From Bacilli bacterium (GTDB lineage Bacteria > Bacillota_I > Bacilli_A > Izemoplasmatales > Hujiaoplasmataceae), in NCBI GenBank assembly GCA_016935815.1, contig JAFGQH010000070.1:1-45276 (forward strand): DNA of 45,276 nucleotides, written 5' to 3'. Both the position numbers and the translations under genes were made by a program. The notes under the pieces were generated by a model. The model was not told where the DNA came from. It did no database searches and saw only the letters and a list, made by a program, of their open reading frames with translations. Shown here in pieces: positions 1 to 45,276 of this stretch (its first letter is position 1; the number at the start of each line of letters is the position of its first letter).

Positions 1-87
1 ATTTGACGACAAGGCGGCAAATTCTATTTGACGACAAGGCGGCAAATTCTATTTGACGACAAGGCGGCAAATTCTATTTGACGACAA
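1..87. repeat. 25-bp tandem repeat array overlapping the leuS stop codon
   Basis: Three perfect copies of a 25-bp unit (ATTTGACGACAAGGCGGCAA plus ATTCT) lie at 1-25, 26-50 and 51-75, followed by a partial copy of about 12 bases at 76-87. Read on the minus strand, each unit contains the last codons of leuS (Val-Val-Lys-stop) plus 13 extra bases. The array therefore looks like a tandem duplication of the gene's 3' end. Each unit is an imperfect inverted repeat bounded by ATTTG and CAAAT. The array continues off the window, or the contig ends here; total copy number is not visible. Confidence 0.9.
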
Positions 88-2500
88 TATTTACTAATTT
101 CTTCGGTACGACGATCACTTTAACGATCACTTGACCTTGGATCAAACTTTGAATTCGTTCTCTTTTCACTGCCACATCTTGAAGTTCTTGATTTGTGATA
201 TTGGCATCGACTTCAACTTTGTCTTTCACTTTTCCATTGATGCTAATAACGACGGTTACTTCTTCATCCACCATCTTCTTCGGATCCGCGATCGGATATG
301 GTTCAAAGACAAGCAAATCATCATGACCGAGTTGATTCCAGAGTTCCTCACAAATGTGTGGAGCAATCGGATACAACAAACGAATCAGTGTTTCATAGTC
401 TTTGAGTGAGATTGCTTCAGCTTTTCCAAACTCATTGGTTAAAGTCATCAACTTCGCAATTGCTGTATTGAATTTTAGATTTTCAATATCTGAAGTGACT
501 CCATCGATGGTTTGATGAATCGCTTTTTCCAACGCTTTGGTATAAGTGGTTTTTGATCGAACTACATTCGGGAACAATCTCCAAACCTTATCAAGGAAAC
601 GTCTCGCTCCTTTGACACCGGATTCGTTCCATGGTGTACTCATCTCATAATCGCTGATAAACAAAACGTAAGTCCGAAGTGTATCGGCACCAAACTCAGA
701 AATGATATCATTCGGATTGATTACTTTTCCTCTGGATTTGGACATCTTTTCGTTATCCTCACCAAGAATGAGTCCTTGTGCCGTACGTTTTTTGTAAGGC
801 TCTTGGAATGGTACTTCCCCAATATCATAAAGGAATTGATTCCAGAATCGAGAGTAAATCAGATGTCTTGTGACATGTTCCATTCCACCATTGTACCAAT
901 CGACTCGATTCCAGTAGTTTAACAATTCTTCACTTGCAAAACGTTCTTTGTTGTGAGGGTCCATATAGCGTAGGAAATACCAAGATGATCCAGCCCATTG
1001 TGGCATCGTGTCCGTTTCTCTTTTTGCTGACTTACCGCATTTTGGACAAGTACAATTGACAAATTCCTCGATGTTTGCTAGCGGAGATTCTCCAGTATCG
1101 GTCGGCATGAATTTCTCCACCATTGGAAGTTCCACCGGTAAATCTTCATATGGAACTGGAACGATACCACAGTCATCACAATAGATAATAGGAATCGGTT
1201 CTCCCCAATAGCGTTGGCGATTGAATGCCCAATCCTTCATTTTGAATTGTGTGGCAGCTTCGCCGATATTGTGGTCGACTAGGTATTCGATGATTGTATT
1301 GATTGCATCCTTGACCTGAAGTCCATTGATAACCGGACTGTTGACTAGGATTCCACCTTCGATATCCGTGTAGGCTTCTTTGGTGATATCCCCGCCTTGA
1401 ATCACTTCGAGGATATCGAGTCCGAATTTCGTTGCGAACTCATAATCTCTTGTGTCGTGTGCAGGAACGGCCATAATCGCACCGGTACCGTAAGTGATCA
1501 TGACATAATCAGAGATAAAGATTGGGATGTTTTCACCAGTCAATGGATTGACGGCGTAAAGGCCCTCTAATTTTACTCCGGTTTTATCCTTGGCGAGTTC
1601 GATTCGTTCGAATTCGCTCTTCATTTTTGCTTGTTCCTGATATCGATGAACCTCTTTGATATTTTGGATTCGGTTGTGGAAGGTTTCAAGCAATGGGTGC
1701 TCGGGAGCGATGACCATGAAGGTCGCTCCATAGATAGTATCCGGTCTCGTTGTGAATACTTTCAAAGATGCATCGGAGTCAGCGACAGGAAAATGAATAT
1801 AAGCTCCTTTGGACTTGCCGATCCACTTCTCTTGTTCGGTACGGATTCTATTGTTGGATTCAAGTTCATTCAACCCTTCCAAGAGTCTGTCTGCATATTC
1901 TGTGATTTTCAAGAACCAAACGGTTTTCTCCATTTGGACAACATTGGAATCACAACGATCGCATTTGCCACCTTGAGATTCCTCGTTGGACAAAATGACC
2001 TTGCAACTTGGACAATAATTGACATAAGCAATGTCCTTGTAAGCCAATCTGTGTTCGAACATCTTGAGGAAAATCCATTGGGTCCATTTGTAATACTCCG
2101 GATCCGTCGTATCGACGATGCGGCTGAAATCAAACGAAAAACCAGCAGAACGCAATTGTGATTTGAAAGTAGCGATATTGCGGTCAGTAATGATTCTTGG
2201 ATGGATTTGGGTTTGAATCGCATAGTTCTCTGTTGGTAGACCAAACGCATCAAAGCCAATCGGAAATAAGACGTTTTTTCCTTCCATCCTGCGTTTTCTC
2301 GATATTACTTCCATGCTTAAGAACGCACGGATGTGTCCCACATGCATGCCGATGCCCGATGGATACGGATATTCGACCAATGCATAATATTTTTCTTTTT
2401 CACTAAAATCTGCGGCTTTGAAATAATCGCCATTATACCAGATTTCTTGCCATTTCTTTTCAATCTTTTCAGCATCAAATGTTGGTATGAATTCGCTCAT
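74..2500 (-). CDS. leuS: Leucyl-tRNA synthetase
   Basis: This class I aminoacyl-tRNA synthetase charges tRNA-Leu in the cytoplasm. The HIGH motif appears as HVGH near residue 53 and the KMSKS motif (EKMSKSRGK) near residue 585. An editing (CP1) domain lies between them, and a Cys pair (CPSC...CDRC) resembles the zinc-binding insert. The C-terminus KLVNIVVK is typical of LeuRS. The ORF track starts 39 codons too early, inside the T-box leader. I chose the ATG at 2500, which follows AGAAGGAGAG at good spacing and gives 808 aa, normal for bacterial LeuRS. Expression is likely controlled by the T-box upstream. The stop codon sits inside the 25-bp tandem repeat. Confidence 0.98.
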   Translation of the reverse strand: MSEFIPTFDAEKIEKKWQEIWYNGDYFKAADFSEKEKYYALVEYPYPSGIGMHVGHIRAFLSMEVISRKRRMEGKNVLFPIGFDAFGLPTENYAIQTQIHPRIITDRNIATFKSQLRSAGFSFDFSRIVDTTDPEYYKWTQWIFLKMFEHRLAYKDIAYVNYCPSCKVILSNEESQGGKCDRCDSNVVQMEKTVWFLKITEYADRLLEGLNELESNNRIRTEQEKWIGKSKGAYIHFPVADSDASLKVFTTRPDTIYGATFMVIAPEHPLLETFHNRIQNIKEVHRYQEQAKMKSEFERIELAKDKTGVKLEGLYAVNPLTGENIPIFISDYVMITYGTGAIMAVPAHDTRDYEFATKFGLDILEVIQGGDITKEAYTDIEGGILVNSPVINGLQVKDAINTIIEYLVDHNIGEAATQFKMKDWAFNRQRYWGEPIPIIYCDDCGIVPVPYEDLPVELPMVEKFMPTDTGESPLANIEEFVNCTCPKCGKSAKRETDTMPQWAGSSWYFLRYMDPHNKERFASEELLNYWNRVDWYNGGMEHVTRHLIYSRFWNQFLYDIGEVPFQEPYKKRTAQGLILGEDNEKMSKSRGKVINPNDIISEFGADTLRTYVLFISDYEMSTPWNESGVKGARRFLDKVWRLFPNVVRSKTTYTKALEKAIHQTIDGVTSDIENLKFNTAIAKLMTLTNEFGKAEAISLKDYETLIRLLYPIAPHICEELWNQLGHDDLLVFEPYPIADPKKMVDEEVTVVISINGKVKDKVEVDANITNQELQDVAVKRERIQSLIQGQVIVKVIVVPKKLVNIVVK

Positions 2501-2519
2501 AAAAATCTCTCCTTCTAAT

Positions 2520-2737
2520 AAAAAAATCGCCCTAAAAAAGGACGACTGTATCGCGGTACCACCTTTGTTCCGGATCAATCCGGCACTCGTATCCTTAACG
2601 CGGACAACGGATTTCACTCCCGAGTTGCGTGAAATCTACTCCATAGACTAATTCAGACAATCTCATATACCGGATTTCACCTCGCTCCGGCTCTCTACAA
2701 TACTTCTTTGTCGTACTATTTCTATTTCTTAGTAGTT
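2520..2737 (-). promoter_or_regulatory. T-box leader riboswitch of leuS
   Basis: The minus strand carries the T-box antiterminator signature AAAGGTGGTACCGCG near 2551-2570. It is followed by a terminator hairpin (CGTCC, T-rich loop, GGGCG, then a T run) at about 2520-2545, just before the leuS Shine-Dalgarno. Upstream are Stem I-like elements (AGAGAGCCGG, GGTGAAATCCGG and a GGAG box). In the T-box family, uncharged tRNA binds Stem I through a specifier codon and stabilises the antiterminator. The triplet TTA (Leu) at 2649-2651, directly after GAA, is my candidate specifier. A CTC lies further downstream as an alternative. Confidence 0.93.
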
Positions 2738-2743
2738 ACAATC

Positions 2744-2771
2744 ATTATAGCATATCACAGGATAAATTCAA
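2744..2771 (-). promoter_or_regulatory. Promoter of the leuS T-box transcript
   Basis: On the minus strand, TTGAAT (2766-2771) and a perfect TATAAT (2744-2749) are separated by 16 bases. Transcription would start near 2737, immediately before the T-box leader. Confidence 0.75.
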
Positions 2772-2779
2772 CCCCTAAA

Positions 2780-3613
2780 TCAATCCTCAGAATCCGAATC
2801 GTCATCTGATTTTTCTTCCTCTTCCGGATAGGGATAACTCTCAATGACATCTTCTTCTTCGGATTCTTGGTGCACCGACTCGACTTTTCTAAGCATCAAT
2901 TGCATATACAATTCTCGATTCAGTACAAACAACGGTCGATACGCAAAGAATGCTAGAACAAAGAAAATCAATTGGTCAAAGTTCAAAATGTTGAAAAATG
3001 TGATTAGCAATACAAGCGGGGTCACCGCATATGTCGCCAGTTTAAAGCGTTTGGAATAAACAATGTCATAGCGGTAGCGATGAAACATCAAACCAGAAAT
3101 TAAGATGACAACCATAAGCAATGCCAGATTGGCAAATGCATTAGACAAGATTCCAATGACCAAAAACATCGTTCCAAACAGGGCTACTGTTTCATCGAAA
3201 GAAATGAAAGAACCATTAGTGATTCCGAATATCGGTTCGCTTATAAAAAGCGTTGAAGCTCGATAAACACTGACGGAATCTCCTTGAAATACCATCGCCA
3301 CTTCAGACATTTCCGAAATATCATTCACCGATGCATCATCGGCTAGAAAGTATACGCGGATCCCATAGAGGTCAAAGATATTGTTCGGGTCATAATTGGT
3401 TCCGTCACAAACCAGTGCACCGTTTGAAACGCGGCATCCAGTCGTGTCTTCAGTCACAACCGAGTTATCATAACCCAAATAATAGACAAACGCTCCAATC
3501 GTCATAAAAAGCATCATTATGACAATGTAAAAAAATACGAACCATCCGGATCGTGTCACGTGCTTAACTAAACCTTTTGGATTGAATATACTGTCATGAA
3601 GTATCTGGAACAT
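2780..3613 (-). CDS. DUF1189-like membrane protein
   Basis: This 277-aa integral membrane protein begins with a short amphipathic stretch (ILHDSIFNPKGL), then a membrane segment near residues 25-47. An extracytoplasmic region of about 100 residues follows, with two cysteines (GCRVSNGALVCDG). About three more membrane segments lie between residues 145 and 235, and the cytoplasmic tail is very acidic (EEEEKSDDDSDSED). The N-terminal pattern and overall topology resemble the DUF1189 family, whose function is not settled. The ATG at 3613 is preceded by GGTGA and an extended -10 promoter. The gene appears to be transcribed alone. The family assignment is from pattern only and is moderately uncertain. 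Confidence 0.6.
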   Translation of the reverse strand: MFQILHDSIFNPKGLVKHVTRSGWFVFFYIVIMMLFMTIGAFVYYLGYDNSVVTEDTTGCRVSNGALVCDGTNYDPNNIFDLYGIRVYFLADDASVNDISEMSEVAMVFQGDSVSVYRASTLFISEPIFGITNGSFISFDETVALFGTMFLVIGILSNAFANLALLMVVILISGLMFHRYRYDIVYSKRFKLATYAVTPLVLLITFFNILNFDQLIFFVLAFFAYRPLFVLNRELYMQLMLRKVESVHQESEEEDVIESYPYPEEEEKSDDDSDSED

Positions 3614-3629
3614 AAAATCACCAAATCAT

Positions 3630-3638
3630 ATTATATCA
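3630..3638 (-). promoter_or_regulatory. Extended -10 promoter for the DUF1189-like gene
   Basis: TGATATAAT on the minus strand (TATAAT at 3630-3635) lies about 17 bases upstream of the start codon. No convincing -35 box is visible. The region is back to back with the mnmL promoter. Confidence 0.6.
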
Positions 3639-3688
3639 TTTTTTTGTTGTTTTTTTCGATTTTTGCAGAAATTTTCCCAAAACATTTG

Positions 3689-3697
3689 TGATATAAT
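3689..3697 (+). promoter_or_regulatory. Extended -10 promoter for mnmL-eamA-mnmM
   Basis: TGATATAAT (TATAAT at 3692-3697) lies 15 bases before the mnmL ATG, so the 5' UTR would be about 8-10 bases with GGTGGTG as the ribosome site. The -35 region is weak. Confidence 0.65.
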
Positions 3698-3712
3698 CTT
3701 GGTGGTGATTGT

Positions 3713-4645
3713 ATGAATTATTTCACAACAGAAAAACGGTTCAACACCGTCAATGAATTTTATCGTCGGAAATTTGGTGCCAAAGTATATAAAATCACAC
3801 TGAATGGAGACTTTACCTGTCCCAATAGAGACGGTACTCTCTCCTCTTTAGGATGCATTTATTGTTCGGAATCCGGATCTGGAGACTTCGCCGGAAACAG
3901 CGAACATACTTTAGAACGGCAATTCCAGGAAATCAGACAATTGATGGAGCATAAATGGAGCGAAGGTCGATTCATCGCTTATTTTCAAGCGAATACCAAT
4001 ACCTATGGTCCCATAGAAAAATTGAAATCTTTATTTGAAACTGCAATTCTGCTACATCCGGATATCGTCGGTCTATCGATTGCGACTCGACCGGATTGCT
4101 TGCCAGATGATGTATTGGACTACCTAGAAGATTTGAATCAAAGAACCTACTTGACTATAGAACTCGGGTTACAGTCAATTCATGAGAAAACCATGGAATT
4201 CATCAATAGAGGCCATGATCTCAAAACTTTTGAGGATGCTGTTAAAAAACTGAGAGAGCGGAATATCAATGTTGTCGTGCATATCATCAATTCTCTACCA
4301 GGAGAAACCAGAGAAGACATGCTGGCAACAGCCAGATACCTGAATCAACTTGACATTCAAGGTGTCAAGATCCACATGTTGTTCATTCAGAAGAACACAC
4401 AGCTTGCTCATATATATCAAGAAAATCCATTCCCTTTACTCTCCAGGGACGAGTACGTGGAGGTTGTGGTTCGACAATTGGAATTGTTGAACGATTCGAT
4501 CATCATCCATCGTTTGACAGGAGATGCGCCAAGAAACGAGTTGATCGAACCCAAATGGAGTTTGAAAAAATTCGTTGTGGCGAATGAGATCGATAAATTG
4601 ATGAGAGCGGAAAATACCTATCAGGGATCAAGGAGTACACGATGA
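3713..4645 (+). CDS. mnmL: Radical SAM protein of the YtqA/MnmL family
   Basis: This 310-aa protein matches the TIGR01212/YtqA radical SAM family. It has FTCPNRDG followed by GCIYCSESGSG, giving the three-cysteine [4Fe-4S] cluster motif near residues 30-50. Later conserved blocks are IGLQSIHE-like (ELGLQSIHEKT) and HIINSLPGETREDM. In Bacillus subtilis, YtqA has been reported as MnmL, acting in the conversion of cmnm5(s2)U to nm5(s2)U at the tRNA wobble position. Two genes downstream is the matching methyltransferase MnmM, which supports this role here. The end overlaps the next gene by four bases (ATGA), implying translational coupling. Confidence 0.88.
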   Translation: MNYFTTEKRFNTVNEFYRRKFGAKVYKITLNGDFTCPNRDGTLSSLGCIYCSESGSGDFAGNSEHTLERQFQEIRQLMEHKWSEGRFIAYFQANTNTYGPIEKLKSLFETAILLHPDIVGLSIATRPDCLPDDVLDYLEDLNQRTYLTIELGLQSIHEKTMEFINRGHDLKTFEDAVKKLRERNINVVVHIINSLPGETREDMLATARYLNQLDIQGVKIHMLFIQKNTQLAHIYQENPFPLLSRDEYVEVVVRQLELLNDSIIIHRLTGDAPRNELIEPKWSLKKFVVANEIDKLMRAENTYQGSRSTR

Positions 4646-5562
4646 AAAAAATAGGACATTTTGCCGGACTTGGGTTTGCGACCATATTCGGATTCAGTTT
4701 CATGTTTTCTAAAATCGCGCTCGAGACGATTCCTCCTATGGGTTTGATTGCCTATCGTTTTTTGATTGCCTTTTTGGGGTTTGAATTTTTAAGAATCACA
4801 AAGGTGATTCGGATTCAAATCACAAAAAAGCAAATCTTGTCGATTCTTCTAGTCGCTTTGTCGCAACCTTTGCTTTATTTCATATTTGAAACCTATGGAT
4901 TGCAATATCTATCCAGCTCGGAAGCCGGGATGATGATTGCGTTGATTCCTATTGTAGTGACCATTTTATCAACGGTGATTCTTCATGAGAAGCCTAACGG
5001 TGCACAAGTGTTGTTTATTTTGCTCTCCGTATCCGGAATTTTCTTGATTCAAATATTGAAACCATCAGATGGTACATCCAATGCTCTAAAAGGTTTTCTA
5101 TTATTGTTAGGTGCTGTTCTGTCCGCTGCCGCATACAATATCGCATCCAGAAGTGCATCCAAAAAACTGAAACCATTTGAGATTACCTATTTCATGATGC
5201 TTTCCGGAGCGGTTGTATTTAATGTGATTTATCTGATTCAACTTGTTCTGAATCATGAAATTGCTTCCTATATTACGAATCTATCAAGCATTCCGATTGT
5301 ACTTTACATTCTTTATCTTGGAATCATCGCTTCAATCGGAGGATTCTTCTTGGTCAATTTTACTTTGAGCAAGATGCCGGCTCATGTATCAAGCATCTAT
5401 TCCAATTTATCAACCGTTGTCGCAGTGATTGCTGGTTACTTCTTCTTGGGTGATAATTTGCATTGGTATCATATTGTTGGAGGTATCATGATTATTCTTG
5501 GCGTCTACGGAGTCGCTCAAGTCAATATCATTCGAAATCGAAAGAAGGTTGAGATTATATGA
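4642..5562 (+). CDS. EamA/DMT-family membrane transporter
   Basis: This 306-aa protein has about ten hydrophobic segments arranged as two five-helix halves. EamA-type features include AYRFLIAFLGFE early, YGLQYLSSSEAGMMIALIPI in the first half, and SSIYSNLSTVVAVIAGYFFLGD followed by a final GIMIILGVYG helix in the second. The drug/metabolite transporter superfamily exports metabolites or amino acids; the substrate cannot be read from sequence. The gene overlaps mnmL and mnmM by four bases on each side. Its insertion between two tRNA-modification genes probably reflects operon structure rather than shared function. Confidence 0.88.
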   Translation: MKKIGHFAGLGFATIFGFSFMFSKIALETIPPMGLIAYRFLIAFLGFEFLRITKVIRIQITKKQILSILLVALSQPLLYFIFETYGLQYLSSSEAGMMIALIPIVVTILSTVILHEKPNGAQVLFILLSVSGIFLIQILKPSDGTSNALKGFLLLLGAVLSAAAYNIASRSASKKLKPFEITYFMMLSGAVVFNVIYLIQLVLNHEIASYITNLSSIPIVLYILYLGIIASIGGFFLVNFTLSKMPAHVSSIYSNLSTVVAVIAGYFFLGDNLHWYHIVGGIMIILGVYGVAQVNIIRNRKKVEII

Positions 5563-6089
5563 TCAATATCGTTGAACTTTCACATAAAATTCTATCCCAA
5601 TGTGAACATTCAAATACTGCTATCGATATGACTGCGGGAAAAGGAAACGATACGCTATTTTTAGCGAGTATCGCAAACACGGTTATCGCATTCGCTATCC
5701 AAGAGGCAGCCATTCTTGCGACCAAACAAGCGTTGGAAAAGAATCATATCAGTAATGTAACTGTGATTCAAGAATCGCATGATCTTTTTGATATCTATGT
5801 TAACCGAGAGTTTGATTTGGCAATTTACAATCTTGGTTATCTGCCCGGTAGTGACAAAGAGATCAAGACCGATGCCAAGACTGTTTTGCGCTCTTTGGAA
5901 AAGGCCTTATCACTTCTTAGTGTCGGTGGCATTATCGTAATCGTAATCTATCTTCATGACCATATAGAAGACCTACTGATCACAGATTATGTATCCCAGC
6001 TTGGTCCGGAATTTGATGTATTGAAACTACAAGTCTTGAACAAGAAAGATTCCCCATATTTGATATCTATAACAAGAACAAAAAAATAG
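5559..6089 (+). CDS. mnmM: tRNA wobble uridine methyltransferase, YtqB/MnmM family
   Basis: This 176-aa class I SAM-dependent methyltransferase carries the family's motif I as IDMTAGKGNDTLFLA (residues about 22-36) and the characteristic NLGYLPGSDK block near residue 100. B. subtilis YtqB has been identified as MnmM, which methylates nm5(s2)U34 to mnm5(s2)U34. Having mnmL two genes upstream supports a complete late wobble-modification pathway in this operon. The start codon overlaps the transporter stop (ATGA). The stop codon is inside a hairpin shared with the convergent LemA-like gene. Confidence 0.87.
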   Translation: MINIVELSHKILSQCEHSNTAIDMTAGKGNDTLFLASIANTVIAFAIQEAAILATKQALEKNHISNVTVIQESHDLFDIYVNREFDLAIYNLGYLPGSDKEIKTDAKTVLRSLEKALSLLSVGGIIVIVIYLHDHIEDLLITDYVSQLGPEFDVLKLQVLNKKDSPYLISITRTKK

Positions 6090-6107
6090 GAGCTCATGGC
6101 TCCTATT
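6085..6107. terminator. Bidirectional terminator between mnmM and the LemA-like gene
   Basis: AATAGGAGC and GCTCCTATT form a 9-bp stem around a short loop. The upstream side is A-rich and the downstream side T-rich (CTTTTT), so it can terminate in both directions. Both convergent genes have their TAG stop codons within the stem; the gap between them is only 13 bases. Confidence 0.85.
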
Positions 6108-6579
6108 CTTTTTCTGTATAGAGTTCGTAACTTTGCATTTTCAGTATTTTGACATAGAGCGAGAATGGAAAAGTTACTAGTTTTTGATTGTATACCAATA
6201 TTTTTGCATCCCTTGCTCTTCTTAATTCCTGAAGATTCTCATACGTCTCCAAGATATATTTATTGGTTTCGTCTTCATGGTCGATTTCTTCATATGCCCG
6301 ATCGATGAAACGAAGTAAAATCCTCTTCTCCTCATGGGGAAGATTTTTTATGATTACTTTTGTAAAAGGTTCTAAATAACTGAAACTGTGAACATTGTAG
6401 ATCAAATTGCTAATCTTGCGAATTTCAATATGGAATCTGGAACGGATCTTATATACCTGTTTCAAATCCAGTTTGAGATCGCGGATGATGAAAAACGATG
6501 CAACTGCAATCAGTAGCAATAACACTACCAGCAATAATCCAACTTCCAAAAAAACCCCTGCTAGAGAAACTAAAACCAT
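6103..6579 (-). CDS. Short LemA-like membrane-anchored protein
   Basis: This 158-aa protein has one N-terminal membrane segment (residues about 8-32) followed by a helical domain. The last third has the pattern typical of the LemA family C-terminus: ENLQELRRARDAKILVYNQK, then a FPFSLYVKIL-like hydrophobic end. LemA proteins are four-helix-bundle membrane proteins of poorly defined function. This one is shorter than the usual 180-200 aa, and I see only weak matches in the first half. It directly abuts metK (start at 6579, metK stop at 6580), so it is probably co-transcribed with the pgpA-like gene, the HD protein and metK. Confidence 0.55.
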   Translation of the reverse strand: MVLVSLAGVFLEVGLLLVVLLLLIAVASFFIIRDLKLDLKQVYKIRSRFHIEIRKISNLIYNVHSFSYLEPFTKVIIKNLPHEEKRILLRFIDRAYEEIDHEDETNKYILETYENLQELRRARDAKILVYNQKLVTFPFSLYVKILKMQSYELYTEKE

Positions 6580-7746
6580 TTAGATCACTTCCTTGTCAAG
6601 GTAAGTTTTCAGTATATCCACCATATCAAGACGTTCCCAAGGTAAATCGAGATCGTTTCTACCAAAATGACCATAGGTTGCGGTTTGTTTATAAATAGGA
6701 CGCAATAAGTCCAAACGATCGATAATCGCTTTCGGACGTAAGTCGAAGTGTTTATCGATAAGTTTCACTATATCTGCCTCTGCTATGTTATTTGTCCCAA
6801 ATGCATCGACTCCAATGCTTGTCGGTTTTGCCAAACCGATTGCATAGGATACTTGAATTTCGATTTCGTCCGCTAAACCCGCTGCGACAATGTTTTTTGC
6901 GATATAGCGCAACATATAGGCTGCAGAACGGTCAACTTTGCTCGGGTCTTTTCCCGAGAAGGCTCCCCCACCGTGATGTGCTCTTCCACCATAGGTATCG
7001 ACGATGATTTTTCTTCCGGTTAATCCGGAATCTCCTGCTGGACCACCTTTGACAAATCTACCAGTAGGATTGATTTGAATTTTCGTATCTTTATCCATGG
7101 ACTCTCTTGGAATCACATAATTGATCACTTGCTGAATCAAATCTTCGCGTATTTTTTCCTGAGTCACTTCGGGATGATGTTGCGTGGAAATCAAAATATC
7201 GTCAAAGCGTTTGAACGACCCATCTTCGTTGAATTCAGCGGTCACTTGTGTCTTTCCATCCGGACGTAAATATCCTAAAATACCAGATTTTCGAACAAAT
7301 GCCAAACGTCTCGCTAATTTATTTGCATAGTAATGAGTTATCGGCATATATGCATCCGTCGTGTTGACAGCATATCCGAACATCATACCTTGGTCACCTG
7401 CACCTTGTTCATGTGTGCCGACTTCGTCAACACCTATGGCGATATCAGGTGATTGTTCGTTGATGGAAACCAAAATAGACAGGTTTTCAGCATCAAACCC
7501 ATATTTTCCTCGGTCATAGCCGATCTCGGCTACGGTCTCCCGGACTATTTTCTGAATGTCCACATAAGTTGTGGTAGTAATTTCTCCTGCGACCAAAACC
7601 AAACCGGTAGATACCAGAGTTTCACACGCCACTCTGGCATGCGGATCATCCGTCAGGATTGCGTCTAGGATAGAATCGGATACCTGATCACAGATTTTAT
7701 CTGGATGACCTTCGGTAACGGATTCTGAAGTAAAGAATCTATACAT
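6580..7746 (-). CDS. metK: S-adenosylmethionine synthetase
   Basis: This 388-aa enzyme makes SAM from methionine and ATP. Diagnostic motifs are [17 protein letters not shown] at the N-terminus, [12 protein letters not shown] near residue 117 and [16 protein letters not shown] near residue 257. The length is normal. It starts at an ATG behind AAGAGGT, 15 bases after the stop of the HD-domain protein, so it appears to be an internal operon gene. There is no room for a SAM riboswitch directly in front of it. The product supplies the SAM-dependent enzymes encoded nearby (mnmL, mnmM and the rRNA methylase). Confidence 0.98.
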
Positions 7747-7761
7747 TTTTTATACCTCTTG

Positions 7762-9348
7762 TTAAATCAGTCGATAATAAATAGCTTCAAAATCATCGCT
7801 ATATTTGATGAAACGATCCACAATTTGGGGATCGAAATATGGATACAGCTCCAATTGGATGAGATCGATTGCTCGTTGATGTTTGAGTTCTCTCTTATAG
7901 TTTCTCGGTTGTCTTAGAATCTCATAGAGTTCACATAGCAAAATGACTTGTGATTCTCGGTTGTTTTGGATGCTGTTCATTTCTTTGATAAAGTCTTTGG
8001 TTACTGTTTTTTCAAAATGGGCACGAACGATATCTTCGCCCTTTTTCTCTAATTGCAATCGTTTGATGATGACAGAACCGATGATCGTTTTCTCTCTAAT
8101 TCTGGAGAAATCTTTTTCATCCAATTGTTCCTTGTCATCATAGTCTTCTAAGGTTAGTAAATCTTTCTTATCGATATGGATTGTGGAAAAATCAAATAAT
8201 TCCTGGCATAGTTTTGAAGAATACCCTAAGAAGTTTCCAAGTTTGGCAGCCATTTCAGCGACTCTTCTAGAACTGTTCTCTTGGTTCTTCTCGACGACTT
8301 CATCGCCACGCTCTTTGTACACGCCAATGACATCGAAAACGTCGGATACGACGGATTTGAAATCTTTCTCCATCGCTCTTCGTTTAATCAACTCTTCTTT
8401 TCGCTTGTTGTTCATATCTTCTGATATCTTTGCATTGGAATACAAAGCAATCATGAATACCGCCAAAATCAAAGTTCTCAAGAAGATATCCGTTAGAATC
8501 GGACCTTTGATATAACCCCAAAGAATTATGAAATTCGTCGCATATTGATACAGCGGATACAATACGACAAGATGAATCACCGTCATTGCGACAATCGAGA
8601 CTTTGAAAATGAAAGATAGCATTTTCGAATCCTGATACAAGGCGATTACGACCAAAGCAAAATAGATCAAAGCATATCCGGCTTGAGTGATGGAAAAGAG
8701 ATCGGAGTCACTTGTAGATACAAGACTAAATTTCAATTTTAAATACACCGCGATTGCCATCAGTAAGATATATCCACCGGAGACATATTCCCCCATTTGT
8801 TGCTTCTGCAAGGTTGTCGGTTTTTCACGAATGATTTTTCGGATGGTATGAGATACCAACCAAGCAGTAACTGCGAAACATGCGGTTACAATCAGATTGA
8901 TACTCTGGTTGACACCTCCTGAACCGATTAAGGTGAAGAGGATGAAGACAATATTGGTGACCCAGGTGATGTTTCGAATGACGAGATTGCGTCGATACAA
9001 GACTTGTGTTTCGTCGAGAATATCGACTCCCTCTTCGAAACTGAATTTATTGATGAAGAAGAAACGGATGCGTTGGAAGAATTTAGTAATGCTGTTTTTT
9101 CCTTCCACTTCTCTTTGCTTGGCATTGATAGCCACTTTGTTTTCATCGAAGTTTTTCTTGAATGAAGAGATTCGGAAGAAATCGATCAATTTATCGATAA
9201 AACTCTTTTTCTTGGGAGCTTGCTTCACAGAAACGGTTTCAAAGTAATCGTTGATTTTCTTATTCTGTTCTTCTTTTTCTTGCTTTTTCTTCGTTGCTGG
9301 ATCGTTCTTGCGAAAGAATTCGTCCAACATTTTCTCACGATTGTCCAA
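7762..9348 (-). CDS. Membrane protein with a degenerate HD-GYP-like domain
   Basis: This 528-aa protein has a charged, Lys-rich cytoplasmic N-terminus (about 1-110) and roughly six to seven membrane segments (about 115-310). A Lys-rich helix leads into a C-terminal domain (about 355-528) that follows the order of HD-GYP phosphodiesterase domains: SSRRVAEMAAKLGNFLGYS, ELFDFSTIHIDK where ALLHDIGK is expected, IVRAHFEK where the HHE box is expected, and ILLCELYEILRQPRNYKREL where ADVYDALT...PYR is expected. The metal-binding His and Asp residues are absent and the GYP loop is missing, so catalysis is unlikely. Translation appears to start at TTG (9348) behind AAAGGGGGG; ATG 9330 is an alternative. 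Likely role is sensing or scaffolding (inference). Confidence 0.65.
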   Translation of the reverse strand: MDNREKMLDEFFRKNDPATKKKQEKEEQNKKINDYFETVSVKQAPKKKSFIDKLIDFFRISSFKKNFDENKVAINAKQREVEGKNSITKFFQRIRFFFINKFSFEEGVDILDETQVLYRRNLVIRNITWVTNIVFILFTLIGSGGVNQSINLIVTACFAVTAWLVSHTIRKIIREKPTTLQKQQMGEYVSGGYILLMAIAVYLKLKFSLVSTSDSDLFSITQAGYALIYFALVVIALYQDSKMLSFIFKVSIVAMTVIHLVVLYPLYQYATNFIILWGYIKGPILTDIFLRTLILAVFMIALYSNAKISEDMNNKRKEELIKRRAMEKDFKSVVSDVFDVIGVYKERGDEVVEKNQENSSRRVAEMAAKLGNFLGYSSKLCQELFDFSTIHIDKKDLLTLEDYDDKEQLDEKDFSRIREKTIIGSVIIKRLQLEKKGEDIVRAHFEKTVTKDFIKEMNSIQNNRESQVILLCELYEILRQPRNYKRELKHQRAIDLIQLELYPYFDPQIVDRFIKYSDDFEAIYYRLI

Positions 9349-9387
9349 ACAATTGCCCCCCTTTCCTTCCGAATTGTTAATGGAACT

Positions 9388-9948
9388 TTAGAATAATTTT
9401 GGTTCTTCGACTACAGTCGGATCTTTTTGAGCTTCCAGCTCATTCTCAATCTGCGCAACACGAGTCGATGCGGCTGCGGCGATTGCCCCTACGATATCGT
9501 CCAAGAAAGTATGGCAAGCAGGTTTATCTCCTTTACCATCTTCATTGAGTCTTGCGACGACTCCAGGTTTGTTGACATCGATATCACCAAAGTTGGTTTT
9601 ACCGATTGTTCCATACATACCAGATAATTCAAGACCGAACAATTCATCGATTCCAAACATACCCAAATCGGAAGCTAGAATTTCTTGAATCGGTCCTTGA
9701 AATGCTTTTTGTTCTGTCAAACGGTCGATTTCAGCACCTAATTGGAGAATATGAAATACATCTCGTAAGGATAGGATCTTTTCCACGGAATCCTTACAGT
9801 CCTGATAGGAAATCTCAGGGTTCCATTTGGATTGCTGTAAAAATGCGATTTGTGCAATTTCATCCAATTCGACTCCGCGTTGTTTTAGCTTCTCAATATT
9901 CATTTGTAACATTTCAGTTCTTGAAAAAAGGTTTTTGTCTCGGTTCAT
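9388..9948 (-). CDS. PgpA-like phosphatidylglycerophosphatase family protein (YutG type)
   Basis: This 186-aa protein resembles B. subtilis YutG and the PgpA family. The C-terminal half carries GIDELFGLELSGMYGTIG, TNFGDIDVNKPGVVARLN and the acidic HTFLDDIVGAIAAAA segment, which holds the conserved Asp pair. PgpA enzymes dephosphorylate phosphatidylglycerophosphate in phospholipid synthesis. The soluble YutG-type subgroup, like this one, has less certain function and lacks obvious membrane helices. The ATG is preceded by AAAGGAG. It is the first gene of the probable pgpA-HD-metK-lemA operon. Confidence 0.8.
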   Translation of the reverse strand: MNRDKNLFSRTEMLQMNIEKLKQRGVELDEIAQIAFLQQSKWNPEISYQDCKDSVEKILSLRDVFHILQLGAEIDRLTEQKAFQGPIQEILASDLGMFGIDELFGLELSGMYGTIGKTNFGDIDVNKPGVVARLNEDGKGDKPACHTFLDDIVGAIAAAASTRVAQIENELEAQKDPTVVEEPKLF

Positions 9949-9998
9949 AAAATCACTCCTTTTTATATTTATAAAATATAAAATTCACCTAACATATT

Positions 9999-10007
9999 AT
10001 TATACCA
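9999..10007 (-). promoter_or_regulatory. Extended -10 promoter for the pgpA-like operon
   Basis: TGGTATAAT on the minus strand has TATAAT at 9999-10004. The roughly 45-base leader contains an AT-only inverted repeat (TTTTATATTT/AAATATAAAA) before the Shine-Dalgarno. The -35 region is weak. Confidence 0.65.
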
Positions 10008-10039
10008 TATATTTGTGTGGATTTTATAAGGATTTGTTA

Positions 10040-10963
10040 TTATTCAGCGATTTTTCCCAAAGCCAGAAGGTCGCGTCCGCTTCCATTCATAAAGTCTTTG
10101 ATGGCCATCCTTTGCTTTCCTTGAAGTTGAAGATCCTCTAGCATTACGATCCCATTTTTGGTTTGGATTCCTACTTCCCGTTTATTGGAAATTACAATTT
10201 CACCGATTGTATCTGAAAGAGACTCTGTGCGGTATGTTACACGATACAATTTGATTTTATGATTATCGATGATGAAATATGTCAATGGCCAAGGATAAAA
10301 TCCTCGGACATGATCAAAGATTTGTTTTGCTGATTGATCAAAGTGGATCTTTTCCTCTTCCGGTTTGATATTATATGCAAATGTGATTTTGCTTTCATCT
10401 TGCGGTTTCGGTTGAATATGGTCCAATCGATTGATTACATCCAGTAACAAATCTCTCCCTATGATACTTAATTTCCGCTCGATAGTACCAACGTTATCTG
10501 TCTCTTCGATTGGGATGCTGGCTTGATCCAAGACATCTCCAGAATCCATTTTCATTGCCATATACATAATCGATACTCCTGTTACATCATCTCCATATTG
10601 GATCGAACGATGCATCGGTGATCCTCCTCTATATTTTGGCAATAACGAGGCGTGGACGTTGATTGCTGGGCGTTTTGCAGAAAATAGAACCTTTTCCGGA
10701 ATCATCTGTCCATATGCCGCAACGATGATCAAATCGAAATCTAGTGACAGAATGGAATCATAATCCTGCTTTATACTGATTGGTTGGAACACAGGGATTC
10801 CCAATTCGATGGCTTTCGTTTTAACTGGGGTTGGTGTAATGACACGTTTTCTACCAACTGGTTTGTCCGGTTGAGTTACGACCAATAGAACCTGATGTTG
10901 TTTGGCTAATCCTTCTAAAATCGGTACAGCGAAATTCATGCTGCCCATAAAACATATTTTCAT
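10040..10963 (-). CDS. fmt: Methionyl-tRNA formyltransferase
   Basis: This 307-aa enzyme formylates initiator Met-tRNA from 10-formyl-tetrahydrofolate. Visible motifs are the N-terminal MKICFMGSMNFAVPIL, TQPDKPVGRK near residue 33, INVHASLLPKYRGGSP near residue 105 (with the catalytic Asn/His), and the C-terminal domain beginning around residue 205. The length is normal. It begins eight bases after the priA stop, so priA-fmt form one operon, as in B. subtilis. Confidence 0.97.
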   Translation of the reverse strand: MKICFMGSMNFAVPILEGLAKQHQVLLVVTQPDKPVGRKRVITPTPVKTKAIELGIPVFQPISIKQDYDSILSLDFDLIIVAAYGQMIPEKVLFSAKRPAINVHASLLPKYRGGSPMHRSIQYGDDVTGVSIMYMAMKMDSGDVLDQASIPIEETDNVGTIERKLSIIGRDLLLDVINRLDHIQPKPQDESKITFAYNIKPEEEKIHFDQSAKQIFDHVRGFYPWPLTYFIIDNHKIKLYRVTYRTESLSDTIGEIVISNKREVGIQTKNGIVMLEDLQLQGKQRMAIKDFMNGSGRDLLALGKIAE

Positions 10964-10971
10964 ACTATCAC

Positions 10972-13323
10972 CTATCCTACATTGGGAAAACGATCGATAT
11001 GGATGAGATTGTCTTGCATCTGATATTGATCCATCATTTGTCCCAATATTGTATCTATTTGTTCGTTTTCACGATATTTGATCATGATTTCGCATAAATA
11101 ACGATTGTTGATTCGTCTGACGACTGGAATCGCCGGACCAAGTACGATTGTCCCTTTGTCGAAATTCCGTTTTAAAAATTTGACAATTTCGATTCCGTTA
11201 TAGAAGACATCACGGATATTCGGACCCATTACTTTGAGTTCCACCATGAAGTAAAACGGAGCGTATTTCGCCAATCTTCTGATGTTCATTTCGTGATGGT
11301 AGAATCCCAAATAATCGCTTTCACAGGCAAATCGGATTGCATAGTGCTCTGGATTGAATGCTTGGATCACAACTTTGCCTTCGGTGTCTCTTCTACCGGC
11401 TCTTCCGGATACTTGCATGATCAATTGAAAGGTCTTTTCTGATGCTCGGAAGTCGGATACATAGAGATTGGCATCTGCCTGAATGATACCGACTAGTGTG
11501 ACATTGGGAAAATCAAGCCCCTTAGCAATCATTTGAGTTCCTAGCAAGATATCACCGGTCGTTTCAAATTCATGCAAGAGTCTTTCATGTGCATTCTTCG
11601 TTCTGGTCGTATCATTATCCATTCGGATAATATTTGCAGTTGGAAATAATTGAGCCAATTCGGTTTCGACTCGTTGGGTTCCGCTTCCCATGTAACGCAA
11701 AGCATCGGAACCGCATTTTGTACAGGTTTTAGGCATCGGCTCATCGTGATTGCAATAATGACATTTCAACGAATGAGAATGTTCATGGTAAGTTAAAGAT
11801 ACATCGCAATTCGGACACATGAACACATGTCCACAATTTCGACAGATGATAAAATTGGAATAGCCCCTTCGATTCAACAACAAGATGACTTGTTCTTTTC
11901 GGTCTAATCTGGATTGAATTTCAGTTTGAAGGCTTTTTGAGAAACTGGAGGAATTTCCTTGTATGAATTCCTGTTTCATATCGACGACTTCAACTTGTGG
12001 GAGTTTCGCATTCAAAGCCCTTTTATCTAAGGTTAAGAGTTCAAAATACCCTCGGATATATCTTGCATAACTTTCAATATTCGGAGTAGCTGATCCTAAA
12101 ATCAGCACAGCTTTCTCACTTGCAGATCGTCTCATCAAAACATCAATTGCATAATAATTAGGAGTCGTGTCTTGTTTATAAGAGGATTCATGGCATTCGT
12201 CTACGATGATCAAACCAAGATCTTCAACTGGTGCAAAGCAAGCACTTCTCGCCCCAACAACTATCGTCGCTTCTTTGCGCACGATTCTACGCCATTCATC
12301 ATATTTCTCCATCGCGGATAATCCCGAATGTAACACCGCAACTTGTTCTTTGAACTCCGCTTTTAAACGACTCATCATCATCGGAGTCAGTGATATTTCA
12401 GGAACTAAGAAGAGCACGGATTGATTCCTCTTTACAACCTCTTGGATCGATTTAATGTAAATCTCGGTTTTGCCAGAGCCTGTAATACCATGTAATAAAA
12501 ACGTTTTTTCTGTACCAAAACTGGCTTTGATTTTTTGGAAAGCAATCTCTTGGTCTTCATTCAAAATGATGGATTTCGATTTTGGCTCATTCAGCGGTTT
12601 GATCTCACGATAGGTTTCTTTGTAGAACGTATTCAAGTATCCGTTCTTTTCCATCGTGTTGATCACAGAGGAAGTGATATTCAGAACCTCCAACAGCATT
12701 TTTAGTTTGGCTTGTTTGTTCTTTTGAGTGGAAAGATAAGCGAATACGCTATGTTGTTTTGGCGTCAAACCTTCGTTTGTTTTTCTCGTCAATTTGACAT
12801 ATTTAAATGCCAAAGACCGGTTCTTTGGCTTAATATCATATATCTGTTTTAAATTCTGCTTGCGAATTTGTTGCTTAATGATTGGATACAATTCCGGATC
12901 GATTGAATCCAACATCAACTCTTCCGAATACTCGAAAACTTTTTGCAGTTCTTGCGGTAATTCCTCGAAATGAATCGCTTCAATCTTTGGTTTGTATACC
13001 ACTTTGAGAGCTGCGGGTAACATGGTCTGAAATATTTGGATCAATAAAGAACTGGATTGCACTTGCATCTCTTTGGCAAGTTCAATCAACTCCAAAGTTA
13101 AATATGGTTCGACATCAATGATTCTATCAATGTTTTTCAAGGTATTCTGGTATTCGCTATTTTCTGCAATTTCCAGGCAAAATCCCATAACAGAACGATT
13201 CCCAAATGGTACAATCACTCTCGCTCCTATTTCCAGAATACCGATGAATTGAGGAGGAATATTATAGTCATAAGTCTTATCAACATTTTTCGATTTGATA
13301 TCAACAAGTATTTTAGCAATCAT
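10972..13323 (-). CDS. priA: Primosomal replication restart helicase PriA
   Basis: This superfamily 2 helicase reloads the replisome at stalled forks. Walker A is HGITGSGKTEIY and the DEAH box appears as DECHE. GSATPN is motif III, and the zinc-binding module holds CRNCGHVFMCPNCD and CHYCNHDEPMPKTCTKCG. TQMIAKGLDFPNVT and QVSGRAGR complete the helicase core. The ORF track begins 19 codons early. I chose ATG 13323, which follows CAAAGGAGGG and gives 783 aa starting MIAKILVDIKSK, a typical PriA start. Confidence 0.97.
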   Translation of the reverse strand: MIAKILVDIKSKNVDKTYDYNIPPQFIGILEIGARVIVPFGNRSVMGFCLEIAENSEYQNTLKNIDRIIDVEPYLTLELIELAKEMQVQSSSLLIQIFQTMLPAALKVVYKPKIEAIHFEELPQELQKVFEYSEELMLDSIDPELYPIIKQQIRKQNLKQIYDIKPKNRSLAFKYVKLTRKTNEGLTPKQHSVFAYLSTQKNKQAKLKMLLEVLNITSSVINTMEKNGYLNTFYKETYREIKPLNEPKSKSIILNEDQEIAFQKIKASFGTEKTFLLHGITGSGKTEIYIKSIQEVVKRNQSVLFLVPEISLTPMMMSRLKAEFKEQVAVLHSGLSAMEKYDEWRRIVRKEATIVVGARSACFAPVEDLGLIIVDECHESSYKQDTTPNYYAIDVLMRRSASEKAVLILGSATPNIESYARYIRGYFELLTLDKRALNAKLPQVEVVDMKQEFIQGNSSSFSKSLQTEIQSRLDRKEQVILLLNRRGYSNFIICRNCGHVFMCPNCDVSLTYHEHSHSLKCHYCNHDEPMPKTCTKCGSDALRYMGSGTQRVETELAQLFPTANIIRMDNDTTRTKNAHERLLHEFETTGDILLGTQMIAKGLDFPNVTLVGIIQADANLYVSDFRASEKTFQLIMQVSGRAGRRDTEGKVVIQAFNPEHYAIRFACESDYLGFYHHEMNIRRLAKYAPFYFMVELKVMGPNIRDVFYNGIEIVKFLKRNFDKGTIVLGPAIPVVRRINNRYLCEIMIKYRENEQIDTILGQMMDQYQMQDNLIHIDRFPNVG

Positions 13324-13345
13324 AATCGTTCCCTCCTTTGAAAAC

Positions 13346-13354
13346 ATTATAACA
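13346..13354 (-). promoter_or_regulatory. Extended -10 promoter for priA-fmt
   Basis: TGTTATAAT on the minus strand (TATAAT at 13346-13351), with TTTATA 17 bases upstream. The 5' UTR would be about 16 bases. It is divergent from the rnjA promoter. Confidence 0.65.
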
Positions 13355-13405
13355 TGATTGAAAACGGTTATAAATACCAATTAACGTTTTAATTGGGTGA
13401 AACAA

Positions 13406-13434
13406 TTGCATAACAAGGTAAGATACGATATAAT
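13406..13434 (+). promoter_or_regulatory. Promoter of rnjA
   Basis: TTGCAT (13406-13411), a 17-base spacer and a perfect TATAAT (13429-13434). The start codon is about 40 bases downstream of the -10 box. Confidence 0.8.
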
Positions 13435-13476
13435 GTAGTAGTAAAAAAATGTACAATTTTTTTGAAAGGATCAACT

Positions 13477-15156
13477 ATGGAGAATTTCGACGTAAAAGCC
13501 AAGGAAATTCTAATTTTTGCTTTAGGCGGCTTGGGCGAAGTCGGGAAGAACATGTATTGTGTCCAATATCAAGATGAACTACTCATCATCGATTCCGGAT
13601 TACTGTTTCCGGATGAGTATTTGATGGGAATTGATTATGTCTTGCCAGATTATCAATATCTGATAGAAAATCAAGACAAAATCAAAGCATTGATCATCAG
13701 TCACGGACACGAAGACCACATCGGTGGAATTCCATTTTTAGTGAAACAAGTTCAAATCCCAGTCATCTATGCTTCGGGGCTAAGTCTTGGCTTAATAAAA
13801 AACAAATTAGAAGAAAAAACAACATTCCCAGTCAACCTGCAAGAATATCATGAAGACGATATCATTTCATTTGGGAAAACCAACGTCTCCTTCTTTCGAA
13901 CCAACCATTCCATTCCAGATAGCTACGGAATCAAGATTTCTACTCCTGTCGGAAATGTGGTTCACACAGGCGACTTCAAATTCGATTTCTCGCCGACTGG
14001 AAGTGATTCCAATTATCATAAAATGGCAAGAATCGGTGAGGAAGGCGTCATTTGTCTGTTATCCGACTCTACCAATTCAGAGTTGGAAGGATTCACAACA
14101 TCCGAAAAGGTGGTCGCTGAAACAATAAAAGACATGTTCAAATCGATTGAAGGCAGGATTATCATATCCACTTTCGCATCCAACATACATCGTATACAAC
14201 AGATTGTTGAAGCTTCGATCATGACCGGTCGACGAATTGCCGTATTTGGAAGAAGTATGATTAAGAATATCGATGTCGGTTACAAGTTGGGATATATCAA
14301 AGCGCCAAAAGGCACTTTCATCTATACCAGAAACAATACTCAAATAGGTAATGAGAAGTTAACGATTTTGTGCACCGGATCTCAAGGAGAACCATTAGCA
14401 GCGCTCACCAGAATCGCCGGCGGGGTTCACAAACAAATTTCTCTGATTCCAGGAGACACGGTCATCTTGTCTTCTTCTCCGATTCCCGGTAACTTACAAT
14501 CGGTAAATCGAACCATCAACATGCTGTACAAGCGTGGTGCAAAAGTCATCACTCAATCACCTTTTGCCGATGTGCATGCATCCGGTCACGGTGGTCAAGG
14601 TGAACTAAAATTGATGTTAAAACTAATGAAACCGGTATATTTCATGCCAATTCATGGCGAGTATCGCATGTTGAAGACACATGCCGGGCTTGGTATAGAC
14701 GCCGGAGTAAAACCGGAAAACACCTTCATAATGGAAAACGGAGATGTCCTTGCCATAAACAAAGACAAAGCCTATATCAAAGGTCATGTTCAAACTTCGG
14801 ATATCTATGTAGATAGCGAATCGATTGGCGAAGTTGGATCCCTTGTCATCAAGGATAGACGAGAATTATCAGATGATGGTTTGCTATCGGTCATTCTGAC
14901 AATCGATGAAGAACACCATGAGATTTCTTGTACTCCGAATATTGTTTCCAAAGGATTCATCTATATCAAAAATCATACAAAAATGATTGAAGAGATGGAA
15001 GAATTGGTTATCAATGTCAGCGAGAAATTTCTATCAGAAGACAAGAAATTAAATATCAACGGGTTAAAAAATGATATTACAAGAGCCTTGAGAAACTATG
15101 TCATGAAACAAACGAAACGAAGTCCGATGATCATGCCTGTAATCATGGTATTATAA
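13477..15156 (+). CDS. rnj: Ribonuclease J
   Basis: This metallo-beta-lactamase/beta-CASP ribonuclease acts in mRNA decay and RNA maturation as an endonuclease and 5'-exonuclease. The metal site HxHxDH reads SHGHEDHIGG near residue 75. Further motifs are VVHTGDFKFD, LLSDSTNSE and the beta-CASP HASGHGG and MPIHGEYRM blocks. The ORF track starts at a TTG upstream; I chose ATG 13477, which follows GAAAGGAT and gives 559 aa. Whether it corresponds to RNase J1 or J2 cannot be decided, but intact metal ligands favour a J1-like active enzyme. It is monocistronic, with its own promoter and terminator. Confidence 0.96.
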   Translation: MENFDVKAKEILIFALGGLGEVGKNMYCVQYQDELLIIDSGLLFPDEYLMGIDYVLPDYQYLIENQDKIKALIISHGHEDHIGGIPFLVKQVQIPVIYASGLSLGLIKNKLEEKTTFPVNLQEYHEDDIISFGKTNVSFFRTNHSIPDSYGIKISTPVGNVVHTGDFKFDFSPTGSDSNYHKMARIGEEGVICLLSDSTNSELEGFTTSEKVVAETIKDMFKSIEGRIIISTFASNIHRIQQIVEASIMTGRRIAVFGRSMIKNIDVGYKLGYIKAPKGTFIYTRNNTQIGNEKLTILCTGSQGEPLAALTRIAGGVHKQISLIPGDTVILSSSPIPGNLQSVNRTINMLYKRGAKVITQSPFADVHASGHGGQGELKLMLKLMKPVYFMPIHGEYRMLKTHAGLGIDAGVKPENTFIMENGDVLAINKDKAYIKGHVQTSDIYVDSESIGEVGSLVIKDRRELSDDGLLSVILTIDEEHHEISCTPNIVSKGFIYIKNHTKMIEEMEELVINVSEKFLSEDKKLNINGLKNDITRALRNYVMKQTKRSPMIMPVIMVL

Positions 15157-15163
15157 AACAAAA

Positions 15164-15183
15164 AAGGTGGATTTATCCACCTT
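15164..15183. terminator. Bidirectional terminator between rnj and the exonuclease gene
   Basis: AAGGTGGAT and ATCCACCTT form a 9-bp stem with a two-base loop. It is flanked by an A run and by TATTTTT, so it can serve both convergent genes. Confidence 0.85.
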
Positions 15184-16060
15184 ATTTTTGTATGTCGACT
15201 TGTAACTGATTATTGCAAACGGCACGAAAATATTCATATACCTGCTTGGTCACCGTTGCATCTTCCATTGCATCGTGTTTCTGACTGGTCAGATCGACAT
15301 CCGCATAGATGTTATAAGCATTGAAGAGACCCATGTCATTTTTCAAGCCAAAGTAGGTTTTGTGTAGATTCAACAAGTTGATGAATTGCATTGTCTTCGT
15401 GAAATTGCGAAGTTTATGAAGTTTATTCATCTTGTTGAGTTCCAATTGATCGTTCTTTCCCCACACATATACTGCCGGGGCGTAGTTTCGATTGATATAA
15501 TTGAGTCGATTGTAAAACTCTCGATATTGGATTCCTTGATCCACTTCTTCTTGTTCAATTTGAAGGAATTTCATCGTTCTCTTAGATATTTGTGGAAACA
15601 AGGTTGGTTTAATATAAGATTGATACGACTCGATTTCATTTCCATATTGATCGGTAAGAACATATCCAACCTGTATGATTTCAGAAATGAAATCCTCATA
15701 ATTCGTATACGGTGGCATGCTCATCTCAAAATCGATGAAGAGACGGTTTTTCGGTTCGTTAACAATGTGTTGAATCCCAGACTTGATGATGGAGATATCA
15801 AAATATACAATTGGACTATTTCCTCTTGGTTTCAACACTTTTTCGATGTTGATCACATTGTGTACAAGATATCCTCGGTGGATTCTAGGTTTGATATTGA
15901 TTTGTAAAAATACATACATACCTGGCGTAAAGTACATCATGAAATTGCGGAACATGCCTTTGCTCATATAGAAGAAACGGACTCTTCGTTTCTCTTTGAT
16001 GGCAATGATCCTTTTATCTTCCAGGACACCATGTAGTATGCCATTGACTTGATTGTCCAT
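15182..16060 (-). CDS. DnaQ-like 3'-5' exonuclease domain protein
   Basis: This 292-aa protein has a DEDDh exonuclease domain in its C-terminal two thirds. LFIDFEMSMP supplies the first acidic pair (residues about 107-112), and KHDAMEDATVT near residue 265 supplies the His and last Asp. The first 95 or so residues form a separate beta-rich domain that I do not recognise. Such proteins include KapD-like and epsilon-like exonucleases that trim RNA or DNA; the substrate cannot be told. The start ATG at 16060 follows AAGGTGAT. An extended -10 promoter overlaps the end of uvrC, so it may be transcribed both alone and with uvrC. Confidence 0.8.
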   Translation of the reverse strand: MDNQVNGILHGVLEDKRIIAIKEKRRVRFFYMSKGMFRNFMMYFTPGMYVFLQINIKPRIHRGYLVHNVINIEKVLKPRGNSPIVYFDISIIKSGIQHIVNEPKNRLFIDFEMSMPPYTNYEDFISEIIQVGYVLTDQYGNEIESYQSYIKPTLFPQISKRTMKFLQIEQEEVDQGIQYREFYNRLNYINRNYAPAVYVWGKNDQLELNKMNKLHKLRNFTKTMQFINLLNLHKTYFGLKNDMGLFNAYNIYADVDLTSQKHDAMEDATVTKQVYEYFRAVCNNQLQVDIQK

Positions 16061-16076
16061 AGTATCACCTTACAGT

Positions 16077-16085
16077 ATTATATCA
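16077..16085 (-). promoter_or_regulatory. Extended -10 promoter for the exonuclease gene
   Basis: TGATATAAT on the minus strand (TATAAT at 16077-16082) lies just past the uvrC stop codon. Initiation near 16070 leaves a short leader containing AAGGTGAT. Confidence 0.6.
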
Positions 16086-16089
16086 CAGA

Positions 16090-17862
16090 TTATTTTGGAT
16101 TGATATCCTTGAGTGCAAGAAAAATATTATCGATTGCTTCGTTGGAAATCCTTAAACTACGCAATTCCTCTCTCGAGGCTGCTTTGATGTTCTCAAGGTT
16201 CTTATATTTCTTGAGAAGTTTATCCTTGGTCGCTTTTCCCACTTTAGGAATCGTATCTAGAATGGATGCATAGATGGATTTGCCGGAAACACTTCGGTGA
16301 AATTGGATGGCAAATCGATGCACTTCCTCTTGAATTTTATAAAGCAACGAAAAGACATTGCTGTGTTTATCCAGAGGAAGATCTCTTTCATCCCAAGTAA
16401 CGATCGCATCGGTTCTATGCCGATCGTCTTTTTTTAGACCGATGATAGGAATGTCAAGATTCAAACTTGAAAGCACTTCTTTCCCAGCTCTTAATTGGTG
16501 GATTCCACCATCTACGATGATTAGATCAGGACGATCCAATTCTTCCATTAAAACATTTTGATAGCGACGGTAGAGAACCTCTTGCATCATGTGATAGTCG
16601 TCACCAGTCTCCACGGTTTTGATTTTATATTTGCGGTATTGGTTCTTGCTTGGCAATCCATTTTCAAAGACTACCATAGCGCTGACTCTGTCTTGCCCGG
16701 CGGTATTGGAATTGTCAAATGCATCGATACGTTTGATTGTTGACAACCCCAAAAGAGCTTCTAATTCAGACAACGCTGCTATCGTCTTATTTTCTCGATT
16801 CAGATAGCTTCTTAGATTGACTTCCATATGTTCATTGGCATTTTTCCATGCCATTTCCATCAATTTCGTCTTCTTCCCTCTTTGAGGAATCGTAATGATG
16901 TCTCCCAGTACATCCGGATAGACTTCGAAATCGTATCCTTTGGGAAGCAGAATCTCATCTGGAACCAAATTCTTTTCATAATGCTCTGCCAAATACGTCA
17001 ATAGTACTTCTTCTGGAGTTAGGAAATATGGCATGATCTTAGAATTGGAGAACAACAATCTTCCTTGTCTCATAAACAATATATTGACACAGATATAGTT
17101 ATCATAGGTAACGAAATTGACAATATCACGATTGAGATTGTCTTGGAGGATGACTTGTTGCTGCTCAGTTGTCCGTTCAATCGCATGAATCAAGGTTTTA
17201 TATTCCAATGCTTTTTCGAATTCCAATCGTTCGGAATGATATTCCATCTTGGCTTGATAGCGATCGATATATTCCTTTGTGTTACCGGAAAGGAATCGTT
17301 TCACTTCCTTTGCCATTTTTTTATATACTTCTAAATCAACTTCGTACTCACAAGGACCAAGGCATTGATGGATGTAATAGTACAAACAAGTTTTCTTTGG
17401 AAGTTTTGGACATTTTCGGAATGGGAATATCGTATCCAATACCTTCAATGTCTGATTGGCGGATGTGGCATCCGGAAATGGTCCAAAACAGTTTTTCCTG
17501 TTTTTGGATACATTGCGGGTAATTCTTAATTTCGGATAGGTTTCTTTTGTGATTTCGATATATGGATAGGAATTGTCACCAGTCAGTTGGATATTGTATT
17601 TAGGAATATGTTTCTTGATCTGTGTGATCTCCAATAAGAAGGCTTCCTTCTCAGAATTGGTGATGATATAACGAAAATCCTCAATTTCTTTGACGAGTCT
17701 TGTGGTCTTCTCATCATGCACACCGACAAAATAGGAACCTACGCGTCGTTTGAGGTTCTTGGCTTTTCCAACATATATGATTTTCCCTGCTCTGTTCAGC
17801 ATTTGATACGCTCCGGGTTTCTCCGGTAGCGTTTTGAGTTTTGTTTTGATGGTTTCGTTCAT
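16090..17862 (-). CDS. uvrC: Excinuclease ABC subunit C
   Basis: This 590-aa nuclease makes the dual incisions of nucleotide excision repair with UvrAB. The GIY-YIG domain is at residues 13-95 (GAYQMLNRAGKIIYVGKAKN). The UvrB-binding UVR motif is near 205-235, the RNase H-like C-terminal nuclease contains IDAFDNSN and DLIIVDGG, and tandem helix-hairpin-helix elements close the protein (LDTIPKVGKATKDKLLKKY). The start at 17862 matches the family but has no Shine-Dalgarno in front of it. The nearest promoter would initiate only two to three bases upstream. Confidence 0.97.
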   Translation of the reverse strand: MNETIKTKLKTLPEKPGAYQMLNRAGKIIYVGKAKNLKRRVGSYFVGVHDEKTTRLVKEIEDFRYIITNSEKEAFLLEITQIKKHIPKYNIQLTGDNSYPYIEITKETYPKLRITRNVSKNRKNCFGPFPDATSANQTLKVLDTIFPFRKCPKLPKKTCLYYYIHQCLGPCEYEVDLEVYKKMAKEVKRFLSGNTKEYIDRYQAKMEYHSERLEFEKALEYKTLIHAIERTTEQQQVILQDNLNRDIVNFVTYDNYICVNILFMRQGRLLFSNSKIMPYFLTPEEVLLTYLAEHYEKNLVPDEILLPKGYDFEVYPDVLGDIITIPQRGKKTKLMEMAWKNANEHMEVNLRSYLNRENKTIAALSELEALLGLSTIKRIDAFDNSNTAGQDRVSAMVVFENGLPSKNQYRKYKIKTVETGDDYHMMQEVLYRRYQNVLMEELDRPDLIIVDGGIHQLRAGKEVLSSLNLDIPIIGLKKDDRHRTDAIVTWDERDLPLDKHSNVFSLLYKIQEEVHRFAIQFHRSVSGKSIYASILDTIPKVGKATKDKLLKKYKNLENIKAASREELRSLRISNEAIDNIFLALKDINPK

Positions 17863-17871
17863 TCTAGTTCA

Positions 17872-17880
17872 ATTATAACA
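17872..17880 (-). promoter_or_regulatory. Extended -10 promoter for uvrC
   Basis: TGTTATAAT on the minus strand (TATAAT at 17872-17877). The predicted start site near 17865 would give an essentially leaderless uvrC mRNA. A small palindrome (TTGCTAGCAA) lies about 20 bases upstream, around 17893-17902. Confidence 0.6.
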
Positions 17881-17906
17881 CAGCTTTCTCACTTGCTAGC
17901 AACAAA

Positions 17907-17930
17907 AAAACTTCAGAAATCTGAAGTTTT
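17907..17930 (-). terminator. Terminator of the nusA-infB-rbfA operon
   Basis: ACTTCAGA and TCTGAAGT form a perfect stem with a two-base loop, followed on the minus strand by a run of T residues. It overlaps the rbfA stop codon. Confidence 0.88.
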
Positions 17931-18258
17931 ATTTGATCGATTTGATTAGGTCTTCGATTCGTTGTCCTTTTGCATAAGACTTATCGTACTGGAACACGAG
18001 TTCTGGGACCTTTCGCATTTTGACGCGATGTGCGATTTGATTCTTGATGAATCCGTTGGCACGTTTCAATGCTTCTTGTGAATGTGCAACTGTTTTTTCA
18101 TCTCCGAATACGGTAAAGTAGACATACATGAAAGACAGTTCGTTTGTGATCTTGACATCAGTGATGGTCAGAAAACCCAAGTCTTCTTTCACATCGTCTC
18201 TCAAGATTTCTGTAAGGACGCGTTGCACCGTGGTTTCCAGGTGCTTGACATTTGCCAT
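17929..18258 (-). CDS. rbfA: 30S ribosome-binding factor A
   Basis: This 109-aa KH-type protein helps mature the 16S rRNA 5' end in the 30S subunit. Family features are QRVLTEILRDDVKEDLGFLT near the start, VYFTVFGDE in the central strand, and a C-terminal KVPELVFQYDKSYAKG block. It begins two bases after infB, as the last gene of the rimP-nusA-ylxR-ylxQ-infB-rbfA operon. Confidence 0.95.
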   Translation of the reverse strand: MANVKHLETTVQRVLTEILRDDVKEDLGFLTITDVKITNELSFMYVYFTVFGDEKTVAHSQEALKRANGFIKNQIAHRVKMRKVPELVFQYDKSYAKGQRIEDLIKSIK

Positions 18259-18260
18259 GA

Positions 18261-20102
18261 TTACACCTCTTTCATTGTGGATACTTCGATGATGTCTCCT
18301 ATCTTGATATCATTGTAGTTATCCAAGGTGATTCCACATTCAAATCCGGTTCTCACTTCTTTGACGTCATCTTTAAAACGCTTCAAAGAACCAAGTTTTC
18401 CTTCATAGACGATTGCACCGTTTCGAGTCAGTTTCGCCAAGGAATCACGTTGGATGACACCGTTGGTGACCATGCATCCTGCGATGGTTCCGACTTTACT
18501 GACATGATAGGTTTCTCTAACTTCCATCTCTCCGATGACTTTTTCTTCGAAGACGGGATCAAGCAACCCCTTCATTGCGGCTTCAATATCGTTCAATGCT
18601 TCATAAATGATTCGATAAGATCTGATTTCGATGCCTTTCTCACTTGCTAAATCACGAACGGTAGCTTGAGCGGTTACTCCAAAACCGATAATGATTGCTT
18701 GAGATGCTTCTGCCAACAATACGTCTGTATCTGTGACAGCGCCGACACCGGTTCTTACGATATCAATGTTCGCACCTTCGACATCGATTTTAGCAATCGA
18801 GCCTTTAAATGCTTCAATGGATCCTTGGACATCCGCTTTGATGATCAAGCGAAGTTCCTTTTCATTTCCTTCTTGTTTGCTGAAGAATTCTTCTAGAGTA
18901 ATGGTTTGTTTTTCATGATGTTGTTCATCAAATTCTCTGTTTTTACGCTTCTCAGCCAAATCTTTGACGACTCTTTCCTCATCAAATACTTTGAATGCGT
19001 CCCCGGCTTGTGGTACATCGGATAAACCGATGATTTCAACTGCGGATCCAGGAACAGCTTCTTTTATAACATTTCCGAGATCATCCGTCATACGACGGAT
19101 TTTTCCATAAGTGGAACCGACGACGAACGAGTCTTGGTCTCTCAAAGTACCATTGTTGATCAAAATCGTTGCGACTGGTCCTCTTCCTTTATCCAACTTC
19201 GCTTCGATGACGGTACCCTCTGCACTACGTTTTGGATTGGCTTTTAGTTCGGACATTTCGGCTACTAATTGGATGGTGTCAAGAAGTTCGGTAATTCCGG
19301 TTCCCTTAAGTGCAGAGATATTACAGAACGGAATGTCACCGCCCCAATCATCCGGAAGTAAACCAAGATCTGCTAATTCTTGTTTGACTCGGTCCGGATT
19401 GGCTCCGACCTTGTCAATTTTGTTAACAGCGACAATGATTCCTGTCTTGGACGCTCTTGCGTGGTCGATTGCTTCTCTTGTTTGTGGCATGACACCATCA
19501 TCTGCGGCAACAACCAGCACGACGATGTCGGTGATTCTAGCTCCGCGTGCACGCATTTCTGTAAATGCGGCATGCCCTGGAGTATCGATGAAAGTAATTG
19601 CTTTACCATTGCGCTCTACCTGATAAGCACCGATATGTTGTGTGATGCCTCCGGCTTCGGAAGCGACAACTCTTGAGTTTCTAATGTTGTCCAAAAGCGT
19701 CGTTTTACCATGGTCAACATGACCCATAATGGTAACTACGGCTGGCCGTTCGACGAGATCTTTTGGATCGTCTAATTCTTCGATTTCTTCGAAACGGGAT
19801 AAGTCAGTTATGACTTCATCCTGAATTTCCAAGCCAAATTCCATCGCGAGAAGTTCTGCGTTTTCTCTGTCGATTGCTTGGGTTTGTGATGCCATGATTC
19901 TCATGAACATCAGTTTTTTGATAATTTCAGAGACTGGTCTCGACATTTCCTTCGCCAAATCCGCTACCGTCATACCGTTACGGAATGTAACGATTTTCTT
20001 GATCGGTTGTTTTTTTACATCCGGTCTTGGTTTCTTTCCTGGATTTGTGTTGTGATTTGTCTTTGGTTTTCTAGTCACTTTGTTAGATACATATTTTGCC
20101 AT
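18261..20102 (-). CDS. infB: Translation initiation factor IF-2
   Basis: This 613-aa GTPase brings initiator fMet-tRNA to the 30S subunit. After a short basic N-terminal region (about 45 residues) comes the IF2_N module (TVADLAKEMSRPVSEIIKKL). The G domain follows, with GHVDHGKTTL, DTPGHAAFTEMRARGA and NKIDK, then the beta-barrel domains II-IV, with domain III/IV boundaries around residues 420-610. The N-terminal extension is much shorter than in B. subtilis or E. coli, similar to other reduced genomes. The ATG follows AGAGGTGG. Confidence 0.97.
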   Translation of the reverse strand: MAKYVSNKVTRKPKTNHNTNPGKKPRPDVKKQPIKKIVTFRNGMTVADLAKEMSRPVSEIIKKLMFMRIMASQTQAIDRENAELLAMEFGLEIQDEVITDLSRFEEIEELDDPKDLVERPAVVTIMGHVDHGKTTLLDNIRNSRVVASEAGGITQHIGAYQVERNGKAITFIDTPGHAAFTEMRARGARITDIVVLVVAADDGVMPQTREAIDHARASKTGIIVAVNKIDKVGANPDRVKQELADLGLLPDDWGGDIPFCNISALKGTGITELLDTIQLVAEMSELKANPKRSAEGTVIEAKLDKGRGPVATILINNGTLRDQDSFVVGSTYGKIRRMTDDLGNVIKEAVPGSAVEIIGLSDVPQAGDAFKVFDEERVVKDLAEKRKNREFDEQHHEKQTITLEEFFSKQEGNEKELRLIIKADVQGSIEAFKGSIAKIDVEGANIDIVRTGVGAVTDTDVLLAEASQAIIIGFGVTAQATVRDLASEKGIEIRSYRIIYEALNDIEAAMKGLLDPVFEEKVIGEMEVRETYHVSKVGTIAGCMVTNGVIQRDSLAKLTRNGAIVYEGKLGSLKRFKDDVKEVRTGFECGITLDNYNDIKIGDIIEVSTMKEV

Positions 20103-20116
20103 CTAACCACCTCTTT

Positions 20117-20422
20117 CTATTGCTCTAATTCACGTATCATCATCGTCGCAAAGCTCTTGTCTGTGACTGCGATAACTTTGCGATTCAGGGTTCCTATTGC
20201 TTGGTTTAGTTCATCGGTTGTGAAATCATGATTTAATTTCACTTGATAGAACTCGGATTTATCCGTAATTCGTTTGGTTGTATTCTGCAATGCATCACTT
20301 GCTAGAAAAACAAGATGTGCACGCTTGTGTTTGATTTGTTCCAAAGCCATGCTTTCTCCACTCACGAGTTTGTTCGCTCGCTTGCAAAGACCGAGGTTCT
20401 GTAAAATCTTGGTTTTATTCAT
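20117..20422 (-). CDS. ylxQ: L7Ae-family ribosomal-like protein YlxQ
   Basis: The corrected protein is 101 aa, starting MNKTKILQNLGLCKRANKLV at ATG 20422; the ORF track runs 31 codons too far upstream into the ylxR frame. The fold is that of the L7Ae/L30e/S12e/Gadd45 RNA-binding family, with GLCKRANKLVSGE as the clearest match and LVFLASDA in the central strand. YlxQ proteins bind K-turn-like RNA; the exact target is unknown. It overlaps ylxR by eight bases and lies between ylxR and infB, as in Bacillus. Confidence 0.87.
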   Translation of the reverse strand: MNKTKILQNLGLCKRANKLVSGESMALEQIKHKRAHLVFLASDALQNTTKRITDKSEFYQVKLNHDFTTDELNQAIGTLNRKVIAVTDKSFATMMIRELEQ

Positions 20423-20684
20423 TCGTAAGTTCTTCCAATAATTCATGGAAGACTTCATCCGGAATTTCAGTTTCCAAATGACGTCCCAATGCATTTGTTT
20501 TTTTTGCTTTTTCAATCACAGCGACTGACTTAGTCACATAGGCTCCTCTGCCGTTGGCTTTCCCAGAGCGATCGAAGATAACGTTCCCTTCAGGTGTCTT
20601 GACAACTCGAAACAAGGAGCGTTTCTCGACTCGTTCGTTGGTAACGACACATTTCCTCATCGGTATCTTCTTTTGTTTCATCAT
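20415..20684 (-). CDS. ylxR: YlxR family RNA-binding protein (RnpM-like)
   Basis: This 89-aa basic protein has the family signature PMRKCVVTNERVEKRSLFRV followed by GRGAYVTKS. YlxR sits between nusA and ylxQ throughout Firmicutes. B. subtilis YlxR has been reported to interact with RNase P and was renamed RnpM. It overlaps nusA by four bases (ATGA-type) and ylxQ by eight, so all three are likely translationally coupled. Confidence 0.92.
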   Translation of the reverse strand: MMKQKKIPMRKCVVTNERVEKRSLFRVVKTPEGNVIFDRSGKANGRGAYVTKSVAVIEKAKKTNALGRHLETEIPDEVFHELLEELTNE

Positions 20685-21757
20685 ACTTCCTCGTCTTCGT
20701 CTATATCGGCTTCAAGATTTTCGTTTTCCGATTTGATATCGATTTTCCATCCGCAAGATTGAACTGCTAGTCTGGCGTTTTGACCTTTTTTACCAATAGC
20801 AAGCGATAATTGGTCTTCGGCAACGATGACCAAAGCGGATTTGTTCATCTCATCGATTTGTACGGAGAGGGTTTTTGCAGGTTGTAAACTGTTGGAAACC
20901 AATTCCTTAGGATCATCACTGTATTTATAGATATCCATTTTCTCACCACCAAGGTTATTGATGACATCATGGATTCTAGAGCCATTCTTTCCAAGACAAG
21001 CTCCCACTGGATCCACTTCTGAATTGTTACTAGATACACAAACCTTGCAACGATCGCCAGGATCTCTAGCCAAACCGCGGATTTCTATGACTCCAGTTTG
21101 GAGTTCCGGAATCGCGATTTCCATCAAGCGTTTGACCAGATTACGGTCGGTTCTGGATACATAGACTTTCGGTCCTTTTGTGGTCTCTTCCACCTTCGTT
21201 ATATATACGCGGATCTGGTTGTTCAGGAAAACGTCTTCTGGCAACAGGTCTTTTGCTGGAATTGATGTTTCGGTATCGTGGCCAAGATCTAGGGTCACGA
21301 AATCGTCATTGATACGTACGACTTCTGCTATCACCATTTCTCCGGTTTTTTCTGAGAAGATCTCGAAGTTGCGTTCGCGTTCCAATTGCTTAAGTCCTTG
21401 CGTCAAAATCTGTTTTGCGCTGGATGCTGCCAAACGGCCGAAGTTCTTCGGCGTGATTTTTTGTTCGATGATGTCGCCTATTCTTGCGGTTTTTTTCAAT
21501 TCTTTCGCATCTTCCAAAGAGATTTGAGAGCCTTCCTCCGCTTCCGGATTCACTTCATCGACTACCAGTGATTTCGCAACCAAGAGAATTTCTGCTTTTT
21601 CTTCGTTGAATTCGACTTCCACATTGGTCTTTCCATTGTAGGCTTTCTTATAAGCATTGATCAAACCGCGTCCGAAGATTTCAAGAATCTTTTCTTTTGA
21701 GATATTGCGTTCTTCTGCCAACACTTCCAATGCTTTGAAAAAATCTTTACTAATCAT
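20681..21757 (-). CDS. nusA: Transcription termination/antitermination factor NusA
   Basis: This 358-aa RNA polymerase-binding factor modulates pausing and intrinsic termination. An N-terminal polymerase-binding domain (1-125) is followed by an S1 domain (about 130-200) and two KH domains (about 205-345), seen as GACLGKNGSRIHDVINNLGGEKMDI and AIGKKGQNARLA. It lacks the C-terminal acidic repeats of proteobacterial NusA, which is normal for Firmicutes, and ends in a short acidic tail. It starts ten bases after rimP. The terminator hairpin in the operon leader fits the NusA autoregulation known in B. subtilis. Confidence 0.97.
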   Translation of the reverse strand: MISKDFFKALEVLAEERNISKEKILEIFGRGLINAYKKAYNGKTNVEVEFNEEKAEILLVAKSLVVDEVNPEAEEGSQISLEDAKELKKTARIGDIIEQKITPKNFGRLAASSAKQILTQGLKQLERERNFEIFSEKTGEMVIAEVVRINDDFVTLDLGHDTETSIPAKDLLPEDVFLNNQIRVYITKVEETTKGPKVYVSRTDRNLVKRLMEIAIPELQTGVIEIRGLARDPGDRCKVCVSSNNSEVDPVGACLGKNGSRIHDVINNLGGEKMDIYKYSDDPKELVSNSLQPAKTLSVQIDEMNKSALVIVAEDQLSLAIGKKGQNARLAVQSCGWKIDIKSENENLEADIDEDEEV

Positions 21758-21766
21758 TTTCGTCTC

Positions 21767-22201
21767 CTAAAATTTGATTGCTAATCGAATCAGATTAACA
21801 TCTTCATAATGTATGGTGTGAGTTTTGTTTTTGATTCTTAAGGTAAGGTCATTGCCATCGAATAATTCCAATGTACCTTCCATTTTTTGTTCATAGGTTT
21901 CGATGTGGACAAATCGTCCGACTGCTCTAGAAATAGAAGTTGCATCTCGAAGTTCTTTTTCCGCCCCCGGACTAGACACTTCCAAAAAGTATTCTCCCGG
22001 GATCGGGTCAAGTTCGTCGATATACGGGTTGAGTTCGTTTGTCACTAGAACACAATCATCCAATGTGATATCGTGATCGGAATCGATATATACAGTCAGG
22101 ATACTTCCGGTTTTTTTCGGTTTGTATTCCAAGTCATAGAGAGTATATCCGAGGTTCTCCAAGAATGGTCCCAGTTTTTCTTTCACGTTTTTTAAATCCA
22201 T
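21767..22201 (-). CDS. rimP: Ribosome maturation factor RimP
   Basis: This 144-aa protein is needed for 30S assembly. Recognisable pieces are LGYTLYDLEYK, VYIDSDHDITLDDCVLVTNE and the EYFLEVSSPGAEKEL block, then a C-terminal SH3-like beta-barrel. The ORF track begins 15 codons early. ATG 22201 is preceded by AAGGAG and starts MDLKNVKEK; the extra codons fall inside the leader hairpin. It is the first gene of the nusA-infB operon. Confidence 0.95.
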   Translation of the reverse strand: MDLKNVKEKLGPFLENLGYTLYDLEYKPKKTGSILTVYIDSDHDITLDDCVLVTNELNPYIDELDPIPGEYFLEVSSPGAEKELRDATSISRAVGRFVHIETYEQKMEGTLELFDGNDLTLRIKNKTHTIHYEDVNLIRLAIKF

Positions 22202-22220
22202 TTTTTTACTCCTTGGCATT

Positions 22221-22246
22221 AAAAAGAGAGGGGATGACCCTCTCAC
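22221..22246 (-). terminator. Leader terminator (attenuator) before rimP-nusA
   Basis: On the minus strand, GAGAGGG, a four-base loop (TCAT) and CCCCTCTC are followed by TTTTT, a strong intrinsic terminator. It lies about 15 bases downstream of the predicted transcription start and about 20 bases before rimP. The same position holds a NusA-dependent terminator in B. subtilis that autoregulates nusA. Confidence 0.8.
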
Positions 22247-22265
22247 TCTACTTTATGTCATAACT

Positions 22266-22294
22266 ATTATAGCATAAGCAAATGGCAAAAACAA
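22266..22294 (-). promoter_or_regulatory. Promoter of the rimP-nusA-infB operon
   Basis: TTGTTT (22289-22294), a 17-base spacer and a perfect TATAAT (22266-22271) on the minus strand. Transcription would start near 22259 and enter the leader hairpin. Confidence 0.75.
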
Positions 22295-22301
22295 GGGGAA
22301 T

Positions 22302-22601
22302 CTACTCCTTTTTATTGGTCTTGACATTGATGACGATATCTTGATATTGCTCGTTGCGTTTAAACCATGCGATGGCATATGGACATTTCGCAATGATCTT
22401 GAGATTTTTCTCTTTGATATAGTTGTATGCCAGTAGCATCAACTCGGATGCAACTCCTTGTCCTCGCAAACTTGCATCGACATATACATGGTCGACATTC
22501 ACTCTATTTGCATCTCTTGATGGGAATGTGACTTCTGCTAATAATAAGTGATCTGCTTGTTCTGCGTAGATACGATTTGCTTCATAGATATATTCCATCA
22601 T
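22302..22601 (-). CDS. Small GNAT-family N-acetyltransferase (YjdJ/COG2388 type)
   Basis: This 99-aa protein matches the single-domain GNAT-like group: a curved beta-sheet start (YIYEANRIYAEQ), VDHVYVDASLRGQGVASELM carrying the acetyl-CoA-binding RGQG loop, and a terminal KIIAKCPYAIAWFKRNEQY with the CPYA motif typical of this group. The substrate is unknown. Its start codon overlaps the stop of the rRNA methylase by one base (TAATG), so the pair is co-translated. Confidence 0.88.
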   Translation of the reverse strand: MMEYIYEANRIYAEQADHLLLAEVTFPSRDANRVNVDHVYVDASLRGQGVASELMLLAYNYIKEKNLKIIAKCPYAIAWFKRNEQYQDIVINVKTNKKE

Positions 22602-23317
22602 TATTTCCTCCTAGATGATTCATACATAAGTATTCCACCTGCAATCGCTACGTTAAGCGATTCGGTTGATTGCATTTGAATGGTGATATTGGTATTGACC
22701 AGAGACTTCAGTTCAGCTCTCATTCCGCTGCCTTCGTTTCCTAAAATGATTGCGACTTTTTTTGGAAACAGGACAACGTCTCTAAGAAATGTCCCATTGT
22801 TCACATCAGTACCGTAATAATGATAACCCGGATGGGTTTTAATGAATTCGACTAGATATCCTTCCATAAGGTCGACATGGAACAATGTACCTTGTGTACT
22901 ACGAATGACTTTCTCATTATAGAAATCCACGGAATTCTCCGCAAGAATCGTATGAAATCCGAAAGCGGCCGCTGTGCGGATCAACGTTCCCATATTACCT
23001 GGATCCTGAATATGATCCAGCATCAAAACGGAATTGGATAACGGTTTTGATTGCGGTTTTTGACAAACGGCTATGATTCCGTTCTCTTCTCCAAGTTCCG
23101 AGAGTTTCTTCATGACGGGTTTTGTTACCATCCAGGTTTCTACTCCTGGATAGTCCGTTTCTTGCGTAGAGAAAATGCGAATCGCATGACCGGTTCTCAC
23201 GGCTTCTTCAACAAGATGTTCTCCTTCCACCAAGAAGGTGTTGGTCTCTGTACGATATTTCTTCTGATGTAATTTACATGCATCTTTGATTTTGATGTTG
23301 TTTATGGATTCAATCAT
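22601..23317 (-). CDS. TrmH/SpoU-family RNA 2'-O-methyltransferase
   Basis: This 238-aa SPOUT enzyme has an N-terminal substrate-binding domain (KYRTETNTFLVEGEHLVEEA). Its C-terminal knot carries the three SpoU motifs LDHIQDPGNMGTLIRTAAAFG (motif 1), IILGNEGSGM (motif 2) and ESLNVAIAGGILMYE (motif 3). Family members methylate ribose 2'-OH groups of rRNA or tRNA with SAM; the precise target cannot be assigned. It is the first gene of a two-gene operon with the small acetyltransferase. Confidence 0.93.
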   Translation of the reverse strand: MIESINNIKIKDACKLHQKKYRTETNTFLVEGEHLVEEAVRTGHAIRIFSTQETDYPGVETWMVTKPVMKKLSELGEENGIIAVCQKPQSKPLSNSVLMLDHIQDPGNMGTLIRTAAAFGFHTILAENSVDFYNEKVIRSTQGTLFHVDLMEGYLVEFIKTHPGYHYYGTDVNNGTFLRDVVLFPKKVAIILGNEGSGMRAELKSLVNTNITIQMQSTESLNVAIAGGILMYESSRRK

Positions 23318-23346
23318 TTCATCTATCCTCTTCCATATTTGAATTC

Positions 23347-23355
23347 ATTATATCA
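23347..23355 (-). promoter_or_regulatory. Extended -10 promoter for the rRNA methylase operon
   Basis: TGATATAAT on the minus strand (TATAAT at 23347-23352), about 30 bases before the start codon. The -35 is weak because the region overlaps the terminator of the upstream lipoprotein gene. Confidence 0.6.
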
Positions 23356-23367
23356 CAAGAAAAAGAG

Positions 23368-23395
23368 AAGAGCCATGTTTTTGCATATGGCTCTT
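23368..23395 (-). terminator. Terminator of the 851-aa lipoprotein gene
   Basis: AAGAGCCAT and ATGGCTCTT form a 9-bp stem with a ten-base loop, followed on the minus strand by CTCTTTTTCTT. It sits five bases after the gene's stop codon. Confidence 0.8.
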
Positions 23396-23400
23396 GTCAT

Positions 23401-25956
23401 TTATTGATAGTTTAGATAGATACTGTAAGATGAATGTGAGTAATACAAGACATTGATCCAAAGATCATAAAATTCATCTATTTGATCTTGGGTGATTGAA
23501 GCTGGATCAGTGGTCGCCAAAATATGAGCGTTTGCTAGGAATGTTTCTATATCGGCAAGAAGATTCGCTTCGATTGTCGCCACCTCTTCAAATTCAACAT
23601 GAACATCGACTTGGAAGAAGTTGACAAATAGGTATGAGTGTAAGAAAGTTTCATAATCGAATGTGGTATCCGACATGATATCATCTACAATTTTAGCCAA
23701 TTCAATCATTTCTTCATTGGTCGTCAATGCCTCTCGAACCGACAAGAAATTCTCCAGTGCCTGCACTTCATCGAGTGATATTGAGCTGATGAATGAATCA
23801 AACTGGGTGAACATGATTTCCAAATCGCTGACATATTGATTAGCAATACTCAAGTATTCGATTTGCATTTCCGCTTTTTCTGTTTCCGTCAGATCCCAAA
23901 CATTGACATAGTCTTGAACCAGCGCGTTCAAAGCGTCATCCAAAACAATCCATTCCTCGGTCGTAATCGTGCCATATCTCAAATTGATCATCGCCGATAT
24001 CGCTTGTAGAGTGTCAACTAAACCTTGATCGGTTATCACAGAGAACAAGTCCGAAAGATCAATTTCATTGTACATATTGGTATGCCCTACAATATATGTC
24101 ACCAAAGTGGATAATCCGGTTGTGTTTTCTCCGGTATCCGTCATCACCATATTTTGGATATCATCAATAAGAATGTTCAAAGCCACTTCGTATAGACCTC
24201 TATTCTCGGTATTCGTGAACATTGCCCGTAAAGCATCATACGGTGCCATGAAGGTTTCCATTCCATTCAATTGACGTTCCCAGTACTCAAAGTCTTCGCG
24301 TACCAAAGCGTCATAATTTCCAAACGCAACCATGTATTGATTGACATTCAATTTCGCCTGGGTAATGATATCTTCATAAAGGGAATCTGAACCAATCAAA
24401 GCATCGATTGCATTGTTGGCTTGGACTGCGTTGTAATAATCCGTCATAATTTGATAATATTCATCAATTTCATCTTGATATCCTGGATATGTGGTGCAGA
24501 TGGAATTGTATCTGTACACATAGTAATCATATGTGACTTGGTCGATATTGTCTTTGTCCAAAATCATCCAGATTGCATCGTTTAGATCATAGGCGGCCCG
24601 ATCCGGCCAATCGCGGATCGAATCAAAATAAGAAAATTTGATTTTTTCTGTTAAGTTGTAATTCAGATAAGCTTCGAAATAGGTCGATGCATTCTCTTGT
24701 AAGGCTGGATCCAATGCGCTTAGATAAGTTGCCCAGTCCACCTCTGCCTGATCCATTGTCTCAAAATAGGATGTTGCTTCAGCCAAGTAGTAATCATATT
24801 CTGTCTGTACTTCGAGATACCAGTCCCGCTGCAGATCACTCAGTCCAACATAGAAATTATTTCCATAACTGAGATAATTGAACAGATAGGTAATCAGTTG
24901 GTCTTGTGTTACAAATCCGGATTCCAAAGAACTGAAGATATATACAAATTCCGAATAGTTTTCAAATTCAAATAATTCACGATATTGTGCCGTCAAAACG
25001 TTGAAAATTCGATAAGCCTCTTCTTCAGTTTCGGTTTCGAAGATATCTTGAAGATAAACGATATTCTCTTCGATGTTGTCAGTACCTTCAATGTCAAATG
25101 TTTGCGCGACCAAATCGACGAACAATTGATGTTCGTAGTCTCCCGTCGTGGTATATGTTTTATTGTAGGTGGCAATGATGATGATATCCCCTGTGATATT
25201 CGAGAAATCTCCTTGCCATTCATCAAATTCGTATGAGTAGACTTCATCGGATGCTCTCGTAGGATCATCCGGAGGTGTCGCAGAAGAACCATATGGTGTT
25301 GACACCGCTTCAATCAATGTAACTCCGTCATAGTCGTAAAAAGATACTGTATATTCATTGATCGTTTGCAAGAACGTCGCCGTTACATCCAAAGGTCCAG
25401 TGATATTGGAAAAATCAACATCCCAACCATCAAAGGTATAGGAATATTGAACATCACCGACTCGGTCCGGTACATCTGGTGCGGTTGCACCAGATCCATA
25501 GGCAATGCTCTGAGAGTCAATCAATGTGCCGTCGTAATTATAAAAATCCACATCGTAATACCGCAAAGACGCATCATAAACGGCGGTTACCGTCAGATTA
25601 CCAGTAACATTGGTAAAATCCGTATCCCAATGTCCAAATGTATAATCATATTGAGCTGTGCTGGACTTTTCTGTAGGGATAGGCGCAACAGCCGCCTCCC
25701 CTTCTAAAACGCTTTGTGTGCTTACTGTGGCGTCTTCACAGACAAAAGTGACTGTGTAGTACACCGGATCCGTCGATTGCTGAAAAGTAGTATTGGTCGT
25801 CGTCTGCGTAATCGCTATGGTGGTTGAATTTCCTTGTGTTGTGTTCTCCGCGGTTGTGGTTTGCCCCGTCGTTGTTATCGTTAACTTTTGGTCGCAGCCC
25901 ACTAATAAAATACCGGTGAACAATACAATCATCATGAGAATAAAACGTCGTTTCAT
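23401..25956 (-). CDS. Lipoprotein with three InlB-type repeats and a long helical domain
   Basis: The corrected start is ATG 25956 (MKRRFILMMIVLF), behind GGGGGA, giving 851 aa; the ORF track begins nine codons early. The lipoprotein signal ends GILLVGC, so the mature protein begins at that Cys and is tethered outside the membrane. A Thr-rich linker (about 25-60) leads to three tandem InlB B-repeat/Flg_new-type units of about 66 residues (YTVTF...YDYTFGHWD, YDVDF...YTFDGWD, YTVSF...YEFDEWQ). The remaining 560 residues are acidic and mostly helical, with no domain I can name. They share the NILIDDIQNMV module with the adjacent larger lipoprotein, so the two are paralogues. Probable cell-surface adhesion or scaffold role (inference). 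Confidence 0.85.
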   Translation of the reverse strand: MKRRFILMMIVLFTGILLVGCDQKLTITTTGQTTTAENTTQGNSTTIAITQTTTNTTFQQSTDPVYYTVTFVCEDATVSTQSVLEGEAAVAPIPTEKSSTAQYDYTFGHWDTDFTNVTGNLTVTAVYDASLRYYDVDFYNYDGTLIDSQSIAYGSGATAPDVPDRVGDVQYSYTFDGWDVDFSNITGPLDVTATFLQTINEYTVSFYDYDGVTLIEAVSTPYGSSATPPDDPTRASDEVYSYEFDEWQGDFSNITGDIIIIATYNKTYTTTGDYEHQLFVDLVAQTFDIEGTDNIEENIVYLQDIFETETEEEAYRIFNVLTAQYRELFEFENYSEFVYIFSSLESGFVTQDQLITYLFNYLSYGNNFYVGLSDLQRDWYLEVQTEYDYYLAEATSYFETMDQAEVDWATYLSALDPALQENASTYFEAYLNYNLTEKIKFSYFDSIRDWPDRAAYDLNDAIWMILDKDNIDQVTYDYYVYRYNSICTTYPGYQDEIDEYYQIMTDYYNAVQANNAIDALIGSDSLYEDIITQAKLNVNQYMVAFGNYDALVREDFEYWERQLNGMETFMAPYDALRAMFTNTENRGLYEVALNILIDDIQNMVMTDTGENTTGLSTLVTYIVGHTNMYNEIDLSDLFSVITDQGLVDTLQAISAMINLRYGTITTEEWIVLDDALNALVQDYVNVWDLTETEKAEMQIEYLSIANQYVSDLEIMFTQFDSFISSISLDEVQALENFLSVREALTTNEEMIELAKIVDDIMSDTTFDYETFLHSYLFVNFFQVDVHVEFEEVATIEANLLADIETFLANAHILATTDPASITQDQIDEFYDLWINVLYYSHSSYSIYLNYQ

Positions 25957-25992
25957 TGTATTTCCCCCTATTTCATTAATCATGTCTTTTCT

Positions 25993-26020
25993 ATTGTATC
26001 ATAAAACCTTTTTTTATAAA
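25993..26020 (-). promoter_or_regulatory. Promoter of the 851-aa lipoprotein gene
   Basis: TTTATA (26015-26020), a 16-base spacer and TGATACAAT (TACAAT at 25993-25998) on the minus strand. It lies between this gene and the terminator of its upstream paralogue, so the two are separate transcription units. Confidence 0.55.
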
Positions 26021-26025
26021 AAAAA

Positions 26026-26048
26026 GAGGAGCCAATTTATGGCCCCTC
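26026..26048 (-). terminator. Terminator of the 1592-aa lipoprotein gene
   Basis: On the minus strand, GAGGGGCC, a seven-base loop and GGCTCCTC (one G-T pair) are followed by eight T residues. Confidence 0.88.
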
Positions 26049-26056
26049 ATAAATCA

Positions 26057-29000
26057 TTATACTGTTGGTTCAGGTCCTGGTCCCGGTAGGATCGGTCCTA
26101 AGTAGTCTCTCAAATTATTGACCAGTGTGACAAGATATACAATCGTTGCATTGTCCGAAGGTGAAATATCGTTCGGATCGATATCTGCGACAATTGCGGA
26201 TTGAGTCAAAATCTGACCAATCATAGTGATAACTTCAGCGGTCATTGTTGCATTGTCATCATCAAATGTATGACCATTCAACACGTTGATATCATATGTC
26301 AACCCAAACAATGGAGTAAGGATATTGACATAATCTAAATCATCGTCTGCAGCTAGGATATTCAAAATATTTGCAATTGCGATGAGTTGTGCCACTTGAT
26401 CTGCATCTGTTGGTTCCTCAATACCATTTATGGATCCAAGAATCATGATTTGCTGGAACAATACATTGACTTCATCTTCTGTTACTGTCAATAAGAAGTC
26501 TCCCAAATATCCAGGAATATCCATCAAATCTGGAATATATGTCAACAAAGCCAAGTAATCCGCTAAATCAAGAACACTCAAACCTGCAACATCTCCATAA
26601 GCATTGATCAATGCGGTTGCGAATGCGACAATCGTTGCTTCATCTGTAGAATCCAAAGTGGAGAACATATTAGTCATGAAAGTACCAAGTGCCTGAGTCG
26701 CTGCAACTAGCATCTCCGGATCGAGTTGTGGACCATCACCCTTCATAAATAGGAAGGATTCGATCACTGCGTCGATATCGGCGATATAAGTAGCATCATG
26801 ATATGCATCAAGCTGACCCAAAATCATTACGATCATATCTTCTAACAATGCTTGATTGTCTGTATCCGTCAAGAATGCATACAAGACTTCCGGCATACCT
26901 TCTGGCATATCCGTACTATCATACATATCCGGAAGTTGCGGATACAAGTACGTCATGACGAGATTGACAAGATAGGTCGCAATCTCTTCATCTGTGAATC
27001 CGAGTCCCTGAATGTTATTGACAAATTCCAATGCATCAGAGAGAGAATGGATATCTTGAAGGCGATATACTTCTTCCGCTACGCCTAATAAGATGAAATA
27101 CAATTGTTCTCCATCCACAGGATCGATTTCAAAGACTGCACATAATTGTGTGATATAGTCGTCGATTTCTGTTTGTGTCAATGGAATTGGTGATCCAAAT
27201 TCATCTTCTTCTTGGAACATCCAATTAATCAATTCATTCAACATCTCAGGGTCATAACCCCAAGTTGTAGGAACTGTGAGGATTGCTTCTTGGTTCATAA
27301 CCAAGTTCGTCAAGAATTCAACGCGTTGTTGAACCGCTAGGATATCATCGAGATAACCTGGATCCAAAGCTGCTGGATCATAAGCGGCAACGGTTGTGAT
27401 CAAAGCGAAGGTATCGGTGATGAATGTTTCCCATCCATCTTGTAACGCTGTCAAATCAACAGGATGTTCGGTACTGTTCTCTTGATCATAGTACGTTTGC
27501 ATAATTTGATCGCTGATTGCAATCAAATCAAATGTCGTTAAGTTTGCATGTCCGTCAATCAAACCAGCTACTTCGATTACCAATTGATACATATTGAGTT
27601 GACCTGTAGCTGCTTCTTCGATGAAAGCCATCATATCTTCAACATCTGTCAAAGTGAGTGCATCCAAGACATTGGTGATTTCTGTTAATGTCATATCACC
27701 CAAGCCAATATAATCATCGAACAATGCTTCGTACAATGCGATTTCAGCAGCTGCATCCATTGGATCAAGATCCATTCTGTCAACATATAATGTAATCGCT
27801 AGAGTAACGAATGTTTCAATATCTGTGATTTCTGATGAATCAAGTGTCGCTGCTCTTAACTGCAAGAATGTGGATAGATCTTGAACCAGATCATATACTC
27901 TTGCTGGAGTTAAATCGAATTCATCCGGATTGAAGTGTCCATCAGCCATCGTCATATAGGCGATGAAATCAAACAAGACTTCGAAGGAATCATCTGGCAT
28001 TGTAGTAACCATGTTTTGGATATCATCCAATAACAGATTCAACACCGCTTCGAGTTGAGCCTCATTCGTAGGATCGCTAAAGATATCATAGAGTAAGAAG
28101 TCCATAGCGTATTCTTCAGAATAAGTTTCGCCACTCATATCTGGAACTTGTTCAGAAACCAAAGTCATAATGATGCCGACAATCTCTTCTTGTGTATAAC
28201 CAAGAGTTTCCAAATTGCCAACCCATTCACTCAAGTCCGCAAAGTCGCTGATCTTGAATACGCCAAGAGCGTATTGATAGAAGGATTGCAATGTATAGAA
28301 TGTTTCTTCTTCGCCCGAGGTGCCAAGAAGTGTTTCATATTTCAGTAATGCAGCTTCGAAAGCAGGTTGGGTAGATACATCCTCGCCTAACATATCGAAT
28401 GCGCCATACAAGTAATCGGAGTAATATACAGTAACCGGATCATCAATGCCAGTGAATCCGTTTTGGAACCAAGACGGAATCTGCATTGCCATTGCAATCA
28501 TGGTATAGACATCTTCTACTTGAGCAGCTGTTACAAAGGAAGGATTGTATCCTGATACGGTTCCAACCAAATCCAAGAGGTCTGTCATGAATGTATCGAT
28601 TGAAGCTTGTGCAGCAATAACAGTCGGACCATCGGCATTGAATTCGGTAGAAATATCAAAGTAGATTGCTGCCAAATACTGCATCGCTGTATTGATATCA
28701 AAACTGTCATCTCCAATTAGGATTTCTGCTGCTTGAGCTGCTAAAATACCTAAATCGACTTCCGTCATCAAACTACCTAATTCTAATCCATTGGAAGGTA
28801 CCAATGCAAGTAAATCAGCAATTTTGGTGGCGTCCATGGAATCAATTAAAGACAAGAATTCTCCTGACGCGAATTGGATATATGTGATATATCTGTCGAT
28901 GATTGGATCGAACTTCGTCAACAGCGCGTCAACTTCACCAGATGTCTTTCCTTCTTGAAACCACATTTCTTCTGCAATACCAAGTGCGACTGCTTTTAGA

Positions 29001-30835
29001 TTTGCATAATCCGCTGCATCAAAGTTGGAGAAAAATGCGTTCAAAATCGTGTATACATAATCCGTTCCTAAGTCGATGTTTTCCACTGATAACAATGGCA
29101 TGATCATTTGGTATGGAGAATAGTAATAGAAATCTGGAGTATCCATACTTTGTAGCATTTGAATTTGATTCATGATATCCAGTACATAATCCATCATATC
29201 TTGATCCAAAGAAAGGATCACTGCTTCCAAACTGTCATAAATCGAACCAGCCAAAGCTTTGAGTTCTGCTTCTCCAGTCGGATCATTCATATAATTGACA
29301 AATGCCTGAGTTTGAGCCAAATTATTTTGGAGATCCTCAAGCCACCAACCATCTTCGACAATCATCCATTCCATACTGGAGATATCGGATGCAATGATGA
29401 AATAACCATCTGTAATGACATTTCCGTAGTCATCGTAATCACCATATAACATCAAGCTAACAGCATCCATTACGAAAACACCATATCCATCGTCTACCCA
29501 AAGAACATCATATTCATCGGTGTACATCAAGTGATACCAGACATCTCCCCAGTTGATGTATGCATCCAAAACTGGTCCATACAAATCTTGTTCCTCTGTA
29601 GAGAGTGCGTCCCATAATGCATCGTGTTCGGCCTGCGCAGCTGCGGCAGCAACTGAATCGTCATTGACATAGGTTTCCCAAAATACATCATCCATCTTGT
29701 TTGCCAATTCCCAAAATACTTCATCATCCCATGCTTCTGGCAATTCCGTATAATACAAGTTGCTGTACAAAGCATAGAGTTCAGCTTCATCAATGACTTC
29801 GTTCGCATAATCCATACAAATGGTTGCGACACTGGAGTCCAGAGCGGCACAATAATCCGAAATGGCTTGATATTGGTTTGTCAAATCAATTTCTCGAGTT
29901 GCGATATCGCTCTCATATTGATCGATTTCGGCTTCCAATCTAGCGATTTCTTCTGTGTAATGGTTAATATCGTTCGTCATACCGTTAAGCGCGAGATTGA
30001 ACAGGATGTCAATTAATGTATCCTTATCAAATCCCAAAGTATCCAACGATGCATACAATGCTTGCAAGTCGGCAACATCTTCCACTGCCATCATGCCTTG
30101 TTGGACTTGTCTTGCTGCAAATAGCATATTGTACAATTCTTCTGATGTAGATGCGTCCATGACACCCATCAGTTCACTAATCTGCTCATCCACATCGTCT
30201 GGGTCAAACATCTCTACGACGATTGCTTCCAACAAGGTATCATAATTTTCAGCGGATGCGAAGACCGCTGTAACAATTAGATTTCCGGTTATATTATTGA
30301 AAGCTACGTCCCAATGGTCGAACACATAAACATGTTCTGCATCGCTTGGTTTCGTAGGTGTTGTGGTCGGTGCGGTTGCAGCAGAGCCATAATCGACTGT
30401 CTGTGTCTTTAAGACAGTACCATCATAGTTCTTGAATGTAACAGTATATTGTTGCAATACCGGTGTGAAAACCGGATTGATCGTCATATTGCTGGTTACA
30501 TTCGAATAACTTTGATCCCAATGATCAAAGACATAAGTATATTGTGCTGTTGCCACTTTGGTCGGCGTTGTCGTCGGCGTTGCTGCCGTTCCACCTGATA
30601 ACACGGTTTGCGTGTTTAAAGTGGTTCCGTCCCCATTCAAAAAGACAACGGTATAATACGTCTCTGATGTCGATTGTGATACAGTACTCTGTGTTGTCGT
30701 AGTAGTAGTCGTTTGTTGTTGTGTTGTTGTAGTGGTCGCAGTCTCTGTTGTTGTTTTCCCTCCGAAAAGGTCACAACCTGTTAATAAAAATCCTACGACA
30801 AGAAACAACAATACAGTGATAAATTTCCGTTTCAA
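26057..30835 (-). CDS. Giant lipoprotein with two InlB-type repeats and repeated helical modules
   Basis: This 1592-aa protein starts at a TTG codon behind AAGGGGAG. The signal peptide ends FLLTGC, a clear lipobox. A Thr/Gln-rich linker (about 28-60) is followed by two InlB B-repeat-type units (YTYVFDHWDQSYSNVT, then HVYVFDHWDVAFNNIT) to residue 190. The rest is a strongly acidic, mainly helical region. A helical module recurs near residues 265 (LDTLGFDKDTLIDIL), 867 (LETLGYTQEEIVGII) and 1275 (IQGLGFTDEEIATYL), each preceding weaker repeat blocks. The second is followed by LLLDDIQNMV, nearly identical to the neighbouring paralogue. The C-terminus is Pro-rich (LPGPGPEP). No catalytic motif is seen. 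Surface structural or adhesive role is inferred. Confidence 0.85.
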   Translation of the reverse strand: MKRKFITVLLFLVVGFLLTGCDLFGGKTTTETATTTTTQQQTTTTTTTQSTVSQSTSETYYTVVFLNGDGTTLNTQTVLSGGTAATPTTTPTKVATAQYTYVFDHWDQSYSNVTSNMTINPVFTPVLQQYTVTFKNYDGTVLKTQTVDYGSAATAPTTTPTKPSDAEHVYVFDHWDVAFNNITGNLIVTAVFASAENYDTLLEAIVVEMFDPDDVDEQISELMGVMDASTSEELYNMLFAARQVQQGMMAVEDVADLQALYASLDTLGFDKDTLIDILFNLALNGMTNDINHYTEEIARLEAEIDQYESDIATREIDLTNQYQAISDYCAALDSSVATICMDYANEVIDEAELYALYSNLYYTELPEAWDDEVFWELANKMDDVFWETYVNDDSVAAAAAQAEHDALWDALSTEEQDLYGPVLDAYINWGDVWYHLMYTDEYDVLWVDDGYGVFVMDAVSLMLYGDYDDYGNVITDGYFIIASDISSMEWMIVEDGWWLEDLQNNLAQTQAFVNYMNDPTGEAELKALAGSIYDSLEAVILSLDQDMMDYVLDIMNQIQMLQSMDTPDFYYYSPYQMIMPLLSVENIDLGTDYVYTILNAFFSNFDAADYANLKAVALGIAEEMWFQEGKTSGEVDALLTKFDPIIDRYITYIQFASGEFLSLIDSMDATKIADLLALVPSNGLELGSLMTEVDLGILAAQAAEILIGDDSFDINTAMQYLAAIYFDISTEFNADGPTVIAAQASIDTFMTDLLDLVGTVSGYNPSFVTAAQVEDVYTMIAMAMQIPSWFQNGFTGIDDPVTVYYSDYLYGAFDMLGEDVSTQPAFEAALLKYETLLGTSGEEETFYTLQSFYQYALGVFKISDFADLSEWVGNLETLGYTQEEIVGIIMTLVSEQVPDMSGETYSEEYAMDFLLYDIFSDPTNEAQLEAVLNLLLDDIQNMVTTMPDDSFEVLFDFIAYMTMADGHFNPDEFDLTPARVYDLVQDLSTFLQLRAATLDSSEITDIETFVTLAITLYVDRMDLDPMDAAAEIALYEALFDDYIGLGDMTLTEITNVLDALTLTDVEDMMAFIEEAATGQLNMYQLVIEVAGLIDGHANLTTFDLIAISDQIMQTYYDQENSTEHPVDLTALQDGWETFITDTFALITTVAAYDPAALDPGYLDDILAVQQRVEFLTNLVMNQEAILTVPTTWGYDPEMLNELINWMFQEEDEFGSPIPLTQTEIDDYITQLCAVFEIDPVDGEQLYFILLGVAEEVYRLQDIHSLSDALEFVNNIQGLGFTDEEIATYLVNLVMTYLYPQLPDMYDSTDMPEGMPEVLYAFLTDTDNQALLEDMIVMILGQLDAYHDATYIADIDAVIESFLFMKGDGPQLDPEMLVAATQALGTFMTNMFSTLDSTDEATIVAFATALINAYGDVAGLSVLDLADYLALLTYIPDLMDIPGYLGDFLLTVTEDEVNVLFQQIMILGSINGIEEPTDADQVAQLIAIANILNILAADDDLDYVNILTPLFGLTYDINVLNGHTFDDDNATMTAEVITMIGQILTQSAIVADIDPNDISPSDNATIVYLVTLVNNLRDYLGPILPGPGPEPTV

Positions 30836-30985
30836 ATCGTCACTCCCCTTCTTTAGTCCCTATATATGAATCTTGGACTAATTAATATTTAATTAAGATA
30901 TAAATATCATACAACAATAGTAATTAAAAATCCATATAGCAAAGGAAAAAGAATGTAAAATGACCATGTGTAACGTAAAAAAAAA
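30836..30985. other. AT-rich intergenic region upstream of the giant lipoprotein gene
   Basis: No ORF or RNA gene is evident in this stretch. It contains an AT-only imperfect palindrome (TTAATTAAATATTAATTA, about 30880-30897) and a TAGTCC/GGACTA inverted repeat with a 15-base loop (about 30854-30880) close to the lipoprotein ribosome site. No strong -35/-10 pair is visible, so the promoter of the giant lipoprotein gene is unassigned. Confidence 0.5.
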
Positions 30986-31016
30986 GGGTAGTTTGACAAA
31001 ATCCAGTCAACTACCC
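30986..31016 (-). terminator. Terminator of the beta-propeller lipoprotein gene
   Basis: GGGTAGTTGAC and GTCAAACTACCC form a long stem with a single bulge on the minus strand, followed by nine T residues. Confidence 0.9.
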
Positions 31017-31054
31017 ATTTGTTGATTCATCCATTCAATCATTTGGCATGAAGC

Positions 31055-33073
31055 CTAATCCATCATCCAGATTCCTACAGGATAACCCCAATATGAGTAA
31101 TAAGTTGGGTTTAGTTCCTGTGAATTAACTACTTCGAAATCATTGTTCATATCGAACATATGAATACTGGAATAAGACAAAGTGTAAACATAATTATCGA
31201 TGATGACTGCACGTTCAATACTATCGAAATATTGGTATGTTCCATCTGTATCTTCAATCATATGAGATAATTTGGCTACGAATTCCAAATCACCAGAATG
31301 ATAGACTTTGAATAGATACATACTTTGGGAATAGGTCCAATAGTTTTCATAGTATTCATACACGGGAATACCGATATAAGTGAAATCCGCATCTTGAGGT
31401 GTGAACGATAAGAACGCTTTATGATCCCACTGGACATTGGTATAAGAGTACTCTCCTTCTACCAAATAAGTTTCCAAGTTTACTGGCGTATCTTCTGTCG
31501 TATCATACAACGCTATTTTGACACCAGTGAATCGTGTCCATCCATCCATATCTTCTGCTTGACGACCGATTCCAATCATCAAATTATCAGTAATGATATG
31601 TAGATAATCGCTAACGCCTTCCTCATATAATTCACCAAGCACTTCCGGATTCTCAGGGTCCGACAGATCCAGTTTATAAAGTGGATCGGTATTGACAAAC
31701 GTTACGACATAAGCGATATCTTGATCATAGCGAACAGCATAGATTCGTTCTCCCGGTTTTCCAAGATCGTCAATAGAAGAAACCAAATCCATTTGTTCCG
31801 TAGTAGTCGCATCGAGCAAGTATAATGTATTTGTTACCTCAGATCCGTCCATCGTGTATATGAATCCAGTCGTCGCAATTCGGAAGATGCCGTCATATTC
31901 ATCCATCGAGAATTGATTCAATGGAGACCCATTGACTCTGGCAATTGCTTTGTATACCAAATCTCCATTGACGATTTCAAATCTCAAAACGTGTGTGTAG
32001 TAAGAATAGTAGTGAGTTTCTTCATCATAGATCCAACGGTACACAGTTGTATACAAGTTGTTTTCGCTCATGTAAATACGATATGTGCTACCCAAATATG
32101 CATTGATGTCGGCAGCTTTGGTATCATTTGTCACATCCATCGAGACCAGCATCAAATAACTGTAAGAACTGCTATCATTCGGCATGAAGTAAATCGAATC
32201 AATAGGCATATCAGTCAATTCATCTGATACTGCGGAGTCTCTGAATTGAGGAATGAAATTTTCTTCATCCATTCCATAGGATAGCATATAATTGTTCATG
32301 ATCAGATACAACTGACTGCCAATCATTCTAGTCTCTGTAATGGAAGCTGAATCGAAATACACCTCACGAACCATATCGATATTTTCAATATCACTGATAT
32401 CAAAGACTCGTACGGAACTACCATAGGTGTATCGTCCGTAATAACAATACATGTTGGTGCTATCTGCTGTCGTCGTAACCGAGCTTGTAGTGGTTTCGTC
32501 ATCGTCTGTAGGATCGACTTCATTCACCGTCGTATACACTCCGTCATCGTAATAATAACATACTTTATCATCTTCAAAATAATGATAATCATACGACATT
32601 AAAACGACACGGTCTTGATAGACATAAAGTCCATCAAAGTATCCATTTTCGATATCAAATGAGAATTCGATTTCCAAAGTGTCTGCATTGACGATAAAGA
32701 ATGTCGTTCCGGATGCAATATAGATGTGATATCCATCCGTCAAAATCTTATCTGCTTCTTCCACTCCGTCCACTTGATTGTTGGTTGTTGAATAATCCCG
32801 TTGTTCCGTCGAATCTGCTGCGGGTACAGATGAAGCCATGGTTGTCGTGAAGGCAGCAGTACTTTCCAAGACTGAATCTCCAAACATTCCGGAATTATAA
32901 TAATAGTTTGTGGAATTCAAATTGTCCAACAAGTAATCTTTCAGTTCATCATACGAAGCAAAATGACCTACATTTTCTCCTGTAGGCACATCGCCTGTAT
33001 TGTTGCAAGCCGCTATTGATACAGCCAATAACCCAAATAAAATCAGGGTTAGCATTTTTTGAACGATTTTCAT
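31055..33073 (-). CDS. Lipoprotein with a secreted beta-propeller domain
   Basis: This 672-aa protein has a lipoprotein signal ending LAVSIAAC. A spacer of about 70 residues follows, with a short helix (YDELKDYLLDNL) and a Ser/Thr-rich stretch. From residue 92, TTNNQVDGVEEADKILTDG matches the start of the beta-propeller family PF09826, seen in secreted proteins of Firmicutes and archaea. The rest repeats short strands typical of such propellers (YLMLVSMDV, RIYAVRYDQDIAYVVTF, MIGIGRQAED). Function of the family is not established; ligand binding at the cell surface is an inference. It lies upstream of the two giant lipoproteins but has its own terminator. Confidence 0.82.
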   Translation of the reverse strand: MKIVQKMLTLILFGLLAVSIAACNNTGDVPTGENVGHFASYDELKDYLLDNLNSTNYYYNSGMFGDSVLESTAAFTTTMASSVPAADSTEQRDYSTTNNQVDGVEEADKILTDGYHIYIASGTTFFIVNADTLEIEFSFDIENGYFDGLYVYQDRVVLMSYDYHYFEDDKVCYYYDDGVYTTVNEVDPTDDDETTTSSVTTTADSTNMYCYYGRYTYGSSVRVFDISDIENIDMVREVYFDSASITETRMIGSQLYLIMNNYMLSYGMDEENFIPQFRDSAVSDELTDMPIDSIYFMPNDSSSYSYLMLVSMDVTNDTKAADINAYLGSTYRIYMSENNLYTTVYRWIYDEETHYYSYYTHVLRFEIVNGDLVYKAIARVNGSPLNQFSMDEYDGIFRIATTGFIYTMDGSEVTNTLYLLDATTTEQMDLVSSIDDLGKPGERIYAVRYDQDIAYVVTFVNTDPLYKLDLSDPENPEVLGELYEEGVSDYLHIITDNLMIGIGRQAEDMDGWTRFTGVKIALYDTTEDTPVNLETYLVEGEYSYTNVQWDHKAFLSFTPQDADFTYIGIPVYEYYENYWTYSQSMYLFKVYHSGDLEFVAKLSHMIEDTDGTYQYFDSIERAVIIDNYVYTLSYSSIHMFDMNNDFEVVNSQELNPTYYSYWGYPVGIWMMD

Positions 33074-33138
33074 ACTTCTTCCTCCTTCGTTTCATACATA
33101 TAAACAAATGAGTATTGGGTTTTATTGGAACAATAATG

Positions 33139-34896
33139 CTATTTTGTCAATTCCAAGAATGTTTCGATGTCTTCTTTGATCAATTCCAAAGAACTGACCC
33201 AGAATTCTTTTTGAGTCACATCGATGCCAACCAAAGCAGCAGCGTCTTCTACCATCATCTTACCTGTCGATTGCAAGAGATTGTAATACTCTGGTACAAA
33301 TGCTTCTTTATCGGTTAGGTATTTCGCATACAATCCTTTGGCGAACAAAAGACCAAATGTGTATGGGAAGTTATAATAACTCAGCCCACCGGAATAATAA
33401 TGTGGTTTGCATACCCACATGTATGGATGCAAGAAATTAGAATCCAGACCATCACCATAGGTATCTTTTTGAGCTTTTAACATTAATTCTTTGAGTTCGT
33501 TCTCATCGAAAACGGTTTGTTTTCTACCTTCGAAGACACTGCGTTCAAAGATAAAGCGTGACATGATATCGACAACAACTTGAGTATAATCTTGAATCGA
33601 TGATTCGAGTAGGAAAATCCTTTCATCATCATTTTTCGCGTCCTTCAAAGCCGCTTTGTTGACGATGGTCTCGCAGAATGTCGATGCGGTTTCCGCTACT
33701 GGCATAGTGTAATTGCTGTTGAGATTGGATTCCTTGAAGATTTGCTCTCCATGAAATGCATGTCCAAGTTCATGAGACATCGTGATCATATCACCGAATG
33801 CTCCGGTGAAATTGGTCATCACACGGCTTTCTTTGATCGCATGGATATTTGCGCAGAAAGCTCCACCGACTTTTCCTTTCCTTGGAGTATAGTCGATCCA
33901 GCCTTCTTCAAATGCTTTCTTCGCCATATCATATAATTCCGGACTAAAAGTGCTGAAGTTCTTTAATACATATGCATTTGCTTCTTCGATTGTGAAGGTT
34001 GTATTTGAAGAACCAACCGGTGCGAACATATCATAGAAAGGCAATCCATTCTTATGACCTAACATGGTCGCTTTTCGTTTTAGATATTGACGGAAGATAT
34101 CCATATAGTCCAAACAAGCGGATTGCATTGCATCCAATGTCTCTTGCTTCATGCGACTGACAGATAACGCTTGTGCCAAGGCAGATTCATAGCCTCTAGC
34201 TTCCGTCAAGATATTGACCTCTCCTTTGATAGAGTTCAAACTGAATGCAATGGATTTTTCAATCTTTTCATAGGCTTTGAGTTCTGCTTCATATGCGTTT
34301 TTTCTTACATTTGGATCCGCATCTGTTGCTAGGTTTCTGACTTCTGACAATGTAATCTCTTTGCCATCGTAATCAACTGCCAAAGTCGATGTCAGCAATG
34401 CCTGTAAACGACTCCAAGCACGAGATCCGTTTTGAGTCAACTTTGAGACTAGACTTTCTGTCTTGTCATCCAATGTATGGCTCGCGTGCTGAATGGTTTC
34501 TTTGATATGAAAATCATGCTCTTTCAAGAAATCATCCGATGCGATATCTTTGTCGATATCTGGATAATCCAATAACCATTTTTGGAATAAGACATCCAAT
34601 TTACGCAGACGAATCAATTGCATCTGAATGGTATTCATATTTTTCGCTGCTTCCGTATTGGTCGATTCCACCGATGCAGTTAATGATGCATAATGCATCA
34701 ATTTATCGACGAGCTCTGTTAAGACGACTTCTGATTGCAAGAATCGGATCAATTTCTCCTTCTTATTATCATAATTTTGAAATGCCGTTTCGGTACTGAT
34801 TGCTTCTTGAACCAAGACATCCAGTTGTTTCAGATCTTCCAAAAAAACAGGATCAGAAAAACCGGAATACAATTTATCCAAGTTCCACTTTCTCAT
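33139..34896 (-). CDS. pepF: Oligoendopeptidase F, M3 family
   Basis: This 585-aa cytoplasmic zinc metallopeptidase cleaves medium-length oligopeptides. The HExxH zinc motif is MSHELGHAFHGEQ near residue 375, with the third ligand Glu in the PVAETASTFCE segment just downstream. The N-terminal helical domain (LRKLDVLFQKWLLDYPDIDK onward) and YSGGLSYYNFPYTFG near residue 520 are also typical. It overlaps the preceding acetyltransferase by four bases, so thiI-acetyltransferase-pepF is one operon. The start ATG follows AGGGAGG. Confidence 0.95.
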   Translation of the reverse strand: MRKWNLDKLYSGFSDPVFLEDLKQLDVLVQEAISTETAFQNYDNKKEKLIRFLQSEVVLTELVDKLMHYASLTASVESTNTEAAKNMNTIQMQLIRLRKLDVLFQKWLLDYPDIDKDIASDDFLKEHDFHIKETIQHASHTLDDKTESLVSKLTQNGSRAWSRLQALLTSTLAVDYDGKEITLSEVRNLATDADPNVRKNAYEAELKAYEKIEKSIAFSLNSIKGEVNILTEARGYESALAQALSVSRMKQETLDAMQSACLDYMDIFRQYLKRKATMLGHKNGLPFYDMFAPVGSSNTTFTIEEANAYVLKNFSTFSPELYDMAKKAFEEGWIDYTPRKGKVGGAFCANIHAIKESRVMTNFTGAFGDMITMSHELGHAFHGEQIFKESNLNSNYTMPVAETASTFCETIVNKAALKDAKNDDERIFLLESSIQDYTQVVVDIMSRFIFERSVFEGRKQTVFDENELKELMLKAQKDTYGDGLDSNFLHPYMWVCKPHYYSGGLSYYNFPYTFGLLFAKGLYAKYLTDKEAFVPEYYNLLQSTGKMMVEDAAALVGIDVTQKEFWVSSLELIKEDIETFLELTK

Positions 34897-35435
34897 TTTA
34901 ATTCCTCCCTTAACTTCAAATATTCTTCTTTTTTCAATTGATATGCCAATGATTCTTTCTTGCCAAAACTCACTGTTTGATAGACGGTTTCACCGACATA
35001 TGTAAAATAGCATTTTTCGATGACTCTTCTTGATTTCTTATTTTCCTTGAAATGATAAACATGAATCAAATCGATGTCCAATTCCAAGAAGGCGTGTTCT
35101 AACACGCGTCTTACTGCTTCTGTCATCAAACCCCTTCCCTCATAGGGAGTTGATAACACGTATCCGATTTCGGTCTGCATGTTGCCAAACTCATCCGGTT
35201 TTTGATGGAGTCCAACCGATCCGATGACTTTGTTATCAAAGCGATCAACTAGAGCAAGGACATCGCCTTTCTTGATAAATCCTTCGATGATTGTTTTGGA
35301 CTCTTCTTTGTTCTTGTGAACGGACCACCCGGCATTCGGACCAACCGTCTCTAAACTGCAATACTCGAAGAAGTCGTCAAGATCGCTTAATTTGAACGGT
35401 CGGAGAATCAACCGCTCTGTTTCCAATGTTTTCAT
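34893..35435 (-). CDS. RimJ/RimL-type GNAT acetyltransferase
   Basis: This 180-aa protein begins with the classic ETERLILRPFKLSDLDDFFEY of the RimJ/RimL group. It has a central IGSVGLHQKPDEFGNMQTEIGYVLSTPYEGRG acetyl-CoA-binding region, then HVYHFKENKKSRRVIEKCYF. Members acetylate protein N-termini or small amines; the target is unknown. It overlaps thiI and pepF by four bases each, indicating tight translational coupling. Confidence 0.9.
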   Translation of the reverse strand: MKTLETERLILRPFKLSDLDDFFEYCSLETVGPNAGWSVHKNKEESKTIIEGFIKKGDVLALVDRFDNKVIGSVGLHQKPDEFGNMQTEIGYVLSTPYEGRGLMTEAVRRVLEHAFLELDIDLIHVYHFKENKKSRRVIEKCYFTYVGETVYQTVSFGKKESLAYQLKKEEYLKLREELK

Positions 35436-36658
35436 GTAAAACTCTCTTTCACCGTCAATCCTTTCGATTGAATATCAAGGTGTTCATGTGCGTCCAAAAC
35501 CACAGAGATAGTCGCATTGACGGCGGCTTCGATTAAAGGATCATAATCAAATGCCGATTCGAACGCTTTTGCCTTTTTGGCAGTCGGTTTGATAATTGGA
35601 TTTCTCGGTACATAAATCGTACAGCAATCCGAAAATGGTCGATTTGATATCGCGAATGTTTGGATTGTCTGTGCAACATTGATGATTTCGTTTTTGTCCC
35701 AAGTCGCAAGTGGCCTTATCACCAATTGATTGGTTACGTCTTGGATCGTGGTCATGCTTTCAATGGTCTGCGATGCGACTTGTCCAATCGAATCTCCTGA
35801 GACAAGTACCAGACACTGCTGTTTTTGGGCGATCATAGATGCAATACGATACATCATTCGGCGCATGATCGTGATAATGTAGGAATCCGGTGTATAAAAC
35901 ATAATCTTCTCATGGATTTCCTGGAATGGCACCAGATGAAGTTTGATTTTGCTTTCAGGCGCATATTTCGCTAAAACTTCGGTCAAATCAATGACTTTTT
36001 GAGCGGATTCAATCGAAGTCATAGGTGTGGATTCATAATGGATACATTCGATTTCGAGACCTTTTCTCATTGCCATATAAGCAGCGACTGGTGAATCGAT
36101 TCCTCCCGATAATAACACCATTCCTTTTCCCGCGATGGAGACTGGAAATCCTCCCATTCCCGGAATCCGATTGACATACATGTAAACGGCGTCTTTACGG
36201 ATTTCCACATAAAGCGTGAGTTCTGGATTATGAACATCGACTTTGAGATTCTGCAAATTGCTTAAAACAATTCCACTGATTTTCTTGGTGATTTCCAAGG
36301 AAGTCATCGGAATTCGTTTGTCAGCACGTTTGGTATCGACTTTGAAAGTCGTTGGCAAACCGTTGCTTTCAATGCGAATCAATTCAATTGCTTTCGGTCC
36401 GATCTGGTCATAATCATACACCGTTTTTACGACCTTGGAGTAAGAAGAAAGACCGGATACCGTACCCAAAATCTTTATGACATCGGTGGCATCCACGTCA
36501 TTTAACCTGATATAGATGAGATCGTGTTGGAATTCCAAGGTGACCGGAAGATGAGACACTTTGCGTCTTAGCTGTCGGTTCAAGACCTCACGGAAGGTCT
36601 TCTGATTCTTACCTTTTAGAACCAAATCTCCATAACGAATCATGATAGTATCATACAT
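35432..36658 (-). CDS. thiI: tRNA 4-thiouridine sulfurtransferase ThiI
   Basis: This enzyme makes s4U8 in tRNA and can feed sulfur to thiamine synthesis. Domains are an N-terminal ferredoxin-like region, THUMP (about 60-165), and a PP-loop adenylation domain with LLSGGIDSPVAAYMAMRKG near residue 180. RPFSDCCTIYVPRNP near residue 340 contains conserved cysteines. The C-terminal rhodanese domain of E. coli ThiI is absent, as in Bacillus, so sulfur must come from a separate cysteine desulfurase. The ORF track is five codons too long; ATG 36658 follows GCGAGG and gives 408 aa. Confidence 0.95.
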   Translation of the reverse strand: MYDTIMIRYGDLVLKGKNQKTFREVLNRQLRRKVSHLPVTLEFQHDLIYIRLNDVDATDVIKILGTVSGLSSYSKVVKTVYDYDQIGPKAIELIRIESNGLPTTFKVDTKRADKRIPMTSLEITKKISGIVLSNLQNLKVDVHNPELTLYVEIRKDAVYMYVNRIPGMGGFPVSIAGKGMVLLSGGIDSPVAAYMAMRKGLEIECIHYESTPMTSIESAQKVIDLTEVLAKYAPESKIKLHLVPFQEIHEKIMFYTPDSYIITIMRRMMYRIASMIAQKQQCLVLVSGDSIGQVASQTIESMTTIQDVTNQLVIRPLATWDKNEIINVAQTIQTFAISNRPFSDCCTIYVPRNPIIKPTAKKAKAFESAFDYDPLIEAAVNATISVVLDAHEHLDIQSKGLTVKESFT

Positions 36659-36682
36659 AAATATACCTCGCAATACGTATTT

Positions 36683-36691
36683 ATTGTAACA
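36683..36691 (-). promoter_or_regulatory. Possible extended -10 promoter for thiI
   Basis: TGTTACAAT on the minus strand (TACAAT at 36683-36688), with no clear -35 box. It lies in the short divergent region shared with msrC. Confidence 0.45.
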
Positions 36692-36697
36692 TATTTG

Positions 36698-36726
36698 TTG
36701 AGATATTATAAAAGATAATTTATAAT
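36698..36726 (+). promoter_or_regulatory. Promoter of msrC
   Basis: TTGAGA (36698-36703), a 17-base spacer and a perfect TATAAT (36721-36726). The ribosome site AAAGGAG follows at 36738-36744. Confidence 0.75.
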
Positions 36727-36752
36727 ATTACTATCGTAAAGGAGTGCATGAA

Positions 36753-37202
36753 ATGGAAAACTATAAAAGCTTTGTGGAAAATGCAAAATACTATTTGGAT
36801 AAGGATCTGCATTTCATTACCAACCTGGCAAATATCTCGGCTTACATTTACCAAGAAATCGAACAATTGAATTGGGTCGGATTCTACCTTTACGATTCCT
36901 TGGAATTGTATTTAGGTCCGTTCCAAGGAAAACCTGCTTGTACATCCATCGCCATGGGAAGAGGTGTCTGTGGAACTGCCGCTACAAAACTTGAAACCAT
37001 TGTTGTAGATGATGTTCATGCGTTCAAAGATCACATCACCTGTGACAGTGAATCCAAGTCGGAAATCGTGATTCCGATCGTTACCAGATTCGGGAATCTG
37101 TTCGGTGTTTTGGATGTCGACAGTCCGATTCTGAATCGCTTCGATAATGACCTGAAAGTAGCGCTCGAAGAGATCGTGAATCTAATGGTTGACATTCTAT
37201 AA
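36753..37202 (+). CDS. msrC: Free methionine-(R)-sulfoxide reductase (GAF domain)
   Basis: This 149-aa GAF-domain protein reduces free methionine-R-sulfoxide. The signature cysteines are in GPFQGKPACTSIAMGRGVCG and in HITCDSESKSEIVIPI, matching the fRMsr type rather than a sensory GAF. WVGFYLY near residue 45 is also typical. The ORF track starts at an upstream GTG inside the Shine-Dalgarno; ATG 36753 has AAAGGAG at eight bases. The -35 box of the downstream rpsD promoter lies within the last codons of this gene. Confidence 0.92.
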   Translation: MENYKSFVENAKYYLDKDLHFITNLANISAYIYQEIEQLNWVGFYLYDSLELYLGPFQGKPACTSIAMGRGVCGTAATKLETIVVDDVHAFKDHITCDSESKSEIVIPIVTRFGNLFGVLDVDSPILNRFDNDLKVALEEIVNLMVDIL

Positions 37203-37217
37203 TTATTATTATATAAT
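37189..37217 (+). promoter_or_regulatory. Strong promoter of rpsD
   Basis: A consensus TTGACA (37189-37194), a 17-base spacer and a perfect TATAAT (37212-37217). This is the best sigma-A-like promoter in the window; its -35 box lies inside the msrC coding end. Confidence 0.92.
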
Positions 37218-37223
37218 ACGTTG

Positions 37224-37398
37224 TGCGCATGTAATAAAAAGCAGTTGTTTGATGATAATGTAATACGCGATTATTCCTATTTTGTAAGGTTTGGAAGTAC
37301 TGTTAACTGCTTAACAAGAACCCATCAAAATAATCACTCTACGTTATGATGAAACTCCTCTATTACTGACGTAATACAATTAAAAGGAGGAAAATACA
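37224..37398 (+). promoter_or_regulatory. Long structured leader of rpsD, candidate S4 autoregulatory site
   Basis: From the predicted start site there are about 175 untranslated bases before the rpsD Shine-Dalgarno (AAAAGGAGG). An 8-bp inverted repeat AAGCAGTT (near 37239) / AACTGCTT (near 37307) encloses about 60 bases, and an ACGTTA/TGACGT pairing lies closer to the start codon. In Firmicutes, r-protein S4 represses its own mRNA through a leader structure. Here the role is inferred from position and folding potential. No terminator-like T run is seen, so control would be translational. Confidence 0.55.
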
Positions 37399-37998
37399 AT
37401 GTCAAGATTTACTGGTTCGAATTGGAAGGTTTCCAGACGTTTGGGATACAGCGTATCCGAAACAGGAAAAGAATTGAACAAACGCCCTTACGTTCCTGGT
37501 CAACATGGTCAAAAACGTAGAAAACTATCTGAATACGGATTACAGCTTCAAGAGAAGCAAAGAGTTCGTTTCACTTACGGTGTCAATGAAAAACAGTTCC
37601 GCAAAACCTTCAATGAAGCAAAGAAAATGCCTGGTAAACAAGGTTCAAACTTCTTGTTCCTATTGGAATCAAGATTGGATAACTTAGTATACAGAGCTGG
37701 ATTTGCTAGAACGAGACAACAAGCAAGACAATTGGTCAACCATGGTCACATCCTATTGGATGGAAAGAAAGCAAGCATTCCTTCCATCAGAGTGAAACCG
37801 GGACAGGTGATTTCCATCAAAGAGAGCTCCAAAGACCTCGTAGTCATCAAAGATGCATTGGAAGCTGTTATCAGCCGCCAAGAATATGTATTGTTCGATG
37901 ATGAAAAAGTGACGGCTACATACACAAGATTGCCAGAACGTAACGAAATCTTACCTGAGATCAAAGAAAACTTGATCGTCGAGTTGTACAACAAATAA
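37399..37998 (+). CDS. rpsD: 30S ribosomal protein S4
   Basis: This 199-aa primary 16S rRNA-binding protein nucleates 30S assembly. The sequence starts [20 protein letters not shown], with [20 protein letters not shown] and the S4 RNA-binding domain [20 protein letters not shown] plus [13 protein letters not shown]. This is the Cys-free (C-minus) Bacillus-type N-terminus. It is monocistronic, with a strong promoter, a long leader and a terminator. Confidence 0.98.
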
Positions 37999-38011
37999 AA
38001 ACAATAAAAAT

Positions 38012-38041
38012 AGACTGTTCCATTCGGATACAGTCTTTTTT
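38012..38041 (+). terminator. Terminator of rpsD
   Basis: AGACTGT and ACAGTCT form a 7-bp stem with an 11-base loop, followed by eight or more T residues. Confidence 0.9.
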
Positions 38042-38051
38042 TTGCATAAAA

Positions 38052-38072
38052 AAAGCCACTGGAAGTGGCTTT
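38052..38072 (-). terminator. Terminator of the HPr-like/tpiA operon
   Basis: AAAGCCACT and AGTGGCTTT form a perfect stem around a short loop, with a T run on the minus strand. It lies eight bases past the tpiA stop, convergent with the rpsD terminator. Confidence 0.88.
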
Positions 38073-38079
38073 CTCAATC

Positions 38080-38838
38080 TTATTTCTTGGTTGCGGCGTT
38101 GGCCATGGCAATGAATTTGTCTGGATCCAAAGACGCTCCACCGATCAATGCTCCGTCGATATGTTCCTTTGCGAGCAATTCATCAATGTTTTCTGGTTTT
38201 ACAGAACCACCGTATTGAATACGAATGCCGTCTGCGACAATCGAACCATAGAGTTCGCGTACCAACTCACGGATGTATCCACAGGATTCATTCGCTTGTT
38301 CGGATGTAGCGGTCTTTCCGGTTCCGATAGCCCAAATCGGTTCGTATGCGATGACGATCTGTTCCATTTCGATGGCACTGATACCCTCGAATGCACCTTT
38401 GATTTGCGTGGTCAAAACTTGATTTGTCAAGTTGTTTTCGCGTTCTTCCAAATGCTCTCCGACACATACGATCGGTCTTAGGTCATTGCGAAGTGCCGCT
38501 TTGATTTTCTTGTTCACCATTTCATCGGTTTCATTGAAGTAATTTCTTCTCTCGCTGTGTCCAATGATGACATATTCCACATTGTACGAGTTCAAAAGTG
38601 ATCCGGATACTTCTCCTGTGAACGCTCCTTCATCCTCGTAATAGAGGTTCTGAGCTCCGATTCTCAGGTTTTCTCCTTGACGTTTGATCAAACATCTCAT
38701 CATCGGTGCTTGGGCACAGATGACTGTGTCCACCTCTTTGATGGATGGCATCGCTTCTGATACCTTGTAGATAAAGGCGATCGCTTCATCTCTCGTCTTA
38801 AACATTTTCCAATTTCCAGCGATAATTGGTTTTCTCAT
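38080..38838 (-). CDS. tpiA: Triosephosphate isomerase
   Basis: This 252-aa glycolytic enzyme interconverts dihydroxyacetone phosphate and glyceraldehyde 3-phosphate. Motifs are RKPIIAGNWKMFKTRDEA (catalytic Lys), IIGHSERRNYFNETDE (catalytic His), AYEPIWAIGTGKTAT (catalytic Glu) and IQYGGSVKPEN/GGASLDPDKF (phosphate loop). The ORF track uses an upstream TTG; ATG 38838 follows AGGATAGGAT. It is 11 bases downstream of the HPr-like gene, so they are co-transcribed. Confidence 0.98.
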   Translation of the reverse strand: MRKPIIAGNWKMFKTRDEAIAFIYKVSEAMPSIKEVDTVICAQAPMMRCLIKRQGENLRIGAQNLYYEDEGAFTGEVSGSLLNSYNVEYVIIGHSERRNYFNETDEMVNKKIKAALRNDLRPIVCVGEHLEERENNLTNQVLTTQIKGAFEGISAIEMEQIVIAYEPIWAIGTGKTATSEQANESCGYIRELVRELYGSIVADGIRIQYGGSVKPENIDELLAKEHIDGALIGGASLDPDKFIAMANAATKK

Positions 38839-38849
38839 TATAATCAATC

Positions 38850-39095
38850 CTATCCTAATATTTTCTCTATTTCCTGAATTGCGATATCTGCGTCTTCGCC
38901 TTCCGCAATCACTCTGACATTTTGTCCGTGCGGTACGGCTAAACTCATAAGTCCCAAAATCGATTTTGCATCGATATTCACATTGCCATATTCCAAGCGA
39001 ACATCCACATCGTAACGATTGGATACTTGAACAAGCTTGTTTGCTAGTAAAGCGTGCAGTCCTTCAGTACTCTTGATGGTTATTGTTTGTTCCAT
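38850..39095 (-). CDS. HPr-family protein with altered active-site box
   Basis: This 81-aa HPr-fold protein retains His in the position of His15 (GLHALLANKLV), but the usual HARPA box is HALLA, so Arg17 and Pro18 are replaced by Leu. The regulatory Ser46 region is intact (AKSILGLMSLAVPHG). In PTS HPr, Arg17 is important for phosphoryl transfer from enzyme I. In Bacillus Crh, the His itself is lost but Ser46 is kept. This protein therefore looks more like a Ser-phosphorylated regulator than a sugar-transport carrier (inference). It sits between pgk and tpiA and has its own promoter. An ordinary HPr may exist elsewhere in the genome. Confidence 0.85.
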   Translation of the reverse strand: MEQTITIKSTEGLHALLANKLVQVSNRYDVDVRLEYGNVNIDAKSILGLMSLAVPHGQNVRVIAEGEDADIAIQEIEKILG

Positions 39096-39126
39096 TTTTT
39101 CTCCTGTTCAATGATCCAGCTTAACT

Positions 39127-39155
39127 ATTCTATCTGTTTTTCAATAAAAATGCAA
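39127..39155 (-). promoter_or_regulatory. Promoter of the HPr-like/tpiA pair
   Basis: TTGCAT (39150-39155), a 17-base spacer and TAGAAT (39127-39132) on the minus strand. It lies in the 68-base gap after pgk, where no terminator is visible. Confidence 0.65.
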
Positions 39156-39163
39156 GTGGATTG

Positions 39164-40384
39164 TTAGTGATCGCAGTTGCCATCTGCGCAATTGTGAGCG
39201 TCTGCCAGAGCGTCGATACCTGGTAGTGGCTTTCCTTCTAGGAATTGAAGCGAAGCTCCTCCACCTGTGGAAATGTGAGTAAATTTGTCAGCGTATCCCA
39301 TTTGGATTGCTGCTGCAGCGGAGTCGCCTCCACCAATGATAGTGCGTGCATCCTTGAGATTTGCCAAGGCTTCACAAACTTCCTTGGTTCCCACTGCGAA
39401 TTTCTCAAATTCAAAGACACCCATTGGTCCATTCCAGACTACTGTTTTCGCGCCTTTCAATTCTTTCTTGAACAGTTTGATCGTTTTCGGTCCGATATCC
39501 AGACCCATCTCATTGTCTTTCAAATTTTTGTACGTTGTAATATGGCTTTCAGCTTCCGCTGAGAATTCCGTTGTCACGACGACATCGATTGGTAATACGA
39601 TCTTGCCATTGGCTTTGTCTAATAAGGACAATGCCAAATCCAATTTATCATCTTCACAAATCGAGGTTCCGATATTGTTCCCCAATGCTTTCATGAAGGT
39701 ATATGCCATACCCCCACCGATCAGAATCTTATCTGTTTTTGTCAATAGATTTTCGATGACTCCGATTTTATCTGATACTTTGGCTCCACCAAGAATCGCA
39801 ATGAACGGACGTTCTGGATGATCGACAGTATCCCCGATATATTTTAATTCCTTTTCCACCAAATATCCAGCTGCCGAATCTAAGATAGACGCAATTCCAA
39901 CGTTGGATGCATGAGCTCTATGAGCCGTTCCAAACGCATCATTGACAAACAAATCGCCAAGGCTTGCCCAGTATTTTCCAAGCTCTGGATCGTTCTTCGA
40001 TTCTTTTTTGCCGTCCAAATCTTCGAATCTTGTATTTTCAAACATCAAGACGTCTCCATCGTTCAGTTTGGCAATGGCTGCTTCTAATTCCGGTCCTCTT
40101 GTAAATGGAATAAAGGTTACTTCTTTTTCCAGTAATTCTGATAATCTCTCTGATACCACTCTTAGAGATTTCTTCTTTAGGTCTTCTTCTGTTTTCACTT
40201 TCCCCAAGTGACTGAAGAGAATGACTTTCGCTCCCTCTTCGATTAGATAGTTGATTGTTGGTAAAGCTTGCACGATACGATTGTCATCGGTAATGGCACC
40301 GTCAATAATAGGTACGTTAAAATCAACACGTACCAACACCTTCTTACCGCTGACTTGCAAATCTTCCAGTGTTTTCTTTTTCAT
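39164..40384 (-). CDS. pgk: Phosphoglycerate kinase
   Basis: This 406-aa glycolytic enzyme transfers phosphate from 1,3-bisphosphoglycerate to ADP. Family features are [11 protein letters not shown] at the N-terminus, the HLGKVK region, [15 protein letters not shown] near residue 148, [14 protein letters not shown] near 195, and the C-terminal nucleotide loops [15 protein letters not shown] and GGGDSAAA. The normal LPGIDAL ending is followed by an extra Cys/His-containing tail, [10 protein letters not shown]. The ATG is preceded by TAGGAGG. Confidence 0.98.
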
Positions 40385-40415
40385 AAGATATCCTCCTAAT
40401 TATTTCAACACAATA

Positions 40416-40444
40416 ATTATACTCGAAAAGATGGTTTTTTTCCA
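40416..40444 (-). promoter_or_regulatory. Promoter of pgk
   Basis: TGGAAA (40439-40444), a 17-base spacer and a perfect TATAAT (40416-40421) on the minus strand. Confidence 0.65.
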
Positions 40445-40451
40445 TTAAAAT

Positions 40452-40470
40452 CATCGGATTTTACCCGATG
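40452..40470 (-). terminator. Terminator of the ComK-like gene
   Basis: CATCGG and CCGATG form a 6-bp stem with a seven-base loop, followed on the minus strand by ATTTTAATGG. The T run is short, so this is a moderate terminator. Confidence 0.65.
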
Positions 40471-40480
40471 AAAACATTTT

Positions 40481-40882
40481 CTAACCTTTCAAAAATTGAA
40501 GGATTTCTTGACAACGCCCTATTTGTCGCAAAAACGTGTGTTTCTGAGAAATTAGTAAGGTGTGTTTGGTATGAAATGTAATTCGTATCTGATTGGTTTT
40601 GACTTCATACGAAGAGATCGCATGGTAATTGATATAGAAGGTTCCTTGCATTCTGTAACTGCGAACACACATCAACAAAGTAGTGTTATCGACATACAAA
40701 GGAACTTTGGAAGGGTAACCAAAGATTCGTTTTGTCGTTTGTTCTCTAGACTGTAAAGAGGTCAATTGGTTTTGAAAGCGAAGATTCAAGAATTTTTGAA
40801 ACGTGGTATCTTCGTTTTGGACCAAATGGTCCCTGTAGATATCCAAAGTATTATCGTTTTGCTTTATAATATAGTCAATCAT
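40481..40882 (-). CDS. Short ComK-like protein
   Basis: This 133-aa basic protein resembles the central part of the B. subtilis competence regulator ComK. The KVPLYVDNTTLLMCV segment parallels ComK's K-P-P-I-x-V-D region. Its FYINYHAISSYE parallels the WISHVHVKEF-type strand, and IRITFHTKHTLLI plus HTFLRQIGRCQEI parallels the VTFSNGKTMEL and following helix. It is shorter than Bacillus ComK (about 190 aa) at both ends. ComK family members are DNA-binding transcription activators. A Shine-Dalgarno is weak (GGTGAT close to the ATG), and a TGGTATATT promoter element lies about 28 bases upstream. The assignment is by eye and should be treated as probable, not proven. Confidence 0.6.
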   Translation of the reverse strand: MIDYIIKQNDNTLDIYRDHLVQNEDTTFQKFLNLRFQNQLTSLQSREQTTKRIFGYPSKVPLYVDNTTLLMCVRSYRMQGTFYINYHAISSYEVKTNQIRITFHTKHTLLISQKHTFLRQIGRCQEILQFLKG

Positions 40883-40934
40883 CGTATCACCAGTAACAAT
40901 ATACCACCGAAGGCTTGACTTTCCTAATGAAAAA

Positions 40935-40955
40935 AACCACCGAAATCGGTGGTTT
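40935..40955 (-). terminator. Terminator of the MsmK-type ATPase gene
   Basis: ACCACCG and CGGTGGT form a 7-bp GC-rich stem with a four-base loop, flanked by A and T runs on both sides. On the minus strand it follows the ATPase gene and precedes the ComK-like promoter. Confidence 0.9.
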
Positions 40956-40977
40956 TTGTTATTGGATTTAACAATAT

Positions 40978-42081
40978 TTATTCAACAATTCTCTCTTCTG
41001 TTTCTGGGTTGAAGAAATGTGATTTTGACATGTTGATAGCCAAGTCGAGTTTATCCCCGATAGAAAGGTCGGCTCTTGCATTGACTTTCGCGATGATGTT
41101 GTGAGAACCAATGGTGATATGAATATTGGTTTCCGCACCAAGCAACTCTGCAACATCAACCGTATAGGTCGCTTTTGCATCTTTGTATTCTTCTAAGAAA
41201 CGAGCTTCGTCATGAACGTCTTCCGGACGGAATCCGAGAACGACTTCCTTGTTGATGAATTTGTTTGCTTCTAGGATTTCAATGTGTTTTGGATCGACTT
41301 TCAATTTCAAATCTTCACAATAGAAATATCCGTCTTTCATAACTTTTCCGGCAAGGAAGTTCATTGCAGGGGTACCGATGAATCCACCAACAAACATATT
41401 GTTTGGATAGTCATAGATTTCTTTCGGAGCGCCAATTTGTTGAATTCTTCCGTCTTTCATAACAACGATTCTCGTTGCCATGGTCATTGCTTCAATTTGG
41501 TCATGGGTAACGTAGATTGTTGTGGTTTCCAAGCGTTCATGCAATTTGATCAATTCCGCTCTCATGGCAACTCTCAACTTCGCATCCAGGTTAGATAATG
41601 GCTCATCCATCAAGAATACCTTCGCGTCACGAACGATCGCTCTACCAAGAGCAACCCTTTGACGTTGTCCACCAGACAATGCTTTTGGTTTTCTGTCTAG
41701 ATAACCTGTCAAACCAAGAATATCGGCTGCGTTATCCACACGTTTTTTGATTTCGTCTTTTGGCATTTTACGTAGTTTCAATCCGAATGCCATGTTATCG
41801 TATACTGTCATATGCGGATACAATGCATATGATTGGAATACCATCGCGATATTTCTGTCTTTTGGTGCTACATCATTGACCAATGTTTGATCGATGTAGA
41901 GTTCTCCACCGGAGATTTCTTCCAAACCAGCAACCATTCTCAATGTAGTGGTTTTACCACATCCGGAAGGTCCAACGAAGACGATGAATTCCTTGTCTTT
42001 GACTTCCAATGTGAAATCGAATACTGCTTGCACACCGTTGTCATAGACTTTGTCTAAGCCTTTAAAACTTAAAGTAGCCAT
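40978..42081 (-). CDS. ABC transporter ATPase, MsmK/UgpC/MalK type
   Basis: This 367-aa ATPase belongs to the CUT1 sugar-importer group. Walker A is GPSGCGKTTTLR, the signature LSGGQRQRVALGRAIVRD and Walker B VFLMDEPLSNLDAK. The C-terminal TOBE/regulatory region begins around residue 240 (PAMNFLAGK). No permease or binding-protein gene lies nearby, so it is probably a shared ATPase serving several sugar importers, like Bacillus MsmX or Streptococcus MsmK. The ATG follows TAGGAGG. It is monocistronic, with terminators on both sides. Confidence 0.93.
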   Translation of the reverse strand: MATLSFKGLDKVYDNGVQAVFDFTLEVKDKEFIVFVGPSGCGKTTTLRMVAGLEEISGGELYIDQTLVNDVAPKDRNIAMVFQSYALYPHMTVYDNMAFGLKLRKMPKDEIKKRVDNAADILGLTGYLDRKPKALSGGQRQRVALGRAIVRDAKVFLMDEPLSNLDAKLRVAMRAELIKLHERLETTTIYVTHDQIEAMTMATRIVVMKDGRIQQIGAPKEIYDYPNNMFVGGFIGTPAMNFLAGKVMKDGYFYCEDLKLKVDPKHIEILEANKFINKEVVLGFRPEDVHDEARFLEEYKDAKATYTVDVAELLGAETNIHITIGSHNIIAKVNARADLSIGDKLDLAINMSKSHFFNPETEERIVE

Positions 42082-42122
42082 ATATAATCCTCCTAAGATT
42101 GTAATTATCTCTCATAGTATAC

Positions 42123-42168
42123 AAAAAAAAATAAGATAATCCTATATGCAAACTGCACAAATTATCTT
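42123..42168 (-). terminator. Terminator of the polyphosphate operon
   Basis: On the minus strand, AAGATAAT and ATTATCTT pair across a 20-base loop, followed by A and nine T residues. The upstream arm overlaps the regulator's stop codon. Confidence 0.75.
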
Positions 42169-42722
42169 CGAAACATCATATGGAATGACAAAGCGCCAAA
42201 GAAGCTTCTGACATCGATTTCTGTCTTCTGTATAAAATTGTCAAGACGATAGTTCAAAGTGTTGCGATGCATGAACAAAGCCTTCGCGGTTTTGGTTGCG
42301 TTCAGATTCTGATCGATGAATCCGAGAATGGTTTCGATCGTTTCGGAATTGAACTGGGAGTAATAGTAATTCTTGAGTTTCTTGATCAAATCCCATTTTC
42401 CCATCACGACTAGTTCTTGAATCAACGATGTAATGGTATAGATTTTCGGATTCAACTGCGGAAGAATCGTCAAGATATCGTTGAGAGGTCCTTCAAATTG
42501 TGGTGGCGACACGAAAACTGTGAAATCCTGATACAACTCCACGAGACAAAACTCTCTGGCATTCTGGATGATTTCACTTGGGGTTTCGAAATCGGAAACG
42601 ACTTCGAGCAATTGATCGCTTCGTTTTCGAATATTGAGTTCGTCATAGACTTTCAAGAACTCGATCAGTTCTTTCGTTCCTGACCCCTTTAAATACAGAT
42701 AGGTGATGCGGTTCTGGATCAA
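42162..42722 (-). CDS. PucR-type helix-turn-helix regulator
   Basis: This 186-aa protein has a C-terminal PucR/CdaR-type helix-turn-helix (residues about 130-180). The typical order is FIDQNLNATKTAKALFMHRN, then TLNYRLDNF and a closing helix. The N-terminal 125 residues form an unrecognised, mixed domain that may sense a ligand. It starts with TTG, overlapping the TGA stop of the DUF4956 gene (TTGA), with AGAGGAG ten bases upstream. Being last in the VTC-DUF4956 operon, it probably regulates that operon or a linked response (inference). Confidence 0.82.
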   Translation of the reverse strand: MIQNRITYLYLKGSGTKELIEFLKVYDELNIRKRSDQLLEVVSDFETPSEIIQNAREFCLVELYQDFTVFVSPPQFEGPLNDILTILPQLNPKIYTITSLIQELVVMGKWDLIKKLKNYYYSQFNSETIETILGFIDQNLNATKTAKALFMHRNTLNYRLDNFIQKTEIDVRSFFGALSFHMMFRR

Positions 42723-43390
42723 ACGACGTAATCTCCTCTATAGCTCAGCAATATCACGGATACGACTCCTTGAAGTTGCTTCAATTGATTGACTTTTTCA
42801 GTGAGGTCTTTTTTCCCTCGTAATTCAAATGTATATTCGGAATCCTCTTTATGGATAGATTTGTTTCGAACTTGGTATTTTGGATAAATCGCTTCCACTT
42901 CTTCCAGTAATTTCACTTCATCAAACTCTTTTTCCAAACGAACAATCAGAATATAAGGGGAATTAAAGAGCTCCAGTGCCTGAACAAACAGAATCGCTCC
43001 ACCGATCACGACTGACCCAATCATCGCCAACACGGTTGTATTTGCTCCGACGGTGATTCCAATACCGATTGCCCAAAACATGAAGATCGTATCCAAAGGA
43101 TTTTTGATTGCGGTTCGAAAACGCACGATAGAGAGGGCTCCAACCATACCGAGTGAAAGAATGACGTTGGAAGAAACCGCCATGATGACCATCGTCGTAA
43201 CCAATGCGGATACCGGAAGACTCATAGCGAAACTCTTGTTATAGACATTGCTTTGATAGGATAATTTATAGACGACAAGAACCCACAAACTGACAATCAA
43301 TGAAATCATCAGATTGAGGAGAATTTCCGGGATAGTCAAATCCAGTGCGTCCAGTTCTCCTAAAATGTCGAAAATCGATAAGATATGCAT
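42719..43390 (-). CDS. DUF4956 membrane protein
   Basis: This 223-aa protein has about four membrane segments in the first 140 residues, including VSALVTTMVIMAVSSNVILS and GMVGALSIVRFRTAIKNPLD. A cytoplasmic alpha/beta domain (about 150-223) follows. The RFRTAIKNPLDT motif after the second loop is characteristic of DUF4956. This family is frequently encoded beside VTC-domain polyphosphate polymerase proteins, as here (three bases after the polymerase gene). A role in polyphosphate translocation or polymerase anchoring is an inference. Confidence 0.88.
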   Translation of the reverse strand: MHILSIFDILGELDALDLTIPEILLNLMISLIVSLWVLVVYKLSYQSNVYNKSFAMSLPVSALVTTMVIMAVSSNVILSLGMVGALSIVRFRTAIKNPLDTIFMFWAIGIGITVGANTTVLAMIGSVVIGGAILFVQALELFNSPYILIVRLEKEFDEVKLLEEVEAIYPKYQVRNKSIHKEDSEYTFELRGKKDLTEKVNQLKQLQGVVSVILLSYRGDYVV

Positions 43391-43393
43391 ATG

Positions 43394-44068
43394 TTATACA
43401 CCCCAATTGTTCAATTTCAACCAACCCATCAGAAACTTAGAATACGGGATTGGTTGATAATTCTTAACCAAGACGATCTTCTTGATAGCCGTTGGAAAAT
43501 AACTTCGGTATTTTACTTCCATGATGATTTGGTTCTGTTCTAGAAGTTTGTAAATTTGTTTCGGGTTTTCAAACGATCTGACTTCCAAATTTTGATCGAA
43601 TGTGATACGAATCTCATTGTTGGCAAAAGTATAGATTTCGCGAAAATAATCGATATAGAGCTTTGGCTCCAAGTGATTGAGTTTCATCCCCAAAAAGAGA
43701 GTTTTGATCAATGGTTCTTCGAGATGCGATTCCATCACTTGAGTGTCCGATTGAATCAACGATTGTTCCAACTCATCCTCTAGAAACATGGTTTCTTTTT
43801 GCGTTAAATTGCCGTTTTTCACTTTATATTCCAGACGCTTTGTACCATTCTCAAAAGAACGGATTCGAAACTTTTTATGGTATTCGATTCCGTCCGCTTT
43901 GTCATACGTTGCAGAATCATACATGTCGTCGAAGTAGAGACTTTGCAAATGGTAGCCATTGTCATGTGTAGCATATTCGTCTTGCTGCATGAACAACTCC
44001 AATTGACGTCTTAAATGATGATAATCGGCGAGATGAATCAGGAACTTGAGTTCAATTCGTTCTTCCAT
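43394..44068 (-). CDS. VTC-domain polyphosphate polymerase
   Basis: This 224-aa protein has the tunnel-fold VTC domain found in eukaryotic Vtc4. Visible basic and acidic tunnel residues are ERIELKFLI at the start, SLYFDDMYDSATYDKADG, YHKKFRIRSFENGTKRLEYKVK, RITFDQNLEVRSF and the closing IIMEVKYRSYFP. Bacterial homologues are usually encoded with DUF4956 proteins, as here. The expected activity is polyphosphate synthesis from ATP at the membrane face, though bacterial members are less studied. The ATG follows AAGGAG. The gene begins directly after the darA terminator with no obvious promoter of its own. Confidence 0.87.
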   Translation of the reverse strand: MEERIELKFLIHLADYHHLRRQLELFMQQDEYATHDNGYHLQSLYFDDMYDSATYDKADGIEYHKKFRIRSFENGTKRLEYKVKNGNLTQKETMFLEDELEQSLIQSDTQVMESHLEEPLIKTLFLGMKLNHLEPKLYIDYFREIYTFANNEIRITFDQNLEVRSFENPKQIYKLLEQNQIIMEVKYRSYFPTAIKKIVLVKNYQPIPYSKFLMGWLKLNNWGV

Positions 44069-44086
44069 GAATTCTCCTTGCGTCTC

Positions 44087-44116
44087 AAAAAAGGAACTGT
44101 TTCATTTTACAGTTCC
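44087..44116 (-). terminator. Terminator between darA and the polyphosphate operon
   Basis: GGAACTGT and ACAGTTCC form a perfect 8-bp stem with an eight-base loop, followed on the minus strand by TTTTTT. The polymerase gene's Shine-Dalgarno is only about ten bases further on. Confidence 0.88.
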
Positions 44117-44128
44117 AAATTGATTGCT

Positions 44129-44452
44129 CTATGATTTGATAAACTGTTCCACATCCAATACGAATATCGTTGCCCCTCCGACCTGAACTTCAACAGGCGT
44201 AGAGGAAAAGATTCCGAATTCGCTTGAGATCGCGTTGGGAACCAGTTTTGTCCTTCTTCTGGATGTTTCCGAAATGACCTGGATGCATTTGTCGAGCATT
44301 TCATCTTGAACACCGACGATCATCGTCGTGTTTCCGCTCATTAGGAATCCACCAGTAGTCGCAAGTTTTGTCACGAAGAAATTTTCTTTGATCAAACTCT
44401 TGATAACTTTGCTAGCGTCCTCATTGGACACAATAGCCATGACCAGCTTCAT
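44129..44452 (-). CDS. darA: Cyclic di-AMP receptor, PII-like DarA family
   Basis: This 107-aa PII-like protein (also called PstA) binds cyclic di-AMP in Firmicutes. Diagnostic stretches are MKLVMAIVSNEDASKVIKSL, FVTKLATTGGFLMSGNTT and the C-terminal PVEVQVGGATIFVLDVEQF. The first two ligand-binding loops are intact. The ORF track starts four codons early; ATG 44452 follows AAAGGTGG. Output partners are not known. Being directly upstream of the polyphosphate genes suggests a possible link to osmotic or phosphate status (inference). Confidence 0.95.
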   Translation of the reverse strand: MKLVMAIVSNEDASKVIKSLIKENFFVTKLATTGGFLMSGNTTMIVGVQDEMLDKCIQVISETSRRRTKLVPNAISSEFGIFSSTPVEVQVGGATIFVLDVEQFIKS

Positions 44453-44473
44453 ACTAAGCACCACCTTTGTTAT

Positions 44474-44501
44474 ATTTTACCATATACAGACCGATTTGCA
44501 A
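44474..44501 (-). promoter_or_regulatory. Promoter of darA
   Basis: TTGCAA (44496-44501), a 16-base spacer and TGGTAAAAT (TAAAAT at 44474-44479) on the minus strand. A TTTGC/GCAAA inverted repeat overlaps the -35 box. Confidence 0.65.
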
Positions 44502-44557
44502 AATAGCAAACGCAAAATCACAGCCCTATTTTTATAATTTCATTGTATGAAATATAA

Positions 44558-44595
44558 AACCCATCACCATTTTATAACAAAACCTGTGATGGGTT
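44558..44595 (-). terminator. Terminator of sufB
   Basis: AACCCATCAC and GTGATGGGTT form a 10-bp stem with an 18-base loop, followed on the minus strand by TTATATTT. It lies seven bases past the sufB stop codon. Confidence 0.75.
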
Positions 44596-44601
44596 GTTTG
44601 T

Positions 44602-45276
44602 TTATCCGATAGACCCAGTCATTTCCAACTTGATCAGTTGGTTGAGTTCGACTGCATATTCCATTGGCAATTCTCTTGCGAATGGCTCGATGAATCCCAT
44701 AATGATCATCTCTTTCGCTTCGTCTTCTGTCAAACCTCTGCTCATCAGGTAGAACAATTGGTCTTCACTGACTTTAGAAACCGTTGCTTCATGCTCGATT
44801 TGTCCTTTGAAGTTTTTGACGATATTGGTTGGAATCGTGTCTGAACTCGATTCTCTATCAACGAGAATGGTATCGCATTCGATTTTGGCTCTAGCCCCTT
44901 TCGCGTTTTTGGATTGAGAGACCAATCCACGGTAATTGACTTTTCCCCCTCTGGTTGCAATCGATTTGGAAACAATCTTGCTTTGCGTGTTGTTTCCAAT
45001 GTGAATCATTTTCGCGCCGGTATCTTGATATTGTCCTTTACCAGCAAATGCGATCGTGATTGTCGTTCCTCTTGCATAATCTCCTTTTAGGATGCATGCA
45101 GGATATTTCATGTTTAGACCAGAACCGATGTTTCCATCAATCCATTCCATATGTCCGTGTGCTTCCACAAGGGATCTCTTGGTCACTAAATTAATGATGT
45201 TGGTAGACCAGTTCTGAACCGTTGAATAGCGGCATTTCGCATGCTCTTTGACGTAGATTTCAACGACTGCCGCATG
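44602..45276 (-). CDS. sufB: Fe-S cluster assembly protein SufB (C-terminal part)
   Basis: The reading frame continues from the ORF-track entry to the window edge, adding 30 codons (ending in [18 protein letters not shown]). The gene is therefore cut at its 5' end: about 224 of the usual 465 or so residues are visible. Motifs include [13 protein letters not shown], the [15 protein letters not shown] strand repeat and [20 protein letters not shown] at the end. SufB is the scaffold subunit of the SufBCD complex that assembles [Fe-S] clusters. It is the last gene of its operon here, followed by a terminator, as in the Firmicutes sufCDSUB order. Confidence 0.97.

Follow-up and report, generated by a model that had tools for sequence, protein, structure and literature searches.

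Two adjacent minus-strand genes, P0001 and P0002, lie in the window, the whole 45,276-nucleotide stretch of DNA analysed here, which comes from an uncultured wall-less bacterium. Both proteins share one layout, in which a lipobox and a Thr-rich linker are followed by InlB B-repeats and then by long acidic helical sequence, as the original prediction of two paralogous surface lipoproteins had described. P0002 begins with a TTG codon, and an RBS-like AAGGGGAG could be read directly in the sequence 5' of this start. The two genes, their upstream neighbor and the elements between them are:

23401-25956, minus strand: P0001, open reading frame with an ATG start, encoding a paralogous lipoprotein of 851 aa that has a single helical unit (unit profile, E 4.1e-108)
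26026-26048, minus strand: intrinsic-terminator-like stem with a T-run, located between P0002 and P0001 (consensus scan and sequence)
26057-30835, minus strand: P0002, open reading frame of a 1592-aa lipoprotein with three helical units and a TTG start (unit profile matches)
30977-31016, minus strand: intrinsic-terminator-like stem with a T-run, located between the propeller gene and P0002 (direct reading; missed by the consensus scan)
31055-33073, minus strand: PF09826 beta-propeller lipoprotein of 672 aa, the upstream syntenic partner (Pfam E 9.3e-112; adjacent in 18/18 genomes in which both genes are readable)

Elsewhere in the window, a T-box leader (RF00230, 132 bits; 2535-2739, minus strand) was found upstream of an 847-aa open reading frame at 74-2617. 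The N-terminal parts of P0001 and P0002 comprise the following elements:

25894-25956, minus strand: P0001 signal peptide with lipobox LLVGC and Cys21 (sequence and pattern count)
25561-25761, minus strand: P0001 InlB-type repeat 1 (profile and alignment)
25357-25560, minus strand: P0001 InlB-type repeat 2 (profile and alignment)
25156-25356, minus strand: P0001 InlB-type repeat 3 (profile and alignment)
30773-30835, minus strand: P0002 signal peptide with lipobox LLTGC and Cys21 (sequence and pattern count)
30659-30772, minus strand: P0002 Thr-rich linker (24 Thr within 60 residues after Cys21)
30455-30658, minus strand: P0002 InlB-type B-repeat 1 (repeat alignment and Pfam PF09479)
30251-30454, minus strand: P0002 InlB-type B-repeat 2 (PF09479 E 5e-5, 23.8 bits with a cut-off of 27; profile match to Internalin B 2y5p)

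By their lipobox and Cys21, P0001 and P0002 are predicted bacterial lipoproteins. The linker of P0001 contains 22 Thr within 60 residues after Cys21, and every intact N-terminus among the homologues in the family bears a lipobox and a Thr-rich linker. By the repeat profile, P0001 has three InlB-type repeats and P0002 has two, the numbers predicted originally. PF09479 matched 13 of the 16 beta repeats of the P0001/P0002 protein family (best E 1.2e-7), and the beta-repeat profile found Internalin B (2y5p, E 2.8e-4) when compared with the PDB. Because Pfam detected no LRR family in either protein, P0001 and P0002 are not internalins and have the repeat alone in common with them. Nor are they sortase-anchored wall adhesins, since LPXTG is absent from the ends of both proteins and sortase (PF04203) from all 34 genomes of the bacterial family. 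Homologues across the family carry 0 to 9 InlB-type repeats and 1 to 3 helical bodies. A same-genus homologue (L163:2661-5089, genome G004) has nine such repeats before its helical unit, compared with two in P0002, and the repeat number thus changes fast. In a single-contig genome (G027), an open frame reported as 5939 aa (L056:7987-18999) contains about 20 tandem InlB-type repeats.

Comparison with relatives defined the repeating element of the helical region as a tandem unit of about 600 aa, present once in P0001 and three times in P0002. The unit profile thereby reproduced the predicted count of one versus three helical modules. The units and their parts map as follows:

23404-25137, minus strand: single unit of P0001, middle type, with the arm kept at about 24223-24876 (profile; SH-aLRT 98)
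28343-30250, minus strand: P0002 unit 1, residues 196-831, a complete first-type unit that includes the arm (profile; AlphaFold pLDDT 85.3, all-alpha; first-unit clade)
29288-29983, minus strand: helical arm inserted in unit 1, residues 285-516 (missing in units 2 and 3, present in relatives)
29816-29851, minus strand: Cys329 and Cys340 of the arm, placed where one predicted helix turns into the next (each at least 90% conserved among aligned first units)
27179-28342, minus strand: P0002 unit 2, middle type, without arm, residues 832-1219 (profile; AlphaFold pLDDT 83.9; groups with middle units)
28085-28141, minus strand: arm-loss site of unit 2, residues 899-917 (alignment with arm-bearing relatives)
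26060-27178, minus strand: P0002 unit 3, terminal type, without arm, residues 1220-1592 (profile; terminal-unit clade)
26882-26929, minus strand: arm-loss site of unit 3, residues 1303-1318 (alignment with relatives)

As self-BLAST of the whole protein returned only the trivial diagonal, overlapping pieces were compared instead. This self-alignment, suggested earlier as a check, uncovered significant internal repeats in P0002, pairing residues 859-1051 with 1256-1450 (E 1.7e-12) and residues 214-283 with both 836-892 and 1223-1294, at bit scores of 26.9-52.8, whereas 100 shuffles reached 21.6 at most. Between the two proteins, residues 579-767 of P0001 aligned with 918-1103 of P0002 in the body (E 4e-11), and the alignment also ran over the InlB-type repeats. 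The predicted common LxDDIQNMV module was located at residue 596 in P0001 and 935 in P0002. The recurrence of LG[FY]xxxE in P0002 held in part: it is exact only at 878 and 1278, the E being absent from the first copy, LGFDKDT. A unit profile of about 590 positions, into which the window sequences themselves were built, matched P0002 unit 1 at E 2.9e-160 and the bodies of units 2 and 3 at 8e-84 and 2e-60.

In unit 1 of P0002, a cap (residues 214-284) is separated from the body (517-831) by the inserted arm (285-516). Units 2 and 3 keep cap and body, and the arm is gone at matching positions; the profile matches skip about 95-302 and about 100-311, respectively, of 621 model positions. The arm of P0001 covers residues 361-578. 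Thus, the repeat recognized in the original prediction is real, but the prediction missed this arm of about 230 aa, and the unit is larger than was described. Because the arm was lost twice in P0002 while cap and body were kept, it behaves as a removable module. In the model of unit 1, long helices (model residues 76-135 and 283-322) flank the arm, and the cysteine pair sits at the turn (model residues 136-138) that follows the first of them; Cys329 and Cys340 may form a disulphide. The helical gene of another genome (G011; L044:5563-10400) is read as two open frames of 242 and 1351 aa, which could reflect a frameshift or an assembly error.

Structure prediction, also proposed as a check, gave two confident all-alpha models: P0002 residues 196-835, modeled by AlphaFold with 20 natural relatives, reached pLDDT 85.3 and pTM 0.68, and unit 2 without arm reached pLDDT 83.9 and pTM 0.70. 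Foldseek returned nothing at E <= 0.001 for the models of units 1 and 2 against the PDB or for unit 1 against a viral library, so that the absence of a known fold covers solved (PDB) and viral structures; Foldseek identified no known adhesin or coat protein. In line with the expectation that the helical region belongs to no recognized family, Pfam gave no consistent match across 44 helical units, NCBIfam none that was convincing, and the best hit of the PDB profile search was a designed protein (E 0.0027). FANCF, Pkip-1 and 14-3-3 emerged at chance level in the single-protein searches of Pfam, NCBIfam and the PDB. Profile matches to Rab3, DnaD and designed proteins were inconsistent, as were scattered Pfam matches of single members. 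Foldseek also listed MscK, PrgA, SMC and dynein coiled coils, tape-measure proteins and vinculin, all of which were rejected: none had E < 0.001, and TM-scores were about 0.1-0.2. Literature searches retrieved nothing on proteins of the P0001/P0002 type. Within the databases searched, the helical unit belongs to no described family.

We used the unit profile for the search that had been recommended for the helical module. It detected the full unit in 22 of the 34 genomes of the window's Izemoplasmatales family (strong matches, E < 1e-40), and three more had weak matches. None was found in 56 genomes from two other families of Izemoplasmatales, nor outside the order among 395 genomes drawn from the class. 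Relatives that bear a name are Candidatus Izemoplasmatales and MAGs with labels of a similar kind, and most complete homologues contain two or three full tandem units. The unit is a family-wide domain rather than a feature of a pair of orphan proteins. The full unit is absent from some nearly complete relatives, and it is thus not an essential coat.

How the units multiplied was examined in a tree of 45 units, obtained by a quick search with no bootstrap and with several rows on long branches. All 21 first units formed one clade (SH-aLRT 100), terminal units a second one (SH-aLRT 93), and middle units a third, partly weak group. The P0001 unit and its counterpart in locus L065 nested among the middle units (SH-aLRT 98), and P0001 is thus derived from a middle unit. 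Two-unit proteins consist of a first and a terminal unit. As units cluster by position, their duplications are older than the bacterial family. Growth by recent duplication was rejected on the basis of these positional clades, and the proposal that the repeat numbers reflect growth of the two proteins by internal duplication found no support in the form in which it was made. The arm is kept in units 2 and 3 of three same-genus relatives (L038, L039 and L041) and in unit 2 of a fourth (L040), these being the ones readable that far. Since they retain it, its absence from these units of P0002 is most simply explained by a deletion in the lineage of the window, and the recent change visible in P0002 is the loss of the arm from units 2 and 3. 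A solo one-unit lipoprotein of the first-unit type was observed at another chromosomal place in genome G006 (L160:6630-8708).

What could such proteins do? With moderate confidence, we propose that they build an acidic, repeat-built, lipid-anchored surface rod or coat for contact with surfaces, particles or other cells. Judged from the lipobox, the proteins would be exported and then lipidated at Cys21. The Thr-rich linker, presumably flexible, and the stacked InlB-type repeats could act as a spacer raising the helical units above the membrane, where one to three all-helical units in a row would form the outer part of the protein. Each unit would combine a body with a cap whose helical arm may project, with the conserved two-cysteine turn in units of the first type. 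Surface exposure of P0001 and P0002 and a function in adhesion or as a coat are both inferred, and an extended, rod-like shape of the tandem units is our guess.

The gene neighborhood suggested a different possibility, namely that the helical protein forms a two-lipoprotein complex with the PF09826 propeller. The helical gene directly follows the propeller gene on the same strand in all 18 genomes in which both were readable (G000-G007, G010, G011, G013, G015, G019, G020, G023, G025, G026 and G029), the other genomes being left out of this count because of a contig end or because no propeller was seen. However, the whole block is conserved, from ThiI, GNAT, peptidase and propeller to methylase, RimP and NusA (names assigned by eye except for the propeller), and this makes adjacency by itself a weak argument. 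Moreover, terminator-like stems lie between the genes, and the propeller has a far wider range than the helical gene, occurring in 71 of 90 Izemoplasmatales genomes. Seven relatives (L147, L148 and L150-L154) carry an empty site, where the SpoU-like methylase comes immediately after the propeller. We consider such a complex quite improbable. An operon with the propeller was marked down as well, the stems and the generally conserved block pointing to a fixed location instead. A surface rod or coat encoded at this location remains our preferred reading.

The envelope of the host lineage bears on the mode of anchoring. In 33 of the 34 family genomes, no penicillin-binding transpeptidase was found; the sole match, G019:C40:12172-13092, could be a real retention or contamination. 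Together with the lack of sortase, this agrees with a published reconstruction in which peptidoglycan and sortase were lost in this lineage (PMC10868615). With no sortase and nearly no transpeptidase, lipid anchoring is the obvious way to hold a large surface protein. The helical regions are 18-35% identical, compared with 44-69% for the propeller neighbor, and such fast divergence beside a slower neighbor is expected of an exposed surface protein. Exposed surface proteins that are not essential typically diverge rapidly, vary in repeat number and are present or absent at one site.

The composition is equally distinctive. Where most non-membrane proteins of the window contain about 11-16% Lys plus Arg, the two proteins have 1.8% and 3.2%, and the 45 units, all strongly acidic, have 0.8-5.0%. 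The scarcity of Lys and Arg leaves few trypsin sites and could hide the protein in ordinary proteomics. Strong acidity, so few basic residues, fast divergence and the lack of a wall would all suit a layer that resembles an S-layer or a glycocalyx and passively protects the cell or shields charge, but binds nothing. Such a layer is fairly improbable in our judgment, as strong unit matches are missing in 12 of the 34 family genomes, the gene number is low and no S-layer family matched. A rod or coat making contacts is the reading we retain.

A profile of the body alone recovered more lipoproteins in the family and, weakly, also in another family of the class. They are 710-1880 aa long, very acidic and poor in Lys/Arg, usually with an Fn3-like N-terminus (assigned by eye), and Pfam gave no name to the helical part of those scanned. 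Their profile aligned with the body at an hhalign probability of 95.6% (E 1.1e-8), compared with 0.6% for a reversed control. Loci L195-L206, from several genera and from another family of the class, encode Fn3-like, Lys/Arg-poor helical lipoproteins of 710-1122 aa with no Pfam match. It could be argued that low-complexity acidic sequence was misread as a domain family, given the strongly biased composition and the 14-36% identity of units to the first unit. We find this hardly credible, because real relatives matched down to 1e-23 and reversed or shuffled sequences gave no match below E 0.4, and because the unit boundaries are consistent, the tree is positional and the structure models are confident. 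The helical repeat thus seems to be a genuine and new building block of surface proteins, and it represents a new lineage-restricted domain family within a familiar kind of protein, the giant repetitive surface lipoprotein.

One distant relative in a single-contig genome (G021; L156:6367-12009) is an 1880-aa lipoprotein in which an Fn3-like domain and an acidic helical body are joined to SBP_bac_8 (E 1.8e-14) and Peripla_BP_6 (E 9.2e-22). Two different solute-binding families in one chain are unusual. This fusion comes from a relative in the window's family whose genome is complete, and both HMM and hhalign support the relationship of its body. It would equally suit a role in nutrient capture, in which the helical part serves as a stalk or platform to keep substrate-binding functions at the cell surface and helps to feed transporters. 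P0001, P0002 and the close homologues examined, however, terminate in helical units and lack any binding domain, and no transporter gene was recognized adjacent in the syntenic block. We therefore regard a nutrient-capture scaffold as unlikely for the window proteins, and continue to favor a contact-making rod or coat.

To our knowledge, little has been established about lipid-anchored surface proteins of Izemoplasmatales, and free-living wall-less bacteria meet their environment by lipid-anchored proteins alone. As a tentative extension, possible although less than probable, the new helical domain with its detachable arm and the Fn3-like relatives might constitute a widespread class of acidic lipoproteins that forms the main surface structure of wall-less Izemoplasmatales and related Bacilli, replacing wall-attached adhesins or an S-layer. 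The family-wide repeat is well delimited, its arm is removable, and close relatives either carry it or lack it at a single fixed chromosomal site, so that it offers a defined target for questions of surface function. Neither Pfam nor NCBIfam contains the unit, and the present alignment could directly supply an entry for it.

Among known systems, coiled-coil surface stalks such as enterococcal PrgA (6z9l) are likewise long helical surface proteins, and PrgA stood near the top of the Foldseek list; its E of 0.073 and TM-score of 0.10 are no match and make it an analogy at most. The PF09826 Beta_propel lipoprotein is also an acidic lipoprotein and a neighbor in conserved synteny, but it is unrelated in fold and sequence and has a far wider range, covering bacteria and archaea. 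Izemoplasmatales and another family of the class also have the Fn3-like acidic helical lipoproteins (for example L157 and L195-L206), which resemble P0001 and P0002 in combining a lipobox and a small N-terminal beta domain (by eye) with a Lys/Arg-poor, very acidic helical body that is remotely homologous to the body of the unit. Unlike P0001 and P0002, they have no InlB repeats, arm or tandem units of about 600 aa, and one is fused to two solute-binding domains. Finally, the PF09479 and Internalin B matches liken the lipoprotein repeats to the InlB B-repeat, or Listeria-Bacteroides repeat. Compared with PF09479, however, they are divergent, the alignment covering the first two thirds only, and they would here form a membrane-proximal spacer on lipoproteins, in a number that varies from 0 to 9.
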